Part shown: piece by piece, positions 1 through 36,705 of the stretch
Layout of the letters: the number at the start of each line of letters is the position of its first letter
How positions within the stretch are numbered: the first letter of the stretch is position 1
Source of the DNA: a virus
DNA length: 36,705 nucleotides
Direction: 5' to 3' (one strand)
IMG/VR virus record: IMGVR_UViG_3300020215_000099
Coordinates: 1 to 36,705 of that record
The notes under the pieces: model-generated
Databases searched by the model: none
What the model was told of the DNA's origin: nothing
The model's input: the letters and a program-made list of their open reading frames with translations, nothing else
Position numbers and translations under genes: made by a program

Positions 1-1873
1 TGCCAAAATCTTTTACCCCCTCGACCTTGAATTTGTTTTTGAGCGCTTCATAGAGTTCAAGAGGCGTTACAATTCCAAGTTGGATGTAAAGTGGGTTTGC
101 AATCGCGGCTAAGATGCTATTTGCAACTTCGACCTGCACAAGCTTATTTGAATTCGCACTGTTTGCTTCTAGCTCGAAATCAAACATTCCTGCGAGTTCT
201 TGTGGCGACTCAATGTGTGCCCAGTAATTGTTACCGTCGTCACCTAAAACTCTGAATTGGAATCCTGGCGGAAGTTTTTGTTGGAGCATGTTGAAGAGAT
301 AGATGAGAACGCGCTTCCATCCTCTGTTCATTCTTCGGAGGAAAATGTCTAAGTTTGCGTTTGATTCGCCAAGTAGTGCACGAGTACCGGTTGCGGTACG
401 TGTTGCGCCCTGTCCGCCAACGATTCCAAGTGAAATATCAGAGATTGAGGTTAGTCTTTCGATTGACTGTTGAAGTGCTGCTTCTTCTTGGAAACCAAAT
501 GCTGTTCTGTTTCCGAGATTCGGGAAATAAACATCTGATTGCGGATTATCTAGGGGGAGTAGTGTTCCCGGTTCATACGGCAGTCGCTCTTCGTTATTTT
601 GCGAAACAGTTGGTCTATAAAAACCAAACGGCATTGAAGAAATTAGGCCGAAGTCCAATCGCATGTTTGCAATTGCATCGATTTCTTTTGTGAGTGAATA
701 TAAAAGCTCGATAATTCCAACGCCGTAGTCTTCTCCGTGTCGCTTGTGAAAATCGATCTTTACAAATGGTCTAAGACCCGTAGGCATTACTCGGTACAAG
801 TAAGTTGCACGAAGAATTTTGTTTGTTCCCTTATGCACCCACAAGATAACATCGCTTGCGATTCCAGAACCATTGACGTCTAACTTCATGTGCGCTTCTA
901 GAATTTGATAGCGTTGCAAATCTGTTTCGTGATCAATGTCGCCAGTGCCTGCAGCGTCAGACTTATCAGTCTTGATCATGTTGACGCCCTCACCAGACTT
1001 CATGTCCTCGCCGGCTTTAATAACTTCTTCGACGATGTCCTTGCGGAAGACATCCATATCGGCAAGAGTCCAAAGCTCAGAGCCCGTCATGTATCTTTGA
1101 TGAATTACTGAATCTGCTCGTTGCGGATCACCCGCTCCACCGTCAATTGCTACGTCTTCGGCTGGAACCCATTCGATAACTGGTCCGTCGAAGCAAGTCT
1201 TGGTGACTTCCTCTTCAACTTCCACAAGCTTCGGACGGCGAACTACCTGTTCCTTTCCGTCAGGCCCGTACACAAGCTCGGGGTCTCCTTGAACTTGCTT
1301 CTCAACAACATCAAGGTAGGTTGAATATTTTCTGTCCCAGCGGAGTTTTAAAATTCCACAACCGCTTGTTACCCAAGCCCAGAGCCAGGCATCGACGACT
1401 TCGTCAATTCCTTGGTACTCGTTGCACCAACTTTGTAGCGTGTAGCGCATGAGTTCTTGAATGAGCCCGGCTCGCTCTTCGTTAGCAGCCTGGCGCGCTT
1501 TTACTGTGAAAGGCGGGTCGATCCCTAAGAGGGCAGCGACGAATCGAGCGTGATATGTTTTTGCGTGAGTAAGGGCTACGGGTCTGTGAAGGGTAGAGGA
1601 CCAATCTTGAGATGTTTCATAGATCGGATCAAAAAACTCGTCGTACTCCATGAGTAAAGAGCGTTGACGCTCCAACCACTCTTTCCGCCTGTTATTAACT
1701 GCGGTCCAAGTTTCGACTACTTTGTGGCCTGCGCCCATGTCTTCAAGCTTTTTTACGAGCTTCTGGATTGAGCGTTCGCGTAGGGGGACTTCGACGTCCT
1801 CGAGTGCGTTCTTTCGGCCATTTTGAATTACGTCTTGATCGGCGCGGTAGGTGCCGAGATTGCTATCACTCAT
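1..1873 (-). CDS. Portal (head-tail connector) protein, 3' end outside the window
   Basis: A continuous open frame of 624 codons runs from an ATG at 1873 to the left edge with no stop, so the C-terminus is missing. The N-terminus begins MSDSNLGTYRADQD. Other stretches look like the portals of podovirus-type phages: a soluble mixed alpha/beta protein, a long helical segment around VLIYLFNMLQQKLPPG, and a Thr/Gly loop ATRTATGTRALLGESNAN near residue 465. Portals form the dodecameric ring at the capsid vertex through which DNA is packaged and ejected. The gene follows the large terminase by 30 bp in the same direction, which is the usual terminase-portal order. There is no Shine-Dalgarno (SD) sequence; instead a perfect TATAAT lies 6 nt before the ATG on the minus strand. 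The portal call rests on context and general character, not on a diagnostic motif. Confidence 0.8.
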   Translation of the reverse strand, partial: MSDSNLGTYRADQDVIQNGRKNALEDVEVPLRERSIQKLVKKLEDMGAGHKVVETWTAVNNRRKEWLERQRSLLMEYDEFFDPIYETSQDWSSTLHRPVALTHAKTYHARFVAALLGIDPPFTVKARQAANEERAGLIQELMRYTLQSWCNEYQGIDEVVDAWLWAWVTSGCGILKLRWDRKYSTYLDVVEKQVQGDPELVYGPDGKEQVVRRPKLVEVEEEVTKTCFDGPVIEWVPAEDVAIDGGAGDPQRADSVIHQRYMTGSELWTLADMDVFRKDIVEEVIKAGEDMKSGEGVNMIKTDKSDAAGTGDIDHETDLQRYQILEAHMKLDVNGSGIASDVILWVHKGTNKILRATYLYRVMPTGLRPFVKIDFHKRHGEDYGVGIIELLYSLTKEIDAIANMRLDFGLISSMPFGFYRPTVSQNNEERLPYEPGTLLPLDNPQSDVYFPNLGNRTAFGFQEEAALQQSIERLTSISDISLGIVGGQGATRTATGTRALLGESNANLDIFLRRMNRGWKRVLIYLFNMLQQKLPPGFQFRVLGDDGNNYWAHIESPQELAGMFDFELEANSANSNKLVQVEVANSILAAIANPLYIQLGIVTPLELYEALKNKFKVEGVKDFG

Positions 1874-1879
1874 AGGTCA

Positions 1880-1885
1880 ATTATA
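1880..1885 (-). promoter_or_regulatory. TATAAT -10-like hexamer directly before the portal ATG
   Basis: On the minus strand the sequence reads TATAAT, then TGACCT, then the portal ATG. A transcript from it would begin at or next to the ATG, that is, leaderless. I see no good -35 element 16-18 bp upstream, so this is a weak promoter candidate, or a chance AT-rich patch. Confidence 0.3.
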
Positions 1886-1903
1886 CGAGGCGTCAGGCGA
1901 ACC

Positions 1904-3376
1904 TTAGCTTGTGGCCCTTCTTCTTGATATTTCACGGTTATTCCAGGAAACAGGCCCCTTAGGTTTGATGGGTTTTTCCTTGCCTTTGATGAAACGGGGC
2001 TCTGCTGCTAGGGCGTATTTAAGGGTAGAGAGGAAGTCTTTAGATTCAATTGCGAGCTTCGGCTTAAATTCGTCAATGTTTCGATACTTAGCCCATTCGA
2101 CCGACTCGATATCCGCAATGAGTCCCTTGCAGCTTGAGTTAATTCGAAGTCTCGGTACTTTCTGACCGAATCGATCCGGCTCCTCTGGAATTGCTAGAAC
2201 TTCCTGGATTTTTGCAATCCATTGTTCGTCTTTTTTGTCATGAAACGTAGTTGCACGCGCCCTTACTCCATTGTCGTTTAGAACTTCGATGAAAGAGCGA
2301 TTCCCAATACCTCCCGACATCGGAGTGCTGCCGAGGGAGTCGCAAACTATGTCGACTACTTTGTAACCCTGGTACCAGGAGCGAAGCTCTCTTGCGAACT
2401 GTGAAGGAATAGATCTAGAGGAGATCTCTTTTATTACGTAGAGTCTGTCGTCGGGGCTAACTCCGAGGAGAATTGCTGTGTGCGCTTTTCTTGGATGGGG
2501 GTCGATTGCTATTACACAGGGCCAAGAATCCTTCCAACCTGGGTACTGCGCTACTACGTGGGTAGACCTATCAAAAAGGTGCGCGAGTGCTAAGCCTTCA
2601 AGGTCGAACCAGTCGCCGTAACGACGAATTCTAAGTTCTTTCTCTGAGTACTTACTGAAAATGTTCTTCTGAACGAACTCCCAATTGACGTTGTCCTTGT
2701 TGACGTCGGAGGCAAACTTGAAACAATCAGTGTCGGGGCTCTCGCCTCGTGACCATGGCTCCCAGATTTCCTTACGTAACCAGGGCGCCGTGATAGGGGT
2801 TCCACCTACTAGTACCTCAGGTTGCGAGTCGGCCTTACGAAGACCACGAATTAGCGATATAAATATCTTTCTAGGAGGGGGCTCGTCGAATATTACGTAA
2901 TCAGCCTCGATAGACTCGAATAACATCGGCTCTTGGTCATGAAGCATGAATAGGACCTCGGAACCATTCGGCCAAGAGATGCGGCTGACGTAGGGTTTTC
3001 CTCGTTTATCCAGATTTTCAGGCTTTAGAATTGACCACTTTCCGATTTCACCAAGCCACACGTCAGTTATCTTCGAGGGGCTGTCTAGAACGACTATGAT
3101 TCTGCAGGGCGATTTCGTGAATGCCTTCCGAATTGGGTTAAACCCGTCGAGCTTCCAAATTGTTTCGTTAGCGAGTAGTGCTGTCTTGCCTGAACCGTTA
3201 CCAGCAAAGACCCAGCGGAAGGGTTTTACGGATTCATGAACAGCCTTCTGTCCATCGTTAGGAGTGTAGGGGGGCCGCTTTTCTTTTTCGCGTCTCTTGT
3301 ACTCCTGAATCAGGTCATAGAGGCGCTCCTTCTCTTTACGAGAAAGTAATGTCAGGTCAATGTCAGAAAAATCCAA
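1904..3376 (-). CDS. terL: Terminase large subunit (packaging ATPase and nuclease)
   Basis: A 490-residue protein, a normal length for a large terminase. The ATPase domain has a Walker A motif AGNGSGKT at residues 58-65 and a Walker B motif VIFDEP around residues 161-166 (Asp164-Glu165). The C-terminal RNase H-fold nuclease domain begins near residue 280 with AIDPHPRKAHTAILLG, and a second acidic strand reads VVDIVCDSLGS. The protein binds the portal, pumps DNA into the prohead with ATP and cuts concatemers. Its ATG follows directly on the stop of the upstream 131-residue gene (3377-3772), the probable small subunit, and the portal lies downstream. The assignment is firm. The packaging strategy (cos, pac or terminal repeats) cannot be read from it here. 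Confidence 0.97.
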   Translation of the reverse strand: MDFSDIDLTLLSRKEKERLYDLIQEYKRREKEKRPPYTPNDGQKAVHESVKPFRWVFAGNGSGKTALLANETIWKLDGFNPIRKAFTKSPCRIIVVLDSPSKITDVWLGEIGKWSILKPENLDKRGKPYVSRISWPNGSEVLFMLHDQEPMLFESIEADYVIFDEPPPRKIFISLIRGLRKADSQPEVLVGGTPITAPWLRKEIWEPWSRGESPDTDCFKFASDVNKDNVNWEFVQKNIFSKYSEKELRIRRYGDWFDLEGLALAHLFDRSTHVVAQYPGWKDSWPCVIAIDPHPRKAHTAILLGVSPDDRLYVIKEISSRSIPSQFARELRSWYQGYKVVDIVCDSLGSTPMSGGIGNRSFIEVLNDNGVRARATTFHDKKDEQWIAKIQEVLAIPEEPDRFGQKVPRLRINSSCKGLIADIESVEWAKYRNIDEFKPKLAIESKDFLSTLKYALAAEPRFIKGKEKPIKPKGPVSWNNREISRRRATS

Positions 3377-3772
3377 TTAATGTTCCTGTTTGGAAGCTTT
3401 GGCTTTTGCCTTTTTGAGGTTTTCGATCTCGGTATTTAGGAGGGCGTCGAACTGCTGCTCTGGAATATTCTCAAGTTGATGCGTATGAGTGACTGATTCA
3501 CGAGCCTTACCCTCTGTTCGGTCCAGAATATCTTTGATCGCAGTGAGCGCGGTCTTCGCGTCAGCTGTAATCAACATTGTTCCTAAGCGAGCAGCGGCGA
3601 GCGACTTAACTGCTTCAAGAATTTCGGCTGGCGGGGCTTTCTTGCGAACGAGTTCCCGTAGAACGGGTAGGGTCGTTTCCCTAAATTCTTCGAATTCTCT
3701 TAAGTCGTCTACCAAGGCGGCGTGTTTTGAGTCGGCCAGATCCGGTCGGACTGGTCGTTTGAGTTTGGACAT
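3377..3772 (-). CDS. terS: Probable terminase small subunit
   Basis: A 131-residue, mostly helical, charged protein ending in a Lys-rich tail (KKAKAKASKQEH). Small terminase subunits are oligomeric DNA-recognition proteins with a helical N-terminus. I see no clear helix-turn-helix, so the call rests mainly on size, charge and position directly upstream of the large subunit with no spacer. The start is supported by a strong SD (AAGGAGG) 6 nt before the ATG. This is the first gene of the leftward late operon; upstream lies a 650-bp gene-free region that probably carries its promoter. Another small DNA-packaging or scaffolding protein is possible. Confidence 0.72.
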   Translation of the reverse strand: MSKLKRPVRPDLADSKHAALVDDLREFEEFRETTLPVLRELVRKKAPPAEILEAVKSLAAARLGTMLITADAKTALTAIKDILDRTEGKARESVTHTHQLENIPEQQFDALLNTEIENLKKAKAKASKQEH

Positions 3773-3841
3773 CCATGTCCTCCTTCACTGATTTTAACAT
3801 TAGGCGTTATAACTGTGTTTTGGGCGTCAGATCGAATATAA

Positions 3842-3866
3842 GAGGGGGAAAAAATTTGACCCCCCT
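3842..3866. terminator. G-run/C-run stem-loop
   Basis: AGGGGG pairs with CCCCCT across a loop of roughly a dozen A/T-rich bases. This gives a short but GC-pure stem just upstream of the small terminase gene. There is no long T tract after it on the plus strand. It could be a weak terminator or a regulatory structure in the leader of the terminase mRNA. Confidence 0.3.
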
Positions 3867-4140
3867 TAGCAGGTTTTAGTATTTAAATTCGTTTTGGCCG
3901 AAAAACTTGCGCAAAGGTACCCCTAAACTGCGGCGACCGACGGCGTGGCCGGTACGCGCCCCCTAAAAAATCGGAGCCCTACCCCCGTATATCCAAAAGA
4001 TTACAACTACTTAGCAACGAGCAGCGAGTTGCCGTGTCTACTCAACTATATGAGGTATGACTCATCTCTAATATATGGGGTTTGGTGCCCTGTTGGGGGG
4101 TGCTTTGGGGTAGCTGAAACGTATAAGGTATTAGAATCAC

Positions 4141-4179
4141 TAGGTTTCAATAGTATGTAAGATACTATTTAAACACCTA
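4141..4179. repeat. Long imperfect dyad with perfect AATAGTAT/ATACTATT core
   Basis: AATAGTAT (4149-4156), GTAAG, ATACTATT (4162-4169) is a perfect 8-bp inverted repeat. It extends outward through GTTT/AAAC with one mismatch, and through TAGG/CCTA with a bulged A, to give about 15 pairs. The half-site AATAGTA recurs in the dyad at 19407-19425 that overlaps a consensus promoter. It may be an operator for a phage regulator, or a structural hairpin linked to the nearby repeat cluster. Confidence 0.55.
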
Positions 4180-4420
4180 TCAATTACTATTTTGGGGTTT
4201 TAGGGGTAACTAAACCTTTTCGCTTCTTGCAGTATTTAATTCGACTTAATGACGTAAAACGCTTTAAAATTATTTTCAGGTCTAAAGTGCCGATTTACTT
4301 ATCAAATCTCATTACGACGCATTTATGCGACTTAAGTCATTCTGCAAAGCGTCGAAGAGTATACTGAGTGTAAGGCGAAAAAAGCGCCAAATCTCAATGT
4401 GGTACGTAAGCGGAGGATTT

Positions 4421-4591
4421 ATGAGTTTGTATCAAATTTCTGTTGTCATTGGAAAACGGCGTATTGTTGTTTTCATCCAAGCAAAGAGCCTCGCTCAAGC
4501 GATGGCTTTCGCAAAGTTCGTCTATGCAAATTGCGAGAGTCGTTCAGTGAGGAAGGTTCAATCACCTCTTGCCCGCACCCTCTGGGCCTGA
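4421..4591 (+). CDS. Small hypothetical protein (56 aa)
   Basis: I do not recognise the family. The start at 4421 is fixed by a clear SD, GGAGG, a few bases upstream; the longer open frame from 4325 has no ribosome site. The protein is small and basic with a beta-like N-terminus (MSLYQISVVIGKRRIVVFI) followed by an Ala-rich helix and a basic tail. It stands with the next gene as an isolated plus-strand pair facing the helicase gene, near the origin candidate. That position would suit an early regulatory or replication-accessory protein, which is inference only. Confidence 0.55.
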   Translation: MSLYQISVVIGKRRIVVFIQAKSLAQAMAFAKFVYANCESRSVRKVQSPLARTLWA

Positions 4592-4658
4592 CCTCGATCT
4601 AACATTCACGTGACATATTTGTTTTATTAACGCTGTACGTTATTGGATAGGAGTATTT

Positions 4659-4931
4659 ATGTCTACCAAAAAGGACACTGTGATCTTAGTTACGTTTGGA
4701 CGTTTCTCGAAATGCACTTTCATGTTGGCTTCCGATTACCAAGCTTGGCTTCAAACGATTGATCCGAAGGAGCGCGGTTGTGTTATGGTCGTACAAACCG
4801 ATATAGACCCCGCTGACGTGGACTTCATTGAACGAAGCCAGGCGATCATTACCCGCTGTGAGAACGAGGCTGAGGAGGCCGCACAGCGCATTGCAGACCG
4901 TTTAAAAAGCCGCAAGCAACGCGTTGCTTAG
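4659..4931 (+). CDS. Small hypothetical protein (90 aa), acidic helix with basic tail
   Basis: No family recognised. The start is supported by TAGGAG 6-7 nt upstream of the ATG. The N-terminal half looks like a small alpha/beta domain (VILVTFGRFSKCTFMLASDY); the C-terminal half is one long amphipathic helix rich in Glu/Ala (ENEAEEAAQRIADRLKSRKQ) that could be a coiled coil. The gene ends 240 bp before the converging helicase gene, next to the iteron-like repeats. A 13-bp palindrome centred at 4955 follows its stop and may act in termination. Confidence 0.6.
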   Translation: MSTKKDTVILVTFGRFSKCTFMLASDYQAWLQTIDPKERGCVMVVQTDIDPADVDFIERSQAIITRCENEAEEAAQRIADRLKSRKQRVA

Positions 4932-5001
4932 TCGCGTGCAACATTGACCGAGTCGGACTCGTCCGCATGGTCCGTGTTGTAAGCGATTGTCCTACATCAA
5001 T

Positions 5002-5177
5002 GTGGCTAACCTACTTAAGTTTCTACGAGGTTAGCCACTAGGTTAGCCACTTATTCCTTAGTGATATTAGCTATCTGCCTAACCTACCTAACCTACCTAA
5101 CCTAAATCATCATTTCTACAAACGGTGAGTGCAGCACTATAGTAAAGTCACTTTCGGGTAGCCACGTTAGCCACTTA
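5002..5177. repeat. Iteron-like cluster of TAGGTTAGCCACTTA elements, candidate replication origin
   Basis: Copies of (A)GGTTAGCCAC(TTA) occur at 5028-5038, 5039-5053 and 5166-5177, with a truncated TAGCCAC at 5159-5165 and an inverted copy GTGGCTAACCTA at 5002-5013. Between them lies a perfect 9-bp tandem repeat whose complement TAGGTTAGG shares the iteron core, and an AAAGTCACTTT palindrome near 5145. The last iteron overlaps the stop codon of the primase-helicase gene. Clustered iterons beside a replication initiator or helicase gene are typical of theta-type origins, so an origin is the leading reading. A binding site for a regulator is the alternative. Confidence 0.6.
5078..5104. repeat. 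Three perfect tandem copies of a 9-bp unit CCTAACCTA
   Basis: The unit occupies 5078-5086, 5087-5095 and 5096-5104 without a mismatch, then changes to AATC. The strand bias (no G on the plus strand) and direct repetition resemble the repeat arrays of phage and plasmid origins. Confidence 0.85.
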
Positions 5178-7277
5178 CACCACTGAAGGTGTCTTCATCT
5201 TATTGGAACCTTTAGGGTTTTTTACTAAATACACGTAGTGCCTAACCCGCCCAACCTGGGCACGTGCCTTCTTGATGCCATGGCGTTTGAGGGCCGCCCC
5301 TAGCCGTGTAAGGACCGCCATTGAGGGCTCATGTATACCCATTAGGGCGCAGATTTCAATGCCAGTCATCTCGTCAGGGCCAGACTCAAGCGTATCTACA
5401 AATGAGGCCACAACGTCTTTGATTTCAAACTTACTGTTTCGATCGTTGAGTTCTGCGAGCTCCTCAGTTGTGAGCCACCATTGCTCACCGGCTTCAAAGA
5501 GTGCCTTGGCTTGTGCGAATACCTGTTGGATATCGACGTTATGATTATGATCGATCGCATTTAGCGGAATAATTAAATAGCGCCTATTACCAGTTTGATC
5601 GACCAAGAACTCTTCAGCATTCACTGAAGCTGCAAATGAGCAAACGCTACGGCCTTCACGTGTATAACGAGCAAACGCAGGGCGAACGTTAACAAAGTCA
5701 CGAGTTAGGTAATCTTTGAGGGCGCCCGTTTCACGCTTACCTGTTGTGTAATCAAGCTCTGGAATATGCCAAATGAGGTGCGAGAGGTGACGAAGTTCGT
5801 GGTCCTTATTTGATGGATCAATTGCACCCTCACCAAAAGCTTTTTCGTAAAGGGCAAGCTTTGTAAACCAGCGCGACTTACCGATACCTTGAGCGCCTAC
5901 AAATGTTAGGACCAAATTCTGAGAGCCTGGACGATACACTTTCGCAATGATCCCAATTAACCACTTACGCAGATATGTCGAGTAGTCCTCGTCACCGTCC
6001 ACAATTAGAGTTTTATAGAGGGCGCCTATGTGATCCTGTTTGTCCCACACATGACTTTCAATTATTTGTTTGATAGGGTGATAGCGCTTTTTGAATGCGA
6101 TGTTTTCAAGCATTGCTGCAATGAAGTCCTTACCGTGCTGTAGCCCGTGGCGTTTAACTTGTTTCCATACCTCAGTGAGATCAATGTCAGTTATCTTTTC
6201 GCCCTCAGAGTAAACCTGCATATCCATTTCATTGTAAGCAAGGTCGTAGCCCATCTTTGAAATCAAATGCTCTAAATTATCTGGATGATTGCGATCAAGT
6301 TTCTCGCCGTCTTTGGTTGGAATCATTACGGGCCAGTCAGTAATAAGTCCCACGTTGCGAGGTCCGTACTTCGGCTCACGATTGGAATATACATCTTCGA
6401 TCTGTTGCAAGTCCGTCTCATCCAAGTGACCAGTTGCGAGTTGCAATTTACTAGTTGCTTCCTCCTCTGTATATCCCTGCTCTTTAAAATCCATACAAGC
6501 TTTGAAGAAACGACCGTGCCATTCACCTGGAGGTGCACCCTCAGCTAAGAAGTCTTTTGTTGCCTTCGACAACTTGCCCTTCTTAGTAACGTTTGAGGGC
6601 GCGTTCGTTACTTGAGTCTTCTCTAAGTAACGTCGTTCACCAAACAGAGCGCCCGATTCATTAACAGACACAATTTCTTTACACGGAAAAAAGAAGCGCG
6701 CCGAATCCTTGCATGCCTTATCAATGAAGGGCCACTTAGCAAATGCTGCAAACCAATACTCTTTAAATTCAGAGTCGCTCGTTGCGTGTTGTTCAAGAAA
6801 TAGGATCACTCGAAACCTGTCACACACAACGCCGTTCTTATTTAGTTGATGACTCTTCGATGTACCAATTACGTGCTTATAATTAGCAAATATTTTGAGC
6901 GCCTCATTGAGCGTGCAGCCTTCATCGATATCAAGAACCAATAGTCCAATTGATTCGAGATTTTTGTTTGCTCTAACTCCATCTTTGAATAAGCCAGGTG
7001 CCCAAGGATGTTTGAGCAAAAGATCTGGTGTGAGTTGTTCGCGAGTAACTACGTTACGAGTTGCTGACGCGTCAGCGCCCTCAGGGAAAAGACTGATTTC
7101 GTACATTGATTTGCTCCGAGCGTCCCAGAACGGAACGCGAGAAAGGTGAGGGCCGAAAGGTAGCCCGTTCTTTAATTCTAGCACGATGCGTTCCACACAT
7201 TCAAACAGGCGAAATTGCTTTGAAATCTCATTGGCATACGTTTTGCTATTGCAAGTTTGACGCCGCACGTAAAACAT
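5175..7277 (-). CDS. Primase-helicase: AEP-like N-terminus plus VapE-type superfamily 3 ATPase
   Basis: A 700-residue protein with two regions. The N-terminal third resembles archaeo-eukaryotic-type primase domains: an acidic strand LVLDIDEG near residue 112, a Ser/His segment IGTSKSHQL, and the basic strand CDRFRVILFLEQ. The C-terminal half is a VapE (virulence-associated E) ATPase with Walker A FVGAQGIGKSRW near residue 460, Walker B HIPELD, and a sensor segment ending DQTGNRRYLII. Such proteins prime and unwind DNA at phage and plasmid origins. Its stop overlaps an iteron of the putative origin. The chosen ATG has no SD, so translation may be leaderless or begin at a downstream ATG. The helicase assignment is firm; the primase assignment is by motif resemblance. 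Confidence 0.88.
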   Translation of the reverse strand: MFYVRRQTCNSKTYANEISKQFRLFECVERIVLELKNGLPFGPHLSRVPFWDARSKSMYEISLFPEGADASATRNVVTREQLTPDLLLKHPWAPGLFKDGVRANKNLESIGLLVLDIDEGCTLNEALKIFANYKHVIGTSKSHQLNKNGVVCDRFRVILFLEQHATSDSEFKEYWFAAFAKWPFIDKACKDSARFFFPCKEIVSVNESGALFGERRYLEKTQVTNAPSNVTKKGKLSKATKDFLAEGAPPGEWHGRFFKACMDFKEQGYTEEEATSKLQLATGHLDETDLQQIEDVYSNREPKYGPRNVGLITDWPVMIPTKDGEKLDRNHPDNLEHLISKMGYDLAYNEMDMQVYSEGEKITDIDLTEVWKQVKRHGLQHGKDFIAAMLENIAFKKRYHPIKQIIESHVWDKQDHIGALYKTLIVDGDEDYSTYLRKWLIGIIAKVYRPGSQNLVLTFVGAQGIGKSRWFTKLALYEKAFGEGAIDPSNKDHELRHLSHLIWHIPELDYTTGKRETGALKDYLTRDFVNVRPAFARYTREGRSVCSFAASVNAEEFLVDQTGNRRYLIIPLNAIDHNHNVDIQQVFAQAKALFEAGEQWWLTTEELAELNDRNSKFEIKDVVASFVDTLESGPDEMTGIEICALMGIHEPSMAVLTRLGAALKRHGIKKARAQVGRVRHYVYLVKNPKGSNKMKTPSVV

Positions 7278-7359
7278 GAGATATTGGATTTATGACGAGG
7301 TGCACAAACAAAGCACTTCACCTTAGGTAGCAAAAGCAAATCTCATCCTGGGGGACGCG

Positions 7360-7557
7360 ATCAAAAAACTGAATACGGAATGCACAGTTAACGGCTGTGA
7401 GGGCACCGTTTTGCCTCGAGCCGAAGTCTGTCGCCTTCATTATTTGAAAGGGGTTTTAAGTGAGCAACGACGTTTATTACGGGACTGTGAAGATAACGAG
7501 GCTTCCAACGATGAAGCAGAGGGCGCCGATGACGACGCCACGAATGAGGATTTCTGA
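7360..7557 (+). CDS. Small zinc-binding protein lacking a standard start codon
   Basis: The frame is open from the stop at 7324 to the stop at 7555-7557. It encodes a recognisable small zinc-knuckle pattern, TECTVNGCEGTVLPRAEVC followed by RLHY, and a very acidic tail (NDEAEGADDDATNEDF). C-x4-C-x10-C-x2-H is a common phage zinc motif. No ATG, GTG or TTG lies upstream of the motif. A purine-rich SD (GGGGGA, 7350-7355) sits 4 nt before an ATC at 7360, which I use as the provisional start; CTG at 7348 is another choice. If only canonical starts work, the gene is broken or starts after the motif at a TTG (7411). It overlaps the next gene by about 98 nt in another frame. Confidence 0.45.
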   Translation: MKKLNTECTVNGCEGTVLPRAEVCRLHYLKGVLSEQRRLLRDCEDNEASNDEAEGADDDATNEDF

Positions 7558-7816
7558 GGAGCTCGGTGACGCCGCTGTAACAATGTACGAGAGAACAGTT
7601 GTTCATCTCGCAACAACTCTCGCAGCAGTGCCAAAGAAAAATTTCGCGCCCCACTGCGACTGCAAAGCAAACAACATTCGATCAGGCGTTGTCCTTAAAG
7701 ACATGAAGCATAGAGAAGACGAAGACCATGCTTGGGAAATGCTCCCAACGGAATTGAATCAAAAAGGTCACTGCATGTTCTGTAACTACGTTCCCTTTTA
7801 CAAGGAGATTGCGTAA
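7460..7816 (+). CDS. Hypothetical protein (118 aa) with His/Cys cluster
   Basis: No family recognised. The GTG at 7460 has a good SD (AAAGGGG) 6 nt upstream. The alternative ATG at 7544 would avoid most of the overlap with the zinc-protein frame, and the first 28 residues may be an artefact of that overlap. The middle is helical (ISEELGDAAVTMYERTVVHL). The second half has Cys/His groups (HCDCKANN, then GHCMFCNY) that could bind a metal. It leads the rightward operon and overlaps the following lipoprotein gene by one base (stop-start ATAATG arrangement). Confidence 0.6.
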   Translation: MSNDVYYGTVKITRLPTMKQRAPMTTPRMRISEELGDAAVTMYERTVVHLATTLAAVPKKNFAPHCDCKANNIRSGVVLKDMKHREDEDHAWEMLPTELNQKGHCMFCNYVPFYKEIA

Positions 7817-8088
7817 TGAAACCGCTACTAATTAGCGTCCTGTTGTTACTTGTTATGTGTCTAATCGGTTGCGCAGGCCAGCCAGCAAACAACATGTTCA
7901 CCTATCACGAAGCGCCTGAGTGCAACACGATCACAAAAGTCGTGAAGAAGAAGTGCGACGACTCAAACAAAGGCGCATTTGGAACAAAGTGCAAATTTGA
8001 AACAGACAACGGCGGCGTATCTGAATTCATCAATGAGGATGAGATTGAAGAAGGTGACGAAGTTTGTGTCTATGTGGAGTCTAATTAA
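7816..8088 (+). CDS. Small predicted lipoprotein (90 aa)
   Basis: A signal sequence with a hydrophobic core (LLISVLLLLVMCLIG) ends in a lipobox LIGC, with the acylated Cys at residue 19. The mature part is short, with three further Cys and an acidic C-terminus (INEDEIEEGDEVCVYVE). It is the first of three overlapping genes that end with the M15 endolysin. Possible roles are an outer-membrane spanin partner or a surface-exclusion lipoprotein; neither can be shown. The start overlaps the preceding stop by one base. Confidence 0.75.
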   Translation: MKPLLISVLLLLVMCLIGCAGQPANNMFTYHEAPECNTITKVVKKKCDDSNKGAFGTKCKFETDNGGVSEFINEDEIEEGDEVCVYVESN

Positions 8089-8261
8089 TGGCGCTACTTG
8101 CTTCATACCTCTACGTAGTTATCGCACTCGCAATTTGGTTCACCAACGAGCAGTACGATGACTACAAAGATACAAAGCACATTAATTTCTTCGTCGCTCT
8201 TTTTTGGCCCGTACTCGTTCCGTTCTACCTTTATGTAATTGCAAGCGAGGAGGGCAAGTAA
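8088..8261 (+). CDS. Two-helix small membrane protein (57 aa), candidate holin
   Basis: Begins MALLASYLYVVIALAIWF, a first membrane helix, followed by a charged loop NEQYDDYKDTKH, a second helix FFVALFWPVLVPFYLYVIA and a short charged tail. Stop-start overlaps (TAATG) join it to the lipoprotein gene before and the endolysin gene after. Two membrane segments, small size and position immediately before an endolysin are the features of class II holins, which make the inner-membrane lesion that releases endolysin. There is no sequence-family evidence, and the C-terminal tail is only weakly charged. Confidence 0.65.
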   Translation: MALLASYLYVVIALAIWFTNEQYDDYKDTKHINFFVALFWPVLVPFYLYVIASEEGK

Positions 8262-8653
8262 TGCCAGCCTTTAGTCAAAAGTCACTCGAGAAACTAGCAA
8301 CCTGCGATCCTAAACTCCAGGCGCTGTTCTTAGAAGTTATCAAGCACTTCGACTGCGTAGTTCTCGAGGGCCACAGAGGGAAAATCATGCAAGACGCTGC
8401 CTTCGCGGCGGGGCAATCAAAAACCCAATGGCCGCAGTCAAAGCACAACTCGCAGCCCTCTAAGGCCGTTGATGTAGCACCATATCCGATCGACTGGAAT
8501 GACCACGGACGGTTTTATTATTTCGGCGGTTTTGTAATGGGAATCGCAGCAAAGATGGGAATCAAAATTCGTTACGGCGGCGATTGGAATAAAAACACGC
8601 AAGTTAAAGACGAGAAGTTTAAGGACCTCCCTCACTTTGAATTGGTGGAGTAA
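8261..8653 (+). CDS. M15-family peptidase, probable endolysin
   Basis: A 130-residue protein starting at the ATG that overlaps the preceding stop (8261), not at the upstream in-frame GTG at 8204. It has the M15 zinc-peptidase signature: GHRG near residue 38, the S-x-H-x(8)-D metal segment (SKHN...VDVAP, His62 and Asp71), and YGGDWN followed by DLPHFEL with the last zinc His at 125. This is the D-Ala-D-Ala/L-Ala-D-Glu peptidase group that includes the T5 endolysin. It cuts peptidoglycan stem peptides. There is no signal peptide, so release through a holin (probably the previous gene) is expected. Confidence 0.9.
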   Translation: MPAFSQKSLEKLATCDPKLQALFLEVIKHFDCVVLEGHRGKIMQDAAFAAGQSKTQWPQSKHNSQPSKAVDVAPYPIDWNDHGRFYYFGGFVMGIAAKMGIKIRYGGDWNKNTQVKDEKFKDLPHFELVE

Positions 8654-8656
8654 AAA

Positions 8657-9640
8657 TTGAAAGAAGTTAAGTGGTACAAATACGAAACGAACGACGGAAT
8701 ATATTATACTTGGAAGCCACGAAGCGGACAGAAGTGGTTTCATACTGATGGCTCAAAAGAAGCCGTAGAACTTGCAAATTCGTTAAGCTCAAGCGCCCAC
8801 ATTTATTTAGGGCATGTAGTTAAGGACGATAATTTCAAAGAACATAAAGAAGCTACTAGTGATTTTCCATCTGGAGCATATCGAATCATTCAAGCGCATT
8901 ACGGCGATGACGCGCCAGATAGATTTGTTCCGCTCGACATCAGAGACGACAAGTACACTAGAATTGAAAGCCTCGTAAACCCAATCATAAACGATCTTAG
9001 TTTATTTGTTGGTAATGAGAGTTTGTATCGAAACATAGGTGCGCACTATAAGCGCGGAATACTACTCTATGGCCCGCCAGGTGAGGGCAAGTCAGCATTG
9101 ATTCGCGACCTACTACGTAACGAGCTGCGAGATGCTGTAACGTTCTTCCTCGATGGAGTGCCCTCAGCTGAGTTTGTAAGAGCAATCAACTTAGGTCTCA
9201 AGGGGCGATTAAAAGTATTTATCTTTGAGGAGATCTTGTCTGCAGTCGACAGGAATTTCGATAAGCTCTTGCGATTTTTAGATGGGGAAATCAGTAGTGA
9301 TAACGCAATTATTTTTGCGACGACTAATTACCCAGAGAAGTTGCCTCAGAACATTGTCGACCGCCCAAGTAGATTCGACAAGATATATAAGATTGGAGAT
9401 CCTGATCCAACCCAACGAGCGGCCCTCCTTAAACATTACTTAATGAGAGAGCCTAATGAGGCAGAAGTTGAACAGACCAGAGGTCTCAGTACTGCGGCTA
9501 TTAAAGAAGTATGCCTTTTGTTTCATCTACAGAATTTACAGATTCCAGACGCTGCAAAGAAGCTAAGAGATCACACGCAACTAGTTAAGAACGATTTCGC
9601 TGAGCCGCGCTCTCTTGGCATACATCGCGACGATGATTGA
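8657..9640 (+). CDS. AAA+ ATPase
   Basis: A 327-residue protein. The start is a TTG at 8657 with GGTGGAG 6 nt before it. After about 130 residues of family-unspecific N-terminal domain come Walker A GPPGEGKSALI near residue 138, a Walker B strand KVFIFEEIL in which the usual Asp is Glu, sensor 1 FATTNYPEKL, and an arginine-finger-like DRPSRFDKIY. The order matches classic AAA proteins of the BCS1/FtsH-like arrangement. Its substrate is unknown; remodelling a protein complex is the family role. It sits directly after the endolysin and upstream of a serine protease and a ClpP-like gene, so a role in protein turnover or virion maturation is possible but unproven. Confidence 0.85.
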   Translation: MKEVKWYKYETNDGIYYTWKPRSGQKWFHTDGSKEAVELANSLSSSAHIYLGHVVKDDNFKEHKEATSDFPSGAYRIIQAHYGDDAPDRFVPLDIRDDKYTRIESLVNPIINDLSLFVGNESLYRNIGAHYKRGILLYGPPGEGKSALIRDLLRNELRDAVTFFLDGVPSAEFVRAINLGLKGRLKVFIFEEILSAVDRNFDKLLRFLDGEISSDNAIIFATTNYPEKLPQNIVDRPSRFDKIYKIGDPDPTQRAALLKHYLMREPNEAEVEQTRGLSTAAIKEVCLLFHLQNLQIPDAAKKLRDHTQLVKNDFAEPRSLGIHRDDD

Positions 9641-9659
9641 AAGAAGGAGTAGTGATTAA

Positions 9660-10037
9660 ATGGTTTCTAATATTAAGTCTGCTGAGCAGCCCCCAGCAGA
9701 CGGGATTCAGATCGCACAGCCAGATTCGACCGTGCAACAGAGTAAGCCCGTGGAAGTGCCGAGCACTGAACTCCGTGAGGTGTCCGCAGAGGTCAAAGAT
9801 TTCTACAATCGATACTCGAAAGCTATGGAAGCGTGGATCAAGGAACATGGTAAGAGGCCCCTTCCAATCGTCGAAGTGCCAGTATTTAGAAATGGCAAAC
9901 CAGTTTTAAATGAAGACGGAACACCTAAATTAAAATTGATTTGGGTTAATCGTGATTCGCGAAAGAAAATGCGTAAAGAGCAAATGAAACAAGCAAAAAA
10001 AGCTGCCCGTCTGTTGGATTCCGAAAAGAAAGATTGA
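9660..10037 (+). CDS. Hypothetical protein (125 aa) with Lys-rich C-terminus
   Basis: No family recognised. Good SD (AAGGAG) before the ATG. The N-terminal 45 residues look disordered (Pro/Gln/Ser). A central region has the pattern VPVFRNGKPVLNEDGTPKLK, and the C-terminus is a strongly basic helix (KKMRKEQMKQAKKAARL). It could bind nucleic acid or an acidic partner, but this is only charge-based. It is followed by an 89-bp gap with a possible promoter, so it may be the last gene of a transcription unit. Confidence 0.6.
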   Translation: MVSNIKSAEQPPADGIQIAQPDSTVQQSKPVEVPSTELREVSAEVKDFYNRYSKAMEAWIKEHGKRPLPIVEVPVFRNGKPVLNEDGTPKLKLIWVNRDSRKKMRKEQMKQAKKAARLLDSEKKD

Positions 10038-10097
10038 GATAATAGAAGTATAGGGACCCACTCGTCCCAACACCTCGGTAACGATTCCCAAGTTACC
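10020..10097 (+). promoter_or_regulatory. Possible promoter and two stem-loops before the serine protease gene
   Basis: GATAAT (10038-10043) could be a -10 box, with a weak TTGGAT 18 bp upstream inside the preceding gene. A transcript from it would start next to a hairpin, GGGAC-CCACTC-GTCCC (10053-10068), followed by a second, GGTAAC-N9-GTTACC (10077-10097). Neither hairpin has a T tract, so leader structure is more likely than termination. Confidence 0.35.
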
Positions 10098-10126
10098 AAT
10101 TAACTCCTAACAAGGACCCCACCTAC

Positions 10127-10900
10127 ATGGCTCAAAAGCCCCAATCTACCCCTATTGGTGCCGGTGCAACGCCGGCCAGTTCTTCCTTCTGGTTAAAAGT
10201 TGCCCTTGCTGCTGTTTGCTTTTTTCTAATTGGTGCAACTTATAACGCCTTCAAACTAGTGGTTCGCGACAACGTTAACTCGCACCCGTCAGTTAAGCGC
10301 GACAACATGCTCTCAACCCATGCCAAGGATAATGTCTTTCGCATCGTAGTTGAAGGTGAGGGCGGCGGAACAGGATTTCTGGTAACGCATCCGATTTATG
10401 GCACGATTGTTCTTACCAACAGACACATTTGCGACATCGATCCAACTCCTGGCGCAATCTATGTTCTTGACCAAGACGAAAAAGTATATCGATCAACAGT
10501 AAGACGAAGAGCCGACCTAACTGACCTCTGTATTATTGAACCTCCTCTCGAATTCCTGGCCAAGTATGGGGGACTTTCCCTCGCAGACCGCAACTGGGTG
10601 CCAGCGCAATCAGAGTTCTTGTTCGTATATGGACACCCTCATTTGAGGAAGCTCACACCAGTAAGTGGAACGTTTGTTAATTACTCGTGGGTCTATGCCG
10701 ACTTCATTCCGAATCTCACAACTAAGACTTTAAAGGTCGGTCGCTCTGATATCTCGATCTATCCAGGTAACTCAGGATCGCCTGTCCTCAATTACGACGG
10801 ACAAGTTGTTGGAGTTGTATTCGCTTGGGAAGGTCAGCGAATGATCGCCCTCTTTATTCCACTCTCATCTATCTACGAGTTCCTAGAAGGTGGAATGTAA
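10127..10900 (+). CDS. Membrane-anchored trypsin-like (S1C type) serine protease
   Basis: A 257-residue protein. Residues 1-20 are cytoplasmic and Pro/Ser-rich, 21-45 form a signal-anchor helix (FWLKVALAAVCFFLIGA), and the rest is a periplasmic chymotrypsin-fold domain. The triad is visible: His100 in VLTNRHICD, Asp133 in DLTDLCII, and Ser216 in YPGNSGSPV. Its nearest relatives are Deg/Htr-like proteases, but no PDZ domain follows. The N-in topology puts the active site in the periplasm, where it might process envelope proteins at lysis or protect the infected cell. It is translated from an ATG with a weak AAGGA 11 nt upstream, and its stop overlaps the next start. Confidence 0.88.
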   Translation: MAQKPQSTPIGAGATPASSSFWLKVALAAVCFFLIGATYNAFKLVVRDNVNSHPSVKRDNMLSTHAKDNVFRIVVEGEGGGTGFLVTHPIYGTIVLTNRHICDIDPTPGAIYVLDQDEKVYRSTVRRRADLTDLCIIEPPLEFLAKYGGLSLADRNWVPAQSEFLFVYGHPHLRKLTPVSGTFVNYSWVYADFIPNLTTKTLKVGRSDISIYPGNSGSPVLNYDGQVVGVVFAWEGQRMIALFIPLSSIYEFLEGGM

Positions 10901-10998
10901 TGAACCCAGAAGCCGTTTGGATATTGAAGCTTATGTGCATTCACATCGTCGGCTTTCTCGTAATTGGCTCAATCTTTTTAGCACTGGAAAATGACTAA
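10900..10998 (+). CDS. Single-span micro-membrane protein (32 aa)
   Basis: Translates as 32 residues starting MNPEAVWILKLMCIHIVG, with one membrane helix and an acidic end (LEND). Stop-start overlaps (TAATG) join it to the protease before and the next membrane protein after. These two couplings are the main reason to believe it. Its function is unknown; a holin or antiholin accessory is one option. Confidence 0.5.
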   Translation: MNPEAVWILKLMCIHIVGFLVIGSIFLALEND

Positions 10999-11273
10999 TG
11001 GAAACTTGGACGTGGCTGCTCGGCTTAGCAGCAGTTGGATATCTCGTGATCAAGTGGAACTCCGATCGAATTCAAAGAAACAAGACATCTGAGTTTTTTC
11101 GAACAGTTCTAGATAAGAACATTGAAGAGCGAGAAGCGGCAATTAAGGCCCTCACCAAAAAACAGGCCGAATCTCTGGAGGACTACTATGCAAAACGTAA
11201 GAAATACAATAGTGATTTTGATCGTAATCATAAGCTTAATCCTAGCGACGACACTGACGGCAAGGGCACATGA
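10998..11273 (+). CDS. Small membrane protein with charged coiled coil (91 aa), spanin-like topology
   Basis: One N-terminal membrane helix (WTWLLGLAAVGYLVIKW) is followed by about 60 residues of highly charged helix (NIEEREAAIKALTKKQAESL) and a short polar tail. This is the topology of inner-membrane spanins (Rz-type), but no homology can be claimed. It overlaps the next gene by 86 nt in another frame, as Rz/Rz1 pairs often do; however the overlapping product lacks a lipobox. It lies in a run of membrane genes leading to a transglycosylase, so a lysis role is plausible. Confidence 0.6.
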   Translation: METWTWLLGLAAVGYLVIKWNSDRIQRNKTSEFFRTVLDKNIEEREAAIKALTKKQAESLEDYYAKRKKYNSDFDRNHKLNPSDDTDGKGT

Positions 11274-11541
11274 CATTCACTTGATGCCAGCGACCTGTGA
11301 AGATCGACTCGCAGCCTGCGAAGAAGTTCTCGAGGCAGCCGATCGCGCAATCAAAAATCAGGGTGAGTTGATTAGTAAACAGTCAGAGCAAATTCAAGAT
11401 TTGAAATTTAACTACAACATCGTCAAAGCACAGCTCAACGAACAGATTGCCGAAACGAATGCTTGGTACCGCAACTCCGCGATCATTATTCCGCTCAGCT
11501 TTGTCGCTGGTGCGGTCGTCATGAGTCAGGTGAGCAAGTGA
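11188..11541 (+). CDS. Exported coiled-coil protein with C-terminal membrane helix (117 aa)
   Basis: The start at 11188 is preferred to 11122 because of GGAGG 8-9 nt upstream and because it gives a clean signal peptide (TIVILIVIISLILATTLTARA). The mature part is a long helix with two Cys (CEDRLAACEEVLEAADRAIK) and ends in a hydrophobic segment (AIIIPLSFVAGAVVMSQV). A signal plus periplasmic coiled coil plus C-terminal anchor recalls unimolecular spanins, but these carry a lipobox, which is missing here. It overlaps the preceding gene by 86 nt and the next by 4 nt. Confidence 0.65.
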   Translation: MQNVRNTIVILIVIISLILATTLTARAHDIHLMPATCEDRLAACEEVLEAADRAIKNQGELISKQSEQIQDLKFNYNIVKAQLNEQIAETNAWYRNSAIIIPLSFVAGAVVMSQVSK

Positions 11542-11711
11542 CATGGCAAGAAATCGACATCGCTGCACTCTCATGTGTAGTCGGGCTATTCATCGGATTC
11601 ATAATTGGAGATTCTAGAAATGGAAATGCTGATAATTCCAATGATCCTAGTTCTCGGTCTCGACGGCAAGAACAGTCAAGCTGCTCTTGCCGCAACTCAA
11701 GCCTACGTTAA
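11538..11711 (+). CDS. Single-span membrane protein (57 aa), possibly nested overlap
   Basis: A GTG start overlaps the preceding stop (GTGA). The product begins with an acidic N-terminus and one membrane helix (ALSCVVGLFIGFIIGDS), then a Ser/Arg-rich tail. The tail region is shared, in another frame, with the next gene. The tail has low complexity and may be a by-product of that overlap; the membrane helix is the convincing part. No function assigned. Confidence 0.45.
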   Translation: MTWQEIDIAALSCVVGLFIGFIIGDSRNGNADNSNDPSSRSRRQEQSSCSCRNSSLR

Positions 11712-11853
11712 GCAGTCAGGAATCGAACAGACGCTTCAGGAGTTTCAAGAGCGCGAACTGAGCGAGTCACTCCGAGCGCGAATAGGCCAAGCAACCTTTC
11801 TAGTAAAAACCATTTCAAGTCAGTCAATCACTTATCGACTGGAGTTCCCATGA
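11620..11853 (+). CDS. Hypothetical protein (77 aa) overlapping the previous gene
   Basis: The ATG at 11620 has GGAG 8 nt upstream; a TTG at 11605 is also possible. The protein starts with a hydrophobic segment (MLIIPMILVLGL) and continues as a polar helix (IEQTLQEFQERELSESLRAR). It overlaps the previous gene by 92 nt and the transglycosylase by 4 nt (ATGA). Position and design suggest another envelope or lysis accessory. No family recognised. Confidence 0.5.
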   Translation: MEMLIIPMILVLGLDGKNSQAALAATQAYVKQSGIEQTLQEFQERELSESLRARIGQATFLVKTISSQSITYRLEFP

Positions 11854-12335
11854 ACACATACAACGTATTGGCGATGATCCTTAGATTCATCGGCCATCTA
11901 ATTTGGCTCACAGTTTGTCTCTTTCTCGGAATTGCAATCGGCATGTTCATGTTCAAAGCAACCGCCAGAGGTGACAATTCAAATTCAACAGTGGTTACAA
12001 TTGTCCGTGAGTCAGCAAAGCACAACATTGACCCGAAACTTGTAGCTGCAATCATCAAAGTCGAGAGTAACTGGAACGTAAATGCAAAAGGCTCGGTTGG
12101 TGAAGTTGGGCTCATGCAAATGCATCCAAGATTTCACAAAGATACGTCGATCAGAGCAGGCATAGAGTATTTAGCATTCGTTCGGAAACACTGCCCGTAC
12201 AAAGAAAACCTCACATGGGTTTCTTGTTACAATCAAGGCCTCACAAAACATCCAAAGCACCCAGAACTTTTACCCTACTACAAGAAGGTCATGAGTGAGT
12301 ACGAAGCGCTCGGCGGAACAAAACAAAGTCGATAG
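11850..12335 (+). CDS. Membrane-anchored lytic transglycosylase (SLT family)
   Basis: A 161-residue protein. Residues 8-35 form an N-terminal membrane anchor (FIGHLIWLTVCLFLGIAIG). The goose-lysozyme/SLT domain follows: catalytic Glu72 in AAIIKVESNWNVNAKG, the conserved GLMQMHP motif at 87-93, and a later WVSCYNQG segment. It cleaves the MurNAc-GlcNAc bond with anhydro product formation. Because it has its own membrane anchor, it could reach the periplasm without a holin (signal-anchor-release style). It starts by ATGA overlap and overlaps the ClpP-like gene at its end by 41 nt. Confidence 0.9.
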   Translation: MNTYNVLAMILRFIGHLIWLTVCLFLGIAIGMFMFKATARGDNSNSTVVTIVRESAKHNIDPKLVAAIIKVESNWNVNAKGSVGEVGLMQMHPRFHKDTSIRAGIEYLAFVRKHCPYKENLTWVSCYNQGLTKHPKHPELLPYYKKVMSEYEALGGTKQSR

Positions 12336-12873
12336 ATCAAAGGTTTTAGATTTAATCGTTGATCACGGAATCGACATCTTCAATCGCCGGCTCTACTTAT
12401 CGAGCGACGTTGGTGAGCAGATGTATGATCAGGTTGTTAAAGGACTTGCGATCTTAAATCAAACTGCGAACACAGATGCAATTACAATTCACCTCCATAC
12501 TGGGGGCGGCGATCTTTATTCTGCAATGGGAATCTACGACTTAATTAAGAGTAACAAAATTCCAGTAGACATAATTTGTGAGGCCGCCTGCATGTCAGCC
12601 GGTACGCTAATTCTGCAAGCCGCAAGAGAGCGGATATCACGCCCCAACACTCAGTTCATGGTTCACTTAGGATATGAGTCATTTAGTGGTGAAGTGGGAA
12701 CGGCGCGAAGAATATCTGAACACTACAAGACCTTCGAACTTCAGTTTTTGCAGATCTACGCGGACAAAATGGAAACCACAGTTCAGAAACTTAGAAAGCT
12801 CTTCGATAGAGACACTTATATGACAGCACAAACAGCGCTTGAGCTTAGTCTAATTGATCGGGTTGAAGGATGA
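12295..12873 (+). CDS. ClpP-like serine peptidase
   Basis: A 192-residue protein, ClpP-sized. The motifs are a glycine-rich oxyanion strand HLHTGGGDLYSAMGIYD, nucleophile Ser101 in EAACMSAGTL, His124 in FMVHLGY, and Asp188 in ALELSLIDRVEG. The start is GTG at 12295 inside the transglycosylase gene, with AAGAAGG upstream. In phages the ClpP fold is most often a prohead maturation protease encoded beside the capsid gene. Here it lies between a transglycosylase and a RuvC-like resolvase, on the opposite strand from the head genes. A true proteolytic role with the nearby AAA+ protein is possible but unsupported by a visible docking loop. Confidence 0.9.
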   Translation: MSTKRSAEQNKVDRSKVLDLIVDHGIDIFNRRLYLSSDVGEQMYDQVVKGLAILNQTANTDAITIHLHTGGGDLYSAMGIYDLIKSNKIPVDIICEAACMSAGTLILQAARERISRPNTQFMVHLGYESFSGEVGTARRISEHYKTFELQFLQIYADKMETTVQKLRKLFDRDTYMTAQTALELSLIDRVEG

Positions 12874-13376
12874 TTGTTGCGGCATTGGACGCTGGGCTTG
12901 GAGTTTCGAGTAACACTGGTCTTGTTGCATTCGACACGGAATCAAAAGACATACTTTCAGACGAGGAGCTAACTACAAATTTCTCAGATACGGATAAAAA
13001 AATAGCATTCTTCGGGAATGCCTTTGAAGAATGGTTAAACATTGTCGGACATGTTGATCTGTTTTGCTATGAAACGTTTGTGATGCAGGGTAAGGGCGGC
13101 CAGTCACTCCAAAAGTTAATTGGCGGATATATCAGCCGCATTCCATACGAGACACCAGTAAGGGCAGTACAGAACACCACAGTAAAGAAAAGAATTAGCG
13201 GCAAAGGTACAGCCGACAAAGTCGAAGTAAGTGCGGGCGTGCTCAGTTGGTTCTATGAAAACGAAGAATCACGAAAAAAGATTTTACAAATGATTGAAGA
13301 AGAAGCTTGGGACAGGCTCGACGCTCTAGCAATCGGAGTTGTCGGCTATGAATTGGAGTTTTTGAATGACGGATAG
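12870..13376 (+). CDS. RuvC-like Holliday junction resolvase
   Basis: A 168-residue RNase H-fold protein of usual RuvC size. The four acidic positions of the RuvC family are visible: Asp7 in AALDAGLGV, Glu68 in FCYETFVMQGKGGQS, and Asp148/Asp151 in AWDRLDALAIG. The basic stretch VKKRISGKGTADK matches the DNA-binding loop region. It would resolve branched DNA during replication, recombination or packaging. It starts by ATGA-type overlap with the ClpP-like gene and overlaps the next gene by 11 nt. Confidence 0.9.
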   Translation: MIVAALDAGLGVSSNTGLVAFDTESKDILSDEELTTNFSDTDKKIAFFGNAFEEWLNIVGHVDLFCYETFVMQGKGGQSLQKLIGGYISRIPYETPVRAVQNTTVKKRISGKGTADKVEVSAGVLSWFYENEESRKKILQMIEEEAWDRLDALAIGVVGYELEFLNDG

Positions 13377-13635
13377 CTACGTAGAGGTCGCGGACCTCAT
13401 GTTTAATGAGTTTAATGAAGTCTCTGCACATTATGATTTACCGCCATTTGAAAGCTTAGAAGAAGTAGAGCAGCTGCTCCGAGACAACATTGACCCCATG
13501 ATGATTGATGATCTGGTTGATGACGAAAATGGCCGCATGGCTCTTGCGGGCTTCCTTAGCACTATGATGTTCAAGGTAAAAGATTTTATTGTAGACAGCT
13601 TTGGAGATGACGACGATGGCTCCACGCTCAACTAA
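13366..13635 (+). CDS. Acidic hypothetical protein (89 aa)
   Basis: Very rich in Asp/Glu (for example FGDDDDGSTLN at the end and DLVDDENGRMAL in the middle), with helical segments. No family recognised. It overlaps RuvC at its start and the next gene at its end. Between a resolvase and a DNA polymerase, an acidic protein could be a DNA mimic or a partner of a DNA enzyme; this is speculation from charge and location. Confidence 0.6.
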   Translation: MTDSYVEVADLMFNEFNEVSAHYDLPPFESLEEVEQLLRDNIDPMMIDDLVDDENGRMALAGFLSTMMFKVKDFIVDSFGDDDDGSTLN

Positions 13636-14026
13636 GAAACGCCCCACCTATCGCACCTACTACGGCGACTCAATCAAAACAATTTATCGAAAATTCATCG
13701 TCCCAGCAATTACGAAGCTCCTTCTTCATTCAGAGGAGCGCTCACTTGACGAGGGCATTCGTAGATTTTTTCACGAAGATACTCGTCATATTTGGTTTGC
13801 AGTCGTCCTAATCCCATTTGAAATTCCAGGCAAGGAATGGATCAAACAAAATCCGAGTCATCTCGGCTACGGCGAATCACCAAGGAAGGTAGTTCCCGGC
13901 GACGACATTATTGTTCGTATCGACGACGTCGAAGAGCAAGTCGACATCGAGTTTAACGAATGTGTTTTTAGTATGCACCTCGAACAGTATAAGTACCTTC
14001 AACCAAAAATTGCGCTCATCGGGTAA
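13616..14026 (+). CDS. Hypothetical protein (136 aa)
   Basis: The start at ATG 13616 is preferred because GGAG lies 9 nt upstream; a TTG at 13601 is the alternative. The N-terminus is basic (APRSTKKRPTYRTYYGDS), the middle helical, and the C-terminal half is beta-rich with alternating acidic residues (VRIDDVEEQVDIEFNEC). No family recognised. It directly precedes the DNA polymerase gene (3 nt gap), so a replication-associated role is reasonable inference. Confidence 0.6.
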   Translation: MAPRSTKKRPTYRTYYGDSIKTIYRKFIVPAITKLLLHSEERSLDEGIRRFFHEDTRHIWFAVVLIPFEIPGKEWIKQNPSHLGYGESPRKVVPGDDIIVRIDDVEEQVDIEFNECVFSMHLEQYKYLQPKIALIG

Positions 14027-14029
14027 TAA

Positions 14030-15934
14030 ATGAATTTAACATCACTTGATATCGAGACGGTTTGTAACGTCGAAAGTTGCAATGGCTTCGGTGACTATAA
14101 GAAGTGTGAGCACGCCCTGTCACCGTGGCATGGACGGATAACAAAGATTGGAGTTGTAAGCGATGTCAATAAAAGAGTTTTTTGTGATGTACACGAACTA
14201 CTTGGGGAATATTCTTTCCAATACATTAATGATCGTTATTATGTTGGTCATAACTTTAAGTTTGATTTACTTTGGCTGGCAGTTCATGGCGTGGATATTT
14301 CAAGAGTTGATTGGCACTGTACGCAGCTTATGGCCTACGTCCTCACAGAAAAAATCTCCGACGGATGGCTTGCGGAGTATGAGCAAAGACGAGTATTACT
14401 TTCCGCCGCTGGACAGTCTTTTCATCGAAAAGCCGGAAAACATTCTCTCAAAACCCTCGCCCCCTACTTCCTCAAAGTCGAACCGTTCTGGGAAACGGAA
14501 GACAAAGCCGACGACGAGTACGTCACGAAAGACGCGGAATACACGCTCCGATTGGCAGCTACCCTGGAACAAAAATTAAAAGCGAGAGGTGAGTGGGACT
14601 TTTATCTTCGACTTCTAAACTGGACGAAGATGTTACTAGCTGCAGAGCTTCGAGGAATTCAGATTGATCTTGATGCGTTGAATGCGAAGGAAAGTGAGTT
14701 AATTGCGAAGCGAGACGAACTACGCGCGAAGCTCGATGAGCAGTGGGCAGACGCTCACAATACATATGTAGAACAGTGTAGGAACGAGACTTTCGATCGT
14801 TACGTTGAAATGGCCCATAAGCAGGGCAAGACGTTTCTGACTTCGCCTCGGCATCAACAACTATTTGAAAATGCACTTCGAAAACTACCAAAGAAAATTG
14901 ATTATGATAGTCCGGCCCAGATGGCCCGACTCCTCAGGGATTATTACGGTTATAACATAACAAGTCTAGAAGGTGACGAAACAACAGGCCGCGAAGTCTT
15001 AGAAAGGTTGGCAGATGAAGGAAAAGAAGATGTCAGAACATTCCTCGAATGGAGAAAATGTAATAAACTTCTCACGGCATTTATTCCGACGTACAGGGAT
15101 CTTTCGGTCGAAGGAGCAGTTCACCCAGTTTTTAATCCAACCAACACAAGAACCGGTCGTACATCTTCCGAGAGGCCGAACCTGCAACAAGTTCCTCCAG
15201 ACCTTCGGGGACTCTTCAAAGCAAGAGACGGTTACACCTTCATCGGCTACGATGCAGCCGCCATCGAAGCCAAACTCATCGCCCTCTACTCAGGAGACCC
15301 AAGCCTCTATTCAGTCGTGGCTAGTGGACAGTCACTTCATGACGTCAATACAAGAATCTTCTTCGGACTTCCGGAAGACTCCGATATCAAGCGAGACTAC
15401 CCAATCCATAGAGCAGCAACCAAGAACGTCGGATTCGCCCTCTTCTACGGAGCAGGCGCCAACAGACTTAGAGTAACCTTTGCTCAAAAAGGGTTTCACT
15501 TAAGCGAGACTCAGTGTCGCGAAATTCTTGAACGTTTCAAGCTCAATTATAAAACAGCTATCGACTACCACAAAGAAATCGCACGCTTCTTCGAATCGGG
15601 TGAGAAGTTAACTAATTTACTAGGTCGACCAGTAATGATTGAGAATAAAGAGGATGCCTACATGAAGGGCTTTAACTCAGTCATTCAAGGCTCAGCTTCA
15701 GATCTAAACCTTGAGGGCGCACACCGAGCGTGGACGGAACTTAAAGAAAAAGGAATCGATGCAACTCCGCTGCTCTTTGTTCACGACTTCACGATGTTCG
15801 AAGTTGAGAACTCAAGAGTAGAAGAAGCAAACGAAATTATCATTAGAAATTTAACAACATTTCAGCTCAATACAGAGCATGGACCAATCAATTTAACTGT
15901 TGAAGGCGGCGTCATGAGCCGCTGGGAGAAGTAA
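14030..15934 (+). CDS. Family A DNA polymerase with 3'-5' exonuclease domain
   Basis: 634 residues, close to the phage T7-type length. The proofreading domain has Exo I LDIET (Asp7, Glu9), Exo II VGHNFKFDLLW, and Exo III YVTKDAEYTLRL. In the polymerase domain motif A is YDAAAIEAK (catalytic Asp408, near 15251), motif B is RAATKNVGFALFYGAG (Arg, Lys, Phe, Tyr-Gly present), and motif C is FVHDFTMFEV with Asp586. The Glu that normally follows that Asp (HDE) is Phe587. No 5'-nuclease domain is present. It is the replicative polymerase, and works beside the primase-helicase, nucleases and resolvase of this genome. Its start has only a weak SD; the next gene overlaps by TAATG. Confidence 0.97.
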   Translation: MNLTSLDIETVCNVESCNGFGDYKKCEHALSPWHGRITKIGVVSDVNKRVFCDVHELLGEYSFQYINDRYYVGHNFKFDLLWLAVHGVDISRVDWHCTQLMAYVLTEKISDGWLAEYEQRRVLLSAAGQSFHRKAGKHSLKTLAPYFLKVEPFWETEDKADDEYVTKDAEYTLRLAATLEQKLKARGEWDFYLRLLNWTKMLLAAELRGIQIDLDALNAKESELIAKRDELRAKLDEQWADAHNTYVEQCRNETFDRYVEMAHKQGKTFLTSPRHQQLFENALRKLPKKIDYDSPAQMARLLRDYYGYNITSLEGDETTGREVLERLADEGKEDVRTFLEWRKCNKLLTAFIPTYRDLSVEGAVHPVFNPTNTRTGRTSSERPNLQQVPPDLRGLFKARDGYTFIGYDAAAIEAKLIALYSGDPSLYSVVASGQSLHDVNTRIFFGLPEDSDIKRDYPIHRAATKNVGFALFYGAGANRLRVTFAQKGFHLSETQCREILERFKLNYKTAIDYHKEIARFFESGEKLTNLLGRPVMIENKEDAYMKGFNSVIQGSASDLNLEGAHRAWTELKEKGIDATPLLFVHDFTMFEVENSRVEEANEIIIRNLTTFQLNTEHGPINLTVEGGVMSRWEK

Positions 15935-16128
15935 TGCCACTGCTAGATTGCAAATGTAATCAGTGCCAGTTCGAGTTCGAATACTCAAAATTCAGATCGG
16001 ACGACGAACCCCAGTGCCCCAAGTGTGGAAGTAAAGATTACGAGAAGCAAGTAAGTAAAAATACAGGATTCCAGCTTAAGGGCGGCGGCTGGTTCAAAGA
16101 CAAATATAAAACAGGGAAAAAGAATTAG
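15934..16128 (+). CDS. Zinc-ribbon protein, FmdB-like (64 aa)
   Basis: Two Cys pairs, CKCNQC near residues 6-11 and CPKCGS near 28-33, form a classic zinc ribbon as in the FmdB regulatory family. The tail has the Gly/Lys composition seen in FmdB proteins (KGGGWFKDKYKTGKK). Such proteins are frequent in phages, often beside replication genes; their role is unknown, perhaps binding nucleic acid or the transcription machinery. It starts by TAATG overlap with the polymerase. Its stop codon overlaps that of the convergent minus-strand gene. Confidence 0.8.
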   Translation: MPLLDCKCNQCQFEFEYSKFRSDDEPQCPKCGSKDYEKQVSKNTGFQLKGGGWFKDKYKTGKKN

Positions 16129-16361
16129 GGCGGAGAGCCGAAGACAAGCCCGTGTAGCACTTTGATACGTTCTTTGACCCATTCTCTGTCACCGTCATTT
16201 ATGTGCTGCGACGTAAGAGTCTTATGGAGCCGTTCTAGCTCCTTATTCCATAGATTCATAAGCTGCGGCGTAATTTTGGTCACTATGATCTCTGGTTTTT
16301 CTTCGTTGTTGTTCTTAGCTGCCATAGCGAGTTTTTCTGCAGTTGTTTCAGTTAAGGCCAC
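16125..16361 (-). CDS. Minus-strand hypothetical protein (78 aa) inside the plus-strand operon
   Basis: The best start is GTG at 16361, with a perfect AGGAG 5 nt upstream; the ATG at 16379 lacks one. The protein is helical, with a basic C-terminal half (WNKELERLHKTLTSQH, REWVKERIKVLHGL). No family recognised. It converges on the FmdB-like gene with overlapping stop codons and diverges from the diphosphohydrolase gene. A weak promoter (TTGGAT, 17 bp, ACTAAT on the minus strand, about 16396-16424) may drive it. Single opposite-strand genes like this are often separately regulated accessory genes. Confidence 0.65.
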   Translation of the reverse strand: MALTETTAEKLAMAAKNNNEEKPEIIVTKITPQLMNLWNKELERLHKTLTSQHINDGDREWVKERIKVLHGLVFGSPP

Positions 16362-16479
16362 AATAACTCCTATTTTCATCGGGAATAGCAGAGAACTACA
16401 TTAGTCCAATTATCGACGTTTTATCCAATTATTAAAGAATTATTAAGGAACCTTAACATTTTCTACCAGGAGTGAACAT

Positions 16480-16818
16480 TTGGAAGGAAAGAAGTTTGAT
16501 ACAGGCAAGCCAATGGTGAGTCTCATCCCGACACAGCCATTAATCGAGGTCGCGAGGGTACTGACCTACGGTGCAAGCAAATATGATCCATACAACTGGA
16601 CGAAAGGAATAAAATGGTCTCGGTTAATGGATGCCAAATTGAGACACACTTTGGCGTTTAACAGCGGCGAGGATCTTGACCCTGAAAGTGGGTTGCCTCA
16701 TTTGGCGCATTCGATTTGTAGCGATCTATTCTTACTAGAATTTATGAGAACGCACCCCGAACTTGATGATCGATATAAGCCAGCCCGTCTGTTGGACTTA
16801 GATAAGATAATTAGATAA
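16480..16818 (+). CDS. dATP/dGTP diphosphohydrolase-like protein (DUF5664-type)
   Basis: 112 residues with the pattern of the phage dATP/dGTP diphosphohydrolase N-terminal family: KFDTGKPMVSLIP, then VLTYGASKYDPYNW, DAKLRHTLAF, SGEDLDPESGLPHLAH. The conserved Arg-His and the acidic GED...ESG...H positions are probable metal/nucleotide ligands. MazZ proteins of 2-aminoadenine phages fall in this group, but no purZ or datZ gene is seen here, so ordinary nucleotide-pool control is more likely. The start is TTG at 16480 with a strong AGGAG upstream. Upstream 100 bp are AT-rich and divergent from the minus-strand gene, a likely promoter location. Confidence 0.82.
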   Translation: MEGKKFDTGKPMVSLIPTQPLIEVARVLTYGASKYDPYNWTKGIKWSRLMDAKLRHTLAFNSGEDLDPESGLPHLAHSICSDLFLLEFMRTHPELDDRYKPARLLDLDKIIR

Positions 16819-16888
16819 TATTGAATTATAGGCGCTTGATTCCAAGTACGCCTTCACTAGAGCTCTTCGCGCTCACTGGAATTCTCAA

Positions 16889-17983
16889 TTGAAGATTTTA
16901 GGACCAGAAGTCGGTTACACCGATCTTCTTGATTATCATACAAGTCAGAAGCTCTTAAAAGAGTCTGAAGATGGCAGAAAAAATACGCCACTCAGACCTT
17001 CGGCTGCTGGCAAATGTTCAAGAGAACTTGCATATGAGTTTGCTGAGTTTCGAGGAAAAGCCAAATACGAAAAGAAGGGAATGGAGCCGTCTGTTCATAG
17101 GCTCCTCAATCTCGGTCACAGTATTGAATTCAACATTTTAAATCAGTTCAAAGATGTTGAGGGCTTCGAGCTCAAGTATGCACAGCAAGTTTTGTCTTTC
17201 TTTCCACTCAACGACAAGGAGTGGGTAGAGGGATCTCTCGATAGATGTTTCTATGTAGGTGATCACAAGGCAGTGATCGACATTAAGTCCAAAGGCGACA
17301 AGTACTCTTCATACAACAAGAGTCGCTGGGACGATGACAACGAGAAGCTCTCAAAGCTTCAGTCGTGTGCGCGAATCACGGACACGATGTTCTGGGTCGA
17401 CAACCTCGACGCATTCTTAGGAGAATTAGATGACCCGTTTCTCGCTTCGAATTTTTATCAGCTCAATATGTATGCGAACGCTCAATTTCTTAAAGAGCGC
17501 GGTGTCGATCACGCAGCAATTATTCAGTACAACAAAAACGACTCCCGAATTCGTGAGATACGGTTTCGTCCATCAAGTACCGTATACGAAGCAGTCAAAG
17601 AAAAGTTTAAGAATGTGGCAGCAACTATTGACGGCGGCGGAAGCCCAGAAGAGATCCGAAGAGACTATGCTTTGGGAAGCATTAAATGCGCCTTCTGTTC
17701 CTTCAACAAACAATGTCACCCAGGAGAAGATGGACTTAAAGCGTACTTCAAAACGTGGCCGAAGAAAAAATGGCCGGAACAAGCGACGCCGCAACTCGAA
17801 GAACTCAAAACCCGCTATGAAGAAGTCTCGAACTCGAAAAAAGAACTAGAGCGAATCGAAAAGCTCTGGGCCATGCAGATGATCGAAGACGATATCCAAA
17901 AGGCCGAGTTTCAGGACGGTTCCGTTTACGAAGTGAAGACTCTAAAAGGCGAGGGCCTTGTCATAAGAAGGACTAAGAAATGA
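16889..17983 (+). CDS. PD-(D/E)XK nuclease with Cas4-like iron-sulfur cysteines
   Basis: 364 residues. The RecB-type nuclease core has His77 (LNLGHSIEF), Asp118 (GSLDRC), the catalytic pair Asp131-x-Lys133 (VIDIKSKG), and a QxxxY motif at 191-195 (QLNMY). Four cysteines, Cys43 (GKCSRELAYEF) and Cys267/270/276 (CAFCSFNKQC), are placed like the Fe-S cluster ligands of Cas4, AddB and Dna2. A coiled-coil tail follows. It is probably a single-strand-directed exonuclease for recombination or replication ends. The start is TTG at 16889; the ribosome site is weak. It overlaps the next gene by ATGA and heads a five-gene run of DNA-metabolism-like proteins. Confidence 0.88.
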   Translation: MKILGPEVGYTDLLDYHTSQKLLKESEDGRKNTPLRPSAAGKCSRELAYEFAEFRGKAKYEKKGMEPSVHRLLNLGHSIEFNILNQFKDVEGFELKYAQQVLSFFPLNDKEWVEGSLDRCFYVGDHKAVIDIKSKGDKYSSYNKSRWDDDNEKLSKLQSCARITDTMFWVDNLDAFLGELDDPFLASNFYQLNMYANAQFLKERGVDHAAIIQYNKNDSRIREIRFRPSSTVYEAVKEKFKNVAATIDGGGSPEEIRRDYALGSIKCAFCSFNKQCHPGEDGLKAYFKTWPKKKWPEQATPQLEELKTRYEEVSNSKKELERIEKLWAMQMIEDDIQKAEFQDGSVYEVKTLKGEGLVIRRTKK

Positions 17984-18348
17984 ATTTAGAACTCTCAGCA
18001 GACGAAAGACTTTGGCTTCAGCGCTGCTTTGCCAAGGAAGCTTACAAGATCAAAGGACTTACCGAGAAAGAACAGAAGCAGCGATTGCCTCAGAAGATCT
18101 TGGCTCTCAAGAAGAAACTTGACGATCCAGTTGGTACATCAATTCAGGTTGATCGTAATGACCTTCGGATTCTCGAGCAGCAGACCGCAAACTACATAAC
18201 TCTAATGAGAACAAAAACTCTTCCTGAATACGAAAAGAAAATTCTGTCTGATCCGGCTTGGTACACACCATATAGAGACACAGAACTTCAGAGAGTTGAA
18301 ATGCTAGAGGCCTTTAAGGGCCGCATAGAGGAGATGTTAAAAAAATGA
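17980..18348 (+). CDS. Hypothetical helical protein (122 aa)
   Basis: No family recognised. Highly charged and helical throughout (LSADERLWLQRCFAKEAYKI, QRLPQKILALKKKLDD), ending in a Lys tail. Joined by ATGA overlaps to the Cas4-like nuclease upstream and a small gene downstream. Its place in the recombination run suggests a nuclease or DNA-binding partner, which is context only. Confidence 0.65.
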   Translation: MNLELSADERLWLQRCFAKEAYKIKGLTEKEQKQRLPQKILALKKKLDDPVGTSIQVDRNDLRILEQQTANYITLMRTKTLPEYEKKILSDPAWYTPYRDTELQRVEMLEAFKGRIEEMLKK

Positions 18349-18584
18349 AAGCCGTAAATTTCGTTCACTCAAATACAAAACAGCAAGTTGAGATTTTCCC
18401 AGAAAAAGTATTCGCAGTGACATTCCTTCCAACAAATCAATCCACCGTGCTCATCGCTGATGCCGGCGCGATGGTTCCTGTAGAGGGAACTGTTGAGCAT
18501 GTCAGCATGTTAGTCGAAGCCGGAAAGAAAATGAACCAAGAGATCAATCTACCAAAAACAAAAGCTAAAAAAGGAGCTAAGTAA
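18345..18584 (+). CDS. Hypothetical protein (79 aa) with basic tail
   Basis: A small beta-rich domain (VNFVHSNTKQQVEIFPEKVF, QSTVLIADAGAMVPVEG) and a strongly basic C-terminus (KTKAKKGAK). No family recognised. Starts by ATGA overlap; an SD for the next gene (AAAGGAG) lies within its end. The tail suggests nucleic-acid contact, without further support. Confidence 0.65.
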   Translation: MKAVNFVHSNTKQQVEIFPEKVFAVTFLPTNQSTVLIADAGAMVPVEGTVEHVSMLVEAGKKMNQEINLPKTKAKKGAK

Positions 18585-19022
18585 ATGGCATTGCAAGAAG
18601 TAACCGCAGGGAATTTCTTTAAACTAAACGACATGAAGATAGGACAGACCTTTAAGTGTTATCCGATCAAGGTTGTCGACGTAACCGTTCAGGGCCGTCC
18701 AGCAAAGAACATCCTTGTTGTAAACGCAGAGACTAACGAGAAGATCACAGTGGGAACACCGGGCAACATCAAGTACCTCGTAAACGACGGGAAACTTGAG
18801 ATGGGTGTTTATACCGAGATCACGCGTGGAGAGGACAAGAAGTACGGCGCACTAAAGGGGAGCTCATTCAAGGTAGCTCAAGACCCAGAGAAGACTCTTT
18901 CGGATACCCAGTTCGCAGCGATCGATTCGGCGGATCTTTCTACTACGACCAAGTCTAAACCGAAGTTTGACGTAGCAGCAACTGCAGCGGCACTCTCAAA
19001 ACAAGCGCAGAGCAAGAATTGA
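18585..19022 (+). CDS. Possible OB-fold single-stranded DNA-binding protein (145 aa)
   Basis: The first 100 residues are beta-strand-rich, with alternating polar and hydrophobic positions (KCYPIKVVDVTVQGR, AKNILVVNAETNEKI, VYTEITRGEDKKYGAL) as in OB folds. The remaining 45 residues are low-complexity Ser/Thr/Ala (DLSTTTKSKPKFDVAATAAA). It lies between a Cas4-like nuclease run and recombination genes, in a phage that otherwise shows no SSB. The C-terminus is not acidic as in bacterial SSB, so the call is tentative. Good SD (AAAGGAG) before the ATG. Confidence 0.45.
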   Translation: MALQEVTAGNFFKLNDMKIGQTFKCYPIKVVDVTVQGRPAKNILVVNAETNEKITVGTPGNIKYLVNDGKLEMGVYTEITRGEDKKYGALKGSSFKVAQDPEKTLSDTQFAAIDSADLSTTTKSKPKFDVAATAAALSKQAQSKN

Positions 19023-19399
19023 ATCGCCGAAATACTCAACGATTATTCGAACCGGGATCGTTACCCGATCCAAGAGAGATGAAGCTTTACGTGCGCCCAA
19101 TTGACTTGGCTGTAATGCTTTACTCTATTTATGAGTCAGCTAAGGACCCAAACATTGGCTATCTCGATGCGGAAAGAAAAATCGAAACGATTTCGAACGA
19201 TCTCATAAGGCGGCCAGCAAGGATCAAACAGTCCTTAGTCGAGGCGGCACTTGCAACCTGCAACCTGATGGCAGAGCAGGGAAAGTTCTGGCATCCACAG
19301 GGCAAGTCTATAGACGATTTTATTAACGACGTGGTCAGGGTGACAGGTAAACCGTATCGGTTTGATAAGGATTACCATCTATTCTTTAACGCACCTTGA
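19019..19399 (+). CDS. Hypothetical protein (126 aa)
   Basis: No family recognised. A TTG at 19019 overlaps the preceding stop (TTGA); ATG at 19079, with AAGAGAG upstream, is an alternative start. Contains Arg-rich and helical parts (LIRRPARIKQSLVEAALATC) and ends in a short beta region. It is the last gene before a strong promoter whose -35 box begins in its final codons. Confidence 0.6.
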   Translation: MNRRNTQRLFEPGSLPDPREMKLYVRPIDLAVMLYSIYESAKDPNIGYLDAERKIETISNDLIRRPARIKQSLVEAALATCNLMAEQGKFWHPQGKSIDDFINDVVRVTGKPYRFDKDYHLFFNAP

Positions 19400-19424
19400 C
19401 AAATTGAATAGTATTTAGTACTAT
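19396..19424 (+). promoter_or_regulatory. Consensus sigma70-type promoter
   Basis: TTGACA (19396-19401), 17 bp, TACTAT (19419-19424): a perfect -35 and a 5/6 -10 with ideal spacing. The expected transcript start, about 19431, leaves only about 8 nt before the ATG at 19439, so the leader would be extremely short. The spacer and -10 lie within a dyad, so repression is likely. Confidence 0.8.
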
Positions 19425-19425
19425 T
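19407..19425. promoter_or_regulatory. Operator-like dyad AATAGTA-N5-TACTATT over the -10 box
   Basis: A perfect 7-bp inverted repeat with a 5-bp centre (TTTAG) covers most of the spacer and the whole -10 hexamer. The same half-sites occur in the dyad at 4149-4169, where the spacing between half-sites is 7 instead of 5. A bound protein would block RNA polymerase here. Confidence 0.6.
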
Positions 19426-19438
19426 GAAAGTAGGAATT

Positions 19439-19837
19439 ATGGTCAAAGAAGCATTTGAATCATTAGGCGGCAGAAAGTATTTCGGCTTTGTAGTCTCAAT
19501 CGCACTACTGGCTGTAGTAGCAGTGTTTGCACCAACTAGCAACTTCGGTGAGCTTGCAGCAGCTATTGCCGCAATCTACGGATTATTTGTTGGAGGTAAC
19601 GTTCTCAATACGATTCGCGCTCCAGCACAGATCAATTTGCCTGAGATGAATTATCCGACTGAGTCTGTGCCATCAGTTGATCTAACCCCTGTATTTTCTC
19701 AAGTGGATGAGTTGACCGCGAAAGTAGAGGAGGCCTCAATAACTGCAAAGAATGCAGGTGAAGCTGCCCTACAATTAAGTCAGCAGGTAGCGGCCCTAAA
19801 GAATCTAACAGCTGCGGCATTGGCGGCTAAAAAGTAA
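19439..19837 (+). CDS. Two-span membrane protein with Ala-rich helical tail (132 aa)
   Basis: I place the start at ATG 19439 rather than TTG 19424, which lies in the promoter. Two membrane helices (FGFVVSIALLAVVAVFAPT; LAAAIAAIYGLFVGGNVL) are followed by a Pro-rich linker and a long Ala/Glu helix (TAKVEEASITAKNAGEAALQ) likely to be a coiled coil. Two spans near the N-terminus and a soluble tail resemble some phage holins, but it is far from the endolysin and has its own strong promoter. It could instead be a membrane-located early protein. It precedes recombinase A by 12 bp. Confidence 0.7.
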   Translation: MVKEAFESLGGRKYFGFVVSIALLAVVAVFAPTSNFGELAAAIAAIYGLFVGGNVLNTIRAPAQINLPEMNYPTESVPSVDLTPVFSQVDELTAKVEEASITAKNAGEAALQLSQQVAALKNLTAAALAAKK

Positions 19838-19849
19838 GAAGGAGTTCGT

Positions 19850-20572
19850 ATGGAGTCCTTGATCGAAAAGTATATTGAATTCAAAAGACTCTCATGGGCG
19901 GCAACAACGCTTCGAACAGAAGAGAGCAGACTACACTCAAACAAACATCTTATCGACATGGACCCAAAGGACGCCTTCGTTAAGCTTCGTGACTCGGGCA
20001 TGAAGCCCTACGCAATTAAAACAACGATGATTCGAATTGGAACATTCTACCAGTGGCTGTTGGACTCTGGGCATAGAACGGGCAAGAATAGAATTAAGGA
20101 GTTCATGCGAACACATGAAAATTTGTTTAAGTACGCATACTCTCCGCAGCGTTTAACAATCACGTATGACGAGGCTGCAAGGCGAATCGAAAAGATTCCA
20201 CAAGATCACCTGCGAAACGCAGCTAAGCAGCTGTTAAGTGGACTTCGATCTTGCGAACTAAAAACAGTTAAAGATGGACAAGTTATTGGTAAGGGCCAAA
20301 AGCCTCGAGAAGTATATCTGCCAGCTGAAGTTGAGAATTTTAGATACAAGGGCAGTTACGGTCAGCTTTATTACTCACTCAAGAAGGTCGGCCTCACTCC
20401 ACACATGTTAAGAAAGTTATGTGCCTCAGAGTTTAGTCGTTTAGAGGGCGTAACAACGGTTGATATATTGGAGAGTTTCGGATGGAATTCGGTACAAACT
20501 GCAATGGTTTATCTCCAACCTTTAAATAGTTCAAAGCGATCTAGTTTATTTAAGAAAGTAAGAGAGGCATGA
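19850..20572 (+). CDS. Minimal tyrosine recombinase A
   Basis: 240 residues, shorter than XerC/XerD (about 300) and most integrases. All catalytic positions are present: Arg133 in SGLRSCEL, Lys148 in VIGKGQKPRE, His185-x-x-Arg188 in PHMLRKLCAS, Trp212 in FGWNS, and the nucleophile Tyr221 in MVYLQP. The first 110 residues form a compact core-binding domain (SWAATTLRTEESRLHS). Recombinase B at 23174-23896 is a clear paralogue with identical motif spacing. A and B bracket a hypothetical gene, groES, an exonuclease and GT9. Possible roles are dimer resolution, DNA inversion or integration; the true integrase seems to be the third, longer protein. SD AAGGAG supports the start. Confidence 0.88.
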   Translation: MESLIEKYIEFKRLSWAATTLRTEESRLHSNKHLIDMDPKDAFVKLRDSGMKPYAIKTTMIRIGTFYQWLLDSGHRTGKNRIKEFMRTHENLFKYAYSPQRLTITYDEAARRIEKIPQDHLRNAAKQLLSGLRSCELKTVKDGQVIGKGQKPREVYLPAEVENFRYKGSYGQLYYSLKKVGLTPHMLRKLCASEFSRLEGVTTVDILESFGWNSVQTAMVYLQPLNSSKRSSLFKKVREA

Positions 20573-20955
20573 AATCAATTATCATTTCGGACCCTGGTTA
20601 CTACGAGCTGGACTTTAATTACAAGCAACAGCAAATCTTTGTAACAAAGGTTGATAGCTTCTCCTCGTTAGACGTAGTTGGACTAGAAGCATATCAGGTC
20701 CCGTGCTACTTCGAAGGGACAAGCCCATTCAACGTCAGAGTAGTTTCAACAAAACAAACTCCTGTTAACTCAACCGCATTACCAGCAGCTACGCCAACCG
20801 GGCACCCGTATTCTATCGACCCCAACGACTTAGATCTTTTCAACATGCTGCCAAAGAAGACCAAAGAGTCGCCAGCAAAGTGCACCTGTGGCGCAACTGC
20901 AATGGGTGATCGAAATCACTGGGCAGGCTGCGAGTTAACTACACAACAAATTTAA
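20569..20955 (+). CDS. Hypothetical protein (128 aa) with C-terminal Cys/His motif
   Basis: No family recognised. The N-terminal half is beta-rich, followed by a Pro/Thr-rich linker and a C-terminal metal-binding-like group (KCTCGATAMGDRNHWAGC: Cys-x-Cys, His, Cys). ATGA overlap links it to recombinase A. It is followed by a 95-bp gap containing a strong hairpin. Confidence 0.6.
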   Translation: MKSIIISDPGYYELDFNYKQQQIFVTKVDSFSSLDVVGLEAYQVPCYFEGTSPFNVRVVSTKQTPVNSTALPAATPTGHPYSIDPNDLDLFNMLPKKTKESPAKCTCGATAMGDRNHWAGCELTTQQI

Positions 20956-20960
20956 TTTTG

Positions 20961-21023
20961 CGTGGCGGGTAAGTACCTACTTGTACCCCTAAATAGGTCA
21001 GTCCCTCTCGGCTACCCGCCATG
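20961..21023 (+). ncRNA. Structured leader candidate upstream of groES
   Basis: TGGCGGGTA (20963-20971) pairs perfectly with TACCCGCCA (21013-21021), extendable to 11 pairs with one G-U. Inside is a second helix ACCTA/TAGGT (20975-20979 with 20994-20998). The closed 63-nt fold occupies most of the gap before the GroES-like gene, whose SD (GGAGG) follows at about 21039. No T tract follows, so a terminator is unlikely; a cis-acting leader or small RNA fits better. It is too short and lacks the T-loop of a tRNA. Confidence 0.45.
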
Positions 21024-21050
21024 TAACCCCTTTCCTTCGGAGGCTGTGCA

Positions 21051-21506
21051 ATGCAGTCAAAGTATCTCGGGTTCTTCAAGGCCCTCAAAGAAACGAAACC
21101 AAATTTCTATCAACTCTTCGGAAGTCGCATCTTAGTTGAGGTTTTACCTGAGCCAGAAATGAAGACAGCAGGCGGCTTAGTGATGGCCTCACCAGGAAGT
21201 AACTATCGAACTGACACAGAAGAGAACAAGTTCACAGCAGCAGTGGTACTCGCTACAGGCAAGGGCTACTACAACGACGAGACAAATGAAGATGTTCCTC
21301 TTGAGGTAAAACCCGGGCAAGTAATTGAAGTCGTAAGATCTGGCCTTCGTAAATATTCAAGTCATCCCGTACTCGGCGGACAGTACACGACAGGTGATCT
21401 CGCAACAACTAACGAGTCACACGTGGTAGGTCTCTTGGCTGAATCAGTTGAAGAATATCAGTTGGCACTTAATGCAATTGCAGAGTTGAAGGTCGCTCGT
21501 GGCTAA
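21051..21506 (+). CDS. GroES-like co-chaperonin
   Basis: 151 residues, longer than bacterial GroES (about 97). The GroES fold signatures are present: FGSRILVEVLPEP, then a mobile-loop-like MKTAGGLVMASPGSNYR, AAVVLATGKGYYND, and VKPGQVIEVVR. The mobile loop would contact host GroEL. Phage versions such as T4 gp31 change the chamber so that large phage proteins, classically the capsid protein, can fold. The extra C-terminal 35 residues (ESHVVGLLAESVEEYQLALN) are specific to this one. It is preceded by a structured leader and SD GGAGG, and overlaps the next gene by 8 nt. Confidence 0.88.
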   Translation: MQSKYLGFFKALKETKPNFYQLFGSRILVEVLPEPEMKTAGGLVMASPGSNYRTDTEENKFTAAVVLATGKGYYNDETNEDVPLEVKPGQVIEVVRSGLRKYSSHPVLGGQYTTGDLATTNESHVVGLLAESVEEYQLALNAIAELKVARG

Positions 21507-22233
21507 GCCTAAGACACTACTCATCGACATTGAAACATCAGAGATGGAAAACTACTCGTGGGGAATACGTAAACAGTTTATCGGTCATGAAGATATCAAA
21601 GAAGACTGGAACGTGCTTTCGTGGAGCGCAAAATGGCTCGGCGATAAAGAGATCATGCAACAAGACAATCGTAATGCACGAGATGTTAGAAATGATAAGA
21701 AGCTTCTTAAAGGTATCTGGAAGCTTCTCGATGAAGCGGATCTTGTCATTACTCAAAACGGTGACAAATTCGATATTAAGAGACTGAACGCACGATTTAT
21801 CATTCACGACCTCCCAAGACCGTCGAGCTTTCAAAGTTTCGACACACTAAAGTTTGCTAACAAGACGTTCGGTTTCACTTCGCACAAATTAGACTATGTT
21901 TCAAATGCCCTAAAGTTGAAGTATCGAAAACTAAAACATCACGAATTCCCAGGCAAAACCATGTGGCGGGAATGTATGAAGGGCAACTTAAAAGCCTGGG
22001 ATGCAATGGCCGAATACAATCGATGGGACATTCTGTCGCTTGAAGAGTATTACGAAAAGATTCGTCCATGGGCAATCGACTTCAATTTCAAAGCTTGGAA
22101 TGGGGACGACTTAGTTTGTTCATGTGGAAGTAGATCGTTTACGAAAAACGGTTCACGTCCTTTTAGGGGCGGTATGTATCAGCGACTTCACTGCAAGGAT
22201 TGCGGCGCTGAACATAGAGGCGAAAAGATTTAA
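21499..22233 (+). CDS. DnaQ-like (DEDD) exonuclease with C-terminal zinc ribbon
   Basis: 244 residues, start GTG at 21499. RNase H-like exonuclease motifs: LLIDIETS (Asp10, Glu12), VITQNGDKFDIKRLN, and YNRWDILSLEEYY with the last acidic residues. This pattern matches the RNase_H_2/DEDDy group of 3'-5' exonucleases. The last 45 residues add a zinc ribbon (CSCGSRSF and HCKDCGAEH), a likely DNA- or RNA-binding module. With the polymerase's own proofreading domain present, it may act in recombination or RNA processing. It overlaps groES and the glycosyltransferase gene (TAATG). Confidence 0.85.
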   Translation: MAKPKTLLIDIETSEMENYSWGIRKQFIGHEDIKEDWNVLSWSAKWLGDKEIMQQDNRNARDVRNDKKLLKGIWKLLDEADLVITQNGDKFDIKRLNARFIIHDLPRPSSFQSFDTLKFANKTFGFTSHKLDYVSNALKLKYRKLKHHEFPGKTMWRECMKGNLKAWDAMAEYNRWDILSLEEYYEKIRPWAIDFNFKAWNGDDLVCSCGSRSFTKNGSRPFRGGMYQRLHCKDCGAEHRGEKI

Positions 22234-23177
22234 TGTTTAAACACCCCGAGCAGCGAATCAACATTTGGGTGAATGACGGCGGGTTGGGAGATCGAATCGC
22301 AACCTTGCCAGCGATTCTTTATTGCCTCACACAATACCCTCATATGTCGTGTGACATTTGGGTTCCCAATTACTGCGTAGATTTGTACAGGCATTTTCTT
22401 AGAGGTTATGAAGGACGAGCAGACGTGATTTCAATGGATCGAAAGGAAATCATGCAACCGTTGCCTGCTGTCGTGTTTCATAACAGTTATCACACAACAC
22501 TTAGAACGCATCTTGTTGATCGTGCATTTAGAATCTTAAATGACAGTGACGATGTACCAGTTACAGCAAAGTGTTACCCAAAGCTTCGACTAGACGAAAT
22601 TGACACCACGAAATTCAACTTGGAGCCAGGTACTTACGTTGTTCTTACACCAGGCTTCACCGCAAATGTTAGAAAGTTACCTGGAGCAACTTACAATGCA
22701 ATCGCAAGATGGCTCACGAGAAAAGGAATCACACCAGTTTGGCTGGGCGCTCGATCAGACACTATATCAGGTGGACTTAAGCCCGAGTCTGAATTCACAG
22801 AAGAGATCGATTACACAGTTGGCCGAGACCTCAGAGATCAAACAAGCCTTCTTGAAGCTGGAAAGATTATTGCTCTTTCAAAGTGTATTGTTGGTGTTGA
22901 TAACGGCCTTTTGCATTTGGCAGGTTGCACGGATGTTCCTATCGTAGCCGGCTACTCGTCAGTTGACCCTAAGACACGAATGCCCTATCGAAGTGATATC
23001 TTGGGCGGCGGCTGTTATATCGTTGAGCCCGCTGACTACTTAGATTGTAAATATATTCAGACTCAATCGCACTTTAACTACCAGGCCGATTTTAGAGAGT
23101 GCCTCTGCGGAACAATGGAATGCGTGACAAGTTTAACTGCAGAAAAATTCATTGAACATTTAGAGGAAATTTTGTGA
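22233..23177 (+). CDS. Glycosyltransferase family 9 (heptosyltransferase-like)
   Basis: 314 residues. Begins with an N-terminal GT-B Rossmann segment INIWVNDGGLGDRIATLPAI and has the C-terminal GT9 donor-site signature around residues 226-245 (GVDNGLLHLAGC, VPIVAGYSSVDP). GT9 enzymes transfer heptose or related sugars onto lipopolysaccharide cores. In a phage this could alter the host surface to exclude rival phages (lysogenic conversion), or act on another acceptor. It lies between the exonuclease and recombinase B, joined by start/stop overlaps on both sides. Base composition does not look different from its neighbours by eye. Confidence 0.85.
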   Translation: MFKHPEQRINIWVNDGGLGDRIATLPAILYCLTQYPHMSCDIWVPNYCVDLYRHFLRGYEGRADVISMDRKEIMQPLPAVVFHNSYHTTLRTHLVDRAFRILNDSDDVPVTAKCYPKLRLDEIDTTKFNLEPGTYVVLTPGFTANVRKLPGATYNAIARWLTRKGITPVWLGARSDTISGGLKPESEFTEEIDYTVGRDLRDQTSLLEAGKIIALSKCIVGVDNGLLHLAGCTDVPIVAGYSSVDPKTRMPYRSDILGGGCYIVEPADYLDCKYIQTQSHFNYQADFRECLCGTMECVTSLTAEKFIEHLEEIL

Positions 23178-23896
23178 CAGAGTTCGTTGATCAGTACATT
23201 GGAAGTAAAAGCATGGCATGGGCAAGAAGCTCAATCAAAAATGAGCGGGCCAGATTAAGAAAGCATGGACATAAAGTCATGGATAAACCTGAAGAAGTTT
23301 ACCAAGACTTAAAGAAAACCATGCGACCTTATTCAATTAAGACAACCTTTGTCAGATTCGGTCAGTTCTTCCAATGGTTAATAGATAACGACAAGATTCC
23401 GCCAGCTAAGAATCATTGGAAACTTTTTCTACAGTCACATGCGCTTCTATTCAAACACGCATATCAGATTGAACGATTGAAAATGACATTCGACGAGGCC
23501 AAAGTACTTGTTGATTCAATGACTGAGGAGCACTATCGACAGGCGGCCCAGCAACTACTCTACGGTGGACTACGTAGCTGTGGATTAAGAACTTTTGACG
23601 GCGAGCAAGTAATAGGTAAAGGCTCGAAACCGCGAGCAGTCTTCTTCGAGGGCGACCTAAAGAACTTTCGATATAAAGGTTGTTACTCGGCACTCTATAA
23701 ACGACTAAAGAAAATTGGTTTAAAGCCACACACTCTACGCAAGCTATGCGCAACCAAGTTCAGCACTCAGCCAGGCGTTACTGACATTGATACCTGCGAG
23801 ATCTTCGGTTGGGAATCAATTGAGACAAGTAAGAAGTATAGACAGCCGCAGGCAAGAGAAAGATTAAGTCAGTTGTTACAAGGAATTTCTAAATGA
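23174..23896 (+). CDS. Minimal tyrosine recombinase B, paralogue of A
   Basis: 240 residues, start GTG by overlap with the GT9 stop (GTGA). Catalytic positions match recombinase A shifted by one: Arg134 in GGLRSCGL, Lys149 in VIGKGSKPRA, His186-x-x-Arg189 in PHTLRKLCATKF, Trp213 in FGWES, Tyr222 in KKYRQP. Much of the rest aligns with A without gaps (NFRYKG, RPYSIKTT). The divergence is large enough that A and B are not a recent duplication. Like XerC/XerD they might act as a heteromeric pair. A tiny lipoprotein gene follows by ATGA overlap. Confidence 0.88.
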   Translation: MTEFVDQYIGSKSMAWARSSIKNERARLRKHGHKVMDKPEEVYQDLKKTMRPYSIKTTFVRFGQFFQWLIDNDKIPPAKNHWKLFLQSHALLFKHAYQIERLKMTFDEAKVLVDSMTEEHYRQAAQQLLYGGLRSCGLRTFDGEQVIGKGSKPRAVFFEGDLKNFRYKGCYSALYKRLKKIGLKPHTLRKLCATKFSTQPGVTDIDTCEIFGWESIETSKKYRQPQARERLSQLLQGISK

Positions 23897-24030
23897 AGTG
23901 GTTAATTTTTTTAGCTCTTACGGGCTGCATTGCTGACGCAGATAGATGTGTCAGTTTTTGTGAACCTAAAGGATATAAAGCGACTATTGAGTATCGTGAG
24001 GGCGAGTGGTTTTGTATATGTCGAAATTAA
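23893..24030 (+). CDS. Tiny Cys-rich lipoprotein (45 aa)
   Basis: Begins MKWLIFLALTGCIADADR: a short hydrophobic signal and a lipobox LTGC with the acylated Cys at 12. The mature 34 residues hold four more Cys (CVSFCEPKG, then FCICRN). ATGA overlap with recombinase B supports translation. Such micro-lipoproteins in phages are often outer-membrane spanins or superinfection-exclusion factors; which applies here is unknown. Confidence 0.65.
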   Translation: MKWLIFLALTGCIADADRCVSFCEPKGYKATIEYREGEWFCICRN

Positions 24031-24055
24031 TCAGATAAGGTGTTTGGGAGTTTAT

Positions 24056-24259
24056 ATGTCACGTATTCCAGATTTCAGAGTCACTGAGAGTCGAGTTAAT
24101 AAAGAGCGAAAGGAACGCAGAGAGCGCATCGCAACTGCAATCTTGGCCGGATTAGCTGATCGACTTTTTGTTAGTGATAAACAAGACGCTTATCTCGGAA
24201 ATCATATTCGCACCGCTTTGACTGTTACAGACGCATTGATTGAGGCGCTCGATGAATAG
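24056..24259 (+). CDS. Hypothetical protein (67 aa), basic helix
   Basis: The start at ATG 24056 is supported by GGGAG 5 nt upstream. An Arg/Glu/Lys-rich N-terminal helix (RVNKERKERRERIATAI) precedes a hydrophobic helical part. No family recognised. First gene of the small-gene run; it overlaps the next gene by 8 nt. Confidence 0.6.
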   Translation: MSRIPDFRVTESRVNKERKERRERIATAILAGLADRLFVSDKQDAYLGNHIRTALTVTDALIEALDE

Positions 24260-24491
24260 AAATCTTACTGCAATAAACGATTCAGACCGCTTTGAGAGAT
24301 TTAGAATCGACGTTCAGTATGGCTACAAGATGGTCGCTCCTGATTATCGTCACGCGGTTATTGCCGATGTCCCAATTGAAATGACATTTAGCACGACCGA
24401 ATTAATAAAGGCAGCGCGAAGGTCAAAGGCAGAATTGAAAATGATGAAACGAATTAACAAGGCCCTTAGACGGTCAAAATTATCACGATAA
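24252..24491 (+). CDS. Hypothetical protein (79 aa), basic C-terminus
   Basis: Start at ATG 24252 inside the previous gene's end; a TTG at 24240 is the alternative. The C-terminal helix is strongly basic (IKAARRSKAELKMMKRINKA). No family recognised. Its stop codon is part of the GATAAAGG element that serves as the ribosome site of the next gene. Confidence 0.6.
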   Translation: MNRNLTAINDSDRFERFRIDVQYGYKMVAPDYRHAVIADVPIEMTFSTTELIKAARRSKAELKMMKRINKALRRSKLSR

Positions 24492-24494
24492 AGG
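24486..24494 (+). repeat. Start-associated element CGATAAAGG, copy 1
   Basis: Lies 6 nt before the ATG at 24501 and contains the stop codon of the previous gene. Provides the AAAGG ribosome site. Confidence 0.6.
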
Positions 24495-24500
24495 ATTTGC

Positions 24501-24749
24501 ATGGGCTGTGAACGATGTGAGGACTGGCAGAGACAAGGGCTATCGAGTACCTGCCCGGCGTGTGTCCAATATCGACAGCACAGTACATCACTTGATGAGT
24601 GGGTTGATAAATACGCTTCTGATTTGAGAAACAACTTTGAGATAACCCTTGGCGAATGCTCCGATATAACCAGCCGCGAAGCTGTAGACATGACAAGGAT
24701 GCTTATGATCATGGTTCGGGATTGGGACACCGTTAGGAGAATGAAATGA
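24501..24749 (+). CDS. Small zinc-finger-like protein (82 aa)
   Basis: Begins MGCERCEDWQRQ and continues with CPACVQY: two CxxC pairs within the first 22 residues, a probable zinc site. The rest is an acidic helix (SREAVDMTRMLMIMV). Ribosome site from the GATAAAGG element. Overlaps the next gene by ATGA. Function unknown. Confidence 0.65.
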   Translation: MGCERCEDWQRQGLSSTCPACVQYRQHSTSLDEWVDKYASDLRNNFEITLGECSDITSREAVDMTRMLMIMVRDWDTVRRMK

Positions 24750-25018
24750 GATCGTGCGTACCAGGCTGTATGGCCTTCTCAAGTAACGAGACAAAGCACT
24801 ATAAAGATTGCCCACACTATTCTGCGAGCATGAGCCGCTTGCTTGATGAAACAACTAAAGAGCTTAATGACCTAAAGAAACATCAGCTAGTTGGAGCAAA
24901 GTTATTTTCAGTACAAAACGAGAACATTACTCTCAGGTCAGCATTAAGAGAGATTGCAGACAATTCGGACCATGATTCTCATGCGTGGGTTATCTCAACC
25001 GGCGTATTGGGCGAATGA
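24746..25018 (+). CDS. Hypothetical protein (90 aa) with N-terminal Cys motif and coiled coil
   Basis: N-terminus MRSCVPGCMAFS with a later HYKDCPHY (Cys/His pattern), then a long heptad-like helix (LLDETTKELNDLKKHQLVGA, NITLRSALREIAD). Proteins with a short Cys/His head and a coiled coil are common in phage small-gene clusters. No function known. It ends in an ATGA overlap with a 7-codon remnant ORF (25015-25038). Confidence 0.6.
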   Translation: MRSCVPGCMAFSSNETKHYKDCPHYSASMSRLLDETTKELNDLKKHQLVGAKLFSVQNENITLRSALREIADNSDHDSHAWVISTGVLGE

Positions 25019-25032
25019 AAAACACATTACTA

Positions 25033-25041
25033 GGATAAACG
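25033..25041 (+). repeat. Variant start-associated element GGATAAACG
   Basis: Only 2 nt before the ATG at 25044, with the G of AAAGG changed to C. It follows a 7-codon ORF (ATG 25015, ATGA overlap) that looks like a shortened version of the 11-codon linker ORFs downstream. Confidence 0.4.
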
Positions 25042-25043
25042 AG

Positions 25044-25247
25044 ATGAGAGAATGTAAGCACAGAGTAGAGGGCGTGGGCACAGAGGCTTACTGCCAGGAT
25101 TGCGGCGAAACCGACCTAAAGAATTGGGATGCGGTGACTATAACTCGTGCCGAGTTTCACACGGCTTGCAGAAACGCTATTGGCACTTGGGAGTTTGTTA
25201 AGCCCGATGAGCTAGAGCAAGAACTGTTCGGAAAAGTACAAGGCTAA
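25044..25247 (+). CDS. Hypothetical protein (67 aa): zinc motif plus ITRAEFxxA module
   Basis: The start at 25044 gives MRECKHRVEGVGTEAYCQDC, a CxH...CxxC zinc-like head. The second half (VTITRAEFHTACRNAIG, then DELEQELFG) matches the end of the protein at 27007-27270 (VTISREEFRKAF, then MEQLEVELFG). These appear to be two genes sharing a C-terminal module. Function unknown. Confidence 0.62.
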   Translation: MRECKHRVEGVGTEAYCQDCGETDLKNWDAVTITRAEFHTACRNAIGTWEFVKPDELEQELFGKVQG

Positions 25248-25248
25248 T

Positions 25249-25398
25249 ATGTTTTGGCGAGTAGAGCGAAGCTGGAAAGAAAGATTGTTCTCGTGGCCGT
25301 GGCGTCCTTGGGTGAAAACGAAACTCATCAATGATCCAAACGCCGATGCGGTTTACAAGACGGTCACAGAGATAGTTAAAAACCGATTACACAGATAA
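25249..25398 (+). CDS. Trp-rich basic small protein (49 aa)
   Basis: Begins MFWRVERSWKERLFSWPWR and ends in a polar helix. Starts one base after the preceding stop (TAATATG). The Trp/Arg-rich amphipathic start could associate with membranes. No family assigned. Its stop codon is embedded in a GATAAAGG element. Confidence 0.55.
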   Translation: MFWRVERSWKERLFSWPWRPWVKTKLINDPNADAVYKTVTEIVKNRLHR

Positions 25399-25401
25399 AG
25401 G
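25393..25401 (+). repeat. Start-associated element AGATAAAGG, copy 2
   Basis: Lies 7 nt before the ATG at 25409, and is followed by A and G to give a full AAGGAG ribosome site. Confidence 0.6.
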
Positions 25402-25408
25402 AGCCCTA

Positions 25409-25465
25409 ATGACTAATGCAGAGAAAGTCGCAAACGAATTTATCAAGCTCACTCATGGAAGTTGA
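25409..25465 (+). CDS. 18-residue ORF with a strong ribosome site
   Basis: Encodes MTNAEKVANEFIKLTHGS. The AAAGGAG site is ideally placed for this ATG, whereas the next gene (25455) has no site of its own and overlaps the stop. It is probably either a leader that couples translation into the next gene, or the displaced start of that gene after a frameshift. Confidence 0.4.
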   Translation: MTNAEKVANEFIKLTHGS

Positions 25466-25622
25466 GAAACCTTCGGACGCTGGCTTTGAAGCTGGCGTTG
25501 AATTCGATTGTTTCTTAGCCGGTTACGAGAGGGCCATCAAAGACGCTGCCGAGGTTGTAGGAACATACTTTGGCGCTGACGCTGGTTACATAAAGTCAAA
25601 AGTTGAGGCGCTAGCAAAGTGA
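25455..25622 (+). CDS. Hypothetical protein (55 aa)
   Basis: MEVEKPSDAGFEAGVEFDCF start at 25455, or 25416 if an overlapping longer form is used (12 nt after the SD, too far). Helical, with a segment LAGYERAIKDAAEVVGTYFG of a type frequent in phage small genes. No known function. Overlaps the next gene by GTGA. Confidence 0.55.
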   Translation: MEVEKPSDAGFEAGVEFDCFLAGYERAIKDAAEVVGTYFGADAGYIKSKVEALAK

Positions 25623-25942
25623 GCAAACAAACCAAAATAATAAGTTTAGATGAACTAGAGCGACTCGCTAAAGAGGCAACGCCCGGTCCTTGGCACTACA
25701 CGCCCGAGACTGACAGCGACGATTGGACTCTTCACAATGATGAGTACACGTTCATCAAGCAAGATGATAGCGGTGTTCCGATCTATGATAAGGACGGCGA
25801 GTACATAGCAGCCGCGAATCCTGCAAGAGTTTTGGAGTTGATCACGGCTATAAAAGATATTTGGGCGTTGAGAGGCGTTAACGGACCAGATTGTTGTGAC
25901 AGTACGATGGCAATAGTTAAAAAGGTTCTGAGGGAAGAATGA
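25619..25942 (+). CDS. Ead/Ea22-like phage protein (107 aa)
   Basis: LDELERLAKEATPGPWHYTP near the start and EYIAAANPARVLELITAIKD further on are the two hallmark blocks of Ea22/ead-type phage proteins. Their function is unknown; in lambdoid phages they belong to dispensable early genes. Start GTG at 25619 by overlap. The stop overlaps the ATG of an 11-codon ORF. Confidence 0.72.
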   Translation: MSKQTKIISLDELERLAKEATPGPWHYTPETDSDDWTLHNDEYTFIKQDDSGVPIYDKDGEYIAAANPARVLELITAIKDIWALRGVNGPDCCDSTMAIVKKVLREE

Positions 25943-25974
25943 ACAAGTTTACCTCGATAAAGGTGATGCGATGA
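25939..25974 (+). CDS. 11-codon linker ORF 1 (MNKFTSIKVMR)
   Basis: The ATG overlaps the preceding stop (ATGA) and its TGA overlaps the next ATG (ATGA at 25971). It contains the GATAAAGG element that is the next gene's ribosome site. A second ORF with the same length, couplings and T-x-I-K-V core lies at 26503-26538. It is likely translated as a coupling device; the peptide may or may not matter. Confidence 0.5.
   Translation: MNKFTSIKVMR
25955..25963 (+). repeat. Start-associated element CGATAAAGG, copy 3
   Basis: Lies 7 nt before the ATG at 25971, inside linker ORF 1. Confidence 0.6.
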
Positions 25975-26270
25975 GCACAATGAACGACATTGAGCACGCT
26001 GATGAAATCATTGAGCGGTACGCCGAAAAGGATTCGACCGTTGACAACGGCAATCTGTACTTCGCAGCGACCGTGTATCAAAGAGCCTACAAGGCGTTAG
26101 AAGAACACATGCGAGACGCTGTGCTCGCGGCTATTAGTCGCTTCATGTTCAAAGATGAAAAGACAGGCGAATGGTACTACGACTCTATGTGCATGAGCGA
26201 TGGTGAATACTATCTGCCTCTGGCCATCGAGCACGGCTGGATCAAGAAAGAACAGGTGCGCCGTATATGA
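25971..26270 (+). CDS. Hypothetical protein (99 aa)
   Basis: Acidic and helical, with aromatic-rich middle (NLYFAATVYQRAYKALEEH, EWYYDSMCMSDGEYY). No family recognised. Coupled by ATGA to linker ORF 1 and to the next gene. Confidence 0.62.
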   Translation: MSTMNDIEHADEIIERYAEKDSTVDNGNLYFAATVYQRAYKALEEHMRDAVLAAISRFMFKDEKTGEWYYDSMCMSDGEYYLPLAIEHGWIKKEQVRRI

Positions 26271-26506
26271 GCAAAATTACATCAATAAGAGACTACGTCG
26301 AACAGATTTCAGATGACTTTCAATCTACGTTCACCGTTGTTGATGACTGGACACTTGCAAACATGATGGGCTTCCCTGGCGACTTCGATCAGGTGACCAA
26401 GATTATTCAAAAGTATGTGCCCAACGCGAAAGTCGAATTTACGAAGACGAATCAGCTAGGCAAGAACAAGGCCTACGATATTTACGTGGTGAAGGTAACG
26501 CCATGA
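26267..26506 (+). CDS. Hypothetical protein (79 aa)
   Basis: A mixed alpha/beta small protein (MSKITSIRDYVEQISDDF, then VDDWTLANMMGFPGDFDQVT). No family recognised. Both ends are ATGA overlaps; downstream is linker ORF 2. Confidence 0.62.
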   Translation: MSKITSIRDYVEQISDDFQSTFTVVDDWTLANMMGFPGDFDQVTKIIQKYVPNAKVEFTKTNQLGKNKAYDIYVVKVTP

Positions 26507-26538
26507 AACGTCATACCGGCATAAAGGTTCAGATATGA
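26503..26538 (+). CDS. 11-codon linker ORF 2 (MKRHTGIKVQI)
   Basis: Same design as linker ORF 1: 36 nt, ATGA overlap with the gene on each side, and an internal ATAAAGGT that is the next gene's ribosome site. The peptides share M-(N/K)-(K/R)-x-T-x-I-K-V. Confidence 0.5.
   Translation: MKRHTGIKVQI
26519..26527 (+). repeat. Start-associated element GCATAAAGG, copy 4
   Basis: Lies 7 nt before the ATG at 26535, inside linker ORF 2. Confidence 0.55.
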
Positions 26539-26825
26539 ATAGATTAGAACTATACAAGTTGAACGGTAAGGCGAGTATTGACGAAGAATATCTGTCGTGG
26601 CCCGAAGATATTAAGAAACTACGCGGTAGAATTCCCGAGCTTGTCGGATTGCCTGATGCCGACGTTAGCGAATTGTATAGCGACTGGTCAACGGCGGTCT
26701 ATGCTGCCGGATGGTTACAGCTTATCGAGTCGGGATTTGAAGAGTTCCGAAGTTGGTTACTATCAGAAGCAGACGCCGGTAAAGAGATGTATCCGCCCGA
26801 CTGGTACTGGAATAAACAAGAATAG
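26535..26825 (+). CDS. Hypothetical protein (96 aa), acidic, Trp-rich
   Basis: No family recognised. Acidic, with helices and many aromatic residues (EEFRSWLLSEADAGKEMYPP, DWYWNKQE). Ribosome site from linker ORF 2. It is followed by a degenerate stretch rather than a tightly coupled gene. Confidence 0.62.
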   Translation: MNRLELYKLNGKASIDEEYLSWPEDIKKLRGRIPELVGLPDADVSELYSDWSTAVYAAGWLQLIESGFEEFRSWLLSEADAGKEMYPPDWYWNKQE

Positions 26826-27006
26826 AAAGTTTACTGACATAATTTTTCGATTTAACAGGAGCTTGAATGTAAGCCCGATGATTGGAAGGCCGAAGAAATT
26901 CGCGCTGCACGGAGATGCCAGAGTAACGACTGGCCTGTTAAAACAACTTATTGAACTAAACCTTGGATATTTATGGATAGGTTTGTGGATATGAAATGGC
27001 GGAAAT
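26826..27006 (+). pseudogene. Gene-remnant stretch with broken reading frames
   Basis: The first 35 bases resemble linker ORF 1 without its start (AAGTTTAC and ATAA-like parts). Then AGGAG (26857-26861) leads into a frame encoding ELECKPDDWKAEEIRAARRC up to a stop at 26952; it reads like protein but has no start codon after the in-frame TAA at 26853. Another frame encodes a 38-residue ORF from ATG 26878 without a ribosome site, ending in an ATGA overlap with an 8-codon ORF (26991-27017). This may be a decayed small gene. Confidence 0.35.
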
Positions 27007-27270
27007 ATGGCGGATAACGAAGAAGAACTACTACTTGATTGGTATAGAGAGAGTGATGCTGCACAGAAGGTCTTTATTGCCGCGTTGATCAAAGAGAACG
27101 ATGAACTTAAGGCCAACGTCCGAGAAGTCATCCCCGGCACCGTGACGATTAGTCGTGAAGAGTTTCGGAAGGCGTTTATGGACAGTGAAGAGAAGTGGTT
27201 AGGTCCGACAAAGTACTCGTTAATGGAACAGCTAGAAGTTGAATTGTTCGGACCAGAAACAAAGTCATGA
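27007..27270 (+). CDS. Hypothetical protein (87 aa) with ITRAEF-like C-terminal module
   Basis: Acidic helical N-terminus (DNEEELLLDWYRESDAAQKV) and a coiled region, then TVTISREEFRKAFMDSEEKW and MEQLEVELFG, the module shared with the 67-residue protein at 25044-25247. The weak ribosome site lies in an upstream 8-codon ORF. Function unknown. Confidence 0.62.
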   Translation: MADNEEELLLDWYRESDAAQKVFIAALIKENDELKANVREVIPGTVTISREEFRKAFMDSEEKWLGPTKYSLMEQLEVELFGPETKS

Positions 27271-27482
27271 AGAAAACATTAGCAAAACATCTAAAGCCCG
27301 GCGTCTATAAAGCACGAATCTGGTCTCACAATAAGCGCTTCAGCTTATTAATCGCTGAACCCCATCCGTGGTTTGAGCCTGGGTGTAGAGTTCAAAGTGC
27401 AACTGTCGGAGCTATTGGTTTGGATTGGTATACGTTAATAGATCCAGACTGGGAACTGTTCGATTTAGAAAGATTAATGTAA
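27267..27482 (+). CDS. Hypothetical beta-rich protein (71 aa)
   Basis: Begins MKKTLAKHLKPGVYKARIWS and continues with beta-type segments (RFSLLIAEPHPWFEPGC). No family recognised. ATGA overlap with the previous gene. A TAATAAAGG element follows its end. Confidence 0.62.
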   Translation: MKKTLAKHLKPGVYKARIWSHNKRFSLLIAEPHPWFEPGCRVQSATVGAIGLDWYTLIDPDWELFDLERLM

Positions 27483-27488
27483 TAAAGG
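27480..27488 (+). repeat. Start-associated element TAATAAAGG, copy 5
   Basis: Lies 8 nt before the ATG at 27497. The codons around it again read V-I-K-V in the frame of the downstream gene. Confidence 0.5.
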
Positions 27489-27496
27489 TGCCAGCT

Positions 27497-27739
27497 ATGA
27501 TTGATTTAAAACTCAGATGGCCTGCAAAGCTTGTCATTAAAATCTTGAAGGTCTTTGGGTTTAAGGCTTATCATGAGCCCAACATGAAGCCCGATCAATT
27601 AGAAGACGCAATGGAAGAAGTTCGAAAGGCTTTAACTGCCGCCTTTGTTGCCGAAGCAAATCAAACTAAGGATATCCCCTTACTCATCGCACGTCTCGAA
27701 GAACTCGAACGTCAGCGCCAAAAAGCTTTATCTAAGTAA
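27497..27739 (+). CDS. Hypothetical helical protein (80 aa)
   Basis: Start at ATG 27497 after the TAATAAAGG element; the in-frame GTG at 27425 lies within the previous gene. Basic start (MIDLKLRWPAKLVIKILKVF) and a coiled-coil-like end (LIARLEELERQRQKALSK). Last of the small-gene run; 17 bp separate its stop from the convergent minus-strand gene. Confidence 0.6.
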   Translation: MIDLKLRWPAKLVIKILKVFGFKAYHEPNMKPDQLEDAMEEVRKALTAAFVAEANQTKDIPLLIARLEELERQRQKALSK

Positions 27740-27756
27740 GGCCCGGAGATTGTGGT

Positions 27757-27975
27757 TTATTTGAAGGGTAAGATTACGCAGTCACCGGACTTCGGCTTTG
27801 GTTTTGGCGCAGGGATAGGAACTCGTTGTTCCATCTTAAAAATGATCTCGAACTCTTCTGGTAGTTTCAGCATTTGGTTTTTAGCCGGATGGTCTTCAGG
27901 TAGTTTTTCCACCGTCTTTGAAAGATATTCGAAACTTTTTCGGATGGCAGAAACTAGGTTGGGCGTTACAAACAT
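27757..27975 (-). CDS. Hypothetical protein (72 aa), probably leaderless
   Basis: ATG at 27975, MFVTPNLVSAIRKSFEYLSK, an amphipathic helical part and a Pro/Lys-rich tail (RVPIPAPKPKPKSGD). The longer reading to 28011 would start inside the promoter. A near-consensus promoter places the transcript start at the ATG, and there is no SD. No family recognised. With the 67-residue gene upstream it forms a minus-strand island in a plus-strand region, a usual setting for separately expressed lysogeny or accessory genes. Confidence 0.6.
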   Translation of the reverse strand: MFVTPNLVSAIRKSFEYLSKTVEKLPEDHPAKNQMLKLPEEFEIIFKMEQRVPIPAPKPKPKSGDCVILPFK

Positions 27976-27982
27976 ACTTTGG

Positions 27983-28011
27983 TTTATATTGCAAAGACTA
28001 AACCAAGTCAA
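27983..28011 (-). promoter_or_regulatory. Near-consensus promoter placing transcription at an ATG
   Basis: On the minus strand: TTGACT (28011-28006), 17 bp, TATAAA (27988-27983), each 5/6 to consensus. The ATG of the 72-residue gene begins 7 nt after the -10 box, so the mRNA should be leaderless or nearly so. Confidence 0.7.
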
Positions 28012-28031
28012 CTCAACTAGGTAGGAAAGAA

Positions 28032-28235
28032 CTAGTCACCCTTACTGCCAACGATTTCAGACAACGTTGGCGGCACATACGTAACCCACGGCGGGTCCCA
28101 GCGAAACGCTACAGAGCCGCAGTCATATTCAATAATTAGCTTCCGACCCTCTCGAAGCGCTTCCTCGAAATCCTGCACGTTCACCTGATTAAGCGCCCTA
28201 TTTAAATCATATCGCAACTGATTCATCGGTTTCAT
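28032..28235 (-). CDS. Hypothetical protein (67 aa)
   Basis: MKPMNQLRYDLNRALNQVNV start; an alternative ATG is at 28226. Acidic helical N-terminal part, then a beta-type Trp-rich end (SVAFRWDPPWVTYVPP). No family recognised and no good ribosome site. It diverges from the plus gene at 28253 with only 17 bp between start codons, so both promoters must overlap coding sequence or the mRNAs have very short leaders. Confidence 0.6.
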   Translation of the reverse strand: MKPMNQLRYDLNRALNQVNVQDFEEALREGRKLIIEYDCGSVAFRWDPPWVTYVPPTLSEIVGSKGD

Positions 28236-28252
28236 TAAACAAGGATAACCTA

Positions 28253-28603
28253 ATGTTTAAGCCCTTATCAAGAGACCAGGTTCTTAGAATTCGGTCCATT
28301 TATCTAGAAAATTTCAACAAGAAAACTGAGCCAGGAATTGAGCAGCGTTGGTTCGAAGTCATTTCGACCTTCTTAGCTTATGAGGGCTCTGACGTAGTGC
28401 CCGAAGAAGTGAGACTTATCGAGGGGACGGTTATCGATCGTGGGCTTTCAGAAGACTACTTAGAGGCGCTCACTCTCATAACAAAACCAACTAGCGACCT
28501 AGAAGAGTCCGAAAAGATTGTTCACCTCATGTCAGCGTCGCCCGCTGAACGGTTACAGGCACTTCGCTACGTCCTCGGCCTCAATCTCAAGGGCGATCTC
28601 TAA
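28253..28603 (+). CDS. Hypothetical protein (116 aa)
   Basis: Helical, mixed charge (LSRDQVLRIRSIYLENFNKK, then ASPAERLQALRYVLGLNLK). No family recognised. AAGGA lies 6-7 nt before the ATG. It overlaps the 218-residue gene by one base and probably forms a two-gene unit with it. Confidence 0.65.
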   Translation: MFKPLSRDQVLRIRSIYLENFNKKTEPGIEQRWFEVISTFLAYEGSDVVPEEVRLIEGTVIDRGLSEDYLEALTLITKPTSDLEESEKIVHLMSASPAERLQALRYVLGLNLKGDL

Positions 28604-29259
28604 TGTACTTCGATCATCATGGCGCCATCGCCTTGGAGCAATCGGCATTCCCTGGTTCAATCGGCGACTCATGTGCCGAAACAAGCCGGTACTTACTGGT
28701 ATCAAATCCGACCTTCGGACAACTTGCAGTTATCTGGAAGTTCGAAACTCCAGAAGGTTACGTCAGACATCCAGAAAGTCCGTGGCGTGAAGATGACTTC
28801 TCAGGCGACCAAGCACTTCCTCTATATTTAGTTTTCGACTGGTACGGTTTAGGTGAGGAGCGAGAGAGATTCGAAAATAGACTTAGAGATAATGGTTGGA
28901 AGACTGGTAACGGTGATTACATTTCGCCACTATTCATGTCAGCAATTCGAAGAGCACATGGTAGACAAAACTGGCTTACAGATTTGCCAATCCTATTTCA
29001 TGCTCTAGGCGCAAGATATTTTCCATACCGCTGGTCCGATTCGAAAAAGACGATTGAACGAAACGACGATCACACAGCTGACTGGCTAAATTACTACCAT
29101 GTACTTCTTCAGGCAAAACGTCGCGGACCTACATGGGTCAGTCGACTAGCAGCCAAGATTACTCCTCACTCGATGATTATGGAAAAGATCAAAAGCTACT
29201 ACGCTATTGAGCCTAACCATCAGTTCCTAATCGACGCCTACCAAAGCAATCCAATCTAA
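28603..29259 (+). CDS. Hypothetical protein (218 aa)
   Basis: No family named with confidence. Contains FPGSIGDSCAETSRYLLVSN near the start and a Trp/His/Arg-rich middle (ESPWREDDFSGDQALPLY, RRAHGRQNWLTDLPILFH). The conserved-looking Cys, His and Trp positions suggest a folded enzyme-like or structural protein. It starts by TAATG overlap with its partner. About 190 bp of regulatory DNA separates it from the integrase. Confidence 0.65.
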   Translation: MYFDHHGAIALEQSAFPGSIGDSCAETSRYLLVSNPTFGQLAVIWKFETPEGYVRHPESPWREDDFSGDQALPLYLVFDWYGLGEERERFENRLRDNGWKTGNGDYISPLFMSAIRRAHGRQNWLTDLPILFHALGARYFPYRWSDSKKTIERNDDHTADWLNYYHVLLQAKRRGPTWVSRLAAKITPHSMIMEKIKSYYAIEPNHQFLIDAYQSNPI

Positions 29260-29307
29260 ATTTGCCCTCTTGAAAATTCCCAACAACCCTGATAAGTTAT
29301 CGACCGC

Positions 29308-29408
29308 GTTGGTGATCCAGTACCCTCTCCCGCTACCACTTTACTATTTTCTTTAGTAAAATCAAGCAGTTAGAAGGATGATCACCAACAAATGGGTTGG
29401 TGTTGTTG
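29308..29408. promoter_or_regulatory. Inverted and direct repeats before the integrase gene: att or operator region
   Basis: GTTGGTGATC (29308-29317) and its exact complement GATCACCAAC (29380-29389) enclose a second perfect dyad TTTACTA-N7-TAGTAAA (29340-29360). A third GTTGGTG copy follows at 29396 on the plus strand. Such nested repeats upstream of an integrase are typical of a phage attachment site with core and arm sites, or of operators for a regulator. Confidence 0.5.
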
Positions 29409-29418
29409 GTAGACAATT
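29409..29418 (+). repeat. GTAGACAATT, left copy flanking the integrase
   Basis: An identical 10-mer occurs just after the integrase stop (30557-30566). Next to the left copy is CTCTACA and next to the right copy its complement TGTAGAG. Confidence 0.4.
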
Positions 29419-29453
29419 CAGTCTCTACAGACGCCTACCGATAAGGAGTTTGT

Positions 29454-30560
29454 ATGGGCACCTTCTATGTGAACAAGGGCCGCCGGTCATGGCGCCTGAT
29501 TCATGAAACTTATCAAGATGGAAAACGGATTGCAAAGCAAGTTCCTCGTGAGGCCTTTAACGGCTTTGGTTTCTCTATCAATATGTCGATCGAAGAGGCT
29601 AAACGAAGAGCGAAAGAGTTGAACCAAAAAGGTCGACTAGAACGCGCGAAGGAAGTGGAGCAAGCAAGACGTGCTATTCGCAGCTTGATTGTTGAATCGG
29701 TTTATCTGCCTGCGTATTTGGCGAATGATTTCACTCAACACCTTGATGACAACTCGTTTGGAATAGCGGCTCATAAAGAGCGCCTACAGTCTCATTGGCG
29801 GTATGTACAAAAGATGGTCGCTAAGCTCGAAATAGAGCCTAAAGATTTTTATAAGAACGCAAACAAGATTTATCGATACTTCATTGAAGACGGACTAAGC
29901 GTCGACTATTCGAATAAGATTATTCGTGTCTTGAACATGTGGGGCTCTTTTGTTTCGGAGCGCAGCCAATCCTTTTTTCGAGAGGTTGCGTTTCCACGCG
30001 GCTCAATTCGCGAGCGCATCGCTGATAACCAAGATACAAATGGAGTACGTACTAAGTCGAAGCCGCTGACGCCGGAGTTGCTAGAAGAGAAGCGGCGTAA
30101 ACTAACGGTGCCTGGTAATTATGAATGGTTATTTCTGTCTGTTTGGTTAGGCCTTCGTCCTTGGGAAATTGATTCCTTACATGACTCGAAAAGCTCTAAG
30201 GTAATTATCGTTCGCGGCATAACGACCCTCGGAGTATATCAAAGTAAACTAATAGCCCTTCCGAAAGATCAGCGCTGGAAATTCATTCCTCTTCTCACAA
30301 AACAACAGCAAGAATGTCTAGAGATTATTCGATCGGGGGGATTCAAGCGCCCACTCTATAAAACCATGTCGGCAATATTCGACGGCGTGACATTGTACGG
30401 GGGGCGAATAGGATTCCTTCGTCTAATGCGCTCGTTCGGTCAACAAAAAGTTAACGTTAGTAAGTGGCTTGGTCACACAAATCTCAGACGTACGATAGAG
30501 GACTATGAAGAATTCGATGACGTCCAATTTGACCCCATAAAAAAACCTAAAGCTTCGTAG
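29454..30560 (+). CDS. int: Tyrosine integrase
   Basis: 368 residues with a classical three-part layout: an arm-binding-like N-terminus (MGTFYVNKGRRSWRLIHETY), a core-binding helical region around residues 75-190, and a catalytic domain. Visible positions are Arg235 in LGLRPWEIDSL, Lys265 in YQSKLIALP, Arg326 in FLRLMRSFG, His341 in WLGHTNLRRT and Tyr351 in IEDYEEF. The box II His (HxxR) is replaced: the sequence reads RLMR. It would catalyse integration at the attachment site, probably in the repeat-rich region just upstream. SD AAGGAG is within a CGATAAGGAG element. It is a separate family from the two 240-residue recombinases. Confidence 0.9.
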   Translation: MGTFYVNKGRRSWRLIHETYQDGKRIAKQVPREAFNGFGFSINMSIEEAKRRAKELNQKGRLERAKEVEQARRAIRSLIVESVYLPAYLANDFTQHLDDNSFGIAAHKERLQSHWRYVQKMVAKLEIEPKDFYKNANKIYRYFIEDGLSVDYSNKIIRVLNMWGSFVSERSQSFFREVAFPRGSIRERIADNQDTNGVRTKSKPLTPELLEEKRRKLTVPGNYEWLFLSVWLGLRPWEIDSLHDSKSSKVIIVRGITTLGVYQSKLIALPKDQRWKFIPLLTKQQQECLEIIRSGGFKRPLYKTMSAIFDGVTLYGGRIGFLRLMRSFGQQKVNVSKWLGHTNLRRTIEDYEEFDDVQFDPIKKPKAS

Positions 30561-30566
30561 ACAATT
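30557..30566 (+). repeat. GTAGACAATT, right copy flanking the integrase
   Basis: Overlaps the integrase stop codon. Matches the left copy at 29409-29418 exactly. Confidence 0.4.
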
Positions 30567-30594
30567 TGTAGAGAATTTGGCAACAATCAACTTC

Positions 30595-30702
30595 ATGACG
30601 CCGCCTAAAGCAAAGCCGACTGTCGTTCTTAAGCCCGATCCAAAACCAAAGAGTCAAATTGATGAACTTCGGAAACGAATGCGACTGAGGGTGATCAGGT
30701 AG
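30595..30702 (+). CDS. Small basic ORF (35 aa)
   Basis: Encodes MTPPKAKPTVVLKPDPKPKS followed by an Arg-rich helix (ELRKRMRLRVIR). Pro/Lys repeats and strong charge suggest a nucleic-acid or protein-contact peptide. There is no convincing ribosome site, so confidence is low. Its stop directly abuts the stop of the convergent minus-strand gene. Confidence 0.4.
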   Translation: MTPPKAKPTVVLKPDPKPKSQIDELRKRMRLRVIR

Positions 30703-30909
30703 TTACCTTTTTCTCGCCAGCCGGACCTTCTTTTTCTTTTTAGGATGATCCTCAGATGGAAACTTGTGTCGAAGCATACTGAGGGCGCTAAGCAGTCGTA
30801 GAATCTCGGTGTCTAACCAAACGCGCTCTTTCGATTTCATGTTCTTATGCCTATCTCGCCGCTTTTGAAGCCGCTTGACTTCCTTCAGTATCGCCGCTTT
30901 TATCTTCAT
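30703..30909 (-). CDS. Basic helical hypothetical protein (68 aa)
   Basis: MKIKAAILKEVKRLQKRRDR start at 30909 with GGAG 11 nt upstream. Almost entirely basic helix, ending in KKKKKVRLARKR. It could bind DNA or RNA. It diverges from the ribbon-helix-helix gene and converges on the 35-residue ORF. No family recognised. Confidence 0.55.
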   Translation of the reverse strand: MKIKAAILKEVKRLQKRRDRHKNMKSKERVWLDTEILRLLSALSMLRHKFPSEDHPKKKKKVRLARKR

Positions 30910-30914
30910 ATACT

Positions 30915-30920
30915 TTGACA
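30915..30920 (+). promoter_or_regulatory. Perfect TTGACA -35 box upstream of the ribbon-helix-helix gene
   Basis: TTGACA lies 33 nt before the ATG at 30953. No matching -10 is visible at 16-18 bp (TGGATG is poor), so promoter activity would need an activator or is absent. Placement in a divergent gap supports a promoter. Confidence 0.3.
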
Positions 30921-30952
30921 CTCCGCGTAGTACGAAATGGATGACACCTTGT

Positions 30953-31156
30953 ATGGCGAAACGAACTACCACTGGCCCCTTTAGACGTCCAGAGGAAATG
31001 AGAAAAGAGCGAAAACTGCAACCTCGCTCTATAAGATTTACCCCTGAAACAGAGACAATCCTCGAAGAAGAAGCGGCTAAAGCGAAGATGGAATTCTCGA
31101 CCCTCGTAAGACAGATCTGTGATGATTATGTGAAGTGGTTAAGAGAACAGCGATAA
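30953..31156 (+). CDS. Ribbon-helix-helix DNA-binding protein (67 aa)
   Basis: After a basic N-terminus (MAKRTTTGPFRRPEEMRKER) comes RSIRFTPETETILEEEAAKA, a beta strand with alternating residues followed by a helix, then a second helix (STLVRQICDDYVKWLREQ). This is the Arc/MetJ/CopG fold, dimeric transcription repressors that insert the paired strand in the DNA major groove. Lying close to the integrase, it is a candidate lysogeny or integration regulator, and a candidate binder of one of the dyads described here. The start is placed where the basic N-terminus begins; the ribosome site is poor. Confidence 0.72.
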   Translation: MAKRTTTGPFRRPEEMRKERKLQPRSIRFTPETETILEEEAAKAKMEFSTLVRQICDDYVKWLREQR

Positions 31157-31176
31157 TAGTTAAGGAAATTTAACTA
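31157..31176. terminator. AT-rich dyad between convergent genes
   Basis: TAGTTAA (31157-31163), GGAAAT, TTAACTA (31170-31176): a perfect 7-bp inverted repeat between the regulator's stop and the lipoprotein's stop. Its position suggests bidirectional termination, although the stem is weak and no T tract follows. Confidence 0.35.
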
Positions 31177-31497
31177 ATAACCCGCTCCAGATCTTTCAAT
31201 AATAATCTTCTGTGTTGGTGGAGCGGCATTGCCGAAGTCCCCTGGTTTACCGTATCGAATCACTTCGTCGTTCTCTAATTCAATCCAGTACTCTCCAACA
31301 TAAGTGAATGCCTCGGCGGACCAGAAACGATCGACTGCATAGACAAGTACTTCAACGTTATCAGCGGCTTTTACTGAATTGGGCGTACCCATTATATGGA
31401 TTACTTCCCGTTTCGACATGCCAAGTGAAATGTTATTGAGTCTTTTACCCGGGGATGCGCAGCCAGCCAGTATTGCAATTAAGATTAGGTGTTTCAT
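31174..31497 (-). CDS. BamE/SmpA-OmlA-like lipoprotein (107 aa)
   Basis: Signal and lipobox MKHLILIAILAGCAS, acylated Cys13. The mature part carries the BamE-type pattern: ISLGMSKREVIHIMGTPNSV, a helix-turn block, then beta strands (NVEVLVYAVDRFW, YWIELENDEVIRYGKPGDF). BamE is the small lipoprotein of the outer-membrane protein assembly machine. A phage copy might adjust outer-membrane assembly, exclude other phages, or act as a lysis lipoprotein beside the XhlA-like gene. Last gene of the leftward virion operon. Confidence 0.75.
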   Translation of the reverse strand: MKHLILIAILAGCASPGKRLNNISLGMSKREVIHIMGTPNSVKAADNVEVLVYAVDRFWSAEAFTYVGEYWIELENDEVIRYGKPGDFGNAAPPTQKIIIERSGAGY

Positions 31498-31515
31498 ATC
31501 TGCCAGGTCGGCAGT

Positions 31516-31734
31516 TCAACTAAAAAACTTTAACCAGCTGAATATGACGGTTACGCCGCCGCAAGCTGTCCAGAACAGGCGCTCAAGCCAGGTAACCTTA
31601 CCTTCTAAGACGTTTGTCCGCCTAATGTGCTCTTTAATGTCCACTTTGATTTCGGATATATCTTCTTTAATCGAAACCACTCTGTCGTTGATACCAAGAA
31701 GCAGCTTATCTCTAAAATCTTGATCGTTACTCAT
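31516..31734 (-). CDS. XhlA-like holin-associated membrane protein (72 aa)
   Basis: N-terminal heptad-rich coil (INDRVVSIKEDISEIKVDIK) and a C-terminal membrane helix preceded by the typical KVTWLERLFWTACGG. This is the layout of haemolysin XhlA proteins, which act with holins in phage and phage-like lysis. The ATG overlaps the stop of the large virion protein gene (ATGA). Confidence 0.72.
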   Translation of the reverse strand: MSNDQDFRDKLLLGINDRVVSIKEDISEIKVDIKEHIRRTNVLEGKVTWLERLFWTACGGVTVIFSWLKFFS

Positions 31735-33647
31735 TTGATAGGCTCCGAGGCTCTCATGGCTTCAGTCATTAACATTTGATGCGTTTGCGTTTCGGCTTGA
31801 GCAGATTGGCCAAGTATCATCATAAGATTTGTTACTGCTTCTGGTTCTGTTATGAGCTTTTCGCGTGCAGATTTCGGAAGCTTGGAAATGAACTCGTTGG
31901 TTTTTCCCATGCGCTGAATTGTTCCAAGAGTCTTCATTGAGAGCTTTGCTCCAGTGTCACGGATAAAACCCGCAGGCTCTTTTGTTGTATTGAGCGCAGC
32001 ATTCATTGCATCGATTCTTTTAAGAACGCGATCGGCTCTTCCAGTTGTTCCGTCCCACAAAACTGCAAGCTGCTGACGAAGATTTTCTCCGCTTTCTGCT
32101 CCCAACTTCTTAAGTGTCCCATCAATACGATCTGGATTAAAGAGTGCAGAGTCGCCGTACTCATCGAAGAAGTTTCTTCTTGCGGAGTACTTTGCGTTTA
32201 ATTCTTTGTAAGCTGTACCAACGGCTTCATCGGCATTTGATATTGCCTTTCCCTCAAGATTACGAAGTACTGTCTGCGCTCTCTTAATAGCTGCAAGTCC
32301 AGTTGAAGAAATCTGTGCGGGCTTTCCATCGAAGCCGCCCATTGCTTCAACCATTTTTCCGACACGTTTTCTCATTGCTTGAATTTCGGTAAATGGAATG
32401 TGTCCGCTATTGGTTGCTCCAACTGTTTTTGAGAGATCCTTAATAACCTTTTTAAGGGCGTTCTTTTCAGTGGGGACTGAATCACCAACTGCTTTTAGTT
32501 CTTCAAATAGGTTTGGAAGTACGCCCTGGACGTCTTCCGCGAAGACAGTGGCGTTTGCAATTGCTTTTGCATTTTTAGGGTCGGCCTTAAACGCTTCGAA
32601 GTCGGCGTTCATTACTCGTCTTGATTCATTGATTTCATGTAGGACAGTATCAGCCATCTTCTTTTTAACTGGATTAACTGCAGCTTGTGCTGGCGTTAGG
32701 GGAGATTGAACTGTGCTCTGAGCCAACTTCTTTCCTTCCCACTCTTGGATTTCTTTTCGAAATTGATTCACAGGCTTTGCTTGATCAAGCCAGACACTCA
32801 CGTCGTAAGGAGAATATTTTCCTAATGCGCCAACCAGTTTCGATAAGGTTTCCCTCATGTAGGGGTTATCTACGACTTTATCGGCGATCTTTTCCATAGC
32901 AACGTTAACTAGTTTCTTGCCGCCTTTTGCTAAATAGGGGGCCGCTCCGAATGCGGTTGTCCAGAGAAACTCATCAACAAGCTCGCTCTTTACGTCGTTA
33001 CCGTCGCCCTCTGTTCGAACGCCCGAGGCTTCAGCTGCCTTTATGCTAGCTAACTTTCCTGCGAGTGCTCCGATGGTTCCACCTGCTACTGCTCCAACAG
33101 CGCTGCCGATGGGACCAAAAGCAGAACCTACCGCTCCCAATTGAACTGCTCCACTTATTCCACCGGCAATAGCGGGGGAATCAGCTGTTAGTTCAGACAA
33201 GAAGTCTGTACTTGTGTCATACCAAGCGTTATTTTTTCTAACTGCAATGGCTTTTCGTTCTGGATCAAACTGAACGTTTTCTTTTCCGAACTTCTCGGAA
33301 AGGATTCTGATTTTATCATCGATCTTGTTTGTAGATGCCAGCGCTACTCGGTCAATGAATCCGACAGGATTGTCTTTGAGGGGTTCTTCCGCACTACCAA
33401 CTTGGATTTGAACTTCAGCCAGTTGCTGCGGATCGTAGCCTTGTTCCTGCAACATAAGACCGACATCGACTGTATGGTCCTCATAGCTCTCTTGAACGTC
33501 GCTCGGATTGACGGCACCTGGGGCGGGCGCGACTTCGTCTAGGTATTTTCGAATCACTACTTCATTCGGATTCTTACCTGGGCCGACGACTTCTACGCCG
33601 GGGATGAAGTGATTTACAACTTTGACTGCGTCAATTGATTTTGGCAT
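31731..33647 (-). CDS. Large helical virion protein, probable ejection protein (638 aa)
   Basis: Mostly helical and Ala/Lys/Glu-rich, with a prominent glycine-zipper membrane-like segment near residues 160-205 (GGISGAVQLGAVGSAFGP, VGAVAGGTIGALAGKLASI). Proteins ejected by podoviruses to build a trans-envelope channel (T7 gp14-16, P22 gp7/16/20) have this character. It starts by TAATG overlap with the previous gene. The assignment rests on composition, size and gene order. Confidence 0.68.
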   Translation of the reverse strand: MPKSIDAVKVVNHFIPGVEVVGPGKNPNEVVIRKYLDEVAPAPGAVNPSDVQESYEDHTVDVGLMLQEQGYDPQQLAEVQIQVGSAEEPLKDNPVGFIDRVALASTNKIDDKIRILSEKFGKENVQFDPERKAIAVRKNNAWYDTSTDFLSELTADSPAIAGGISGAVQLGAVGSAFGPIGSAVGAVAGGTIGALAGKLASIKAAEASGVRTEGDGNDVKSELVDEFLWTTAFGAAPYLAKGGKKLVNVAMEKIADKVVDNPYMRETLSKLVGALGKYSPYDVSVWLDQAKPVNQFRKEIQEWEGKKLAQSTVQSPLTPAQAAVNPVKKKMADTVLHEINESRRVMNADFEAFKADPKNAKAIANATVFAEDVQGVLPNLFEELKAVGDSVPTEKNALKKVIKDLSKTVGATNSGHIPFTEIQAMRKRVGKMVEAMGGFDGKPAQISSTGLAAIKRAQTVLRNLEGKAISNADEAVGTAYKELNAKYSARRNFFDEYGDSALFNPDRIDGTLKKLGAESGENLRQQLAVLWDGTTGRADRVLKRIDAMNAALNTTKEPAGFIRDTGAKLSMKTLGTIQRMGKTNEFISKLPKSAREKLITEPEAVTNLMMILGQSAQAETQTHQMLMTEAMRASEPIK

Positions 33648-34843
33648 TAGCCTACTCGCGTGTTAGATTTCCCGAACTTTAATTTCTTTTTTAGATCTTC
33701 TAAGTCAGATGCTTCATCAATTAGTCGTTCGATGTATCTTGATGGTAGTCCAATTTCTTCTGGGCGCTCTGAGCCGGATAGACTTGCTGGCTGATTGCCT
33801 TGGAAGAATGAGCCGCCAGCTACTTTTTTGCTGGCACTAATTGAGGCGCCCTTTTTGCCTGGCTTAAATTTGTTGATCAACTCATCAACACTCTTTGGTT
33901 TTGAAGCTGGGCCCGGCGCTGAAGTCTCTGGTTCTTTCCCTTTTTTCTTTCTCTGATTAATAGCATCACGAAGAATCGGATTCGCACCCGTTACGGTGTT
34001 ATAATAATCTTCAGGTTTTCCGCCTAGATTTGAAGACATCTGTCCTGCAAGTTGTTCGATCTTGTCAGCTAATTCATCATTATTAGTTTTTCGATAGTTC
34101 TGAATGACCTGCAACATCTCTGATCGATCTTGAGGAGTTAACGTACCAAATGCTTTTTCTGATACTGCTCTTTGAACTTTTCTCGCTAGTGCTTTCGATC
34201 CGCCATAAAGCTGGATGTCTGAGTCGGATAGAGGACCTTTTTCTCCAGAAGCCCGAGCTAAGAACATTTTTAGAGTTTGATCAGCAACTGGATTGTTTAA
34301 ATCCAATAGTCTTTCAGCTTGTCCTAAGTTAGAAATTTTCGATACTTGATCTTTAACTTCGTCATTAAACTCTTTCTGATAAGATAGAACGCTAGTTTTA
34401 TCTTTTTGTGCATTCGTATTTTGAAGCCGCTGGTTAGCAAGCTGTCCAGAATATCTTGCTGAATCTAATGCCCATTGCCCTCTGCGGTCAATTAGCGCCG
34501 CTTCGTTATCGAAAGTACGTTTATCCATACCTTGATAAAGATCTGTCAAACTTCCCGAGGTTTGGCTCTGAATATAAGCGTCGTTTGCATCCCGGATTGG
34601 CATCGGTGCTACTGCTCCAACCGCTGATTGAATTTGATGAACAGGGGCGCCTGTCTTGCCTAAATTTAGGGCGAGATTGTTTGCAATTTCTTGAAGTGCA
34701 GTTCTCTTTTCGATCTCGCCAATTTCTGCGGCTTTTAACTGCTGCATTTGCTCTTGTGCTTGTGAAATGCCGCGAGCAACAGAGAACTGTTGCATTCCTT
34801 CTTTGAACATATTCATTGCTTGAAAAAGTTCTTGTAAAGACAC
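33647..34843 (-). CDS. Helical virion protein, probable ejection protein (398 aa)
   Basis: Gln/Ala-rich, almost entirely helical (QFSVARGISQAQEQMQQLKA, and later LSDSDIQLYGGSKALARKV), with a disordered Gly/Ser/Lys region near the C-terminus. The start is GTG at 34843, right after the preceding stop, with GGGG upstream. It lies between two other virion proteins in the order expected for podovirus internal proteins. No motif identifies it. Confidence 0.62.
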   Translation of the reverse strand: MSLQELFQAMNMFKEGMQQFSVARGISQAQEQMQQLKAAEIGEIEKRTALQEIANNLALNLGKTGAPVHQIQSAVGAVAPMPIRDANDAYIQSQTSGSLTDLYQGMDKRTFDNEAALIDRRGQWALDSARYSGQLANQRLQNTNAQKDKTSVLSYQKEFNDEVKDQVSKISNLGQAERLLDLNNPVADQTLKMFLARASGEKGPLSDSDIQLYGGSKALARKVQRAVSEKAFGTLTPQDRSEMLQVIQNYRKTNNDELADKIEQLAGQMSSNLGGKPEDYYNTVTGANPILRDAINQRKKKGKEPETSAPGPASKPKSVDELINKFKPGKKGASISASKKVAGGSFFQGNQPASLSGSERPEEIGLPSRYIERLIDEASDLEDLKKKLKFGKSNTRVG

Positions 34844-35836
34844 TTACATCCCCTCGTACTGACTGCCGCCGCGCCTTGCGAACGGAACACCGATTCTTGA
34901 TTGTCGTTGTGGCATTGAATTATTATACTGATACTGAGGCGTGCTCATTTGCATTGTCTGTGGGACGAACGACGCTTGCCCTCCGCCCATAGAGCCCATC
35001 GACGACATTCCACCGCCGCTTGCTCCCGCGCCTGCTCCGCCCATGCCAGGCATTCCACCGCCCATTCCGCTCATGGCCGACATGCCCGAGCCAAATCCTG
35101 CCATCATGCCTGTAAGCATACCCTTTGTGCCTCCACCTGATTCTTGCTGAGTAGTGGAGAGTCCGAATTTATTTCCTGAGTTATAGCGCCAAGATCTTTC
35201 AGATGATTGAACGCCCTGACCAATTGATAGGAGCGCTTGACGATTTGCCATTGCTTGGCTGGCTAGCGACCCCCTTAGGTCTGCAAGTTGCGATGTAAAT
35301 CCTAATCGATTCATTGCTGAGCTTCTTGCGTCTGCTCCGATGAAAGCTGACTGTTCCGCGCCCATCATATTTTGGGCACGCATTCGCTCTTTTGCTAGTT
35401 GCGCTTGGATATATGGATCATTAACAGGCCGACCCATTTGGGCAGCCATTTGATTTGCGCGTAGTTGCTCGTCTTCGAATACTTGATTCAGCATTTCTTG
35501 GCGAGGGGCGAATTGATTCTTTGCAAATTCCTTTGCGCTTAACCAGTCTTGTTGCGATGGCGCTCCACCAGTTTGAGAGAATCCATGTAGCAACTGTGCA
35601 AGGGATTCGTACTGTTGATTGGCTTGACCGATCGACTCCTGTCCGGGTCCAGCATTAACCAAGCCCTGTAACGCCTTCATCGAGTCTAATGAGTATTGCC
35701 CGCCAAGTTTTTCTATCTCTGTTTCTGGAGCCATGTGGACGCCAGAGAGACTTGATGTCGACTGTTGCGATCTATCTTTTTCATTACCAGCTATTGCGCC
35801 TACGCCTGCCATTACAGCAGGAATTACCCATGGCAT
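34844..35836 (-). CDS. Gly/Met-rich virion protein, probable ejection protein (330 aa)
   Basis: A short hydrophobic N-terminus (MPWVIPAVMAGVGAIAG), a Gln/Ala-rich helical middle, and a C-terminal region dominated by Gly, Met and Ser (MAGFGSGMSAMSGMGGGMPG). Membrane-active, low-complexity segments of this kind occur in phage ejection proteins that line the channel. Preceded by GGGAG 10 nt before the ATG. The Gly/Met-rich tail is unusual in its purity. Confidence 0.62.
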   Translation of the reverse strand: MPWVIPAVMAGVGAIAGNEKDRSQQSTSSLSGVHMAPETEIEKLGGQYSLDSMKALQGLVNAGPGQESIGQANQQYESLAQLLHGFSQTGGAPSQQDWLSAKEFAKNQFAPRQEMLNQVFEDEQLRANQMAAQMGRPVNDPYIQAQLAKERMRAQNMMGAEQSAFIGADARSSAMNRLGFTSQLADLRGSLASQAMANRQALLSIGQGVQSSERSWRYNSGNKFGLSTTQQESGGGTKGMLTGMMAGFGSGMSAMSGMGGGMPGMGGAGAGASGGGMSSMGSMGGGQASFVPQTMQMSTPQYQYNNSMPQRQSRIGVPFARRGGSQYEGM

Positions 35837-35837
35837 A

Positions 35838-36242
35838 TTATCTTAACTCCCTAGCAAGCGCGGTGTAACCAGACGACAGTGCGGTCATTCCAAATTGCTC
35901 ATATCTTTGAATTAGTTTTTCGTTACCTGCATAACAAATGGTGCGCTCAAAGCCTTTGTTCTTGAGGTAATTAAATGCGTGATTCCAGAGTAGGGGAGCA
36001 AGCTCCTTACGAATTGACTTGAACTCTGGTTTTGGATTTCCAATAAATCCTTCGATGTAGGAAATGCTTTTTGTATTTGTCTCAAGCGCTGTCAGTGCTG
36101 CGATTGGATTCCCGTCCCATTCCAGAACGAAACTTGATTCTTCTGGCATCATTCCAGGAAGTGGACCAAGCTCTTTAGCTTCATTCCACCACTCTGAAAT
36201 CATCTGAAAATCTTCGTCTTTGTAGTTTCGAATCGTAATCAT
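35838..36242 (-). CDS. GNAT-family N-acetyltransferase-like protein (134 aa)
   Basis: ITIRNYKDEDFQMISEWWNE at the start is a typical GNAT first strand and helix. FVLEWDGNPIAALTAL and ISYIEGFIGNP form strands 2-4, and the C-terminal helix and strand (NEKLIQRYEQFGMTAL) include the usual YEKxGF-like end. The acetyl-CoA pyrophosphate loop is only weakly visible (RKELAPLLW). GNAT proteins appear in several phage tail operons, where they may modify virion proteins or serve structurally. It follows the tail-collar gene. Confidence 0.75.
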   Translation of the reverse strand: MITIRNYKDEDFQMISEWWNEAKELGPLPGMMPEESSFVLEWDGNPIAALTALETNTKSISYIEGFIGNPKPEFKSIRKELAPLLWNHAFNYLKNKGFERTICYAGNEKLIQRYEQFGMTALSSGYTALARELR

Positions 36243-36244
36243 GA

Positions 36245-36705
36245 TTAGCTTATCGTCGTTGCACGAATAATGTAGTTAAGAATGATCGTCGGCTGAACGA
36301 TGTTGTGTGCATCGCCGCTACCTTGAGAAGAGATCGTGTGGTTATGTCCTGCGTCCGCAGCATCGTAGCCAGCAGAAAATACAATAGGATCAGACGCTCC
36401 AACGGTCGATATGTCTTTCGATGTTCTGCGGTAGGCCGTGTTCGTGCCTGTAGTTCCACCGTGATCGTGCGCAGCTAACTGTGCGACTGTGAGTGTATGG
36501 GTTTCCGATCCGCCAGTGGCACCTAACGTGTCACCGTTGATGCCGTTCAATGTTGAAGCGGGCGCGGTTAAACGATTCTCTGAAGTTCCGCCCATGTCAT
36601 CTTGACCAGCGATAACGCGGCCTCTGATGTCAGGTATGTTGAACGTTGTAGATCCGTCACCTGAGCCATAAGTAGTTCCGATAGCTGTGAATAGATCTGC
36701 GTAAG
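36245..36705 (-). CDS. Tail-collar domain protein, C-terminal part (5' end outside the window)
   Basis: The frame enters from the right edge and reads LFTAIGTTYGSGDGSTTFNI, then PDIRGRVIAGQDDMGG, the phage tail-collar domain. It continues with THTLTVAQLAAHDHG and AGHNHTISSQGSGD, the His-rich segments typical of trimeric tail-fibre tips, and ends IILNYIIRATTIS. It would be part of the receptor-binding fibre or collar. Only about 153 residues are in the window. Confidence 0.88.
   Translation of the reverse strand, partial: YADLFTAIGTTYGSGDGSTTFNIPDIRGRVIAGQDDMGGTSENRLTAPASTLNGINGDTLGATGGSETHTLTVAQLAAHDHGGTTGTNTAYRRTSKDISTVGASDPIVFSAGYDAADAGHNHTISSQGSGDAHNIVQPTIILNYIIRATTIS

Follow-up and report, generated by a model that had tools for sequence, protein, structure and literature searches.

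The recombinase locus and its products

The window, that is, the whole stretch of 36,705 nucleotides of viral DNA analysed here, carries two compact recombinase genes on the plus strand, recombinase A (19850..20572) and its paralogue recombinase B (23174..23896), each encoding 240 amino acids in an intact open reading frame. A small membrane-protein-like gene (19439..19837, plus strand; a TTG start at 19424 is also possible) precedes recombinase A, and the interval between A and B holds four further plus-strand genes, namely an ORF without family assignment that overlaps the A stop (20569..20955), a GroES/Cpn10 gene (21051..21506), a gene for an RNase H-like 3'-5' exonuclease (PHROG 403; 21499..22233) and a GT9 heptosyltransferase-like gene (22233..23177), whose stop is overlapped by the ORF of recombinase B with its GTG start. 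An earlier, sequence-only reading of this DNA had described the two recombinases as bracketing groES, the exonuclease and GT9; all three genes are there, together with the additional ORF at 20569-20955. A and B point the same way within what looks like one continuous operon of overlapping genes, their neighbours are DNA-metabolism genes, and the small recombinase gene sits within the replication module. No GroEL gene was seen in the window, while groES is kept at this locus across the clade described below. The record is incomplete, its left end (position 1) lying inside a portal gene and its right end (position 36705) inside a tail-fibre-like gene, so the capsid genes and most of the tail genes are missing from it.

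Pairwise comparison of A and B by BLASTP gave 44% identity across 236 residues (E 4e-75). The catalytic set consists of R133, K148, H185, R188, W212 and Y221 in recombinase A and, from the A/B alignment, of R134, K149, H186, R189, W213 and Y222 in recombinase B, so that Arg I, Lys, HxxR, Trp and Tyr are present in both with matched spacing. We tabulated these residues across 11 family members (A, B and nine relatives), and R, K, H, R, H/W and Y occur in this order in A, B and all nine relatives, the one exception being the His of genome G056, whose family member (12757-13488) has Lys in its place (PKDLRK vs PHDLRK). Recombinase B has a Gly three residues after Arg I, where Glu is found in all ten other members; an acidic residue (E/D) after Arg I is thus kept by A (E136) and by the nine relatives, and B has lost it. 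Recombinase A, for its part, is one residue shorter immediately before Arg I. At columns that are nearly invariant among the nine other members, A deviates at three and B at four, and with so few deviations both proteins look constrained and neither appears to be decaying. These results confirm that A and B are genuine, well-diverged paralogous tyrosine recombinases with equally spaced catalytic residues, as the earlier reading had held.

Family assignment from the single sequences by HMM is weak, since the Pfam match to Phage_integrase falls below the cut-off and the PHROG integrase match of the small recombinase is weak as well. Most of the relatives' family members pass the Pfam cut-off, and a profile of the small-recombinase family matches XerD, archaeal Xer, XerA and XerH. 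The AlphaFold2 model of recombinase A (mean pLDDT 85.6) has core-binding helices from residue 2, and because it opens directly with the core-binding domain, A is predicted to be a simple tyrosine recombinase without an arm-binding domain. Such enzymes, comprising the Xer subgroup and its relatives, consist of core-binding and catalytic domains only (PMC8138268), an architecture that A shares along with the full catalytic set. The best structural matches to the A model are XerA (Z 13.6), XerH (13.2), IntI (12.0) and lambda Int (11.9), the scores ranging from 10 to 13.6 when Cre is included, although A, with 240 amino acids, is smaller than the compared chains of XerA, XerH and Cre. The compact integrase of the Synechococcus podophage Syn5 (A4ZR98, 262 aa) ranks high among the viral fold matches and is only 18% identical to A, the likeness being one of fold. 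The Brujita integrase (Z 9.9) and the phage repressors MrpR and SroF were also among the structural matches. For recombinase B, the same core-binding and catalytic fold is predicted from its 44% identity to A. Taken together, the profile and structural comparisons make the tyrosine-recombinase assignment of the small family firm. Unlike simple Xer-type enzymes, however, A and B have no match above the cut-offs of the curated XerC and XerA models, for which the small recombinase scored 17.7 bits (cut-off 335) and 18.4 bits (cut-off 220), respectively.

Relatives, copy number and descent

No relatives were found when A or B was compared by tblastn with 50,697 phage records, or when IMG/VR and 84,980 prokaryote species were scanned with peptide patterns of A, B or the pair. 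Relatives were first reached via polymerase, portal and terminase anchors, after which whole records were searched, and a search with the family alignment added one further relative. By this route we found a clade of uncultured phages, with the Manatee Spring phage MW202601 as a distant cousin. Exactly one family member is present in each of nine relatives (G001, G004, G021, G023, G024, G052, G054, G055 and G056); matching contig ends suggest that three of these, G004 (132 bp), G055 (42 bp) and G056 (127 bp), are complete circular genomes, and the other six are fragments, in which a second copy could be missing merely because the record is truncated. The small recombinase is absent from G053, G035 and MW202601, the records of which were searched whole.

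The order membrane gene-recombinase-groES is conserved in the nine genomes in which the locus is seen (window included), with the membrane gene directly adjacent in eight, and in several of them the exonuclease follows further downstream of groES (e.g., in G056, G021 and G024). In G005 the membrane gene is followed directly by groES, with no recombinase between them. Since recombinase A is flanked by these conserved neighbours, it occupies the ancestral place, with groES and the exonuclease as old neighbours. GT9 is absent from this locus in the relatives. On the basis of gene order, A-groES-exonuclease is the ancestral arrangement, to which the window lineage has added GT9 and B. In the family tree A and B are sisters (support 97/98), with a longer branch for B (0.92) than for A (0.53), and this grouping indicates that B is a lineage-specific duplicate. 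As judged from its distribution in these records, the small recombinase gene belongs to the accessory genes of the phage clade, in which it is usually present once, just upstream of groES.

This history bears on two of the roles that had been suggested for the pair. The first was that A and B bracket the groES-exonuclease-GT9 segment in order to invert or mobilise it, an idea prompted by nothing other than the position of the two genes, and we regard it as highly implausible. The order recombinase-groES-exonuclease is ancestral and occurs without B, no convincing inverted or direct repeats frame the A-B segment, and the inverted repeats that were found look like chance matches, none of them framing the locus. 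The direct orientation of A and B in a continuous, overlapping operon likewise argues against a mobile or invertible segment.

The second was that A and B form an obligate heteromer of the XerC/XerD type acting on one asymmetric site. The presence in the same genome of two copies that are diverged yet constrained would fit such a partnership, as would the differences beside Arg I (the Glu to Gly change in B, and the residue that A lacks). In XerCD, asymmetric partners are the rule. However, both genes together were found in none of the relatives, and the single copy in each of the nine implies that a partner is not normally required in this family; a heteromer would then be confined to the window lineage, and the conserved pair once envisaged is not borne out, relatives with a single copy being what the earlier reading had itself named as evidence against it. 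In addition, neither A nor B scores anywhere close to the curated cut-offs for XerC and XerD. We therefore consider an obligate heteromer rather improbable.

The large recombinase and lysogenic integration

A third, longer recombinase, separate from A and B, is encoded at 29454..30560 (plus strand). It gave no convincing match to Pfam, PHROG or PDB sequences, and its HxxR motif is replaced by YxGR. Orthologues in G004 and G055 conserve R, K, YxGR, H and Y, and the predicted structure (pLDDT 72, moderate confidence) has an N-terminal element of three strands and a helix that resembles an arm-binding domain, followed by core-binding and catalytic domains, with matches to lambda integrase (Z 9.5) and to the Tn1549 integrase (Z 9.4). 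The orthologue motifs and the predicted structure together allow it to be recognised as a tyrosine recombinase, in agreement with the earlier reading, and it is probably a separate integrase of the phage, of the lambda (arm-binding) type. A small ribbon-helix-helix-like protein with a weak NikA-like match below the cut-off is encoded beside it (30875-31156, plus strand). In G055, the orthologue (28314-29381, minus strand) adjoins a gene for a ParA-type ATPase (PF13614, 2.5e-33; 27200-28252, minus strand), which may point to a plasmid-prophage stage of this relative. Neither ParA (PF13614) nor ParB (PF02195) was found in the incomplete window, so that a plasmid prophage is not indicated for the window phage.

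The small enzyme might itself be a simple integrase that carries out lysogenic integration and excision, with the second copy serving another target or direction. There is precedent in the simple recombinase of Brujita, which drives both integration and excision (PMC8138268) and whose fold A resembles. Moreover, in the apparently complete G056 the small enzyme occurs in the absence of a large integrase, and is thus independent of it. However, the window, G004 and G055 each have a large arm-binding-type integrase as well (G004 and G055 carry one enzyme of each kind), and the replication module is where the small gene is located. The window has no tRNA gene, its tRNA T-loop-like sequences stay at chance level, and an Rfam scan of it gave no match. 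On balance, we think it unlikely, though still a serious alternative, that the small enzyme is the integrase. The earlier suggestion that the small pair does something other than integration is plausible, the pair being distinct from the arm-binding-type integrase, although a conserved XerC/XerD-like pair and the inversion or mobilisation of the segment are unsupported.

Candidate sites and proposed function

Where the earlier reading had noticed no recognition sites by eye, two near-palindromes that share arms can be found in the window, both of them intergenic, and nothing ties either to A or B. The best near-palindrome of the window, S1 (4144..4174), has a 13-5-13 layout and lies in noncoding DNA just before the small terminase gene. 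The other, S2 (19402..19428; TTGAATAGTA-TTTAG-TACTATTGAA), lies before the A operon and overlaps a promoter-like element (TTGACA-17-TACTAT). S1 and S2 have the arms AATAGTA/TACTATT in common, with spacers of seven and five bases, respectively, between the shared TACTATT arms, and their score was reached by 2 of 200 locally shuffled sequences.

In relatives, a conserved palindrome with a 7-4-7 layout sits in the corresponding noncoding region, likewise upstream of the small terminase gene. Its exact form, AGTGTAT-N4-ATACACT, occurs once per genome in G004 (30633-30650), G021 (32158-32175), G024 (959-976) and G055 (44824-44841), and G056 has a variant (39647-39664); the palindrome or variants of it (e.g., ATTGTAT-N4-ATACAAT) are also present in the fragments L083, L095, L107 and L110. 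Shuffled sequences gave 0 to 0.2 matches per genome with two mismatches allowed. S1 occupies the same region with a different sequence, and a C-rich stretch follows it, as it often follows the relatives' palindrome. G023 has the recombinase without the palindrome, which is also absent from MW202601 and G035, the only two genomes without recombinase in this comparison, both of them distant. The palindrome is thus present in five of the seven recombinase-bearing genomes in which the region is covered (S1 uncounted) and in neither of the two without recombinase, numbers that are too small, and confounded with phylogeny. Most of the near-palindromes that directly precede the recombinase gene in relatives lie within the range of shuffled sequences; in G004, one overlaps a TTGACA element before its recombinase. 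S1, S2 and the relatives' palindrome are possible recombination sites of the small enzyme, and it is just as possible that the terminase-upstream palindrome is a regulator, origin or packaging element. 

The promoter context also raises the question of whether one copy (B in particular), or the whole family, is a regulator that binds DNA and has a recombinase fold, as MrpR of SPbeta is. MrpR and SroF, repressors of SPbeta-like phages that have this fold, match A structurally, S2 and the near-palindrome in G004 overlap promoter-like elements, and B has lost the acidic residue; the promoter overlap of S2 would suit a regulator as well. By contrast, MrpR lacks key catalytic residues, namely Arg I, the His and the residue at the His/Trp position (PMC10516654), whereas A and B keep all of these, the Glu in B being the only exception in the active site. 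A regulatory role has a small share of the likelihood in our view.

We propose instead, with a probability of roughly 40%, that A and B are accessory Xer/Cre-like enzymes acting on the phage's own DNA, A in the ancestral role and B as a later duplicate. The small enzyme would act at a site in the phage genome itself and, in the way proposed for Cre and phage-borne Xer-like enzymes, would resolve multimers formed as the circular genome replicates, or assist its circularisation. Recombinase A would retain this ancestral role, and recombinase B, without the acidic active-site residue, might join A in a mixed synapse, use a second site, or mainly bind DNA, while the separate arm-binding-type integrase would take care of lysogenic integration. 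In this proposal we infer the substrate, the dimer resolution or circularisation and the way in which A and B share the work, whereas homology, fold, conservation of the catalytic residues, synteny, the single copy in relatives and the sister relation of A and B are shown. The single terminase-upstream palindrome in five recombinase-bearing relatives, with S1 in the matching region of the window, offers a possible site. Several points count against the proposal: the 7-4-7 palindrome is shorter than the usual core site, S1 and S2 have different spacers, S2 overlaps a promoter-like sequence, ParA and ParB were not found in the window, and some simple tyrosine recombinases of phages, such as that of Brujita, are true integrases. 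There is also a slight chance, which we mention as speculation, that a private, asymmetric pair of A, with its full active site, and B, lacking the acidic residue, acts on a conserved palindromic site by the packaging genes and thereby links monomerisation to packaging.

Two or three tyrosine recombinases per phage have been described before (Tyroviruses, pVv01 and B83). In the Tyroviruses (Bacillus phages Thrax1-5 and Tsamsa, 160-170 kb), as in the window phage, there are three, two near replication genes and one integrase-like, and a plasmid stage and dimer resolution have been discussed for them (PMC9703825). However, their three enzymes are distinct and conserved group-wide, whereas the window has a duplicate pair in one genome only, and it is this duplication that is unusual. 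One or two Xer-like recombinases are common in circular plasmid prophages, and P1, pVv01 and vB_BtS_B83 have one to three enzymes of the Xer/Cre type, which are thought to resolve phage genome dimers (PMC8026635). Such prophages also carry partition genes, which ParA/ParB models did not detect in the incomplete window, although the relative G055 has ParA.

The analysis delineates a family of compact recombinases that is conserved next to groES in a clade of uncultured phages, documents one case of duplication within it, and points to a candidate site close to the terminase gene. Should this site prove correct, it would reveal how phages of this kind resolve their genomes ahead of packaging, and would offer a fresh case of a one-enzyme recombination system becoming a two-enzyme one.
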